From contig JAJZBI010000030.1 of NCBI GenBank assembly GCA_021798985.1, positions 1 through 42,704 of the forward strand: a stretch of 42,704 bases of DNA. Reading direction: 5' to 3'. The stretch comes from Actinomycetes bacterium (GTDB lineage Bacteria; Actinomycetota; Acidimicrobiia; Acidimicrobiales; Bog-793). A program made the translations under genes and the position numbers. The notes under the pieces are model-generated. The model searched no databases. It was not told the origin of the DNA and saw only the letters and a list, made by a program, of their open reading frames with translations. Shown in pieces: positions 1 through 42,704 of this stretch; the stretch's first letter is position 1; each line of letters begins with the position of its first letter.

Positions 1-96
1 GCGCTGGGCCGGAACCGGGAGCGTCCCCTCGTGAAACCACCGGTAGGCGGTGAACTTGCTCACGCCTACGTGGTCGGCCCAGTCGGAGAGGTTCAT
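1..96 (-). mobile_element. tnpA: IS607-family serine recombinase TnpA, N-terminal fragment (cut by window edge)
   Basis: Reading leftwards from an ATG at 96-94 gives 32 codons that begin MNLSDWADHVGVSKF and continue with a helix-turn-helix, then leave the window. The pattern (M-x-L-S-x-W-A, then G-V-S-x-x-T-A-x-R-W-F, then G-x-L-P-V-P) is the MerR-type DNA-binding head typical of IS607 TnpA, a small serine recombinase that moves the element without terminal inverted repeats. The catalytic serine domain and any tnpB would lie to the left, outside the window. Whether the gene is intact cannot be judged. The element's end should fall somewhere in 97-270, in front of the neighbouring glycosyltransferase's 3' end. 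A stand-alone MerR/AlpA-type excisionase is the main alternative. Confidence 0.75.
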
Positions 97-146
97 GGTT
101 CCAGCATAGAACACACGTACGCCTACTGGGGACTAGTCAACATGGA

Positions 147-259
147 GCTGTTATTAGCCCTGTAAGGCGAGCGGCGCGCGCGACACGCTGCACCTCGACC
201 GAGCGGTAGCCCTCGTTCGGGGCTGTTATTAGCCCTGTAAGGCGAGCGGCGCGCGCGAC
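147..259. repeat. Pair of exact 38-bp direct repeats with a 37-bp spacer (CRISPR-like spacing)
   Basis: Positions 147-184 and 222-259 are identical over 38 bases, starting GCTGTTATTAGCC and ending GCGCGCGCGAC, and diverge immediately on both sides. The intervening segment, 185-221, is 37 bp. Repeat and spacer lengths fit a CRISPR unit, but only two copies exist and no cas gene is visible. Each copy has an AT-rich left part and a GC-rich right part containing GCGCGCGC. The spacer is not foreign-looking: 191-215 matches 388-412 of the adjacent glycosyltransferase gene at 21 of 25 positions in the same orientation. It may instead be debris of a second glycosyltransferase 3' end or of the IS607 insertion. 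The repeat is certain; its nature is not. Confidence 0.9.
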
Positions 260-270
260 CGTCGGTCAGC

Positions 271-1404
271 TCAGCGCCACAGCGGGGCGAAGCGGTACTT
301 GAAGCAGGCGACGACCCAGCTCCACGGGTCGCGCAGCACCGAGACCTTCTTGCCCTCGCTGAACGAGCGCGAGCGGTAGGTGACGGGCACCTCGATCGGG
401 CGGTAGCCGGCGCGCAGCAGCTTGCCGGCGAGCTCCCAGTCGAAGTCGAAGCGGTTGCACTCAAGGCGCAGGCCGGTCAGGCACTCGCGGCGGAACACCT
501 TGTACATCGTGAACGGGTCGCGCAGCTTGGCGCCGTAGACGGCGTTGAACAGGTGCAGGAAGGCGATGTTGGCGAGGTTCATCGCCACGCTGGCGATCAC
601 CTGGCTCTCGAAGTGCCGGACGCCAAAGCGCGCCCCGTCGGTCCGCTTGCGATACCCGAGCACGAAGCCCGCCTCGATCCGGCGCAGCGGCTCGAGTACG
701 GCCTCGTAGTCATCGAGGTCGTACTCGAGATCGGCGTCTTGGATGAGGACGAAGTCGCCGCTGGCCGCCGCCAGTCCGGCGCGCACGGCGTGGCCCTTGC
801 CCTGGGGGCGCTCCTCGAGCACGAGCGTCACCCTCGGATCCGCGCCGTAGGCCTGCATCGCCTCGCGACTCCCGTCGGTCGAGTTCGACTCGACGATCAC
901 GAGCTCGAGGTCGATCCCGTCGATCTGCTTGGCGAGGAGGGCCTCGACGACCTGGCTCGCCGTCCCGGCCTCGTTGTAGACGGGCATGACGACCGAGAGC
1001 ACCTGGCGCCGCTCGAGCGGGGGCAGCTTGGCGCTTCGCACGGCGGTCAACTCGATCGCCCGCTCGGTTCCCGCCTGGACGTGGATCTGCTCGAAGCCGG
1101 CCCCAAAGGCCATCCCGCTCAGCAGGTCCCGCAGGGCTTCGACGCGACCCGACAGCGTGGTGCTGCCCTCGCGCTGCAGCGTGAGGGACAGCTCGCCACC
1201 CGGGGCGAGGCGCTCGTAGGCCTCCTCGAGGAACGCCGCCAAGGCCCCCGGGTCGGCGGCGACCGTGGCCTGCAGGCGCGCCTCGCCCGGAGCGATGCCC
1301 GCCGCACCGAGCAGGTCGGCGCCAGCTCCAGACGTGCTGAGCGCGCCGACGGCCTCGGAGACCAGCTGCTCGACCGGTCGCTCGGGGATCCTCTGATCGG
1401 TCAC
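271..1404 (-). CDS. GT2 family glycosyltransferase with methyltransferase-like N-terminal segment
   Basis: The 377-residue product carries a GT-A (family 2) domain from about residue 135. It has MPVYNE at 140-145, ESNSTDGS at 172-179, the metal-binding QDADLEYD at 222-229, and GYRPIEVPVTYRSR near 333-346, as in polyprenyl-phosphate sugar transferases of the DPM1 type. It probably transfers a sugar from a nucleotide donor to a lipid carrier at the cytoplasmic membrane face. Residues 1-125 resemble the second half of a class I methyltransferase (LAPGGELSLTL near 66-76) but lack the glycine-rich SAM motif, so this part looks vestigial or regulatory. No membrane segment is obvious. The start is GTG at 1404, with AAGGAG about 11 bases upstream. 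It is transcribed toward the IS607 fragment and diverges from the gene at 1631 across a 226-bp gap. Confidence 0.9.
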   Translation of the reverse strand: MTDQRIPERPVEQLVSEAVGALSTSGAGADLLGAAGIAPGEARLQATVAADPGALAAFLEEAYERLAPGGELSLTLQREGSTTLSGRVEALRDLLSGMAFGAGFEQIHVQAGTERAIELTAVRSAKLPPLERRQVLSVVMPVYNEAGTASQVVEALLAKQIDGIDLELVIVESNSTDGSREAMQAYGADPRVTLVLEERPQGKGHAVRAGLAAASGDFVLIQDADLEYDLDDYEAVLEPLRRIEAGFVLGYRKRTDGARFGVRHFESQVIASVAMNLANIAFLHLFNAVYGAKLRDPFTMYKVFRRECLTGLRLECNRFDFDWELAGKLLRAGYRPIEVPVTYRSRSFSEGKKVSVLRDPWSWVVACFKYRFAPLWR

Positions 1405-1630
1405 GTGCTGGCGGGCTCCTTGTGGTCAGACCGGTCCGCGGGCGCGAGGAGGGCCGTTGGGGTGGATTGAACAAGCCGCCCTAGGCCGGTGGCGGGTTTC
1501 GCCAGGCTAACAAGGCCGCGCCAGGACCTGCCACGCGCTGTGCCCGGCGCTCGCGCAAAGCGTCGGGTAGGGTCGCCAGCCCGGGACGGCGTGGCGAGAG
1601 ACGGGGCCGGCGCGGCCCGGAGGAGGCGCA

Positions 1631-4600
1631 GTGCGGGTCGACGACCGGGGCGACGCCCCCTCGCCGGCGCCCAAGCAGGGCGCCCGCCGCGGGCTCGTCG
1701 CCGGCCCGAGTGTGCGCGAGGCGCGCTGGCGCATCGCCACCCGGGCGGCGGCAGGGGTGCTCGTCGCGCTCGGCGTCGCCGCGCTGATCTGGCAGCACGT
1801 GCCAGATCACCTGCAGCTGCGCACCGACATCGTCGGCTACCCGGTCTTCTACGCCTTCGACTACGTCCGCTACTTCACGGCGTTCTCCCTGCTCGCCATC
1901 TTGTGTCCGGTGCTCGCCTTCGCCGTCGCCCACCTGCTCGGCGGTCACGGCCCCCTTCGTCGTCCACGCGACGAGCGCCCGTGGTGGCCCGTGCGGGAGG
2001 AGACCGCCGGGGCGAGCGACGAGCCGGACGAGTCGGCCCGATGGGCCCCGGCGCGCGCCCTCAGCATCCTTTCCCGGGCGGCGCTCCCGGCGGGCGTCCT
2101 CGCCCTCGAGGTGAGCGCGGCGAGCTCGACCGGCCCGCGCCAGCTCGCCGCACCGGGCTGGATCGCAGGCGGCCTGTACCTCGGCGTGCTGGCGGCCGCC
2201 GCCGTGGCGTGGCGGTGGTATGCGGCGCGCGCCGGGCGGGGGGACACGGCGCTGACGCGCGTGCTCTCCCTGGTCAACGCGCTCATGGCGAGCCTCGTCG
2301 TCCTCGGCGCCTGGGGCGTGTCGCGTGCGACCAACGTCACGGTGGCCGATCCGCCCCGCGTGGTCCACTACCCCTGGCTCCCGCTCTGGCTGGCGTTGTT
2401 GGTGACCTTCGTGATCGCCGCGTCCACCGCCCGGGCGCTGCGCCGGGGCGGGCCGGCGCGCTGGCGCAACGTCGAGGGCGCCGTCCTCGCGAGCGTCGTG
2501 GGTGTCGTGGGCGTCTACTTCCTGCTCGCCGGCTTTGCTGGCGCCCAGGGGCCCTTTGACGCCTTCGACCCCCAAGAGCTCGCCGGCGCGCAGCTGGTCT
2601 TCGTCCACGGCCTGTTGCCGTGGAAGGACGTCTTGTTGCTGCACGGCTTCATCGAGGACGCGCTGGACGGCTGGATCGGCATGGCGCTCTTCTCGCACTC
2701 GGCGTGGGGTGCCTTTGCCGGGATCGACCTGATCGTCTACCCGATCTCGGGCTGCGTGCTGTATCTGAGCGCGGTCTACTTCGCCCGCGGCAACCGGCTC
2801 GTCGCCCTGCTCGCCGGCCTGCTCGTCGTCGGGGGCTACACCACGGCGATCATGCGCTTTGCCTACCTGCCGGTGCTCGTGGTGCTGTTCGACAAGATGC
2901 TGCGCTCGCGCCGGGGCCTGTTCGCCTGGGCGTTCATGTTGCTCCTCGTGCTCGAGTGCGCGCTCGTGCCCGAGATGGCCCTCATGGCGATCGCGTTCTT
3001 GGTGGTGGCGGTGGGGCGCGACCTTGCGGTCGCTCCCGCCGGCCAGCGCTGGCGGCGACGCTTCGGCCTGACGCGGCGCCTCGTGGTGAGCGGGCTGGTG
3101 GGCACTGCCTTGCTCGCTGGCTACCTCGTCGCCACCGGCTCCCTGTCGGCTTTTGTCGACTACTACCGCCTCTTCGGCTCCGACCACGCCCTGTGGGGCG
3201 CGAAGCCCATCAGCTGGTCGCTCGCCGGCCAGCTCCGATTCAGCGTCTACTTCGTGCTGCCCGTCGTCGTCATGCTCGCCGTCATCGTGCGGATCGTGGC
3301 GCTGGTGCGCACACGCCGGGCCCTGTCGAGCCGCGACTGGACCATGCTCGCCTGCGCGCTCTTCGTCCTCGTCTACTTCCAAAAGGGCCTGGACCGCACC
3401 GACCCCTCCCATGTGGTCGAGGTCTTCACGGTGTCCACGCCGCTCATCTTGCTGGCGGGGATCCAGCTGGTCGAGTGGCTCGAGCGCCGTTCGGCGAGCG
3501 CGCTCGCCGGCCTGCGCGCGCGCCGTTCGGCCGGCGCCGCCCGCGCTCTCGCCCGCCGGCCCGCTCTCGCCCGCCGGCCCGTTGCGCTCACCGGCGCCGT
3601 GGTGCTGGTCGCCCTCGTGCCGAGCGTGTTCACGAAGCTGAACCAGGCGCCGGGGGCGCTGCACGCGAGCGCCCCGGTCCCCGCCCAGGTCGCCCGTCTC
3701 GGCTATGAGGTTCCCGGGGACTTCAACTTCCCCGAGCTGTCGGCGCTCGGCGCGCTCATCGAGCGCTACGCCGGGCCGAAGGGGCCGGTGTTCGACTTCG
3801 CCAACGAACCGGACATCACCTACTTCTTGTTGAACCGCGTCCCGGGCAGCTCCTTCTTCCACGTCGAGTCGGCCCAGACCTACGCCGCCCAGCTGCTCGT
3901 CATCCACCAGCTCGAACACAGCCGGCCCCGCGTCGTCATCTTCACCTCCGAGGATTACGGGTTGGGCCTCGCCTACGACAAGATCCCCGGGATGGTGCGG
4001 CAGTGGAGAATCAGCCAGTACCTGCTCCAGCACTACCGGCCGCTCGCGGATGCCTACGGCCAGCTGCTGATGGTGCGCGACGACCTGGTCGCCACGGTGC
4101 CGAGCGTCGCCTCGGCGCACCTTTCGGGGGTGAGTACCGCCGGGCTGTACTTCGCCGGCCAGTCGTGCGCGTGGGGCGACACGCCGAACTTCTTCGTGCC
4201 GAGCGGGCTGTCGCACGCGCCGGGCGTCACCGCCGCAGTGAGCGCCGGCGGCGTCGTCAACGAGCAGGTGCAGGGCTGGGCCGTCGACGCCACCACGAAG
4301 ATCCCGGCGCGCGAGGTCTTCGCGGTCAGCGACAACAAGGTGATCGGCACCGCCCGGCCCGACCTGTACCGGCTCGACATCGAGGAGTACTTCAAGACCC
4401 CCTCGGTGCTCTACAGCGGGTGGTCGATGGACGTCGAGCTACCCCGCGGCCAGAAGATGCAGTTGTACTCGCTGAACCGCAACGGCACCGTGTCCCGCCT
4501 GCAGCCCAACCCGGCCCCGAAGTGGCTGGCGAGCAACCCGCACCTCACCTCGGTGATCGCGCCGGGGGGAGTCCGGCGCAAGATCTTCCGAGGCAAGTGG

Positions 4601-4942
4601 CTGCCGGGATGGACGAACTACCTGACGCCGCTGCACGCCACCGTGTACCACCTCGTCGTGCCGCCGCGCGCCCGGCTGTCGCGCTATCAGTGGCTGACGC
4701 TCACCTCCCCCAAGAGCCTCGGCGGCGCGCGCTACGTGCTCGGCGACCTGCCCGCCGAGACCGGCCACCAGATCAGCTTCACGGCGCTGCGCGGCCGGCA
4801 GCGCAAGATCAGCGTGCGCGTCGGGAGCTGTCTCGACTGGTACGGGTTCCCGCACCGCCTCGATCTGCTCGTGTACCGCTCCCATCGCGTGGAGCCGGCG
4901 CCGATCGTGGCGCGCCTCGCCGAGGCACCGAGCGGGGAGTGA
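1631..4942 (+). CDS. Giant polytopic membrane protein with C-terminal extracytoplasmic domain
   Basis: The 1103-residue protein has many hydrophobic segments between about residues 38 and 660, the first at about 38-57 and 78-102. A long, mostly hydrophilic C-terminal part runs from about 680 to the end. The arrangement resembles GT-C glycosyltransferases or other cell-envelope polysaccharide membrane proteins, but I see no diagnostic GT-C motif near the N-terminus. The C-terminal part includes a segment around residues 890-960 (GWAVDATTKIPAREVFAV, then YSGWSMDVEL) of a kind often attached to actinobacterial envelope membrane proteins. The start is GTG, with AGGAGG at 1621-1626. The gene overlaps the convergent methyltransferase tail at 4809-4942. 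A role in assembling or modifying a surface glycan is inferred from its neighbours. Confidence 0.85.
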   Translation: MRVDDRGDAPSPAPKQGARRGLVAGPSVREARWRIATRAAAGVLVALGVAALIWQHVPDHLQLRTDIVGYPVFYAFDYVRYFTAFSLLAILCPVLAFAVAHLLGGHGPLRRPRDERPWWPVREETAGASDEPDESARWAPARALSILSRAALPAGVLALEVSAASSTGPRQLAAPGWIAGGLYLGVLAAAAVAWRWYAARAGRGDTALTRVLSLVNALMASLVVLGAWGVSRATNVTVADPPRVVHYPWLPLWLALLVTFVIAASTARALRRGGPARWRNVEGAVLASVVGVVGVYFLLAGFAGAQGPFDAFDPQELAGAQLVFVHGLLPWKDVLLLHGFIEDALDGWIGMALFSHSAWGAFAGIDLIVYPISGCVLYLSAVYFARGNRLVALLAGLLVVGGYTTAIMRFAYLPVLVVLFDKMLRSRRGLFAWAFMLLLVLECALVPEMALMAIAFLVVAVGRDLAVAPAGQRWRRRFGLTRRLVVSGLVGTALLAGYLVATGSLSAFVDYYRLFGSDHALWGAKPISWSLAGQLRFSVYFVLPVVVMLAVIVRIVALVRTRRALSSRDWTMLACALFVLVYFQKGLDRTDPSHVVEVFTVSTPLILLAGIQLVEWLERRSASALAGLRARRSAGAARALARRPALARRPVALTGAVVLVALVPSVFTKLNQAPGALHASAPVPAQVARLGYEVPGDFNFPELSALGALIERYAGPKGPVFDFANEPDITYFLLNRVPGSSFFHVESAQTYAAQLLVIHQLEHSRPRVVIFTSEDYGLGLAYDKIPGMVRQWRISQYLLQHYRPLADAYGQLLMVRDDLVATVPSVASAHLSGVSTAGLYFAGQSCAWGDTPNFFVPSGLSHAPGVTAAVSAGGVVNEQVQGWAVDATTKIPAREVFAVSDNKVIGTARPDLYRLDIEEYFKTPSVLYSGWSMDVELPRGQKMQLYSLNRNGTVSRLQPNPAPKWLASNPHLTSVIAPGGVRRKIFRGKWLPGWTNYLTPLHATVYHLVVPPRARLSRYQWLTLTSPKSLGGARYVLGDLPAETGHQISFTALRGRQRKISVRVGSCLDWYGFPHRLDLLVYRSHRVEPAPIVARLAEAPSGE
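3545..3580 (+). repeat. 18-bp tandem duplication inside the membrane protein gene
   Basis: Positions 3545-3562 and 3563-3580 are the same 18 bases in direct tandem. They encode ALARRP twice in an arginine-rich cytoplasmic loop just before a hydrophobic segment. The reading frame is kept. It looks like a recent slippage duplication and may be variable between strains. Confidence 0.9.
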
Positions 4943-6035
4943 GCCCGGGGCCGGTCCGCCGCATCCACAGCGCACCGCCGGTGTTCTCGAGCATGGCGGG
5001 CAGCTCGGCAGCGATCAGCTCGCGATGGCACTGCGCGAGGTAGTGGTTCCACAGCAAGATCTCAAAGGCGCTGTTGAAGCACAAGAAGGCGTGCAGGAGG
5101 TAGTCCTCGTTCCACGCCCGCCCCCACTCCACCCAGTGGCGCAGGTACTCGAAGGGATAGAAGACGTCGTGGATATGCACGACGACGCCCTCGGCGAGCA
5201 ACGGCAGCACCTCGGTGTAGAGAAAATGCACGTCGCTGCCTGTCTTTAGGACATGCGAGGAGTCGATGAACAACACGTCGTTCGCCTCGAGGGCGGAAAA
5301 GCGCTCGAGGGGGACCTGTTGGACCGGCGCTGCGATCACCTCGATGTCGTCCTCGTCGCGAAGCACGCGCCCTAAGAGCTCGGGATAGGGCTCGACGGCG
5401 GTGATCTCGAGCGCGCCGTCGAGGTGCTGCTCGTTGACATCGAGGGCGACCGCGGTGGAAAAGCCCGAGCCGACTTCGAAGTAGCGCTTCGGCCGGAGGT
5501 GGCGGAGCATCGCCGCGAGCATCGAGGCGTCGCCGATGCCGTAGTTGGGGTTGTCGACCCCGTAGCGGCCAGCGGTCCCCGGCACCCGGCGGAAGGGAGA
5601 CTGGCGGGCGAGCGCGGCGAGGGTGGAGAAGAGCTCGCGCTGCTCGGCGCTGCGCAGATCGACGCCGGTGAGTTGGCGGTTCGGGTCGAAGATCCGCCCG
5701 GCCTGCGCCTCGATCTCCGCCAGGTCGGGCACCGGCGAGTAGAAGTGCCCGGGTGCCGATTCGCTGAGGAAGGGCAGCACCGAGCGGGCGACGGCCACCG
5801 TGCTGATGCCGCTCGGCGCCGCCGCGCGTGCCTCGGCGCGCGCCAGGCGCTCGTTCAAGAGGTCCCGCTCGTCGCGAAGCGCCGTCACCTCGCGCTGGAG
5901 CGCGGCGACCTCATCGGCGCGCCGGAGCTGGCGCAGCAAGCGGTCGAGCGGCTCGCTGCGGCCGAGCGCCTGGCGGGCGGCCCGGCGCGCCAGGCGCACG
6001 AGGTCGTTCGTCGACGGCGCGAGCCGTGCCATCAC
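4809..6035 (-). CDS. Class I SAM-dependent methyltransferase with N-terminal coiled coil
   Basis: The 408-residue product begins with a charged helical stretch (about 30-72, likely coiled coil). A Rossmann methyltransferase follows, with motif I YFEVGSGFST at 185-194, an acidic motif near 212-218, VLFIDSSHV at 254-262 and HIHDVFYPF at 287-295. It resembles Methyltransf_24/FkbM-type enzymes that methylate sugars in glycan clusters; the substrate is unknown. A GTG at 6035 is followed directly by ATG at 6032, and either could be the start. The homologous part seems to end near residue 360 (position about 4955). The last 45 or so residues are arginine/serine-rich and lie antisense to the end of the 1631-4942 gene, so the true C-terminus may be shorter or the frame disturbed. 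It is the last gene of the minus-strand sugar operon, 76 bp after the previous gene. Confidence 0.85.
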   Translation of the reverse strand: MMARLAPSTNDLVRLARRAARQALGRSEPLDRLLRQLRRADEVAALQREVTALRDERDLLNERLARAEARAAAPSGISTVAVARSVLPFLSESAPGHFYSPVPDLAEIEAQAGRIFDPNRQLTGVDLRSAEQRELFSTLAALARQSPFRRVPGTAGRYGVDNPNYGIGDASMLAAMLRHLRPKRYFEVGSGFSTAVALDVNEQHLDGALEITAVEPYPELLGRVLRDEDDIEVIAAPVQQVPLERFSALEANDVLFIDSSHVLKTGSDVHFLYTEVLPLLAEGVVVHIHDVFYPFEYLRHWVEWGRAWNEDYLLHAFLCFNSAFEILLWNHYLAQCHRELIAAELPAMLENTGGALWMRRTGPGLTPRSVPRRGAPRSAPAPRDGSGTRADRGGAGTRTSRDSSRRAR

Positions 6036-6111
6036 GCGACCGCTTCGTTGGTTGCGCCGGAGCGGGCCGTGGGGTGGTGCGCGATCGGGTGCGAGGGCGC
6101 CACATCGCCTC

Positions 6112-8100
6112 CTAGTGAGAGTAGAAGGGCCGCGGCGAGCCCTTGGCGTTGTCGAGGTGCAGGCCCGAGCAGGACAAGACGCTGTCGGAGCTCGGCAGGT
6201 GGCGACCGGGGACCACCACCGACAACAGCGCGTGGTTGTCGCCGCCGCGCAGGCGCAGCGGCAGGTTGACCGTGCCGTTGTGGTAGGCGAAGCGGTAGGT
6301 GCCCGAGGCGTCGGTGACCTGGAGGTAGATCGGCGAGCTCCCCGCGTCGACGTACTGGGGCCCCGGCCCGACGCTCATCGTGAGGTCGTAGGTCCCTCGA
6401 CCCGGCGAGACGACCTCCAAGTCGGCGGGATTGCCCGAGATGTTCATGTAGATCACGTCACCGACCCCAAAGCTGTCCCACGAGGTCTGGTCGGTGATGC
6501 CGGCGCTCGTGTTGATCGCGGTGAGCACGGGATGGCCGAGCAGTGAGGTGACGAGGTCGCCGACACCGTTCGTGGCGCTCGTGAGGCCTTGGTAGAGCCC
6601 GCTTTGGGTGAAGGTGATCTGGTCGTAGTAGCCGGTGATCGAGACGGCGATGCCCGCCAGCACGCCGTAGCAGATGACCAGCGTCCCCGCCGCCCGCACG
6701 ACGACGCGCCACAGCCGGCGCTTGGGCGCGAACGCGAGCCAGCACAGTCCGGCCGGGAGCAAGAACAGCGTGGCGAAGTCGACGACGTAGCGCTCCGAGC
6801 CGCCCGGGATCGACAGGGCGATCCCGGTGACGATCAAAAAGCCCGTGGCGAGCGAGAGCCACATCGCGGCCCGAAGCGCTCCGGGCAGGCGGCGGCGGAG
6901 CAAGGGGAAGGGTGCGGCGAGCAAGCTCAGCAGGATCGGCGACTGGCTGAAGATGCCGCCGATGATCTCGGGCGCGTAGGCGGACGGCACGCCGATCGGA
7001 GCGATCGGCTGGGGGATCGAGATGAAGGGGAACGTCAGCGACCAGTGCAGCGGCGAGACGAGGTAGAAGTACCAGCTCGGCGCGAGGTAGGAGAGCTGGT
7101 AGTACGGCGTCGTGCGCGGGTTGAAGCCGGCCAGCTGGTAGGAGGCACCGATCTGGGTGAAGCTGCCGAAGCGGGCGTAGTTGTAGATCGCGAGCAGCGC
7201 TGCGACGGCGACGAAGGGCCCGAGCACGATGGCCGCGGCGCGAAGCGGCGTGCCGAGGACGGCCGCCTCTCCGGTGTGCCGCTTGCGCCAGGCGAAGACG
7301 AGCACCCCCGCGAGCAACAGGCCCAAGACCAACAGGTCTTGGCGCGCGGCAGCGGCGAGGCCGAGGCACAAGCTCCCGAACGCGAGGCGCTTTGGCCGCC
7401 ACCGGCCGAGCAAACAGCCCGTCGCGAGCAGGTAGCCGCCGAGCATCGCGAAGCAGTAGCCGGCGGCGACCGCGACCTCATAGATGTCCGGTTCGCGGTC
7501 GATGAACGGGACGGCGTTGCCGAAGGCGACCGCCGCCCCGACGAGCACCACCCAGACGGTGCGCGTCGTTGGCAAGAACGCCTCGACGAGGGCGTACAAG
7601 AGCGCGAGCGCGGCGGCGAGGCCGATCACCGAGTAGATCCAGATCGCGAGGTTCCCCGACAGCGTCCCGAGATGCAACAGGTGCCAGGGCAAATACAGCG
7701 TGACCGCCGGCGTCGGGCCCCAGTCGAGGTAGAGGTGACCGTGGTAGAGGGCGAGGTCTCCGAAGTCGACCCGGTACTTGGCGTTCGCCACGGGGTTGTA
7801 GGGGTCGGGCAGGTCGACCAGCCCCTTGGGCGCGGGGGTTGGGATCGACAGCTCGCCATGCAAGAAGCCCTCGGCGAGCTGCGCGTAGTAGTCGGGGTAG
7901 GCGAAGAACTCGGCGCGGTCCCCGGCGCTCGCCGATGTCCAGGCGTAGAAGAGGCTGGCGAACAAGAAGACGGCGAGCAGGCCGATCCGCCGCCCGTTGG
8001 CAAAGCGGGCGAGCGAGGCACCCGCGCGCCGGCGCCCCGGCGCGCGGGTGCGCCCGGTGGCCGTGGTGCGCGTTGTCTCGAGCGCCTCGCTCAGCGCCAC
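6112..8100 (-). CDS. Polytopic membrane protein, GT-C glycosyltransferase-like, with extracytoplasmic C-terminal domain
   Basis: The 662-residue protein has a basic cytoplasmic head (1-37) and a first hydrophobic helix near 38-54. About ten more membrane segments follow up to about residue 500, then a soluble domain of about 150 residues ending in YSH. An acidic loop after the first helix (GDRAEFFAYPDYYAQLAEGF, about 60-79) and a conserved WGPTP-like loop recall GT-C enzymes, which use polyprenyl-phosphate sugars on the outer face of the membrane. That assignment is by architecture only. The start codon lies inside the preceding nucleotidyltransferase gene (10-base overlap), so the two are probably translationally coupled. 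It likely acts in glycan assembly or export in this operon. Confidence 0.85.
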   Translation of the reverse strand: MALSEALETTRTTATGRTRAPGRRRAGASLARFANGRRIGLLAVFLFASLFYAWTSASAGDRAEFFAYPDYYAQLAEGFLHGELSIPTPAPKGLVDLPDPYNPVANAKYRVDFGDLALYHGHLYLDWGPTPAVTLYLPWHLLHLGTLSGNLAIWIYSVIGLAAALALLYALVEAFLPTTRTVWVVLVGAAVAFGNAVPFIDREPDIYEVAVAAGYCFAMLGGYLLATGCLLGRWRPKRLAFGSLCLGLAAAARQDLLVLGLLLAGVLVFAWRKRHTGEAAVLGTPLRAAAIVLGPFVAVAALLAIYNYARFGSFTQIGASYQLAGFNPRTTPYYQLSYLAPSWYFYLVSPLHWSLTFPFISIPQPIAPIGVPSAYAPEIIGGIFSQSPILLSLLAAPFPLLRRRLPGALRAAMWLSLATGFLIVTGIALSIPGGSERYVVDFATLFLLPAGLCWLAFAPKRRLWRVVVRAAGTLVICYGVLAGIAVSITGYYDQITFTQSGLYQGLTSATNGVGDLVTSLLGHPVLTAINTSAGITDQTSWDSFGVGDVIYMNISGNPADLEVVSPGRGTYDLTMSVGPGPQYVDAGSSPIYLQVTDASGTYRFAYHNGTVNLPLRLRGGDNHALLSVVVPGRHLPSSDSVLSCSGLHLDNAKGSPRPFYSH

Positions 8101-8834
8101 GGCGCGCCCTCCTTGGCGCCGGGATGGCCGAGCGCAACGAGGAACTCGCCGGTCTCGGCGAGCGCCTCGGGGGTGCCGATCTCATAGAAGCGCTCGGTCG
8201 CCTCGTAGCCACAAAGCGCCGAGTCCGCCGCCAGGCGGTGGTGCAGGCTGGCGAGGTCGCGCGCACCGGGCGCGAGCTTGATTGCTTCGGCGCTGAGGCC
8301 TCCCAGGCCGTAGTCGATGTAGTCCATGTCGGCGCTGGGGTGCTCTTTGTCGTAGGCCGTCACGAGCCGGCCGTCGAAGGCGGCATTGGAGGCCCCCCAG
8401 CGTCCGGCGTTGTGCAGCACGCACATCAGCGCCGGGGCGCCAGAGCGGACCCAGGCGGCATTCGCCTCGCGGTAGTCGACGCGCAGGTAGGTGTCACCGT
8501 AGAGGTACAAGAAGCGCTCGCCGAGCAGCGGCAGGGCCCTGCGGATCGCGCCGAGCGTCCCCTCGAGCCCTGGGGCGTCGCAGGAGTACGCGATCTCGAG
8601 CCCGTAGCGGGCGGTCCCGACGCTTGACTGGATCAGCTCGCCCAGGTGGCCGACGCAGATGACGACGCGGCGCGCCCCGTTGGCGGCGAGCAGTTCGAGC
8701 TGGTGGAAGACGAACGGCCTCCCCGCCACCTCGACGAGCGCCTTTGGTACCTTGGCGCTGATCGCACCAAGACGCGTGCCGAGGCCCCCGGCGAGGATGC
8801 AGATCGGCGGCAGCTCGCCGCCCGAGCCGGCCAC
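8091..8834 (-). CDS. Sugar-phosphate nucleotidyltransferase, HddC-like
   Basis: The 247-residue enzyme has the nucleotidyltransferase signature ILAGGLGTRLG at 13-23 and a lysine-containing KVPKALVEVAGRPF stretch at 28-41. YGDTYLRVDY, near 116-125, supplies the metal-binding aspartate, and IDYGLGGLS lies further on. It transfers a nucleoside monophosphate to a sugar 1-phosphate. Size and sequence most resemble D-glycero-alpha-D-manno-heptose 1-phosphate guanylyltransferase (HddC) and related short enzymes lacking the left-handed beta-helix domain. An HddA-like kinase three genes upstream supports a heptose substrate, but the nucleotide (GDP, CDP or dTDP) cannot be read from sequence by eye. 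The start is GTG, three bases after the SDR stop. Confidence 0.88.
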   Translation of the reverse strand: MAGSGGELPPICILAGGLGTRLGAISAKVPKALVEVAGRPFVFHQLELLAANGARRVVICVGHLGELIQSSVGTARYGLEIAYSCDAPGLEGTLGAIRRALPLLGERFLYLYGDTYLRVDYREANAAWVRSGAPALMCVLHNAGRWGASNAAFDGRLVTAYDKEHPSADMDYIDYGLGGLSAEAIKLAPGARDLASLHHRLAADSALCGYEATERFYEIGTPEALAETGEFLVALGHPGAKEGAPWR

Positions 8835-8837
8835 CGC

Positions 8838-9698
8838 TCAGTCCTTGCCGGGCAGCGCAGCGAAGAACTGGTCGTCGATGCGGCGCAACGTGGCGAGATC
8901 GGGCGTGCTGGCGAGGCGTGCCTGGAACTCGGGCTCGCGCCAGGGGTCCCAGCGGGCGCTCAGCAGCTTGCCGGTGATCGGCGCGGAGCGTGGCGAGAGC
9001 AGGTAGGCGGTCAGCTCGGCGGCGAGCTCGGGCGGGTCCCCGCCGCCGGATTGCAGCGCGCTTCTCGTGCGCTCGAAGTACGCGGCGCCGACGAGCTCTG
9101 GACCCGCCGCGAGCGTCTCCTCGTGCATCTCGCTCATGACAAAGCCGGGGGCGACCGCATTGGCGCGCACGTGGCTCGGGGCGAGCTCGAGCGCCAGGTT
9201 CTCAGTGAGGCGGACCACGGCGGCCTTGGAGGCGGCATAGGCGTCAAAGCGCGCGAACGGCCCGGTCGCCCCGCCGCCCGAGAAGGTCACGATCGAGCCG
9301 CCCTCGGCGCGAAGCGCCGCGAGGCAGGAGGTGACCGCGCACAGCGTGCCGACGACGTTCACGTCCAAGGTGCGCCGGAAGGCCTCGATCGCGTACGTGC
9401 CCACCGGCCCGATCGGCGACAAGATGCCCGCCGCGGTGACGAGGCCGTGAAGCGGCCCGTCGCCGAGCACCGCCGGCAGGTGGGCTCGCCACGCCGCCTC
9501 GTCGGCGACGTCGATGGCGAGGCTGCGGTGCGGCCCGCCCGGCAGGCCCGCGGCGACGCGCTCGAGCGCCTCGGGAGAGCGGGCGATCAGCACGACCTCG
9601 GCGCCCGCGCGGGCGAGCTCGCCGGCGACCACCGAGCCGATGCCGCGGCTCGCGCCGGTGACGACGACGCGACGGCCCCTCAGGTCCTCCACGCGCAC
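8838..9698 (-). CDS. Short-chain dehydrogenase/reductase (SDR)
   Basis: The 286-residue product is a classical SDR. It has the cofactor loop TGASRGIG at 14-21, an NVVG-like stretch near 114-117, a serine near 140 and the catalytic Y154-x-x-x-K158. It oxidises or reduces a hydroxyl/keto group with NAD(P). Within the sugar operon it may act on a sugar or nucleotide sugar, but the substrate is unknown. The C-terminal part (about 190-270, including a PITGKLLSARWDPWREPEF stretch) resembles SDRs of polysaccharide clusters. The start is GTG. Gaps to both neighbours are 3-6 bases, so it is clearly co-transcribed with them. Confidence 0.9.
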   Translation of the reverse strand: MRVEDLRGRRVVVTGASRGIGSVVAGELARAGAEVVLIARSPEALERVAAGLPGGPHRSLAIDVADEAAWRAHLPAVLGDGPLHGLVTAAGILSPIGPVGTYAIEAFRRTLDVNVVGTLCAVTSCLAALRAEGGSIVTFSGGGATGPFARFDAYAASKAAVVRLTENLALELAPSHVRANAVAPGFVMSEMHEETLAAGPELVGAAYFERTRSALQSGGGDPPELAAELTAYLLSPRSAPITGKLLSARWDPWREPEFQARLASTPDLATLRRIDDQFFAALPGKD

Positions 9699-9704
9699 CG
9701 ACCT

Positions 9705-10706
9705 CTAGGCCCGCTCGGCGCGCGGACGGCGCCCCTGGGCCTGCTCGACGATCGACCACGCGTAGCGCGCGGATGCCAGATCACCGAGCAGCTCGCCGCC
9801 ACCGGCGTCGACGGCGGAGCGGAAGTGACGCCACTCTGCAGCAAAAGAGTCGTCGCGCTCGGGGTAGCGCACCTCTTCGACGTCGGGCGGGCCGAGCTCG
9901 GGTCGCATCGCGTAGATGCGCAGCACCTGGCTGCCATAGGAGCGCACCAGGCCCTCGACCGCGAACTTGGCGCGCTCGCAGGCGATCTCGAGGGAGAACG
10001 TGTTCTTCCACTCGGTCCAGCTGACCGCCAACAGCGCGAACGGCGAACCCACGCCCACGCCGCCTTGCTCGCCGAGCATCAGCACTGCGTTGTCGTCGAC
10101 GGGGGCGTCCCAGAACTGGGTGCGCACCATCGCGTGGTCCAGGGGAAGCTCGCCGAGCAGCCAGTAGCTGAGGTCGAGCAGGTGCATCCCCTGGTCGACG
10201 ATCTCGCCGCCGCCGGACAGCTCGGGATCGGCGCGCCACTCGCGTTCGTAGCCGAGGCGGCCGCCGTGTCCATAGCGGCCGCGCAGCGACAGCACCGGGC
10301 CGTAGCGGCCCGAGCGCGCCTCGGTGATGGCGCGGGCGATGCCGGGGTGGAAGCGGTGGTTGAAGCCCACCTTCACGAGCTTTGCGGTGCGCGTCGCCGC
10401 CGCCTCGATGCGCTCGATCCCCGCGACGCCCACGCCGCCGGGCTTCTCGACGAGCACGTGCGCGCCCGCTTCGAGCGCCGCCACTGCGAGCTCGGGGAGG
10501 TCCCGGTGGGTCGTGGCGACCACGACCACCTCGGGCGCCTCCGCCAACAGCGACGCGACGTCGGCGCACGCCTTGGCGCCGTGCGCGTCGGCCAGCCGAT
10601 CGCTCGCCGTGCGGTCGACGTCGAAGCAGGCGACGAGCTCGTCACCTTGGAGCGCTTCGGCCCGCTTGTTGCCGATCAGGCCGCAGCCGATGATCCCGAC
10701 GCGCAT
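9705..10706 (-). CDS. Gfo/Idh/MocA family sugar oxidoreductase
   Basis: The 333-residue enzyme has an N-terminal NAD(P)-binding Rossmann fold (VGIIGCGLIGNKRA at 3-16) and the family's conserved EKPGG at 87-91, which holds the catalytic lysine 88. GGGEIVDQGMHLLDL, at 165-179, provides Asp171 and His175. The family dehydrogenates or isomerises sugars and nucleotide sugars. Here it probably modifies the operon's sugar product; the exact substrate is unknown. The C-terminal alpha/beta domain is complete and the length is normal. It sits 9 bases after the kinase gene and 6 bases before the SDR gene. Confidence 0.92.
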   Translation of the reverse strand: MRVGIIGCGLIGNKRAEALQGDELVACFDVDRTASDRLADAHGAKACADVASLLAEAPEVVVVATTHRDLPELAVAALEAGAHVLVEKPGGVGVAGIERIEAAATRTAKLVKVGFNHRFHPGIARAITEARSGRYGPVLSLRGRYGHGGRLGYEREWRADPELSGGGEIVDQGMHLLDLSYWLLGELPLDHAMVRTQFWDAPVDDNAVLMLGEQGGVGVGSPFALLAVSWTEWKNTFSLEIACERAKFAVEGLVRSYGSQVLRIYAMRPELGPPDVEEVRYPERDDSFAAEWRHFRSAVDAGGGELLGDLASARYAWSIVEQAQGRRPRAERA

Positions 10707-10715
10707 CGCCCTCCC

Positions 10716-11702
10716 TCAGGCGTTCTCGGTGGCGAAGGCGCCGCCGTACTCGAAGTTGAAGGGCAGCTCGGGAGCCTCCGCCTGCTGCATCGCGCGGCGC
10801 GTCTCTTCGGGGTTGGTGGAGTAGACGAGCAAGAAGCCGCCACCGCCGGCGCCGACGAGCTTGCCCCCGATCGCCCCGGCCTCCCGGGCGCGGGCATACA
10901 GCGAGTCGATGCGCTCGTCCGCCATGCCCGGCGAGCGCTTGCGCTTGTTCTCCCAGTGCTCGTGCATCAGCTGCGCATAGTCGTCGAGCTCGCCCTTCTC
11001 GAGGAGCGCGCGGCTCAGATAGCCCATCTCCTTGGTCCGGTCGAGGTTCGCCAGCATCGCCTCGTCGCCGCCGCTCGAGCGCTGGTGCTGGTCGTTCAAG
11101 ATCCTCGACGCCGAGCGTGCCTCGCCGGTGTAGAAGAGCAGGAGGCGATCGCGCAGGTGGGTGAGGGTCTCAGGGCGCAGCTCGATCGGCTCCACCTCGA
11201 CGGTGTCGTCGGGGTGGAAGGTGTAGGCGCAGATGCCGCCGTGGGCGGCGACGTACTGGTCCTGCTTGCCCACCGGCTCGCCGAGCACGTCGATCTCGAT
11301 CTGGCAGGCCGCCTCGGCGAGCGCAGCGGGCGTGCTCGCCTGGTAGCGCGCCTGGGACAGCGCCTTTAAGAGGCAGACGGTGTACGCGCCAGAGCTCCCC
11401 ATGCCCGTGCCGGCCGGGACGTCGGCCACCGAGGCGATCTCGATCGGGTCCCCGCGCCAGTGCCGGCGCAGGGTCTCGCGCAGGATCGGGTGGCGGATCT
11501 CGCCGATGTCGTCGACCTCTTCGATCTCGGAGTACTTCATGCGGTAGCGCCGCTGGAAGACCGTGTGGACGAACATGTAGACGTACTTGTCGATCGCCCC
11601 AGCAACGAGGAAGCCCCCGCGCTGGCGGTAGTAGGAGGGCAGGTCGGTGCCGCCCCCGCCAAGGGAGATCCGCAGGGGCGCCCGGCTGTAGACGACGCTC
11701 AT
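10716..11702 (-). CDS. GHMP kinase, D-glycero-D-manno-heptose 7-phosphate kinase (HddA)-like
   Basis: The 328-residue kinase begins MSVVYSRAPLRISLGGGGTD, the N-terminal signature of HddA-type sugar kinases. The GHMP ATP loop is PAGTGMGSSGAY at 96-107, and the C-terminal motif is KLVGAGGGGFLLVYS near 285-299. HddA phosphorylates the anomeric carbon of D-glycero-D-manno-heptose 7-phosphate on the way to GDP-heptose. Related kinases act on fucose or other sugars, so the substrate is inferred from the HddC-like and GmhA-like genes nearby. An open frame extends 31 codons further upstream. I chose the ATG at 11702 because it overlaps the epimerase stop as ATGA and starts the conserved domain. Confidence 0.9.
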   Translation of the reverse strand: MSVVYSRAPLRISLGGGGTDLPSYYRQRGGFLVAGAIDKYVYMFVHTVFQRRYRMKYSEIEEVDDIGEIRHPILRETLRRHWRGDPIEIASVADVPAGTGMGSSGAYTVCLLKALSQARYQASTPAALAEAACQIEIDVLGEPVGKQDQYVAAHGGICAYTFHPDDTVEVEPIELRPETLTHLRDRLLLFYTGEARSASRILNDQHQRSSGGDEAMLANLDRTKEMGYLSRALLEKGELDDYAQLMHEHWENKRKRSPGMADERIDSLYARAREAGAIGGKLVGAGGGGFLLVYSTNPEETRRAMQQAEAPELPFNFEYGGAFATENA

Positions 11703-12670
11703 GCGCGCACCTGCGGCTGCCAGACGTGCTCGTTGTGCTCGAGCCAGTCGACCGTCTTTCCGATCGCCTCGGCGATGGTGAGCCTCGGCGCCCACCCAAG
11801 CGAGCGGATCTTGGAGGTGTCGAGGCGGATGAGCGGACTGTCGCCGGCCCAGCCGCGCGCGCCGCCGGTGTGGCGAACGGTCGGCGAGCAGCCGAGCCGG
11901 TCGGTGATCAGCCCCAGCGACTCGTCCACGATCACGGTCTCGTCGGTGCCGAGGTTGTAGACGTGCGCCCCGCCCTCGCCTTCGTGGCGGGCGGCGGCGG
12001 TGAGGATCGCCTCGATGCAGTCCTGCACGTACAGGTACGACTTCTCCTGCTTGCCGTCCCCGAGCACGGTGATCGCTTTGGGGTCGTCCTTCAGCGAGCG
12101 GACGAAGTCGATGACGTGGCCGTGGGTGTAGCGCTCGCCGAGGATCGACACGAAGCGGCAGATCACCCCGGTGATCGAAAAGCCCGTGGCGTAGGCGGCG
12201 ATCAGGCCCTCGCAGGCGAGCTTGGAGGCTCCATACAGCGAGGTCTGGAGGGGAAAGGGCGCGTCCTCGGGCGTGGGGAAGACCTCGGGCTCGCCGTAGA
12301 CCGAGCCGGTCGAGGAGAAGACGATGTTGGCGACGCCCGCCTCGCGCATGGCCTCGAGGACCTTGGAGGTCGCGATCGTGTTCTGCTCGAGATCGAGCTG
12401 AGGGTGCTCGAGCCCGTGGCGGACGTCGGCGTTCGCCTGGAGGTGGAAGACCCAGTCGCAGCCGGCGAGGGCGTCCTCGAGCACCCCGGGGGAGAGCACG
12501 TCGCCCTCGACCAGGCGGAAGCGGGGATGCTCGGCGGCGTCGCGCAGGAACGCGCGCCGGCCCGTGCGGAAGTCGTCGAGCACGACAACCTCGACGCCGT
12601 CTGCGAGCAGGCGGTCGGCGAGGTTGCTGCCGATGAAGCCGGCTCCTCCCGTGATGCAGGCGCGCCTCAT
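11699..12670 (-). CDS. NAD-dependent nucleotide-sugar epimerase/dehydratase (extended SDR)
   Basis: The 323-residue product has TGGAGFIGS at 7-15, an aspartate-bearing VLDDF at 30-34 that suggests NAD use, SSTGSVYGEP near 119-128, and the catalytic pair Tyr146/Lys150 in YGASK. Length and motifs fit UDP-glucose 4-epimerase-like or GDP/dTDP-sugar 4,6-dehydratase-like enzymes. It probably epimerises or dehydrates the nucleotide sugar made by this operon. It shares a 4-base ATGA overlap with the downstream kinase gene and lies 64 bp after the transaldolase gene. The exact reaction cannot be told from the sequence alone. Confidence 0.92.
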   Translation of the reverse strand: MRRACITGGAGFIGSNLADRLLADGVEVVVLDDFRTGRRAFLRDAAEHPRFRLVEGDVLSPGVLEDALAGCDWVFHLQANADVRHGLEHPQLDLEQNTIATSKVLEAMREAGVANIVFSSTGSVYGEPEVFPTPEDAPFPLQTSLYGASKLACEGLIAAYATGFSITGVICRFVSILGERYTHGHVIDFVRSLKDDPKAITVLGDGKQEKSYLYVQDCIEAILTAAARHEGEGGAHVYNLGTDETVIVDESLGLITDRLGCSPTVRHTGGARGWAGDSPLIRLDTSKIRSLGWAPRLTIAEAIGKTVDWLEHNEHVWQPQVRA

Positions 12671-12734
12671 CGGCTCATGATCTCCTTGGGGTCTTGGGCG
12701 ATGGCGAGGCGATGCAGCCGCCGATCGGCATCGC

Positions 12735-13445
12735 CTAGAGCTTGTAGCCGGCGGCCTCGGCGTCCCGGCGGAACATCCGCACCGTGTCGAGCGAGTACGC
12801 CTCGAGGTCGCGGCCGACGTCGCCGAGCTTGTTCAAGACGTCGTGGGTGACGGTGATGATGTGACACCCGATGCTGTTCGCCTGGAAGATGTTGAACACC
12901 TCGCGCGTGGACGCCCAGATGCACTCTGCCCGAGGGGCGTCCGCCATCACCTGCAGGGCGTCCTTGACGAGCGGGAGCGGGTCGACGCCGGTGTCCGCGA
13001 TGCGGCCGGCGAAGATCGAGATGTTCGACGGCGCCCCCTCGGCGAGCGCCGCGGTGACCGCCTCGACCTGGGCGAGGGTGAAAAGGCAGGTGACGTTGAC
13101 CTGGACGCCGTCGCTGGAGAGCTCGTGCACGAGGCCGGTGAGCGGCTCGCCCCGGGTCGTGGTGACCGGGATCTTCACATAGACGTTCGGGCCCCAGTCG
13201 CGGATCATGAGCGCCTGGCGGCGGATCTCTGGCTCCTCGTCGGCGAAGACCTCGAAGGAGATCGGGTGGGTCGAGATCTGCTCGAGCAGCGAGCGGGCGA
13301 AGGTCTCGTAGTCCGAGATGCCCGCCTTGCGCATGAGGGTCGGGTTCGTCGTGAAGCCCGAGATGCGCGGGTCGTCGGCGAACGCGAGGATCCCCTCGAG
13401 GTCCGCACCGTCGGCATAGATCTTCGTACGCAGGTCGGCGAGCAC
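12735..13445 (-). CDS. Transaldolase-family protein (fructose-6-phosphate aldolase-like size)
   Basis: The 236-residue protein has the short transaldolase/FSA barrel. FTTNPTLMRKAG lies at 31-42, the Schiff-base Lys91 is in VYVKIPVT, VNVTCLFTLAQ lies near 117-127, and SIFAGRIADTG lies near 143-153. Family members transfer dihydroxyacetone units or cleave ketose phosphates. In this cluster it could supply or use sedoheptulose 7-phosphate, the precursor of heptose sugars, but that is inference. I start it at GTG 13445 because this opens the conserved LADLRTKIYADG. The longer open frame running to 14210 is only the unused frame of the neighbouring methyltransferase. Confidence 0.9.
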   Translation of the reverse strand: MLADLRTKIYADGADLEGILAFADDPRISGFTTNPTLMRKAGISDYETFARSLLEQISTHPISFEVFADEEPEIRRQALMIRDWGPNVYVKIPVTTTRGEPLTGLVHELSSDGVQVNVTCLFTLAQVEAVTAALAEGAPSNISIFAGRIADTGVDPLPLVKDALQVMADAPRAECIWASTREVFNIFQANSIGCHIITVTHDVLNKLGDVGRDLEAYSLDTVRMFRRDAEAAGYKL

Positions 13446-13492
13446 TGCGCCGGATGGTACCAGCCGACCCCCCGGCTCCTGGCTGCGGGCGC

Positions 13493-14149
13493 TCAAGCAC
13501 CCGCCGGTCGGCGGGCGATCACCGTCACGAGGGGCGGCAAGATGACCGCGTCGTCGCCGGGGTCCACACCGGTCAGGTCCTCGAGGTAGCGCGCGACCGG
13601 CCCGGGCCCGGCGCCCGCGGGCGATTCGGCCCAGGCGTCGACGAGCTCGAGGCCGACGCCTCGCACGAGCGACGGCAGCTCGGCGCCGAGATCGGGATGG
13701 CGGGCGCCAGGCATCGACATCGCAACGCCGCCCACCCGCCCACCTGAGGTGATGGGCTCCTGCGCGACGAGGAAGCCGCCGGGGGCGAGCGCGGCGGCGA
13801 GCTTGGTGAGCACGAGGCGCGGGTCGATCACATGGAGGAGCAGGAAGCGGCAGAAGGCCAGGTCGACGGGCTCGGGCAGGCGGAGCTCCTCCGCGGCCTG
13901 GGTGATGGCGACGACCTGGGCGACCTGGCGCGCCGCCGCGGCCGCGGCGACCTCGTCCCGGGCACGGGGGTCGCTGTCGACGGCGTAGACGCGCCCGCCG
14001 GTGCCGAGGACCTCGGCGAGGGCGACGGACACGTCGCCGGCACCGGCGCCGACGTCGACGCAGGTCTTGCCCGTGAGGTCGCCGATGCGCTCGAGCGCGG
14101 TGGCGAGCGGACGGCGGTAGACGTCGTTGCGAAGACCGAGCTCGGGCAC
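13493..14149 (-). CDS. Class I SAM-dependent methyltransferase
   Basis: The 218-residue enzyme has motif I CVDVGAGAGDVS at 30-41, an acidic AVDSDPRA near 55-62, and FCRFLLLHVIDP followed by LAPGGFLVAQEP near 98-133. These belong to the UbiE/Methyltransf_11-type fold. The substrate is unknown. It lies 47 bp upstream of the transaldolase gene on the same strand and may be the first gene of the sugar operon. It diverges from the gene at 14197 across 47 bp, so promoters for both directions must be packed there or inside the genes. The start is GTG. Confidence 0.85.
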   Translation of the reverse strand: MPELGLRNDVYRRPLATALERIGDLTGKTCVDVGAGAGDVSVALAEVLGTGGRVYAVDSDPRARDEVAAAAAARQVAQVVAITQAAEELRLPEPVDLAFCRFLLLHVIDPRLVLTKLAAALAPGGFLVAQEPITSGGRVGGVAMSMPGARHPDLGAELPSLVRGVGLELVDAWAESPAGAGPGPVARYLEDLTGVDPGDDAVILPPLVTVIARRPAGA

Positions 14150-14196
14150 CGGCCAAACTTACGCGCCCTGCCGGCGCGCCCAGTAGGGTTCCGGCG

Positions 14197-14622
14197 ATGC
14201 GGGTGACCATGTTGTTGTGCGACGCGGCCCAGGTGGCCGATGGAAAGCTCTATGTCCTCGGCGGTGGCTGGAGCCTGATCGGCCCGGACCCGATGCCGTC
14301 GGCCATCGCCCTCAAGATCGACGTCGAGTGGAACGAGATCGACCAGCCCCACCACTGGGAGCTCTTCCTCGTCGACGAGGACGGCAACCCGGTGATCGCC
14401 GAGGGCCTGGAGGGCCCCCAGGCGATCGAGGTGCGGGGCGACTTCGAGGTCGGCCGGCCCGTCGCGGTGCCCGAGGGGAGCCCGGTCGACGTGGCGCTGG
14501 CCTTGAACTTCGGGCCGCTCCCGCTCGCCAGCGGTGCCCGCTATCGCTGGAACCTCGTCATCGACGGCACGGCGAGCGACGAGTGGTCCCTCTCGTTCTC
14601 GACGCGCCCCCGCGAGGCCTGA
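14197..14622 (+). CDS. Small conserved actinobacterial protein of unknown function (DUF6941-like)
   Basis: The 141-residue protein starts MRVTMLLCDAAQVADGKLYVLGGGW. The D-A-A-x-x-x-x-G-K-L-Y-x-L-G-G-G-W pattern is one I associate with a small actinobacterial family (DUF6941). It has no signal peptide and no membrane segment. Alternating beta-like stretches (ELFLVDEDGNPV, YRWNLVIDG) suggest a compact beta-sandwich. The function is unknown. It is followed directly by mutY, whose start overlaps its end, so they may be co-transcribed. Confidence 0.8.
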   Translation: MRVTMLLCDAAQVADGKLYVLGGGWSLIGPDPMPSAIALKIDVEWNEIDQPHHWELFLVDEDGNPVIAEGLEGPQAIEVRGDFEVGRPVAVPEGSPVDVALALNFGPLPLASGARYRWNLVIDGTASDEWSLSFSTRPREA

Positions 14623-15524
14623 GCTCGCCGAGCGCGGTCGATCGCGCCGACCTCGTCGGTCGGCTGGCGAGCTGGTGGCGGGGCGGCCCGCGTGCCGAGC
14701 GCGACGCGCTCCCCTGGCGGGCCACCCGGGATCCCTGGGCCGTCCTCGTCTCCGAGGCGATGCTCGCCCAGACCCAGGCGGCCCGGGTCGCCGAGCGCTA
14801 CCCCGAGTTCCTCGCAGCCTTCCCGACGCCTCGGGCGATGGCCGAATCCGGCGTGGCGGCCGTGATCCGCGCCTGGTCCGGCCTCGGCTACAACCGGCGG
14901 GCGCTCGCGCTGTTCCGCCTCGCCGAGCGGCTCGTCGCGTCCCACGGCGAGGCCGTGCCGGCGAGCCTCGACGAGCTGTTAGCCCTGCCCGGCGTCGGCC
15001 CCTACACGGCGCGGGCGGTGCTCGCCTTTGCCTTCGAGGAGCGCGTCGGTGTGGTCGACACCAATATCGCGCGGGTGCTGGCGCGCGCCGTCGCCGGGGC
15101 ACCGCTTCGCCCGGCCCCCGCCCAGCGCCTGGCGGACGCACTCGTGACGGGCCCGCCGCGGGAGTGGAACCTCGCCTTGATGGACTTCGGCGCGCTGGTC
15201 TGCCGGGCTCGGGACCCGCGCTGTGGATCGTGCCCGCTCGCCGAGCACGCCTGTGCGTGGCAGGCCGCGCGCCGCGCCGGTGAGGCCGTCACGGACCCGG
15301 CGCGCGCCCGGTCCGGCACGGCGCCCCCAGCGGCCCGCTTTGTGGGCTCGGACCGAGAGCTGCGCGGCCGACTGCTGCGTGCGGCGTGCAGCGGGGCGGT
15401 GCGACTGGAGGCGGCGACGCTGTCGGACCTCGATGCCGTTCGCCTCGCCGCGCTCGCCGCGGCGCTCGTCGCCGAGGGCCTGCTCGCCCGGACCGAGGAC
15501 GGCGCGCTCACCCTGCCGCGCTGA
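14583..15524 (+). CDS. mutY: A/G-specific adenine glycosylase MutY (short actinobacterial form)
   Basis: MutY removes adenine mispaired with 8-oxoguanine. Counted from GTG 14583 the protein has Glu58 in VSEAMLAQTQ, the helix-hairpin-helix LPGVGPYTA at about 136-144 and catalytic Asp159 in VVDTNIARV. The [4Fe-4S] cysteines read C-x6-C-x2-C-x6-C (CRARDPRCGSCPLAEHAC), one residue longer in the last gap than the usual x5. The NUDIX-like 8-oxoG recognition domain of long MutYs is absent; only a short alanine-rich tail follows. The start is uncertain. GTG 14583 overlaps the previous gene by 40 bases, while CTG 14619 overlaps its stop as CTGA and sits closer to the conserved domain. Confidence 0.9.
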   Translation: MVPLVLDAPPRGLSSPSAVDRADLVGRLASWWRGGPRAERDALPWRATRDPWAVLVSEAMLAQTQAARVAERYPEFLAAFPTPRAMAESGVAAVIRAWSGLGYNRRALALFRLAERLVASHGEAVPASLDELLALPGVGPYTARAVLAFAFEERVGVVDTNIARVLARAVAGAPLRPAPAQRLADALVTGPPREWNLALMDFGALVCRARDPRCGSCPLAEHACAWQAARRAGEAVTDPARARSGTAPPAARFVGSDRELRGRLLRAACSGAVRLEAATLSDLDAVRLAALAAALVAEGLLARTEDGALTLPR

Positions 15525-15563
15525 GCCCAGCCGGCCTCGGCGCCCATGCGCCGAGCCCTATTG

Positions 15564-15597
15564 TCAGGCGTCCGTCGCATTCTCAGGCGTCCGTCGC
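15564..15597. repeat. 15-bp direct repeat, period 19, upstream of the RmlC-like gene
   Basis: TCAGGCGTCCGTCGC occurs at 15564-15578 and 15583-15597 in the 106-bp gap between mutY and the RmlC-like gene. A two-turn spacing of identical boxes in front of a gene could be a regulator site, or simply a slippage duplication. Confidence 0.8.
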
Positions 15598-15630
15598 GCT
15601 CGCGGCGACACGTGGAAGGGTGGTTGTGCC

Positions 15631-16185
15631 GTGGCCGAGATCGTCGAGTCGCCCGTGATCAAAGACGTGCTCGTCGTCCATCCCGCTGTGCATCGTGACG
15701 AGCGGGGCCGGTTCATCGAGACCTACCGGCGATCGTGGTTCCCCCTCGGCCGGGAGATGGTCCAGGCGAATCGCTCCGACCGTGCCCAGGGCTCGGTCGT
15801 CGGCCTCCACTACCACCTGCACCAGGCGGACTACTGGTACGTGACGCGTGGCCGGGCGCTCGTCGTGCTGCACGACCTGCGGGTGGGCTCGCCCACCGAG
15901 GGCGGGACGCTCGAGCTCGAGATCGGCGACGAGGAGGAGCACGGGGTCTTCATCCCACCGGGCGTGGCGCACGGCTTCGGGGCACTGAGCGACCTCACCC
16001 TCACCTACCTGGTCGACGGCTACTACAACCCGTCCGACGAGCTCGGCGTGGCCTGGGACGACCCGGAGATCGCCGCCAACTGGCGGCTCGCCGACCCGGT
16101 CCTGTCGGCCCGTGACCGCGCCAACCCTCGCCGGTCTGCGCTCGAGGACGCACTCCGGCCCCGCTTCGGCCTGAGGACCCCATGA
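15631..16185 (+). CDS. RmlC-like dTDP-4-dehydrorhamnose 3,5-epimerase family protein
   Basis: The 184-residue cupin matches the RmlC family over its full length. GLHYHLHQADYWYV holds the catalytic-type histidine, HGVFIPPGVAHGF is the cupin core, YLVDGYYNPSDELGVAWDDP is near the C-terminus, and the NW follows. RmlC epimerises C3 and C5 of a 4-keto-6-deoxy nucleotide sugar. The lysine that usually follows the histidine motif (Q-x-K) is aspartate here (QAD), so it belongs to a variant subfamily whose activity may differ. No rmlA, B or D is in the window. The start is GTG 15631. The upstream open frame reaching back into mutY is non-coding. Confidence 0.85.
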   Translation: MAEIVESPVIKDVLVVHPAVHRDERGRFIETYRRSWFPLGREMVQANRSDRAQGSVVGLHYHLHQADYWYVTRGRALVVLHDLRVGSPTEGGTLELEIGDEEEHGVFIPPGVAHGFGALSDLTLTYLVDGYYNPSDELGVAWDDPEIAANWRLADPVLSARDRANPRRSALEDALRPRFGLRTP

Positions 16186-16273
16186 GCCAGGGCACCGCGA
16201 GCCCTCGCGCGCGAGGCGCGGCTCCGGTGCGGTTGAATGATGCGGTGAACGACCGGCGGAAGTCGGGGGACAG

Positions 16274-17380
16274 TTGATAGCTCTCGTTGTCGTGGCGGCC
16301 TTCGTCGTCGTGCTCGGCCTCGTCGCCTGGTCGCGACGGGCGACCGTGCGCGCCGAGCGACGCTCGGTGCAGAGCTATGGGCGTGCCCTCGGCGTGCTCG
16401 GGGACGTGTCGCGCCGCTCGGATCACCACGTCGTCGTCCCGCTTGCCGACGAGGAAGAGGTGGCGCGCCCGCACGTGCGCGCCAACGACACCGATCAGCT
16501 CAAGCCGGCGCCCACCCGGGCCGCTGAGGTGCCCGCGCCGCGGGTGCGCCTGCAGCCGCCGGTCCTGCCCGGCGTCGAGCGGGCGAGCGGCGCTGACGAC
16601 CCGGCCGCGCCCGTGGCCCCGACCGGTACCGACGCGCCGCGCGAGGACCTGACCATGGCCGTGCCCGTCGTCGCCCCCGGTCCGGTGCCGAGCGGCGGGA
16701 CGCCGGTCGTGCCGCCGCCCGTCGAGGCGGACCGGCCGATGCTGTTCGACGACGCCCTCGAGGACGGCGAGGTGCCGCGCCGGTCGCGCCGCGAGATGCG
16801 CAACCTCGCCCCCGGGCGCGAGCACCTCGCGCGGCGGGCGGCGACCGGCGCGGCCGCCGCGGTCGTCGCCGGCGCCCTCGCCGTCGGCGGCTACGAGCTG
16901 GCGTCGAGCCGCTCGCCCTCCTCGCCCAGTCAAGGGTCGTCAAGCGCCGCCTCGACCAGCCTCGCGCCGCGATCTGGCGGCAGTGCTCCCCCGCACCGGG
17001 CGCACCCCTCCACCACGACGACGGCCGCACCAGCGCCGACTCGCCACACCCACAAGAGCGGGCTGCAGCCCACCTCGGTCTCCTCGGCGGTCGTGAGCTA
17101 CACGGTGCCCTCGTCGAGCTACACGCTCACCGTCACCGCCTCGGCGGCCGGGGCCTGTTGGGTCGGGGTGCAGCCGTCTGCCAACGCCTCGAGCTATTTG
17201 TGGATGGACACGCTCGCACCCGGCGCGACCGCCAGCTACAAGGCGACGGGCACCGTCGCGGTCCGGGTCGGCAACCCCCGGGTGCTCTCCTTGCGGGTGA
17301 ACGGCCAGAAGGTCAACCTGCCCCCCGGGCGCGTGCAGGTCTACGACGTCGTGCTCTCGCCCAGCCAGGGCTCGGCCTAG
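16274..17380 (+). CDS. Membrane protein with RodZ-C-terminal-like (DUF4115) domain
   Basis: The 368-residue protein has a membrane helix at 1-19 and a proline-rich acidic linker to about 165. A basic stretch precedes a second helix at about 190-211, then come a serine/threonine-rich linker and a beta-rich domain from about 275 to 362. That domain contains YTLTVTASAAGACWVGVQ, APGATASYKATG and LRVNGQKVNLPPGRVQVYDVV, and resembles the C-terminal DUF4115 domain of RodZ, which in other bacteria lies outside the membrane and interacts with the elongation machinery. The N-terminal helix-turn-helix of RodZ is missing. The start is TTG, with GGGGA four bases upstream. The role, perhaps in envelope or cell-shape maintenance, is inferred. 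Confidence 0.8.
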   Translation: MIALVVVAAFVVVLGLVAWSRRATVRAERRSVQSYGRALGVLGDVSRRSDHHVVVPLADEEEVARPHVRANDTDQLKPAPTRAAEVPAPRVRLQPPVLPGVERASGADDPAAPVAPTGTDAPREDLTMAVPVVAPGPVPSGGTPVVPPPVEADRPMLFDDALEDGEVPRRSRREMRNLAPGREHLARRAATGAAAAVVAGALAVGGYELASSRSPSSPSQGSSSAASTSLAPRSGGSAPPHRAHPSTTTTAAPAPTRHTHKSGLQPTSVSSAVVSYTVPSSSYTLTVTASAAGACWVGVQPSANASSYLWMDTLAPGATASYKATGTVAVRVGNPRVLSLRVNGQKVNLPPGRVQVYDVVLSPSQGSA

Positions 17381-17419
17381 GCGACGCCGCAGTCCCCTCG
17401 ACGCCTTGGACCGGCGGGC

Positions 17420-18019
17420 TCAGCGGGTGGTCGACTCCCATTTGGTGGGCGCAGCGGCGAGGGCTGGGTGGCTGACGAGCAGGTGCCACACCACCGCCGC
17501 CAGGCCCTCGGTCAGCGGGGTCACGTGCTCGGGGAACTGCGGCGGGATGACGACGCAGGCCGTGGCGACCTTCGCGCTGTAGCCGCCGTCGCGGCCGACG
17601 ACTCCGAAGATCGACGCCCCCACCTCGCTCGCCAACTCGAGCGCGCGCACGAGGTTCGCCGAGATGTTGCGCTCGAGGTCGCCGCCGCCGACCGAGAAGA
17701 CCAAGACGCCGTCCTCGCGGCGCAGCCGAGAGCCGCGCAGCCACTCGACGAAGGTCGTCTCCCACCCCTCGTCGTTGGCGCGTGCGGTGAGCTCGGAGAC
17801 GTTGTCGGTGGGGGCGTAGGCCTCGAAGCCGCACAGCTTGCGGAAGTCGTTGACGGCGTGGGAGGCGTGGCCGGCCGACCCGCCGACCCCGAGGATGAAC
17901 AGCCGCCCGTTGCGCTCGCGCACCTCGGCGAGCCCGAGGGCGCAGCGCTCGACGGCCTCGGCGTCGATGGCCTCGATGACCTGCACGGTCTCGGCCAGGA
18001 ATGCGTGAGCGAAGGACAT
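17420..18019 (-). CDS. SIS-domain sugar isomerase, GmhA (phosphoheptose isomerase)-like
   Basis: The 199-residue single SIS domain has GVGGSAGHASHAVNDFRK at 44-61, the GmhA/DiaA-type phosphosugar loop, SVGGGDLERN at 109-118 and a C-terminal TEGLAAVVWHLL helix. GmhA converts sedoheptulose 7-phosphate to D-glycero-D-manno-heptose 7-phosphate, the substrate of HddA, and an HddA-like kinase lies 6 kb away. The metal-binding residues of characterised GmhA enzymes cannot be confirmed without an alignment. The open frame extends ten codons upstream, but ATG 18019 starts the natural helix. It is convergent with the gene at 16274 and diverges from sufB. Confidence 0.85.
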   Translation of the reverse strand: MSFAHAFLAETVQVIEAIDAEAVERCALGLAEVRERNGRLFILGVGGSAGHASHAVNDFRKLCGFEAYAPTDNVSELTARANDEGWETTFVEWLRGSRLRREDGVLVFSVGGGDLERNISANLVRALELASEVGASIFGVVGRDGGYSAKVATACVVIPPQFPEHVTPLTEGLAAVVWHLLVSHPALAAAPTKWESTTR

Positions 18020-18121
18020 CGTCCAAGCAAACCACAGCCGGCGGCGCACCGCAGCGCTGCGTCGCGGCGATCTGGCCGCGTGCGGCAGTTGTTACTATGC
18101 CGATAGGAGAAATCCCGGTGC

Positions 18122-18152
18122 CCGCGCCACGTGGCGCGGCGACCCCGGGGTC
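18122..18152. promoter_or_regulatory. Two adjacent perfect palindromes in the sufB leader
   Basis: CCGCGCCACGTGGCGCGG (18122-18139) is a perfect 18-bp palindrome, and GACCCCGGGGTC (18141-18152) is a perfect 12-bp one. They sit 32-62 bp before the sufB ATG, downstream of a possible -10 (TACTAT, 18093-18098). They may be an operator for a repressor of the suf operon, or fold as RNA hairpins in the leader. No regulator gene of the SufR or Rrf2 type is present in the window. Confidence 0.6.
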
Positions 18153-18183
18153 CCCTCTGCACCCCAGCCGAACGGAGCCGCTG

Positions 18184-19584
18184 ATGACGACGACAGGCCT
18201 CGATCTCGGACGTTACCGCCTGGGTTGGAGCGACGCCGAGGACTACGTCTACAAGCCGAAGAAGGGCCTCTCTGAGGAGATCGTCCGGGAGATGTCGGCG
18301 ATGAAGGGCGAGCCCGAGTGGATGCTGAAGTTCCGGCTCCGGGCCCTCCAGCGCTTCCAGCAGCGGCCGATGGCGCCGTGGTTCGCCACGAAGATGCCTG
18401 ACCTGGACTTCGATGACATCTTCTATTACATCAAGCCGACGGACAAGCAGGTCAACGCCTGGGACCAGCTGCCGGAGTCGATGCGTCGCACCTGGGAGAA
18501 GCTCGGGATCCCCGAGGCCGAGAAGAAGTACCTCGCCGGCGTCACCGCGCAGTTCGAGAGCGAGGTCGTCTACCACCGCAACCGTGAGGACCTCGAGCGC
18601 CAGAACGTCCTGTTCTGCGACATGGACACGGCGGTGCGCGAGTTCCCAGAGATCGTCCGGCGCTACTTCGGCAAGATCATCCCGCCCAACGACAACAAGT
18701 TCGCCGCCCTCAACTCGGCGGTGTGGTCCGGCGGGTCGTTCATCTACGTCCCCCCCGGCGTCAAGGTCGAGATGCCGCTGCAGGCCTACTTCCGCATCAA
18801 CGCCGAGAACATGGGCCAGTTCGAGCGCACCTTGATCATCGCCGACGAGGGTGCGCAGGTGCACTACGTCGAGGGCTGCTCGGCACCGGTGTACTCGAGC
18901 GACTCGCTGCACTCGGCGGTGGTCGAGCTCGTGGCGCTGCCCGGCAGCCGGATCACCTACACGACGATCCAGAACTGGTCGTCGAACGTCTACAACCTCG
19001 TCACCAAGCGGGCGAGGGCCGAGGCCGAGGCGCACGTCGAGTGGATCGACGGGAACATCGGCTCGCGCCTCACGATGAAGTACCCCTCGGTCTACCTGAT
19101 GGGCCCGAAGGCCTCCGGCGAGGTGCTCTCGGTCGCCTACGCGGGCGAGGGCCAGATCCAAGACACGGGCGCCAAGATGTACCACTGCGCGCCGGAGACC
19201 TCTTCCACGATCGTCTCCAAGTCGATCTCCAAGGACGGGGGCAACACCACCTACCGCGGCAAGGTGCACGTGGACCCGGGAGCGCACCGCTCCAAGTCCT
19301 TTGTGCGCTGCGACGCGCTGATCCTCGACGAGGACTCGATCTCTGAGACCAAGCCGTACATGGAGGTCGCCGAGCGCGACGCCCAGATCGGCCACGAGGC
19401 GACGGTCTCCAAGGTGGGTGACGACCAGCTCTTCTACCTGATGAGCCGCGGCCTTTCCGAGGCCCAGGCGACGAGCATGGTGGTCAACGGCTTCATCGAG
19501 CCGATCACGCGCACCTTGCCGATGGAGTACGCCGTCGAGTGGAGCCGCCTGATCGAGCTGCAGATGGAGGGGGCGGTGGGCTGA
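18184..19584 (+). CDS. sufB: Fe-S cluster assembly scaffold protein SufB
   Basis: The 466-residue protein is full-length SufB, the core of the SufBCD scaffold that builds Fe-S clusters in the cytoplasm. It contains GGSFIYVPPGVKVEMPLQAYFRIN, AQVHYVEGCSAP, the beta-helix region, and Cys376 in KSFVRCDALILD, the position equivalent to the essential cysteine of E. coli SufB. The C-terminus carries the usual GFIEPITRTLPMEYAVE. The start is ATG 18184, with GGAG at 18174-18177; the open frame further upstream is not coding. It is the first gene of an operon with the cysteine-rich small gene, sufD, a Rieske gene and sufC. Confidence 0.97.
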   Translation: MTTTGLDLGRYRLGWSDAEDYVYKPKKGLSEEIVREMSAMKGEPEWMLKFRLRALQRFQQRPMAPWFATKMPDLDFDDIFYYIKPTDKQVNAWDQLPESMRRTWEKLGIPEAEKKYLAGVTAQFESEVVYHRNREDLERQNVLFCDMDTAVREFPEIVRRYFGKIIPPNDNKFAALNSAVWSGGSFIYVPPGVKVEMPLQAYFRINAENMGQFERTLIIADEGAQVHYVEGCSAPVYSSDSLHSAVVELVALPGSRITYTTIQNWSSNVYNLVTKRARAEAEAHVEWIDGNIGSRLTMKYPSVYLMGPKASGEVLSVAYAGEGQIQDTGAKMYHCAPETSSTIVSKSISKDGGNTTYRGKVHVDPGAHRSKSFVRCDALILDEDSISETKPYMEVAERDAQIGHEATVSKVGDDQLFYLMSRGLSEAQATSMVVNGFIEPITRTLPMEYAVEWSRLIELQMEGAVG

Positions 19585-19631
19585 GCCGTCGGCCGCGCCC
19601 GCCGGCTCGCCACTGCCAGAGGTCGATCCCC

Positions 19632-20030
19632 ATGCCGATGCGAGAAGAGTGCAAGCACTACCAGTCCCGGACGTACGCGTCCGGAGAGACGGCGCGCTTT
19701 TGCGTCCTCGACCTTGCGCCGGAGGCGCCCTGGCGCTGTCCGGAGCACTGCCCGCGCTACGCGCCGCGCACGGCTGACGCGGGCTGGGTGCACGGCACCT
19801 TGGTCGAGCCGGCGCTCGAGAGCGAACCCGGGCAGCCCGACGAGCCCCCGGCGGACATCGCCGCCGTGTTGGATGAGGCGGAGAACGTAGTGAACGCGGT
19901 GGGTCCCGAGGTCCGTGCCGAGGTGGAGCGCCAGCACCGCGTGGCCGAGGGCCCGGCCTGGCGGCGTGCGCTGAGGCGGCTGTCGCGGCGCGGCCACGAC
20001 CAAGACCGTCGTTTTGGCGGGCACCGGTGA
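19632..20030 (+). CDS. Small four-cysteine protein encoded between sufB and sufD
   Basis: The 132-residue protein has four cysteines near the N-terminus (Cys7, 24, 36 and 40; spacing C-x16-C-x11-C-x3-C), with ECKHYQSRTY at the start and CPEHCPRY after a tryptophan. An acidic middle and a basic arginine-rich tail follow. It has no signal peptide or membrane segment. The cysteines could hold zinc or an Fe-S cluster. Its place inside the suf operon, with its stop overlapping the sufD start as GTGA, argues for a role in or response to Fe-S assembly. I do not recognise the family. Start ATG 19632 is preceded by AGAGG; a second ATG lies two codons later. Confidence 0.8.
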   Translation: MPMREECKHYQSRTYASGETARFCVLDLAPEAPWRCPEHCPRYAPRTADAGWVHGTLVEPALESEPGQPDEPPADIAAVLDEAENVVNAVGPEVRAEVERQHRVAEGPAWRRALRRLSRRGHDQDRRFGGHR

Positions 20031-21394
20031 GCGCGAACGCGAGAACCCATCGCTTCGAGGCCGCCGCGCTCTCCGCCCTCGGCGGGCCGAGCTGGCTCGC
20101 CGATCGGCGCCGCCTCGCCGTCGAAGCCTTCGCCCGCGCCCCGCTGCCGACGAGCGCCCAGGAGGACTGGCGCTATGGCCGCATCGACGAGGTCGACCTC
20201 GCCGAGTACGCGCCGCTCGATGCCGCGCCAAGAGGCGCCCGCCGGGTCGACCTCGACGAGGCGCGCGACCTGTCGCGCCAGCTCGGTGATCGCGCCCCGC
20301 GCGCCCGCGCGGCGGCCGGGCAGCTGCTCGAGCGCCTGGGGGACCTCTCTGGCCTGCTCGTGGCGCTCGACGGCGAGGTCGTGGTGTTCGCGCTGAGCGA
20401 GAAGGCCGAGGCCGCTGGGGTGCGCCTGAGCCCCCTCGCCGGCGAGGCGACGCCGCCCCCCTCGCTCGGGGCGCGCCTTGCCGAGCAGCAGGAGGCCTTC
20501 GGCCTGCTGGCGGAGGCCTTTCTCAGTGACGGCGCGTTCGTCGACATCCCGCCGGCTGCGGTGCTCGGTGAGCCGATCGCACTCGTCCACCTCTTGAGCG
20601 ACGCCAGTGGCGGGCGGGCGGTCTTCCCGCGCAGCGTGGTCCAGATCGGCGAGAGCGCTGCGGCGTGCGTGATCGAGCTCCTCGCCGGCGGCGACGAGCC
20701 TCAGCTCGTGGTGCCGGTGAGCGAGATCACGCTCGGCGACAACGCCCAGATGGACCACCTCTCCGCCCAGCAGCTCGGCGCTCGGGCGGTGCACCTTGGC
20801 TACCAGGCGAGCGAGGTGGCGCGCTCGGCTCGGCTGCGCACCTTCACCGCTGCCTTCGGCGGCGGCTACGCCCGCCAGTTCAGCCGCACGAGCCTGTCCG
20901 GCGAGGGCGCCGACAGCAGCCTGTTCTCCGTCTACCTCGGCGCACACAACCAGCTCGAGGAGTTCCGCACCTTCCAAGAGCACGTGGCGGCGCGCACGCG
21001 CAGCGAGCTCGTCTTCAAAGGCGCCGTGACCGACGCGGCGCGCTCGGTCTACACGGGCCTGATCCGGATGCACAAGGGCGCCAAGCGAGCCGACGCCTCC
21101 CAGACGAATCGCAACCTCGTGCTGTCGGACGACGCGCACGCCTACTCGGTCCCCAACCTCGACATCCAAGAGAACGACGTGCGCTGCTCGCACGCCTCGG
21201 CGGTCGGCCCGGTCGACCCCGAGCAGCGCTTCTACCTCGAGTCCCGCGGGGTGCCCGCCGAGGTCGCCGAGCGCTTGATCCTGCTCGGCTTCTTCGAGGA
21301 CCTGATCGTGCGCTCGCCGCACCCGGGCTTTGCCGACCATCTGCGCGCGCTCGTGACCGAGCGCCTGATCCCGCCAGGAGCACGCGATGAGTGA
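20027..21394 (+). CDS. sufD: Fe-S cluster assembly protein SufD
   Basis: The 455-residue product is the SufD partner of SufB and SufC. The C-terminal half carries the conserved beta-helix part, including KGAVTDAARSVYTGLIR, RNLVLSDDAHAYSVPNLDI, and CSHASAVGPVDPEQRFYLESRG. Cys387 and His389 in that last segment correspond to the functionally important residues of the family. The N-terminal half is divergent, as usual. It starts at GTG 20027, overlapping the upstream stop by 4 bases, and its end overlaps the Rieske gene by 8 bases, so translation is probably coupled through the operon. Confidence 0.95.
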   Translation: MSANARTHRFEAAALSALGGPSWLADRRRLAVEAFARAPLPTSAQEDWRYGRIDEVDLAEYAPLDAAPRGARRVDLDEARDLSRQLGDRAPRARAAAGQLLERLGDLSGLLVALDGEVVVFALSEKAEAAGVRLSPLAGEATPPPSLGARLAEQQEAFGLLAEAFLSDGAFVDIPPAAVLGEPIALVHLLSDASGGRAVFPRSVVQIGESAAACVIELLAGGDEPQLVVPVSEITLGDNAQMDHLSAQQLGARAVHLGYQASEVARSARLRTFTAAFGGGYARQFSRTSLSGEGADSSLFSVYLGAHNQLEEFRTFQEHVAARTRSELVFKGAVTDAARSVYTGLIRMHKGAKRADASQTNRNLVLSDDAHAYSVPNLDIQENDVRCSHASAVGPVDPEQRFYLESRGVPAEVAERLILLGFFEDLIVRSPHPGFADHLRALVTERLIPPGARDE

Positions 21395-21731
21395 GCAGGT
21401 GAGCCCGCCCGGCACCGGCCGCTTCCGGGCGTGCGCCGCCGCCGAGCTCGAGCTCGGCCGCGCCAAGCTGGTGCGCGTCGCAGGGCGCGACCTGTGCCTC
21501 GCGCGCTGCGAGGACGGCATCCACGCCGTCGACGATCTCTGCTCGCACGAGGACTACTCGCTTGCTGAGGGCGAGGTCGATCCCACCACCTGCGAGGTCG
21601 AGTGTTGGGCGCACGGGAGCGTCTTCTCCCTACACGACGGCGAGCCGCAGAACCTGCCGGCGACGCGGCCGGTCGGCGTGTACGCCGTCGAGGTCGACGG
21701 CGACGACGTCTACGTGGTGGTGCCGGGATGA
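21387..21731 (+). CDS. Rieske [2Fe-2S] ferredoxin of the suf operon
   Basis: The 114-residue protein has the Rieske motif C52-x-H54 (CSHEDY) and C73-x-x-H76 (CWAHGS), the ligands of a [2Fe-2S] cluster. It is the small soluble type related to the ferredoxin subunits of ring-hydroxylating dioxygenases. A Rieske gene between sufD and sufC is a known arrangement in actinobacteria, and electron delivery during cluster assembly or repair is the usual suggestion. The start lies within sufD and the stop overlaps the sufC ATG (ATGA). Confidence 0.93.
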   Translation: MSEQVSPPGTGRFRACAAAELELGRAKLVRVAGRDLCLARCEDGIHAVDDLCSHEDYSLAEGEVDPTTCEVECWAHGSVFSLHDGEPQNLPATRPVGVYAVEVDGDDVYVVVPG

Positions 21732-22531
21732 GCGAGCTCGTGATCGAGCAGCTGCGCGCCGCCATCGGCGGCCAGGAGATCCTGCGCGGCGTCGACCTCG
21801 TCGTGCGCAGCGGCGAGGTGCACGCGGTCATGGGCCCGAACGGGGCCGGCAAGTCCACGCTCGCCGCGGTCTTGATGGGCCACCCCTCCTATGCGGTCCT
21901 CGACGGCTCGGTGCGCCTCGACGGCGTCGAGCTGCTCGGCCTGCCGACCTGGAAGCGCGCCGCGGCCGGCCTCTACCTCGCCCCGCAGGACCCCGTCGAG
22001 ATCCCCGGGGTGCCGATCCACGCGGTGCTCACCGAGGCGCTCAAGGCGAACGGCCGCGAGGAGGAGGCCGGGGAGGCCCTCACGGCGCTGCTCGCCACCG
22101 AGGCGGCGGACATCGGCTTGATCGGCGGCCTGCTCGACCGGCCGCTCAACGTCGGGGCCTCCGGCGGCGAGCGCAAGCGGGTCGAGACCTTGCAGCTGGC
22201 GGCGCTCCGGCCGCGCTTCGCCCTACTCGACGAGCTCGACTCGGGCCTCGACGTCGACGCGCTCCGCCAGGTCGCCCGCCGCGTCGCCGCGGCCGTTCGG
22301 CCGTCGGACGGCTCGGCACCGCTCGGCGTGCTCGCGATCACCCACTACCGCCGCCTGCTCGACGCGCTGTTGCCCGACGCCGTGCACGTCCTCGTGCACG
22401 GACGCGTCGCCGAGAGCGGCGGTGCCGAGCTCGCCGCGGCCATCGAGCGCGACGGCTACGCCGCCTACCTCGGCGAGCAGACCACCGAGGTCGTCCGAGG
22501 CGGCGGCCTCGACGACCTCTTCGCGCACTAG
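21728..22531 (+). CDS. sufC: Fe-S assembly ATPase SufC
   Basis: The 267-residue ABC-type ATPase powers the SufBCD complex. It has Walker A GPNGAGKST at 36-44, the signature SGGERKR near 146-152, and Walker B plus D-loop FALLDELDSGLDVD near 166-179, which is the SufC form. The H-loop histidine is in AITHYRRLLD. The start is ATG 21728, overlapping the Rieske stop. It is the last suf gene. The usual next genes, sufS (cysteine desulfurase) and sufU, are absent, and a membrane protein gene begins 36 bp later. Confidence 0.96.
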   Translation: MSELVIEQLRAAIGGQEILRGVDLVVRSGEVHAVMGPNGAGKSTLAAVLMGHPSYAVLDGSVRLDGVELLGLPTWKRAAAGLYLAPQDPVEIPGVPIHAVLTEALKANGREEEAGEALTALLATEAADIGLIGGLLDRPLNVGASGGERKRVETLQLAALRPRFALLDELDSGLDVDALRQVARRVAAAVRPSDGSAPLGVLAITHYRRLLDALLPDAVHVLVHGRVAESGGAELAAAIERDGYAAYLGEQTTEVVRGGGLDDLFAH

Positions 22532-22567
22532 CCCGCCGGGACCGACGCGCCGCGGGCCACCTACGAT

Positions 22568-25288
22568 GTGGCCGATGGGCGGCCGGGTCGAGATGGGGCG
22601 CGGCCTGCTCGCCAGGGCCGCTCGGCGCGCTCGCACCCCGGCTGGGGCGCCACAGCCGCTCGCGCCGGGTCCGGGCGCCGGGCGCTGAGCACCGGCGTGC
22701 GCCGTCCCGCCCCGCCGCGCCATTGGGGTGACCGCCGGGATCTCGCCGCGATCGCGGTCCTCGTCGCCGGAGCCCTCGCCTGGTGCCTGCCCGGCCTGCT
22801 GCGCGGCGGCGTGTTCGGCAGCTTCGACCTGGCGCTGCACTTCGGGCTCACCCAGGGCCTCTACGCGGGCGTGCACAACGGCGTTGACGGCGACACGGCG
22901 CGCCAGGGGGCCGTCTGGGCGGCGCTCAACTGGCAGGCCGTGCACGCCGGCCGGCTGCCGCTTTGGGACCCCGCGATCGTCCTCGGGCTGCCGCTACTCG
23001 CCAACGTGCAATCGGCGCCCTTCAGCCTGCCCTCCCTCGTCTCCTACGTGGTCCCCCTCGCCGACGCCTACACGACGATCGTGATCGTCAAGCTGGTCCT
23101 CGGCGGCATCGGCTGCTACGTGGCGGCGCGCGTCCTTGGCTTCTCGCGCCGCGCGGCGCTGCTCGCTGGCGCCGTCGGCGAGCTCGCCGGGCCGATGGCG
23201 GCGTGGGCGGGCTGGCCCCAGACGGGCGTTGCCGAGTGGACGGGCTGGCTGATCGCTGCGATCGCGGTCGTCGTGCGCCGCCCGGGGCGCAACAGCGTCG
23301 CGGCGCTCGCCGTCGTCGTCGCCTTCGCGATCGCCGGCGGCTTCCCCGAGGTGGCTGCCGTGCTCGCGATCGCGGCGGTGGTCTTTGGGGCCGCCGTGAC
23401 GCTCCGTCCCGAGCGCGACGGGGCGTCCGGCCGCTGGCGGGGCGCCGGCGCGCTCGGCCTCGGGACGCTCGCCGGGATCGTGCTGGCGGCGCCCGCCTGG
23501 TTGCCCGCCGTGCCGGTGCTCGAGCGGGCCGTGACGCTCGGCCGCCTCACGCCGTCGCTGCCCGCGGGCGAGCCTTGGCTGTTCCTCGATCCCTTCTACT
23601 TCGGCAGCCCGCTGTCGAGCGGGGTGTGGTTCGGTCCCGCCAACTACTACGAGACGGCGGCCTTCGTCGGCCCGCTCGTCCTTGTCCTGGCGCTCGTCGC
23701 CCTGCTGCGCCGCTTCGGGGAGGGTCCCGTGCTCGGGCTCGGCGTCGCGGCGGTGATCTGCTACCTCCTCGGCTCGGACCTCTCCTTCGTCATCCGGGCC
23801 GAGAACGCCCTGCCGCTCGTCCGCTCGATCGCGTTCGGCCGCGGCCTGCTCGTCTGCTGCGACCTCCTCGGCCTGCTCGCGGCGGCCGGGCTGGACGCGC
23901 TGTTGGGCAAGGGGGCGCGCGCCGCCGCGCTCGCCTGGCTCGGCGGCGCCGTCCCGGTGGCGCTTGTGCTCGCCGCCACGCTTCCGGCACGCTCGCTGCC
24001 CGCCCCCGAGCGCGCCGCGCGCCTCGACGGAGCCGTCATCGCCGCCGTGCTGCTCGGCGCGCTCGGGGTCGTGGTGGCGGTGCGGCTGGTGTGGCCCGGC
24101 CGTGTCCGCCTCGCCGGCCTGCTCGCCGGCATCGCGGTCCTCGGCGAGCTGGCGAGCCTGGTGGGGACGAGCGCACCCTTTGCCAGCTGGGGCGAGCGGT
24201 TCTTCCCGAGCACCCCGGCGCTCGCCGCGGTGCGCACCGGCGTAGCCGGCGGCCTGGTCGCGCTCGGCGGCCAGCACGCACCGGGCGACGCGGTGCACCT
24301 CGGCGTCCTCGCCGACCTGAATGCCGTCTACGGCCTGCGCGAGCTCGCCGGCTACGACGCGATGATCCCCCGCGCCCTCGAGCGCGCCTGGGCGCGCTCG
24401 TCGCCGGCCCCCGACCTCGCGGCGGCCGAGGTCGGGGGCGTGCTCACGAGCTTCGTGCCGGACGTGACGACCCGGGCGCAAGCGGCTGCGCTCGGCGTGA
24501 GCGCCGTGCTCGAGCCGTTGCGGCTGCCCGTGCGCCTGGTGGACGGCGCCGCCGCGCGGCTCGCGGGCGTGCTCCGGCGCGCCGGCGCCCCGCCCTCGGC
24601 CTCCACGGGGGTGCTCGACGCCCTCGAATGGCTCACCGAACAGCCCGGCCTCTTGCACGACTACCCCGTCGCCCGGCCCGGAGCGGTCGCCGCCTACCTC
24701 GAGGCGCTCGCCCACCAGGCGGTGCCGCTGGCGCCGCCGACTGCTGTTGCATCGCAAGCGGCCGCCGAGGTCGCGCCGCGCCTTTCCGCCTCCCCGCAGC
24801 TCGCCAGCGCGCTCGCCGGCCTGTTCACCACGGCCCCGCCGACCGGCGCCGTCCCCGTGGTGCGCGCCGGCGGCGAGGAGCTGTGGCGCTTCGTCGGCCT
24901 CAAGGGCGCCACGGTGCTCGGCGGCCACGGCGCGGTCACCGCCCCGCTGCGCTATCGCGACGACGCCACGGCGGCCTTCGGCGTCACGACGTCGCGGGCG
25001 GCTTGGGTGCGGCTCGGCATCGACGACGAGCCGGGCTGGTCGGCGAGTGCCGGCGGACAGCCCCTGGCGACGCGTTCGGGCGAGGGCGGTGCGGTGCTCG
25101 AGGTACGCGTCCCCGCCGGGGTGCACCGCGTCGTCCTCACCTACTGGCCCGCCGGCTTGAGCGCCGCGCTCGCCGCCGCCGCGGCCGTGATCGTGGCCGG
25201 GCTCGTCGCGCTCGGCCTGGGTCGGCGCCGCCGGGGGCGGATCCCCGCCGCTGGCGAGCGGCGCGTCCCGGTAGCTTCGGCGCCGTGA
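22568..25288 (+). CDS. YfhO-like polytopic membrane protein
   Basis: The 906-residue product has a first membrane helix at about residues 58-77, then a loop with LPLWDPAIVLGLPLLANVQ (about 134-152), the W-x-P and G-x-P-L-x-A-x-x-Q pattern of YfhO-like proteins. About a dozen further helices, a soluble part and a final helix near 865-885 follow. Some YfhO-family members take part in glycosylation of surface polymers; the exact role here is unknown. The start is doubtful. GTG 22568 is the longest, but its first 55 residues are arginine-rich and could be non-coding, and GTG 22697 is an alternative. The stop overlaps the thiL start (GTGA). Confidence 0.85.
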   Translation: MADGRPGRDGARPARQGRSARSHPGWGATAARAGSGRRALSTGVRRPAPPRHWGDRRDLAAIAVLVAGALAWCLPGLLRGGVFGSFDLALHFGLTQGLYAGVHNGVDGDTARQGAVWAALNWQAVHAGRLPLWDPAIVLGLPLLANVQSAPFSLPSLVSYVVPLADAYTTIVIVKLVLGGIGCYVAARVLGFSRRAALLAGAVGELAGPMAAWAGWPQTGVAEWTGWLIAAIAVVVRRPGRNSVAALAVVVAFAIAGGFPEVAAVLAIAAVVFGAAVTLRPERDGASGRWRGAGALGLGTLAGIVLAAPAWLPAVPVLERAVTLGRLTPSLPAGEPWLFLDPFYFGSPLSSGVWFGPANYYETAAFVGPLVLVLALVALLRRFGEGPVLGLGVAAVICYLLGSDLSFVIRAENALPLVRSIAFGRGLLVCCDLLGLLAAAGLDALLGKGARAAALAWLGGAVPVALVLAATLPARSLPAPERAARLDGAVIAAVLLGALGVVVAVRLVWPGRVRLAGLLAGIAVLGELASLVGTSAPFASWGERFFPSTPALAAVRTGVAGGLVALGGQHAPGDAVHLGVLADLNAVYGLRELAGYDAMIPRALERAWARSSPAPDLAAAEVGGVLTSFVPDVTTRAQAAALGVSAVLEPLRLPVRLVDGAAARLAGVLRRAGAPPSASTGVLDALEWLTEQPGLLHDYPVARPGAVAAYLEALAHQAVPLAPPTAVASQAAAEVAPRLSASPQLASALAGLFTTAPPTGAVPVVRAGGEELWRFVGLKGATVLGGHGAVTAPLRYRDDATAAFGVTTSRAAWVRLGIDDEPGWSASAGGQPLATRSGEGGAVLEVRVPAGVHRVVLTYWPAGLSAALAAAAAVIVAGLVALGLGRRRRGRIPAAGERRVPVASAP

Positions 25289-26253
25289 GCGAGGTCGTCG
25301 GCGGCGGGGGCGAGGCGGAAGCACTCGAGGCGCTCGCCGCGGCGCTGCCGGCGCCCGAGGCGGGGGAGGTGTGGTTCGGTGACGACGCGGCGGTGCTCGC
25401 CGGCGAGGCCGGCCCGCTCCTTTTGGCGACCGACCTGGTGGTCGAGGGCGTGCACTTCGACCGGCAGCTCTCGAGCCTCGCCGACGTCGGCTGGAAGTCG
25501 CTTGCCGCCAACGTCAGCGACATGGCGGCGATGGGCGGCCGGCCCCGCCGGGCGGTGGTCGGCGTGGCGGGGCTGTTCGCCGGCGCGCTCGACGCTCTCT
25601 ATGGTGGCCTGCTCGAGGCGGCCGCCGCCTTCTCCTGCCCGATCGTCGGTGGCGACCTGTCGGCAGCGGCCCTAGGCGGTGGCGCCGTGATCTCGATCGC
25701 CGTGCTCGGCAGTACCGAGGGGCGGCCGGCCGTGCTGCGCAGCGGTGCCCGAGCCGGTGACCGGCTCTATCTCACCGGACCGCTCGGCGCCTCGGCGGCC
25801 GGGCTGCGGATGCTGCGCGGCGGGGAAGGCGCAGTGGCGAGCTGCGTGCTCGCCCACCGTCGACCCGTCCCGCGCCTTGCCGAGGGCGTCGCGGCCGCCC
25901 GTTGCGGGGCGAGCGCGATGATCGACATCTCCGACGGCCTCGGCATCGACCTCGACCGGCTGGCGCGCGCCTGTGGGCTCGGCGTCGAGCTCGAGTCGGT
26001 CCCCGTGGCGCCGGGCGCGACGCGCGACGAGGCGCTCGGGGGTGGTGAGGACTACGAGCTGTTGATCGTGGCGCCGCCATCTGTCGATCTCGCGGCGGCC
26101 TTCGTAGGTGCCGGGCTCAGCGCGCCGCTTGCGATCGGGACGCTCGTCGCCGATGCCGGGGTGCGCACCCTGGCTGGAGCGCCGCTACCGGCCGTTGGCT
26201 ACCTCCATGGCGCGAGCGCCGGCGCGACTCAGACCTCGGCGTCGGCGCGGTAG
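25285..26253 (+). CDS. thiL: Thiamine-monophosphate kinase ThiL
   Basis: The 322-residue enzyme phosphorylates thiamine monophosphate to the diphosphate cofactor. Motifs follow the ThiL/PurM-like pattern: FGDDAAV at 31-37, [10 protein letters not shown] at 49-58, [14 protein letters not shown] at 71-84, IVGGDLS near 118-124, [12 protein letters not shown] near 212-223 and GGGEDYELL near 252-260. Start GTG 25285 overlaps the stop of the previous gene. The 3' end runs 25 bases into the convergent rpmB gene. No other thiamine gene is in the window. Confidence 0.95.
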
Positions 26254-26450
26254 GTGCGCACCGGGGGCTTGGTGACCTTGCCCGCCCGGATGCACGAGGT
26301 GCAGACGTTGAGGCGCTTGGGCGTCCCCTTGACCAGCGCGCGGACCTGCTGGATGTTGGGGTTCCAGCGCCGCTTGGTCCGCCGGTGCGAGTGGGAGACG
26401 CTCATCCCGAAGCTCGGCTTCTTGCCGCAGATCTCACAGACCGCTGCCAT
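26229..26450 (-). CDS. rpmB: 50S ribosomal protein L28
   Basis: The 73-residue protein begins [15 protein letters not shown] and has two C-x-x-C pairs (Cys5/Cys8 and CTSC near 50-53), so it is the zinc-binding form of L28, which sits in the large ribosomal subunit. [14 protein letters not shown] and the C-terminal [10 protein letters not shown] are typical. It stands alone on the minus strand, convergent with thiL (25-base overlap) and divergent from the fakA-like gene across a 201-bp gap that must hold promoters for both directions; I see no clear consensus there. Confidence 0.97.
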
Positions 26451-26651
26451 GACGACGGATACCTCGTTGCTCGCTCGCGAACCTTCCCCCGCTGCGAGGG
26501 AGGCGACCGGGGAGAGGGCACAGGGCACCCCACCGCCGGCTCGCCAGGTTACCATCCCCTCAATGCAGCGCCATCTAGCTGAGGCGTCGGGCGCCTTCGC
26601 ACCCCACTTCCCGGCCGCCGCGCGCCCTGTCGGGCGGGACGGCCGCGGGCG

Positions 26652-28334
26652 GTGAGCGCCCCTCGCCTCGGTGCCGACGAGCTCGTCAACGGCCTGACCG
26701 TCTACGCCGAGGCGCTCGAGCAGCACCGGGAGATCCTCAACCGCCTCAACGTCTTCCCGGTCCCTGACGGGGACACCGGCACGAACATGGCGCTGACGGC
26801 GCGCGCCGCGATCGACGAGCTGGCGGCGCGCCGTTCGGCCGGCACCCCCGCCGAGGACGCCACCGCGGTCGCTGCGGCGCTCGCCCACGGCGCGCTGATG
26901 GGGGCCCGGGGGAACTCCGGCGTCATCCTCTGCCAGGTGCTGCGCGCCCTCGCGGCGGCGGTGCCCGAAGCGCCCGACGGCCTCGGCGCCGACGAGCTGG
27001 CGGCGGCGATCGAGGCCGCCTCGGCCGCCGCCCGTGCGGCGGTGCTGCGCCCGGCCGAAGGCACGATCCTCACCGTCGCCGCCGACGCGGCCGCCGCGGC
27101 GCGGGCCGCGGTGAGCGACGGCGCGGGCCTGCTCGAGGTGCTCGAGGCGGCGACGACGGGTGCGCAGTCCGGCCTGTGGCGCACCCCCGAGCTGCTCAGC
27201 CTGCTCGCCGACGCCGGAGTGGTCGATGCCGGTGGTGCCGGCCTTTTCCTGCTCTTCCCCTCGCTCGCCACGGCGCTCGACGGGCGCCCGAGCCCCGAGG
27301 AGATCCCCCTGCCCCCAGAGGTGGCAGCCGTCATCGCCGCCGGCGGCGCCCGGGCGCGCCCGAGCGAGGCGGTGGGCGATGCGCACGAGGACGGGCCGCG
27401 CTTTGAGGTGATGTATCTCCTCGAGGCGCCCGATGAGTCGATCGAGGGCTTCAAGGAGGTCTGGGCGACCATCGGCGACTCGATCGTCGTCGTCGGCGGC
27501 GGCGGGCTGTTCAACTGCCACGTGCACACCGACGAGATCGGTGCGGCGATCGAGGCGGCGCTCGACGTCGGCCGGCCGCGCCAGATCCGGGTGACCGACC
27601 TCGCCGAGCAGGTCGAAGAGGAGCGTTGGGTGCGCGAGGTGGGCGAGAGCGCGCCGCCGCCGCCGAGCGGGCCGCCGCCGCGCACCTCCGTCGTTGCCGT
27701 GGCCAACGGCGAGGGCGTGCGGCGGATCTTCCGCTCGCTCGGGGTGACCGAGCTCGTCGCCGGCGGCCAGTCGATGAACCCGTCGACCGCCGACCTGCTC
27801 GCCGCGGTCGAGGAGTCCGCCGGCGAGGAGGTCGTGATCCTGCCGAACAACGGCAACATCATCCCGGTCGCCAACCAGGTGGTCCACACTGCCCGCAAGC
27901 CGGTGCGGGTGGTGCCGACCAAGGGCATTCAAGAGGGCTTCGCCGCCCTGTTGGAGTACGACCCGCAGGCACCGAGCGAGGACAACGCCAAGGCGATGCA
28001 AGAGGCCGCCTGCCGGGTGGTCGCGGGCGAGGTGACCCAGGCCGTGCGTGCTAGCGAGAGCCCGGTCGGCCCCGTCGGCGCCGGGGATTTCATCGGGCTG
28101 TCTCGCGGGGGCATCGAGTCGGTCGCCCCGTCGGTCGTCGAGGCGACGACCGGCCTGCTCGCCCGGCTGCTGCGGGCCGAGCACGAGATCGTCACCTTGA
28201 TCGAGGGCGAGGGCGCGCGCGTCGGTGACACCCGCAAGGTCACCGAGTGGCTGCACGCCGCCTATCCCACGATCACCGTGGAGGAGCATCGCGGCGGCCA
28301 GCCGCTCTACCCGTACCTGATCTCCATCGAGTGA
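26652..28334 (+). CDS. DAK2/DegV-type fatty acid kinase subunit A (FakA/YloV-like)
   Basis: The 560-residue protein has an N-terminal DhaL-type kinase domain (about 8-205), with [14 protein letters not shown] at 33-46 supplying the Mg-ATP aspartates 39 and 41, and [12 protein letters not shown] near 86-97. The middle domain and C-terminal part ([17 protein letters not shown]) match the YloV/FakA family. FakA phosphorylates fatty acids bound to a FakB (DegV) protein, giving acyl-phosphate for PlsX/PlsY. No fakB is in the window, but plsX and acpP lie 8 kb downstream. Start GTG 26652. Its stop overlaps the recG start (GTGA), the standard Gram-positive pairing. Confidence 0.92.
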
Positions 28335-30574
28335 GCGCGCCGCGACCCGCCGTCACCGCGCGCCGCGCCCCGGCGCGCCGGGGCCGGACGCTCGGCGAGC
28401 TCGAGCATCACGGCATCGAGGAGCTGAAGGCCGTCGGGACCAAGCGCGCCGCGGCCTTCCGTTCCATCGGCGTCTCGAGCGTCCTCGACGTGGTGATGAC
28501 CTACCCCTACCGCCACGAGAACCGGGCGGAGCGCCTGGCGATCGCCGAGGTGGTCGAGGGCCAGCCCGCCGCGGTGCTCGGCGAGATCGAGCGCGTCTCG
28601 ACGCGGCGCCTGCCGGGCCGCCGCGCCATGGTCGAGGCGGTGGTCGGAGACGGCAGCGGCTCGTTGACCTGCACGTTCTTCAACCAGCCCTGGCGGGCGC
28701 GCACGCTGTCGGTCGGCCAGCACGTGGTCTTGTTCGGCAAGGTCACCCGCTATCGCCACCAGCTGCAGATGGCCAACCCGCGCCTCGACGTCGTCGACCC
28801 CGACGGGGAGGTGCCAGCAGGCCGCATCGTGCCGATCTACTCCGAGTCGGAGAAGGCGAACATCACCACCGCGCTGGTCGAGGCGGCCGTCGGCGAGGCG
28901 CTTGATCGCGCCGGCGCCTTTGCTGACCCCTTGCCCGAGCCCTGGCGCCGCCGCCTCCATCTGATCGAGCGGGGCGCCGCCTTCGAGCAGATGCACCGCC
29001 CGTCGGCGATGGGCGAGGTCGGCCCCGCGCGCCGTCGCCTGGCCTTCGACGAGCTCTTCCGCCTGCAGACCGCCCTCGTGATGCGAAAGCGCGCTGCGGC
29101 CGCCGCCTCCCGGGGGATCGCGCACCTCATCGACCCGCACGACCCCGAGCACCGCCTGGTCGACCGCTTCATCGCGCGCCTCCCCTTCGCGCTGACCGGG
29201 GCCCAGCGACGGGTCGTCGCCGAGGTCGCTGCCGACCTCTCGGGAGCCTTGCCGATGCACCGCCTCGTGCAGGGCGACGTCGGTGCTGGCAAGACCGTGG
29301 TCGCGCTCGCCGCCCTCCTCTACGGCGTCCAGGGCGGCCACCAGGGCGCGCTGATGGCGCCGACGGAGGTCCTCGCCGAGCAGCACTACCTCGGCGCCCT
29401 CGACCTGCTCGCCGGCCTCGAGGTCGCCGCCCCGGACCGCCTCGGTGGTCGCCGTGCCGTCCGCTGCGAGCTGCTCACGAGCCGCACGCCGGCGGGGGAG
29501 CGGGCGCGGCTGATTGCGGCGCTCGCGGGCGGCGAGATCGACCTCATCGTCGGCACACACGCCTTGATCACCGAGCACGTGCGCTTCTCCTCGCTCGGGG
29601 TGGTCGTGATCGACGAGCAGCACCGCTTCGGCGTGGACCAGCGCGCCGCGCTGCGCGACAAGGGCGCCGAGGGGGCCGCGGCGGGCCACGACCCGGATCT
29701 GCTCGTCATGACCGCCACGCCGATCCCGCGCACCGCGGCGATGACCGTCTATGGCGATTTGGACTACAGCGTGCTCGACGAGCTCCCCGCAGGGCGCGCC
29801 CCGGTCACGACGCGCTGGCTGCGCAACCCGGAGGCCGAGGCCGAGGCCTTCGAGGCGGTGCGCGGCGAGGTCGCCGCGGGTCACCAAGCCTTCGTCGTCT
29901 GCCCGCTGGTGCGCCCCGGGGGGAGCGAGGAGGATGGCGAGGAGGATCCCGAGGCCCCGGGGGCCCGATCGGCCGAGGAGGAGTCGGCCCGGCTCGCCGA
30001 GGGCCCGCTGTCGGGCTGTCGGATCGGCCTGCTCCACGGCCAGTTGCCGGCCCGGGAAAAGGCCCGCGTCATGGAGGCGATGCGCCAAGGCGAGATCGAC
30101 GTCTTGGTGGCGACGACGGTCGTCGAGGTCGGAGTGGACGTGCCGCTCGCGACGGTGATGGTGATCGAGGACGCCGACCGCTTCGGCATCGCGCAGCTGC
30201 ATCAGCTGCGCGGCCGAGTGGGCCGGGCATCCCTGGCGTCGCGCTGCTACCTGCTCGCCGACGAGGAGCAGGCGACCACTGAGGCGGTGGCCCGCCTCGA
30301 GGCGCTCGAGCGGACGACGGACGGCTTCGAGCTCGCCGAGATCGACCTCGACCTGCGCGGCGAAGGCACGGTGCTGGGCGCCCGCCAGAAAGGGCGCAAC
30401 GACTTGAAGCTGGCCTCACTCCGCCGCGACCGGGACCTCGTCGCCCAGGCCCGAGAGGTCGCCGAGGCGCTCGTGGCAGCGGACCCGACGCTCGAGGCCA
30501 CCCAGCCGCTGCTCGCCGACGAGCTCCGGCTCTTCATCGGCGAGGAGGAGGCGGAGTACCTCTTTCGTAGCTGA
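28331..30574 (+). CDS. recG: ATP-dependent DNA helicase RecG
   Basis: The 747-residue helicase remodels stalled replication forks and branched DNA. It has the N-terminal wedge/OB domain (about 60-165, with YPYRHENR and [13 protein letters not shown]), Walker A GDVGAGKT, the DEQH box in [12 protein letters not shown], motif [11 protein letters not shown], and the C-terminal helicase half with [20 protein letters not shown] and QLRGRVGR. An acidic insertion ([16 protein letters not shown]) lies before LLHGQL. The start is GTG 28331, overlapping the FakA-like stop. A strong terminator follows at 30612. Confidence 0.97.
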
Positions 30575-30611
30575 GCTCGCCAAGGCGTGCGGCGGGCGTG
30601 CCAACGACGCG

Positions 30612-30641
30612 AACGGGCCCCCGCGGTTGCGGGGGCCCGTT
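30612..30641. terminator. Strong bidirectional terminator hairpin after recG
   Basis: The arms AACGGGCCCCCGC (30612-30624) and GCGGGGGCCCGTT (30629-30641) are perfectly complementary over 13 bp around a GGTT loop. It lies between the convergent recG (+) and the secreted-protein gene (-). No long T-run follows on either side, as is common in high-GC actinobacteria. Confidence 0.9.
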
Positions 30642-30677
30642 GCGTTGAGTCGGGCGTTTGCCCGCTCGTTTGGCCGA

Positions 30678-32741
30678 CTAGCCGACCACGATCACCGGGT
30701 GCACCATGCGGGGCTCGCCCTTGACGATCGTGAGGCTCGTCATCTTGAAGTGCTTCTTGGCCGACAGGCCCATCAGCAGCGCCTTGCCCCGCGCCGTGAG
30801 GCGGAAGCCGACCATCCGGCTGATGCCGGCGTTCTGGCCGATGACGCCGTGGGCGAGCACGACGTGGCGGATCTTGCCGTTCATCTTGCGGGCGACCGAC
30901 ATCGCCACCGTGCCGTGGCACTGGGCGCCGGCGACGCAGGAGACCTTCAGGTCCACGAGGCCCTTCGGGGTCACCTTGCCGCGGGCGGCGATCGTCACCT
31001 TGGGCATCTGGGCGATGACGAAGGTCGGGTCGTTGGTGAAGGTGATCGTCACCGTGCCGTTGACGCTCGCCTTGCCGACCGGCTTCAGCTGGCCCTTGGC
31101 GCCGAACTCGTAGATCACGTCACCGGCGTGGATCGCCGTGTCGGTGATCGTCGCCTTGACCGGCGTCGAGGCGGTGGGGACGGTGCCGTTGGTCGCCTGC
31201 CAGGTGATCGAGAAGGCCGAGGTGAAGGCCTGGTGGTCACCGAGAGAGGCGTGGAGCGCCGCGATCTTGGTGATCGGGTAGATGCTCACCGCCGTGCCCG
31301 CCGGCAGGGCGCCCGCCGGCACGTCGAGGGTCACCACCGCACCGCCAGCGGTCGCCGCGAGGGTGGCGGCCGTGTTGGCGCTGATGATCTGGGAGACGGG
31401 AGCGCCGAGCGCCTTGGAGCTAAAGCCCTGGGGAACCGGGCCCTGCGAAGGGGCCGGCGTGGTCGCCGGGGCCGGCGTGGGAACCGGGGCCGGGGTCACC
31501 GTCGTCGGGGCGCTGCCACCGGTCGTCGTGCCGGTTCCCGTGCCCGTGCTGGTTCCAGTCCCTGTTCCAGCTCCCGTGCCGGTTCCAGTCCCTGTGCCGG
31601 TTCCCGTGCCTGTGCCAGTTCCACTCGTCGCGGTCGGAGCGGCCCCCGTGATGACGTCCGAAGGCTCCACGACGTTGCTGTTCGTGCCAAGCGTGACGGC
31701 GGGAGTCGGGGCGCCGGTGGTGAGGTCGGTCTTCGCGATCTCCACAATCGAGTAGTCCTGCTGGCTCGCTCCTTCACCGGCTGACTTCTTCGGGAAGCCC
31801 TCGTTGGCGATCCAGAGGTTGCCGTTCGAATCAAAGGCAAGCTCCGCGGGTCCCTCGAGCGAACCGGCGTAGGTGGTCGTTGACCCCGAGGGGGTGTAGC
31901 CCGCGCCGGTGGGCCCGGTGTAGTTGCTGAGCGTCACCTGCGGCGTGGCCGAGTAGGTGCCGGCGGTTGCCGTCAGCTCGAGGACGTTGTCGGCGCCCTT
32001 GTTCGCCACCCACAGATCGCTGCCGTTGAAGGCCATGCCGACCGGGTCGTTGAGCGCGCTCCCAGAGATCGTCTGCGACGGCGTGCTGGTATCACTGACG
32101 GGCGTGGCGTACTCGACGATCGAGTTTCCCTCGCTCACGTACACGTTCCCCGTGCTGTCGACCGCGAGGTTCGACAGGTGGTTCGCCGCCGTGATGTCGA
32201 CGGTCGGGGTGGTCGAGATCGTCCCCTTGTTGTTGGCGAACTCGAGGATCTGACCATTTCCGCTGCCATTTGCGCCCGTGTAGGTCGAGACCCACAGGTT
32301 CCCGCTCGGATCGAACGCGATGCCGTCAGGTGCCGCATTGGCCAGATCGGTGGTGAGATGGACCGCGGCGGTCGGTGTCGACGCACCGTTGGTCAGGCTC
32401 GAGGCGCTGTACTCGTTGACGTAACCGCCCTCGAAGGTCGCGACCCAGAGGTTCCCGCTTGCGTCAAAGGCTTCAGCCGTCGGGCCGGAGCCGGACGGCA
32501 GGTTCAGCATTGCCGTATCGGCACTGCCATTCGTCGGGCTCGAGTACGCCGTGACCGTGCTCGTCGAGGGATCCGAGTTGGTTACCCACACGGTGCTGCC
32601 AGTGGTTTGCGCACCTGCCGCAGGCGAGGCGAGACCGCCCGCCGCGATGGCGGCGAGTGAACCCGCACCGGCGAGTGTGGTGAATGCGATTGCCGCATTG
32701 GCTGTCCTTTTCAGGATGCCTGCGGCCTTCTTTGGCGCCAA
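30678..32741 (-). CDS. Secreted NHL/beta-propeller protein with Gly-Thr linker
   Basis: The 687-residue protein has a signal peptide (basic MAPKKAAGILKRT, hydrophobic core about 15-40, cleavage likely near A-G-A at 42-44). At least five propeller-like repeats carrying F-D-x-x-G-N-L-W-V-A follow, between about 85 and 330. A Gly-Thr repeat linker (about 370-410) and a Pro/Ala segment lead to a domain with GGAVVTLDVPAGALPAGTAVSI (about 470-490), similar to ZU5-type modules. A C-terminal beta domain has two cysteines. No LPXTG anchor is present. It is probably an exported surface or matrix protein; the ligand is unknown. Start TTG 32741 is supported by AAGGGGG just upstream. It interrupts the otherwise plus-strand recG-rsmD cluster. 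Confidence 0.85.
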   Translation of the reverse strand: MAPKKAAGILKRTANAAIAFTTLAGAGSLAAIAAGGLASPAAGAQTTGSTVWVTNSDPSTSTVTAYSSPTNGSADTAMLNLPSGSGPTAEAFDASGNLWVATFEGGYVNEYSASSLTNGASTPTAAVHLTTDLANAAPDGIAFDPSGNLWVSTYTGANGSGNGQILEFANNKGTISTTPTVDITAANHLSNLAVDSTGNVYVSEGNSIVEYATPVSDTSTPSQTISGSALNDPVGMAFNGSDLWVANKGADNVLELTATAGTYSATPQVTLSNYTGPTGAGYTPSGSTTTYAGSLEGPAELAFDSNGNLWIANEGFPKKSAGEGASQQDYSIVEIAKTDLTTGAPTPAVTLGTNSNVVEPSDVITGAAPTATSGTGTGTGTGTGTGTGTGAGTGTGTSTGTGTGTTTGGSAPTTVTPAPVPTPAPATTPAPSQGPVPQGFSSKALGAPVSQIISANTAATLAATAGGAVVTLDVPAGALPAGTAVSIYPITKIAALHASLGDHQAFTSAFSITWQATNGTVPTASTPVKATITDTAIHAGDVIYEFGAKGQLKPVGKASVNGTVTITFTNDPTFVIAQMPKVTIAARGKVTPKGLVDLKVSCVAGAQCHGTVAMSVARKMNGKIRHVVLAHGVIGQNAGISRMVGFRLTARGKALLMGLSAKKHFKMTSLTIVKGEPRMVHPVIVVG
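31530..31625. repeat. Degenerate 6-bp-unit repeat encoding the Gly-Thr linker
   Basis: Tandem GTGCCG/GTTCCA/GTCCCT-type hexamers on the plus strand encode alternating Gly-Thr on the minus strand. Third-position variation shows the array is old or selected to keep the peptide. It is a likely site of length variation. Confidence 0.85.
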
Positions 32742-33089
32742 GGTCGCCCCCTTCTTGTACTTGCCCGTTCGGGCACCTGTAGGAAGCTCCGGGTGCGATC
32801 CTTCGCTACCGGAGGGTTACCTGTTGTTGCTGCAAATGCCGCCTCTTCAACCAGATGGACGGGCGCGGCGGGATAGCCCGAGCTAGTGATTGCACCTTCC
32901 GTGAGATCTGACTGAGCGAACGTCAGTCGCTATCGCCCCGGGATCTCGTCTGGAGATCCCCGGCAGGTTTAGGCATGCCCCCTCAGGCAAGGGGCGAAAC
33001 AGGGCGGCGCAAAAAAGGTTCCCCCGGGTATCTCACCAGCCTGGCACGCCCTCCTCGGCTCACCGCCTCCCAGGGCTAGCGTTCCGCCG
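32742..33089. other. 348-bp gap: hairpin-rich leader of the secreted-protein gene, and rsmD upstream region
   Basis: There is no gene here. Several inverted repeats are visible: TGCCCG/CGGGCA at 32762-32775; CTCC..GGAG with an inner GCGA/TCGC stem at 32787-32814; GACTGA/TCAGTC at 32910-32928; CCGGGATCTC/GAGATCCCCGG (one bulged C) at 32938-32963; and GCCCC/GGGGC at 32977-32995. Read on the minus strand they could form a long structured 5' leader for the secreted protein. I compared it by eye with c-di-GMP, c-di-AMP, glycine and cobalamin riboswitch cores and could not assign it. AAGGGGG opposite 32747-32753 is the ribosome binding site supporting the TTG start at 32741. Confidence 0.5.
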
Positions 33090-33710
33090 ATGCGGGTGAT
33101 CGGAGGGAGCGCGCGCGGCCGGCCGCTCAGGGCGCCGCGCTCGGGTGCGGTGCGGCCGACGAGCGACCGGGTGCGCGAGGCGATGTTCGACGTCCTCACG
33201 CATCTCGGCGCCGTGTGGGGCAAGCGCGTGCTCGACGGCTTCGGGGGCTCGGGGGCACTCGGCATCGAGGCGCTGTCGCGTGGCGCGAGCGCGGTCACCT
33301 TCGTCGAGGCCGATCGCCAGGTTGCCGCTGCCCTGGAGGCGAACCTCGCCTCGACGGGCTTTCGGGCCGCGCCCGGGGTGCGGATCGTGCGCGGCGACCT
33401 GCTCGCGCACCTTTCCGCCGAGCGCCCCCACTTCGACCTCGCGCTCTTGGACCCGCCGTACGCCTTTTCGGACTGGTCGCGCCTGCTCGAGCTCGTGCAC
33501 GCCGAGGTGGTGGTGCTCGAGTCGGACCGGGAGATCGAGCTGCCGGCGAGGTTCCAAATCCACCGCAGCTACCGCTATGGCACTACGCTCGTCACCGTGG
33601 CACGGGCTGCTGCGCCTGAGGGCGTGGAGGGGCCCGCCGGGCAACGGCGAGCCGAGAGCGCACGCCCGTGGTCCGAACCGGCGAGCGAGGCAAGGAAGGA
33701 GCGGGCGTGA
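33090..33710 (+). CDS. rsmD: 16S rRNA (guanine-966-N2)-methyltransferase RsmD
   Basis: The 206-residue enzyme methylates G966 of 16S rRNA. It starts MRVIGGSARGRPLRAP, has RPTSDRVREAMFDVL at 22-36, SAM motif I VLDGFGGSGALGIEA at 47-61 and the catalytic LDPPY at 120-124. Phenylalanine and glycine replace residues in the usual VLDLFAGSG without harm to the glycines. A basic tail of about 30 residues beyond the family's usual end runs into coaD, whose GTG start overlaps the stop. rsmD-coaD pairing is common in Gram-positives. Confidence 0.95.
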   Translation: MRVIGGSARGRPLRAPRSGAVRPTSDRVREAMFDVLTHLGAVWGKRVLDGFGGSGALGIEALSRGASAVTFVEADRQVAAALEANLASTGFRAAPGVRIVRGDLLAHLSAERPHFDLALLDPPYAFSDWSRLLELVHAEVVVLESDREIELPARFQIHRSYRYGTTLVTVARAAAPEGVEGPAGQRRAESARPWSEPASEARKERA

Positions 33711-34189
33711 CGATCGCGCTCTTCCCTGGGTCCTTCGATCCGTTCCACAACGGCCACCTGGAGGTGGTCGAGCGCGCCTGCTCGCTCTTTGACGAGCTCG
33801 TCGTCGCCGTCGCGCACAACCCCGCAAAGCGCGAGGCGCTGTTCAGTATCGAAGAGCGCATCGCGATGATCGAGGCGAGCGTGCACGGGGCGCGGGGCAA
33901 GGTTTCCGTGGTCGCCACCGACCGCCTGACCGTCGAGGTCGCCCGCCAGCTCGGCGCGGACGTCATCGTCCGGGGCGTGCGCGCGGTCTCTGACTTTGAG
34001 AACGAGCTGCAGATGGCGCAGATGAACCGCCAGCTGTCTGGGGTCGAGACCCTGTTCGTGCCGACCGGCTCGTCCTATTCGTTCATCGCCTCGCGCCTGA
34101 TCCGCGAGGTCGCCCGCTACCAAGGTGACGTGAGCCCCTTTGTTCCCGAGCCCGTCGCCCGCAAGATGAAGGAGCACTGCGGTGGATGA
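33707..34189 (+). CDS. coaD: Phosphopantetheine adenylyltransferase CoaD
   Basis: The 160-residue enzyme makes dephospho-CoA from 4'-phosphopantetheine and ATP. It has the nucleotidyltransferase motif PGSFDPFHNGH (7-17, with HNGH), a VRGVRAVSDFENELQMA stretch typical of CoaD near 90-106, and SSYSFIASRLIREVARYQGDVSPFVP at the C-terminus. The start is GTG 33707, overlapping the rsmD stop by 4 bases. It ends 8 bases inside the next gene. Confidence 0.97.
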   Translation: MTIALFPGSFDPFHNGHLEVVERACSLFDELVVAVAHNPAKREALFSIEERIAMIEASVHGARGKVSVVATDRLTVEVARQLGADVIVRGVRAVSDFENELQMAQMNRQLSGVETLFVPTGSSYSFIASRLIREVARYQGDVSPFVPEPVARKMKEHCGG

Positions 34190-34793
34190 CCTGTACGTGC
34201 CCGAGCGCGCCGAGGACGGCGTGACGACGGCGGCGGTGCGCGCTGGAGCGGACACGAACCTCGCGCAGCTGCTCGACGAGCTCTTCGACGTCGTCGACCG
34301 CGCGAAGTCGATGCCGCTGTCCTCCTCGGCGCTGATCTCGCGCGACGAGGTTCTCGAGATCATCGCCCAGGCCCGCGAGGCGGTCCCGATCGAGGTCCAG
34401 CGCGCCCGACGCCTCTTGCAGGACCGTGACGAGGTGCGCGCTCGCTCCGAGCTCGAGGCGACCGAGCTGCTCGACGCCGCCCGGGCCCAGGCGGCACACC
34501 TCGTCCAGCGCAGCGAGGTGGTCCGTCAGGCTCGCCACGAGGCCGAGCGGATCATCGCCGACGCGGACAGCCAGGCCCGGCGGATCCGCCACGAGGCGGA
34601 CGACTACGTGGACCGCAAGCTCGCCGGCTTCGAGATCGTCCTCGACCGCACGCTGCGCACGATCCAGGCGGGCCGCCAGCGCCTGGCGGTGGTGCCCGAG
34701 CCCGACGAGCAAGAGGGCGAGGTGCCCCTCGGCGGCCTCGAGGCGATGGAAATCGGGGCGGACGAGGGCTTCTTCGACCAGGACGACTACTAG
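34182..34793 (+). CDS. sepIVA: SepIVA-like DivIVA-type coiled-coil cell-division protein
   Basis: The 203-residue protein is almost wholly helical. It has AKSMPLSSSALISRDEVLEII near 41-61, a long coiled coil containing EAERIIADADSQARRIRHEADDYVDRKLAGFE (about 121-152) and an acidic tail. This pattern is that of the actinobacterial protein named SepIVA in mycobacteria, a DivIVA-like factor in septum and envelope growth. The position between coaD and DUF177-rpmF fits as well. An ATP synthase subunit b-like label would be a low-complexity match. The start is GTG 34182, inside coaD. Confidence 0.75.
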   Translation: MDDLYVPERAEDGVTTAAVRAGADTNLAQLLDELFDVVDRAKSMPLSSSALISRDEVLEIIAQAREAVPIEVQRARRLLQDRDEVRARSELEATELLDAARAQAAHLVQRSEVVRQARHEAERIIADADSQARRIRHEADDYVDRKLAGFEIVLDRTLRTIQAGRQRLAVVPEPDEQEGEVPLGGLEAMEIGADEGFFDQDDY

Positions 34794-34856
34794 GGGGAGG
34801 CGCGCGGGCCCCGGGACGGCACACTGAAGGTGGACCCCGCGTCCGATTTCCGCCAC

Positions 34857-34862
34857 AAGGAG
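34857..34862 (+). promoter_or_regulatory. Ribosome binding site deciding the DUF177 start
   Basis: AAGGAG ends six bases before GTG 34869. The earlier in-frame GTG at 34830 has no such site, so 34869 is preferred. Confidence 0.75.
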
Positions 34863-34868
34863 CACACC

Positions 34869-35480
34869 GTGAGCGCCACCAACCGAGCCGCTGCGCACCG
34901 CCGTCGGGACGAGCGGCCCTTCAGCGTCGAGATCGGCGAGCTGCGCCGGACGCCGGGGACGCGCCGCCACGTCCACCTCGAGGCCAGCCTGAGCGACCTC
35001 GCCGTGAGCGGCTCGGCGGTCCCCGAAGGGGCGCCGATCAGCCTCGACGGGGTGATCGAGTCCGTGCACGAGGGCATTTTGTTGACCGGGACGGTGCGCG
35101 CGCCCTGGTCGGGGCCGTGTCGGCGGTGCCTCAAAGAGGCGCGGGGCGAGGTGGCCGTCGAGGTGCGCGAGCTGTGCGTCGAGCACGGCGACGAGGAGAC
35201 CACCTACCACCTCGAGGGCGACCAGCTGGACCTCGAGCCCATCGTCCACGACGCGTGTATCCTCGAGCTGCCGCTTGCGCCCCTCTGCGGCGAGGGGTGC
35301 CTCGGGATCTGCCCCGAGTGCGGTGCCGACCGAAACGTCGAGCCCTGCAGCTGCGCCCCGGCGCCGGACCCCCGCTGGGCGGGGCTGTCGGTGCTCACCG
35401 GGGGCCTCGCAGCCGGCGGGGCAGAACCGGACGGTTCGGGTGCCGGCGGCTCCACTGAAGGCAGGCGCTCGCGCCGCTGA
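34869..35480 (+). CDS. DUF177 (YceD) family protein
   Basis: The 203-residue protein matches the YceD/DUF177 family encoded just before rpmF in most bacteria; in other organisms it is linked to 23S rRNA and ribosome maturation. It has the C-x-x-C pair CRRC in the middle and a second cysteine cluster (CGEGCLGICPECGAD, then CSC) near residues 134-158, probably a zinc site. A glycine/serine-rich tail follows. The start was chosen by the AAGGAG site at 34857. rpmF begins 87 bp downstream. Confidence 0.9.
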   Translation: MSATNRAAAHRRRDERPFSVEIGELRRTPGTRRHVHLEASLSDLAVSGSAVPEGAPISLDGVIESVHEGILLTGTVRAPWSGPCRRCLKEARGEVAVEVRELCVEHGDEETTYHLEGDQLDLEPIVHDACILELPLAPLCGEGCLGICPECGADRNVEPCSCAPAPDPRWAGLSVLTGGLAAGGAEPDGSGAGGSTEGRRSRR

Positions 35481-35567
35481 GGTGGCCGCCAACTGGCGGC
35501 GAGCGCGGGGTGTTGCCCCGGCGAGTCGGCAGGTAGCGCTGGCGAGACCGACGGAGAGACGAGACCG

Positions 35568-35747
35568 ATGGCTGTTCCCAAGAAGAAGACCTCGAAGGCC
35601 AAGAGCCGGAGCCGCCGCGCCTCGGCCTGGTCGCTTGCCGCGCCGGCCCAGAGCCGTTGCCCCCAGTGCCGGGAGGCCAAGCTCCCGCACGTGGTCTGCC
35701 CGAACTGCGGCTGGTACAAGGGCCGCCAGGCGATCGAGGTCGACTGA
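35568..35747 (+). CDS. rpmF: 50S ribosomal protein L32
   Basis: The 59-residue protein reads MAVPKKKTSKAKSRSRRA and carries a zinc ribbon of two C-x-x-C pairs (CPQC and CPNC), ending GRQAIEVD. It is a component of the large ribosomal subunit. The start is ATG 35568, with GGAGAG about ten bases upstream. Its stop overlaps the likely plsX start as CTGA, the usual rpmF-plsX link between ribosome and lipid synthesis genes. Confidence 0.97.
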   Translation: MAVPKKKTSKAKSRSRRASAWSLAAPAQSRCPQCREAKLPHVVCPNCGWYKGRQAIEVD

Positions 35748-36748
35748 TCCAACCCGTCGCGCTCGACGTCATGGGGGGCGACAAAGCCCCCGGGGAGATC
35801 CTGGCGGGGGCGCGCCGCGCCCGCGAGGAGCTCGGCATCGACGTCTTGCTCGTCGGTCCGAACGACGGCAGCCTCGGCGACCTCGACGGCCTCGAGCTGC
35901 TCCCGGCCAGCGAGGTCATCGCGATGGGCGAGGACCCGGCGCGCTCGGTGCGGGCGAAGAAGGACTCCTCGCTCGTGCGCTGCGCCGAGGCGGTGCGCGA
36001 CGGGCGCGCCTCGGCGATGGTGAGTGCCGGCAACACCGGCGCGACCATGGCGAGCGCGCTCTTGCGGATGGGCCGCCTGCCGGGCGTCGCCCGGCCGGCG
36101 ATCGCCACCCCGCTGCCGGTGCCCGGGCGCGGCGGGACGCCGACGATCCTGATCGACGCCGGCGCCAACGCCGAGTGCCAGAGCGAGTGGCTGGTCCAGT
36201 TCGGCCAGATGGCGGCGGCCTACGTCACGGCCCGCTACGGCATCGCCGACCCGGCGGTGGCGCTGTTGTCCAACGGCGAGGAGGCGACCAAGGGCAGCCC
36301 GCTCGTCAAGGCGACCCACGAGCGCTTTGCCGCCGGGGCCGGCGTGCGCTTTGTCGGCAACGTCGAGGGGCGCGACCTGCTCGCCGGCCAGGCAGATGTG
36401 GTCGTGACCGACGGCTTCACCGGCAACGTGGCGCTGAAGGCGCTTGAGGGCTCGCTGCACGCCTTCATGAGCATCCTCGGCGCGGCGATCTCCTCGTCGC
36501 CCGAGGCCAAGGCGGCCGGCGACGTGCTGCTGCCCGTCCTGCTGCCCTATGCCGCCGAGGTCGACCCCGAAGAGACGGGTGGCGCGCTCTTGCTCGGCGT
36601 CGACGGCGTGTGTGTGATCAGCCACGGGAGCTCGTCGGCACGCGCCATCTTCAACGCGCTGCGCGTCGCCCACGAGCTCGCCGAGGCCGACCTCGTCGGC
36701 CAGGTGCGCGCGGCGGTGGCGCCGCAGCCCTCGTCCCTGCCAGGCTGA
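35744..36748 (+). CDS. plsX: Phosphate acyltransferase PlsX (apparent CTG start)
   Basis: The 334-residue enzyme converts acyl-ACP and phosphate to acyl-phosphate for phospholipid synthesis. It has VALDVMGGDKAPGEIL at the start, SAGNTGATMASAL, DAGANAECQSEWLVQF and TDGFTGNVALKALEG. PlsX proteins normally begin six to nine residues before MGGD. Here the only codon near that point that could initiate is CTG 35744, overlapping the rpmF stop as CTGA. ATG 35771 would remove the first strand, and TTG 35657 lies deep in rpmF. The CTG start is therefore likely but unproven. Upstream coupling to rpmF translation would explain it. Confidence 0.93.
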   Translation: MIQPVALDVMGGDKAPGEILAGARRAREELGIDVLLVGPNDGSLGDLDGLELLPASEVIAMGEDPARSVRAKKDSSLVRCAEAVRDGRASAMVSAGNTGATMASALLRMGRLPGVARPAIATPLPVPGRGGTPTILIDAGANAECQSEWLVQFGQMAAAYVTARYGIADPAVALLSNGEEATKGSPLVKATHERFAAGAGVRFVGNVEGRDLLAGQADVVVTDGFTGNVALKALEGSLHAFMSILGAAISSSPEAKAAGDVLLPVLLPYAAEVDPEETGGALLLGVDGVCVISHGSSSARAIFNALRVAHELAEADLVGQVRAAVAPQPSSLPG

Positions 36749-36782
36749 GCACCGCATCGGCGCGCCGCGCGCGCCCCGCACC

Positions 36783-36790
36783 AAGGAGGA
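36783..36790 (+). promoter_or_regulatory. Strong ribosome binding site of acpP
   Basis: AAGGAGGA ends three bases before ATG 36794. It is one of the strongest Shine-Dalgarno matches I noticed in the window and fits the high expression expected of acyl carrier protein. It favours ATG 36794 over the internal ATG 11 codons later. Confidence 0.85.
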
Positions 36791-36793
36791 GCA

Positions 36794-37090
36794 ATGGCCG
36801 CAGAGACCGCACCGGTGAGCGGCGCCATGTCGCGCCAAGAAGTGCTCGAGCTCGTGCAGTCCCAGCTCGCCGACATCTTGGAGATCGAGCCCGGCGCGAT
36901 CAGCGAGTCCTCGTCGTTCGCTGAGGATCTGAACGCCGACTCGCTCGCGCTGATCGAGCTCGTCGAGGCGCTCGAGGAGGAGCTGTCGCGGCGGGTGGCG
37001 GGCTTTCGCATCGACGACGAGGACCTCGAGGACCTCCGCACCGTGCGCGACGCGGTGGACTATGTCTCCGCCAAGCTCGAGGTCGCCTGA
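36794..37090 (+). CDS. acpP: Acyl carrier protein
   Basis: The 98-residue acidic protein carries the phosphopantetheine serine in DLNADSLALIEL (Ser50) and the ACP four-helix pattern. It carries growing fatty acyl chains and is a substrate partner of PlsX, encoded 45 bp upstream. An N-terminal extension of about 11 residues precedes the usual ACP start. The rnc frame opens inside its 3' end. The order plsX-acpP-rnc is the common bacterial one. Confidence 0.96.
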   Translation: MAAETAPVSGAMSRQEVLELVQSQLADILEIEPGAISESSSFAEDLNADSLALIELVEALEEELSRRVAGFRIDDEDLEDLRTVRDAVDYVSAKLEVA

Positions 37091-37802
37091 CACGGGCGGA
37101 GCTGACCGCCAGCGCCTCCGGGCGCGCCTTGGCCCCGAGCTCGACGAGGAGCTCTTCGCGCTCGCCCTGACGCACCGCTCCTACTGCGCCGAGCACCCCG
37201 GCACGGCTTCCAACGAGCGGCTCGAGTTCCTCGGTGACGCCGTGCTCGGCCTCGTCGTGACCACCGCTTTGTACCTCGACCACCCCGATCTGCCCGAGGG
37301 CGACCTGGCGCGCATCCGCGCCTCGGTGGTGAGCAGCAACGGCCTCGCGCCGGTCGCCGCCGAGCTCGGCCTCGGCGAGGCGCTGCTGCTCGGGCGGGGC
37401 GAGGAGCTCTCGGGCGGGCGCGACAAGCCGTCGCTGCTCGCCGACGCCCTCGAGGCGGTGATCGGCGCCGTCTACCTCGCCGGCGGGCTGGATCGTGCCC
37501 GCAGCTTCGTCCTCGGCCTCCTCGAGGCGCGCCTTGAGGCCGAGGCGGGCCGCAGCGAGCTCGGCGACCCGAAGAACCGCCTGCAGGAGCTGCTCGCCAA
37601 GCACGGGCACCCGCCGCCGGCGTACGAGACGGCCGAGCAGGGCCCCGACCACGCCAAGCAGTTCTCGGCCACCGTGCTGCTCGGCGAAGCGCTGCTCGGC
37701 CGGGGCCGGGGGCCCTCGAAGAAGGCGGCCGAGCGCGCCGCCGCCGAGGCGGCGATCGCCCGTCTCGGCGAGGGCGGCGTCCCGTCGCCCGGCGGTGCCT
37801 GA
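37062..37802 (+). CDS. rnc: Ribonuclease III
   Basis: The 246-residue enzyme cuts double-stranded RNA in rRNA and mRNA processing. It has the signature NERLEFLGDAVLGLVV (about 47-62), a catalytic acidic stretch DALEAVIGAVYLAGG near 127-141, and a C-terminal double-stranded RNA-binding domain (DPKNRLQELL to SKKAAERAAAEAAIARL). ATG 37062 is the only usual start codon in frame before the domain. It lies 29 bases inside acpP, so the first nine or so residues (MSPPSSRSP) are read in a second frame of acpP. Confidence 0.95.
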   Translation: MSPPSSRSPDTGGADRQRLRARLGPELDEELFALALTHRSYCAEHPGTASNERLEFLGDAVLGLVVTTALYLDHPDLPEGDLARIRASVVSSNGLAPVAAELGLGEALLLGRGEELSGGRDKPSLLADALEAVIGAVYLAGGLDRARSFVLGLLEARLEAEAGRSELGDPKNRLQELLAKHGHPPPAYETAEQGPDHAKQFSATVLLGEALLGRGRGPSKKAAERAAAEAAIARLGEGGVPSPGGA

Positions 37803-38652
37803 GCTCCCCGAGGTCGAGACCGTTCGCCGCGGCCTCGAGCGCTTCGTCGTCGGCCGGAGCATGCGCGAGGTCTTCGTCACCGGGACCCGCAGCGTCCGCC
37901 GCCAGCACCCTGACGAGCTCGTCGCAGCCCTGCGCGGGCGGCGCCTTGATGCCGCGCGGCGCTGGGGGAAGTACCTGTGGATCGCGCTCGCCGAGACGGG
38001 AGCCTCGCCTGGTCCGACCGCGGTGCTCGTCTGCCACCTGCGCATGAGCGGCCAGCTCCTCAAGGTCTCCCCGCCGCTCGCGCCGCCGCCGCCCCACACC
38101 CACGTGCGCTTTGTCCTCGACGATGAGAGCGAGCTGCGCTTTGTCGACCCGCGCACCTTCGGCGAGCTGTTCGTCACCGACGAGCTCGACCAGGCGGGCC
38201 GGCCTGCCGTGCTCGCCGGCCTCGGTCCCGATCCCCTCCTCGATGGGGTCGACGCCCGCCGCCTCGGCGAGCTGGCGGCGCGCCGGCGCGTCTCGCTCAA
38301 GGCCTTGCTGCTCGATCAAAAGGTGCTGGCGGGCATCGGCAACCTGTATGCCGACGAGATCTGCTTCGCGGCCCGGCTGCGGCCGGGCCGCCTCGTCTCC
38401 TCGCTCGGTCGCGCCGAGGTGGCCCGGCTGGCGGCGGCGATCGGCGACGTGCTGGCCGCCGCGGTGGCGGCCCGCGGCTCGACGCTGCGTGACGCCCGCT
38501 ATGTCGACCTGCTCGGCGAGGCCGGCAGCTACCAGGACCATCACGCCGTCTACGGGCGCGCCGGCGAGCCGTGCCCGCGCTGTGATCGCCCGATCCTGCA
38601 GACGCGCCTCGTCGGCCGCTCGGCGCACTACTGCGCCCGCTGCCAGCGCTGA
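37795..38652 (+). CDS. mutM: Formamidopyrimidine-DNA glycosylase MutM (Fpg)
   Basis: The 285-residue enzyme removes 8-oxoguanine and formamidopyrimidines. After the start residue come catalytic Pro2 and Glu3 in PELPEVETVRRGL, the lysine in RRWGKYLWIAL (about 57-67), the helix-two-turn-helix region with GIGNLYADEICFAARLRP, and a C-terminal zinc finger C-x2-C-x16-C-x2-C (CPRC to CARC) with the binding arginine. The start is GTG 37795, overlapping rnc by 8 bases. With mutY at 14583 the window holds two of the three GO-system enzymes. Confidence 0.96.
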   Translation: MPELPEVETVRRGLERFVVGRSMREVFVTGTRSVRRQHPDELVAALRGRRLDAARRWGKYLWIALAETGASPGPTAVLVCHLRMSGQLLKVSPPLAPPPPHTHVRFVLDDESELRFVDPRTFGELFVTDELDQAGRPAVLAGLGPDPLLDGVDARRLGELAARRRVSLKALLLDQKVLAGIGNLYADEICFAARLRPGRLVSSLGRAEVARLAAAIGDVLAAAVAARGSTLRDARYVDLLGEAGSYQDHHAVYGRAGEPCPRCDRPILQTRLVGRSAHYCARCQR

Positions 38653-38762
38653 TCTCGGACGAGGTGGGCCGAGGTGGCCGCTGGGCGCGGCCGGTGCGTG
38701 GGGCGGCAGGGCGAGTCGCTCGGCCAAGGCGGGGCGCGCCGACCCACTAGCGTGAGCGTGCC

Positions 38763-41700
38763 GTGTTCCTCAAGTCCCTTTCCCTCAAGGGCTTCAAGTC
38801 CTTCGCCGACGCGACGGTGGTCGAGTTCCAGCCGGGTGTGACCGTCGTGGTCGGGCCGAACGGCTCGGGCAAGTCCAACGTCGTCGACGCCGTCGCCTGG
38901 GTGCTCGGCGCCCAGAGCGCCCGCGTCGTGCGCTCGAGCCGGATGGACGACGTGATCTTCGCCGGGACGAACAAGCGCCCGGCCCTCGGCCGCGCCGAGG
39001 TCGCCCTCACGATCGACAACAGCGCCGGCAAGCTGGCGATCGACTTCAGTGAGGTGACGGTCTCGCGCACCTTGTTCCGCACGGGCGAGAGCGAGTACGC
39101 GATCAACGGCGTCGGCTGCCGGCTGCTCGATGTCCAAGAGCTGTTCTCCGACACGGGCGTGGGCCGCCAGCAGCACGTGATCATCAGCCAGGGCCAGCTC
39201 GATGCCATCTTGGGGGCACGCCCCGAAGAGCGCCGCATGGTGGTCGAGGAGGCCGCCGGAGTCCTCAAGTACCGGCGGCGCAAGGAGCGAGCCGAGCGCC
39301 GGCTCGAGGCGAGCGAGACGAGCCTGTCCCGCCTCGTCGACCTCCAGCGCGAGCTTCGCCGCCAGCTCCGGCCGCTCGAGCGCCAGGCCGCCTCCGCGCT
39401 GCGCCACGAGGAGCTCACGGCCGAGCTGCGGGCGCTCCGCCTCTACCTCGCCGGCAAGGAGCTGCGCGAGCTCGCCGACCGGCTGGGCGCGACCGGCCGG
39501 GAGGCCGTCGAGCTCGAGCGCGCCGCGAGCGAGCTCGACGGCCAGCTGGTGGTGCTCGACGGCCGCCTCGCCGAGGCCCAGGTGGCGCTCGGCAGCGAGC
39601 GCGCCGAGGACCTCTCGCCGCACGTGGCCACCGCCGAGCGCCTCGCCGAGCGGGCCGACGGTCTCGCCAGCGTGTGCCGGGAGCGGCGCCGGGCGCGCGC
39701 TGAGCTGCTCGCCGCCCTGGCCTCGGCTGAGGAGGTGGCGGCGCTCGACGCCGAGCTGGCGCGGGCGCGCGCCGAGCTCGAGCGCTGCGACCACGAGGCC
39801 GCCGCGCTCGTGCCCGAATGGGAGCGCCTCGCCGAGTCCGAGTCGGACCTCGCCCAGCGCGAGGTCGCCGACCTCGAGCGATTCGGCGCCGAGCCGATGG
39901 CGCCAGCGCCCCGCCCGAGCGCGCCGCTGCGCGCCGAGCAGACGCGCCGGCGCGAGGCGCTGGCGCGCCTGCGGGAGGCCGAGGTGCGCGCCACCGAGCG
40001 CCTCGAGGCGCTCGGGCGTCGCCGTCAGAGCGCCACCGAGCACCTCGAGCGCGCCGAGCAGGCGGTCGCCGCCCTGGCCCCGGCGCTCGAGGGCGCCCGC
40101 CGGGACGAGGCGGACGCCTCGGCTCGCCTGGCCCGCGCCGAGCAGTCCGCGCAGCTGGCGAGCGCCGGGCGCCAGGCGGCAGAGGAGGAGCACCACGCCG
40201 CCGCCGCACGGGCCGAGGTCCTCGCGCTCGCCCTCGAGGAGGCCCGCGCCCGGGCCGGCCTCGAGCGCCTGGCCGACCTGCCCGGCGTGCTCGGCACGCT
40301 GCTCGACGTCGTCGAGGTGGACGACGAGGTGGCCCCGGCGTTCGAAGCCGCCGTCGCTGGCACCCTCGACGCGGTGCTGGTCGAGCGCGGCGAGCCCACG
40401 CGGGCCGCCCTCGAGCGGCTGCGCAGCGGTGGCGAGGGCGGCGCGCTCGTCCCCGTCGGCGGACCGCACGCCCTCGGTGCCGTGCCGGCGCCACCGCCGG
40501 GGACCGAGGCGCTGCTCGCCTCGGTGCGCGCCGCCGATCCGGCGATCCGCGGGCTGCTCGAGCGGCTGTGTGCCGGTGTCGTCGTGGTGCGCGGCGGCTT
40601 CGAGGCAGCGCTCGAGCTCGCGCTGGTGGCGCCAGAGCACACGATCGTCACCACCGAGGGGGACCGCCTCGCGCCGACCGGCTGGCGGATCGGGGCGGGC
40701 AGCTCAGGAGTCACCCGGGCTGCCTACGAAGCCGCCCGCAGCCGGGCCGAGTACGCCGCCGCCGCGCTCGGCGCGGCGGCGGCGGGCGCCGAGGAGGCCC
40801 GCCAGCAGCTCGAGGCGGCGCGTCGAGCGGCCAACGAGGCCGTGCGTTCCCTGGACCGCCTGAGCGCCGAGCTCGAGCGGGCCGAGCGCGACGCCAACGA
40901 CGCCCGCAGCGAGCTCGCCGGGCTGCAAGGCGAGGAGCAGGCGCACGTCACCGTGCGCGCCGAGGCCCAGCAGGCGGCGCTGGCAGCGGCGGTTGAGCTC
41001 GAGCGCGTCGAGGCCGAGCTCGCGGCGCTCGAGGCCGACGAGCAAAAGGCCGCGGCGCGTGCCGGTGCGGCACAAGCCGCGCGGCGCGAGCGAGAGGAGC
41101 GAGCCCGCGCGCTCGGCGCGCTCCGGCGTGACCTCGAGGTGCGTGCGGCAGCGCTCGAGGAGCGGCGCAACTTGTTGACCCAGCGTGCCGAGGAGCTCGC
41201 CACGCGGCTCGCGGCCCGCGCCGACGAGCGTGACCGCGCCGAGGAGCGGCGCCTCGCGCACCATCGCGACGACCTCGCGCTCTCACGGCTCGCCGACGCG
41301 CTCGCCGTCCAGCGCGCCCGCCTCGACGGGGCGCTCGGCCGCCTGCGGACCGAGCGCGACCGCCGCGCCGCGCAGGCGCGGGGCCGCCTCGAGGCGGTGC
41401 ACGCGCTGCGCGCCGAGCGCGAGGCGCGCGAGCGCACGCTTTCCGCCAACCGCCAGCGCGTCCAACGCCTCGAGCTCGAGCGGACCGAGCTGCGCGTGCG
41501 CCACGAGGCCGCGGTCGAGGCGCTCCAGCGCGATCTCGAGGCCGTGCCCGACGAGGCGCTCGCAGCCGAGCGGCCGGCGTCATCGACAAGCGTCGAGCCC
41601 ACCGAGCGGCTCCGCCAGCTCGAGCGCGAGCTGCGCCTGCTCGGGCCGGTCAACCCCTTGGCGCGCGAGGAGCTCGCCTCGGTCCAAGAGCGCAGCGCGT

Positions 41701-42251
41701 TCGTCGAGAACCAGCTCGAAGACGTCCGCAACGCCCGGCGCGAGCTCGGCCAGGTGATCCGGGCGATCGACAGCGAGATCGTCGAGGTCTTCAGCGCCGC
41801 CTTCGCGGACGTCGAGCGGCACTTCGAGTCGCTGATCGAGCTCTTGTTCCCCGGCGGCAGCGGGCGGCTCTACCTGACGGCACCGGACGACCCGCTGACG
41901 ACGGGCATCGAGATCGAGGCGCGCCCTGCCGGGCGCAACGTCCGGCGGCTCTCGCTGCTCTCGGGCGGCGAGCGCTCGATGGTGGCGCTCGCCTTCCTCT
42001 TCGCCGTCTTCCGCAGCCGGCCGTCGCCCTTCTACCTCCTCGACGAGGTCGAGGCGGCGCTCGATGAGGTCAACCTGCGGCGCTTTTTGAGCCTGCTCGA
42101 CGAGTTCCGCAACGAGGCCCAGCTGATCGTGGTCAGCCATCAAAAGCGCACCATGGAGGTCGCCGACGCGCTCTACGGTGTCTCGATGCAACCTGGCGGC
42201 GGGTCCAAGATCGTGAGCGAGCGGCTGCGGCCGGCGGCGGGGGTCTCGTGA
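38763..42251 (+). CDS. smc: Chromosome segregation protein SMC
   Basis: The 1162-residue condensin ATPase organises and segregates the chromosome. It has Walker A GPNGSGKSN at 31-39, long coiled coils rich in A/E/R at about 170-495 and 660-960, a hinge at about 500-650 (LPGVLGTLLDVVEVDDEVAPA to PTGWRIGAG), the signature LSGGERSMVALAF at about 1065-1077, and Walker B FYLLDEVEAALDE at about 1090-1102. The length is normal. The start is GTG 38763, followed by FLKSLSLKGFKSF. It is 110 bp downstream of mutM and overlaps the ftsY start (GTGA). No scpA or scpB is in the window. Confidence 0.97.
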   Translation: MFLKSLSLKGFKSFADATVVEFQPGVTVVVGPNGSGKSNVVDAVAWVLGAQSARVVRSSRMDDVIFAGTNKRPALGRAEVALTIDNSAGKLAIDFSEVTVSRTLFRTGESEYAINGVGCRLLDVQELFSDTGVGRQQHVIISQGQLDAILGARPEERRMVVEEAAGVLKYRRRKERAERRLEASETSLSRLVDLQRELRRQLRPLERQAASALRHEELTAELRALRLYLAGKELRELADRLGATGREAVELERAASELDGQLVVLDGRLAEAQVALGSERAEDLSPHVATAERLAERADGLASVCRERRRARAELLAALASAEEVAALDAELARARAELERCDHEAAALVPEWERLAESESDLAQREVADLERFGAEPMAPAPRPSAPLRAEQTRRREALARLREAEVRATERLEALGRRRQSATEHLERAEQAVAALAPALEGARRDEADASARLARAEQSAQLASAGRQAAEEEHHAAAARAEVLALALEEARARAGLERLADLPGVLGTLLDVVEVDDEVAPAFEAAVAGTLDAVLVERGEPTRAALERLRSGGEGGALVPVGGPHALGAVPAPPPGTEALLASVRAADPAIRGLLERLCAGVVVVRGGFEAALELALVAPEHTIVTTEGDRLAPTGWRIGAGSSGVTRAAYEAARSRAEYAAAALGAAAAGAEEARQQLEAARRAANEAVRSLDRLSAELERAERDANDARSELAGLQGEEQAHVTVRAEAQQAALAAAVELERVEAELAALEADEQKAAARAGAAQAARREREERARALGALRRDLEVRAAALEERRNLLTQRAEELATRLAARADERDRAEERRLAHHRDDLALSRLADALAVQRARLDGALGRLRTERDRRAAQARGRLEAVHALRAEREARERTLSANRQRVQRLELERTELRVRHEAAVEALQRDLEAVPDEALAAERPASSTSVEPTERLRQLERELRLLGPVNPLAREELASVQERSAFVENQLEDVRNARRELGQVIRAIDSEIVEVFSAAFADVERHFESLIELLFPGGSGRLYLTAPDDPLTTGIEIEARPAGRNVRRLSLLSGGERSMVALAFLFAVFRSRPSPFYLLDEVEAALDEVNLRRFLSLLDEFRNEAQLIVVSHQKRTMEVADALYGVSMQPGGGSKIVSERLRPAAGVS

Positions 42252-42704
42252 TCGCGTTCTTGCTGGCGAGCAGCCTGACGCCCGTGCTCGTCGTGCTGAT
42301 CGTCGTCATCGTGGTCCTCCTCGGCCTGCTCGGGGCGGCGACCTCCTCGGCCGCCCGCAACGGTCACTTCTGGCGCCATCGCGAGCCCTCCGAGCCCGGC
42401 GGCGGCGCGGGGTCGAGCGGTACCGCCACGCTCGAGCGGCCGATCGGAGCACCGCCCGCCCCGGTGGCCCCGCCCCCCGAGCCGGCGAGCACCGCGGCGC
42501 CGCCCGCGGCGCCGCCCGCGGCGCCGCCCCTCCCGCCCGCGGCGCCGCCCCTCCCGCCAGCGGTGGTCGAGGCCGAGCTCGAAGAAGAGCTCCACCTCCC
42601 CGAGGCGATCCCCGAGGCAAAGCGCCCGCGGGTGCGCGAGCGCGTCGGCCGGGCGCGTGAGCTCTTCGCCGCCCCCTTCGCCTCGATCCGGCGCCGCGCC
42701 AAGA
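42248..42704 (+). CDS. ftsY: Signal recognition particle receptor FtsY, N-terminal part (cut by window end)
   Basis: GTG 42248 overlaps the smc stop and opens a frame that stays open to the window end (152 codons). It encodes an N-terminal membrane helix (about 3-37), a linker rich in Pro, Ala and Gly, an acidic EAELEEELHLPEAIPEA stretch and then RVRERVGRARELFAAPFASIRRR. The position after smc and the membrane-anchored acidic A-domain are those of actinobacterial FtsY, the SRP receptor GTPase. The GTPase domain lies outside the window, so the name rests on context and architecture. Confidence 0.8.
   Translation, partial: MIAFLLASSLTPVLVVLIVVIVVLLGLLGAATSSAARNGHFWRHREPSEPGGGAGSSGTATLERPIGAPPAPVAPPPEPASTAAPPAAPPAAPPLPPAAPPLPPAVVEAELEEELHLPEAIPEAKRPRVRERVGRARELFAAPFASIRRRAK
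42494..42558 (+). repeat. 12-bp tandem repeat encoding Ala-Ala-Pro-Pro in ftsY
   Basis: GCGGCGCCGCCC occurs three times in tandem (42494-42529) and once more at 42539-42550, with CTCCCGCC-type spacers. The frame is kept, giving an AAPP-rich linker. Such repeats slip easily, so the linker length probably varies between strains. Confidence 0.9.

Follow-up and report, generated by a model that had tools for sequence, protein, structure and literature searches.

A CRISPR-like pair of 38-bp repeats beside an IS607-type tnpA start, probably a transposon boundary duplicated after nested insertions

Near the left end of the window, by which we mean the whole stretch of 42,704 nucleotides analysed here, two exact 38-bp direct repeats (147–184 and 222–259, 75 bp from start to start) enclose 37 bp (185–221), and the question arises whether this arrangement is a small CRISPR array or the trace of another event. 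The preliminary description, made from the window alone, had proposed a minimal array, with an insertion scar as fallback; what it observed, namely two exact repeats enclosing 37 bp, next to an IS607-type tnpA start and without a third copy, is confirmed here. Extension of the repeat to positions 144 and 219 gives 41 bp at 98% identity. No class of exact direct repeat in the window is longer than the 38-bp pair, and since 30 dinucleotide-preserving shuffles gave classes of 14–20 bp only, the pair is not due to chance. A 26-nt piece of the unit, searched with up to three mismatches in the genome of 3,755,082 bases (96.9% complete), is found at two sites, those of the pair (control: 0). There is thus no third copy by this search, and the unit is not a dispersed repeat scattered singly through the genome, a case that the preliminary description had set against its own proposal. 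Short GC-rich direct repeats occur near the right end of the window (42492–42558). The features of the locus are collected in Table 1.

Table 1. Features at the left end of the window (positions of the window)
Feature	Positions	Strand	Basis or composition
IS607-type tnpA, first 32 codons (serine transposase), cut by contig end	1–96	-	Similarity to G011:C90 TnpA
IS607 left end, tnpA to element boundary	97–159	-	C20:1–161 99% identical, diverges from 162
Repeat copy 1	147–184		Tip 147–157, core 158–159, CTG 160–162, TAA 163–165, host 166–184
Presumed exchange core CC (GG on other strand)	158–159		Left-end alignments in relatives
Filler ("spacer"), 37 bp	185–221		Matches neither flank
Repeat copy 2	222–259		Tip 222–232, core 233–234, CTG 235–237, TAA 238–240, host 241–259
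30 bp taken as native glycosyltransferase/FkbM-type interval	241–270		Position between TAA and glycosyltransferase stop
Family-2 glycosyltransferase gene, ORF intact, insertions on 3' side	271–1404	-	PF00535, E 6.5e-26

The contig of the window (C53) is cut 146 bp to the left of copy 1, inside an IS607 element. Its 38 codons from base 114 down to base 1 are 84% identical to the TnpA of a same-family element on contig C90 of genome G011, which bears out the IS607 identification. The full TnpA of that element matches the Pfam Resolvase family (PF00239); of the window's tnpA only the start, without the catalytic domain, is assembled, and the 32-residue fragment alone matches no Pfam family. The G011 element also encodes an intact TnpB (PF01385, PF07282). 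Within the genome of the window, tnpB next to an IS607 end is limited to a pair of rearranged fragments that close contig C68 (L117:4141–4704), lying head to head and meeting near 4500, the C-terminal one on the minus strand (PF07282) and the N-terminal one on the plus strand; they correspond to either a rearranged or a chimeric IS607 tnpB. A more divergent IS607-type TnpA, 44% identical, is encoded on contig C23 of this genome (26780–27364, L137; open frame of 221 aa).

Where the element ends can be read from its relatives. The longest left-end alignments stop at 160–161, CC/GG is present at the boundary in C53, in contig C20 of the same genome and in relatives, and comparison of these sequences would place the left boundary at about 159–161; since the targets are often GGG, its exact position is uncertain by about one G/C. 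The window starts at the end of C53, and C20 opens with the same bases: the first mismatch is at 128, the next at 152, and the flank is unrelated from 162. The 127 bp of exact identity have the appearance of a k-mer overlap produced by the assembler where it had collapsed a multi-copy element, inside which both contigs would then break. The start of C20 (L002:1–161) is a second copy of the IS607 left end, lying upstream of a gene that appears cytochrome-b-like by eye; the right-hand side of this insertion was not found.

The proximity of such an edge raises the main remaining doubt, namely that an assembly or library chimera, through chimeric reads or a strain mixture beside the collapsed repeat, made the second copy and the filler. 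The whole arrangement falls in the first 260 bp of a contig whose end was made by a multi-copy element, and C68, across the gap, likewise ends in the head-to-head tnpB pieces; on the other hand, with an apparent overlap of 127 bp, repeat collapse would not by itself account for a much shorter repeat of 38 bp, and we regard this origin as unlikely.

The right-hand part of the repeat unit is explained by an older insertion. In a relative of the same genus (G002), a glycosyltransferase gene and a convergent FkbM-type gene form an uninterrupted pair 26 bp apart, although the sequence of the interval itself is not conserved there. A search of genome contigs with the glycosyltransferase gave 80 loci, the best being 60% identical. 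The FkbM-type gene of the present genome sits on C68, where its TAA stop is directly followed by an IS5-family element with a DUF4096 transposase piece and then by the right end of an IS607 element, identified on visual inspection by its terminal GCAACGG, which the G011 element shares. When the flanks in C53 and C68 are joined around one GG, the sequence obtained is TTA followed by CAGGGTGTGTCC, which matches the other IS end beside TAA, CTGGGTGTGTCC, at 11 of 12 and 14 of 17 positions. TTA with an 11/12 match was found at none of 1,441,590 positions on both strands of the compared loci, a count in which overlapping loci enter more than once and for which the threshold was set after the match had been seen. 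As judged from these joined ends, the flank join is the apparent footprint of an IS5-family insertion with TAA duplication, whose terminal GGG the IS607 element subsequently entered. Joining around one GG restores the IS5-family end, i.e. the IS607 element was inserted at GG without target duplication. The same habit is described for IS607 in PMC6188088, according to which the element targets GG or (G)GG and does not duplicate its target. The continuity of C68 with C53 is drawn from the flank join itself, since the interior of the IS607 element, also a possible donor of the filler, was not found in the assembly of this genome and C68 ends in the head-to-head tnpB pieces. The older element, which we take to be IS427-like, would fit the preference of such elements for a 3-bp TNA target. 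The region between its two ends (L117:1576–4106) holds an apparently full-length tnpB frame (1822–3282, 486 aa), either a passenger or a nested insertion, in addition to the transposase piece.

Taken together with the IS607 boundary, this leads to a decomposition of the repeat. In each copy the CTG is the IS5-family terminus and the TAA its target duplication, and the 38-bp unit can be read as 11 bp of IS607 tip, 2 bp of GG/CC core (one G/C at the core being assignable to either side), 3 bp of IS5-family end, TAA and 19 bp of adjacent DNA. The last 19 bp are called native because of their position between the IS5-family element and the glycosyltransferase gene. A unit of this make-up would be expected only once both insertions had taken place, and we therefore consider it a boundary that was duplicated rather than the repeat of a CRISPR array. 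The array proposed initially is therefore not upheld: the unit is accounted for by the left end of the IS607 element, the terminus of the IS5-family element with its target duplication, and the DNA beside them, and it is the fallback, an insertion scar, that finds support, in the form of a duplicated IS607 boundary of composite make-up.

Further evidence bears on a genuine minimal CRISPR array or remnant. Lengths of 38 and 37 bp fall within the range of CRISPR repeats and spacers, which speaks for it. The preliminary description had suggested a search for cas genes; Cas1 (PF01867), the only one sought, has no match in this genome (96.9% complete), the control search having matches in 9 of 14 genomes. 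Nor has it a match in two relatives of the same genus (68% and 94% complete), whereas a search of 35 genomes of the family gave a match in 9. The repeat piece has no exact match in viral contigs, two 20-mers of the filler have none either, and comparison of the filler with phage and plasmid collections gave nothing significant (best E 0.1). Spacers of no known source are common in real CRISPR arrays, so that the missing spacer match is a weak test. The repeat folds less well than the majority of its shuffles, 183/200 and 194/200 of which fold at least as well on the two strands, and Rfam scans of L001, L117 and L131 gave no family at the repeats; Transposase-2 RNA (RF03015) was recognised in the relative L131, and L001 has one match far below the gathering score at 680–739. 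In the portion of the CRISPRCasdb description that deals with grading, small arrays receive the lowest evidence level (PMC7145573); by our reading of this rule, a two-repeat structure would rank lowest. Given the composite unit, the limitation to two copies, the failure to find Cas1 in the genome or a protospacer, and the lack of a repeat fold, we rejected the CRISPR array, which we hold to be very improbable. The same small probability is given to a variant in which a Cas1-Cas2-like integrase, now absent or located on another replicon, put the 37-bp fragment into a chance 38-bp site. Off-target integration of this kind would leave duplicate-insert-duplicate geometry and, across an IS607 boundary, would amount to a CRISPR array beginning to form de novo.

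If the duplication were a regular product of IS607 transposition, it should be met at other left ends, which were compared at 26 loci besides the window: C20, 12 loci from a search at family level (matches in 10 of 35 genomes, own genome included) and 13 from a search at order level (15 of 397 genomes, own genome included, at most two candidates per genome being scored). One locus (L157) was too short to score. At 19 of the 25 others, C20 among them, the tip could be recognised by eye as a version of GCAGT....A[A/G]CC, with unrelated flank after it; the tip was not recognised at L125, L147, L151, L152, L154 and L156, which are uninformative on the boundary. A second copy of the 30-base junction, looked for within 600 bp or up to the end of the locus, is absent from all 19 loci whose tip could be recognised. 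The best match among them is 18/30 (17/30 at C20, where the duplication is absent) and at most 19/30 in the other six, against 30/30 in the window. This argues against a by-product of the IS607 TnpA such as, at the same GG core, a second insertion that failed or an earlier copy of which the left end persisted. It is true that both copies start 11 bp within the element and that AGGGCTA, the seven bases found at the boundary of the IS607 element, recurs in the filler on the minus strand; yet exchange at the GG core alone would not give the 11-bp tip followed by CCCGAACG (minus strand) instead of TCCATGTT, and we find this explanation improbable.

Simple tandem duplication, the other case that the preliminary description had set against an array, is rejected as well, since the filler comes after copy 1 where the sequence beyond copy 2 would be expected, and before copy 2 where element sequence would be expected; the 37 bp belong to neither flank. 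Several sources were considered for this filler. Among the 40 of 84 candidates scored in the genome, none is a further full match to it at E≤0.001. Comparison with 10 loci on both strands (200 mononucleotide shuffles each, the window being represented by its first 3 kb) gave the highest similarity, 24/37, in the glycosyltransferase gene at 382–418; as the best of 20 comparisons, with a shuffle fraction of 0.005, it is not convincing, and repair from a nearby template is accordingly not demonstrated. For related IS607 elements and neighbouring loci, the best ungapped identities were within the range of the shuffles, the lowest fraction besides that of the window being 0.06 (L135, plus strand). 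Among Azospirillum plasmid sequences, including an IS701-type transposase, 8 records agree with the filler at 83% over 36 bases (E 0.1); this similarity and that to the ISAzs6 transposase (86% over 28 bases, E 5) are not significant. By eye, the filler has 11 bases in common with the hairpin at the right end of C68.

We thus favour, as the probable origin of the pair, a left boundary of an IS607-family transposon that was duplicated once, after nested IS insertions. Starting from a glycosyltransferase gene and a convergent FkbM-type gene about 30 bp apart, as suggested by the uninterrupted pair of the relative, an IS5-family element would have inserted between the two with duplication of TAA, a step deduced from the flank join. 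The IS607 element would then have entered the CAGGG end of this element by exchange at a GG core; the same join, with its assembly gap inside the IS607 element, underlies this step. Finally, we infer that 38 bp spanning the boundary thus created became doubled, the two copies being set apart by 37 bp of filler. The mechanism would most likely be break repair, in which nicks on opposite strands 38 bp apart were filled in around a captured fragment, or else template switching during repair synthesis; both would yield duplicate, filler and duplicate. The pair is thus most probably an unremarkable scar, left at the edge of an IS607 element by repair or template switching, and no function is indicated for the duplicated junction. 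A two-repeat "CRISPR" candidate can therefore come from a duplicated transposon boundary, with pieces laid down at different times, which makes the locus useful as a counter-example when scans report short arrays. It is a small record of nested IS insertion and does not imply a new system.

Compared with known systems, the locus resembles CRISPR arrays in its repeat-spacer-repeat geometry and differs from them in having two copies only and a composite unit, and in that neither Cas1 nor spacer matches were found. Its affinity to the IS607 family (IS607, IS1535, ISC1926) is seen in the serine-recombinase tnpA start, the GG (CC) boundary, the C53/C68 join without target duplication and the tnpB partner in the same-family element of G011, whereas the window boundary carries an extra 75 bp, i.e. 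the 38-bp duplicate and the 37-bp filler, unseen at the 19 other left ends. The older insertion agrees with IS5-family elements making 3-bp target duplications in its DUF4096 transposase piece, its imperfect ends C[T/A]GGGTGTGTCC and the duplicated TAA; unlike IS427-like members of this family, it contains an extra tnpB frame (L117:1822–3282) and has one terminus interrupted by the IS607 element.
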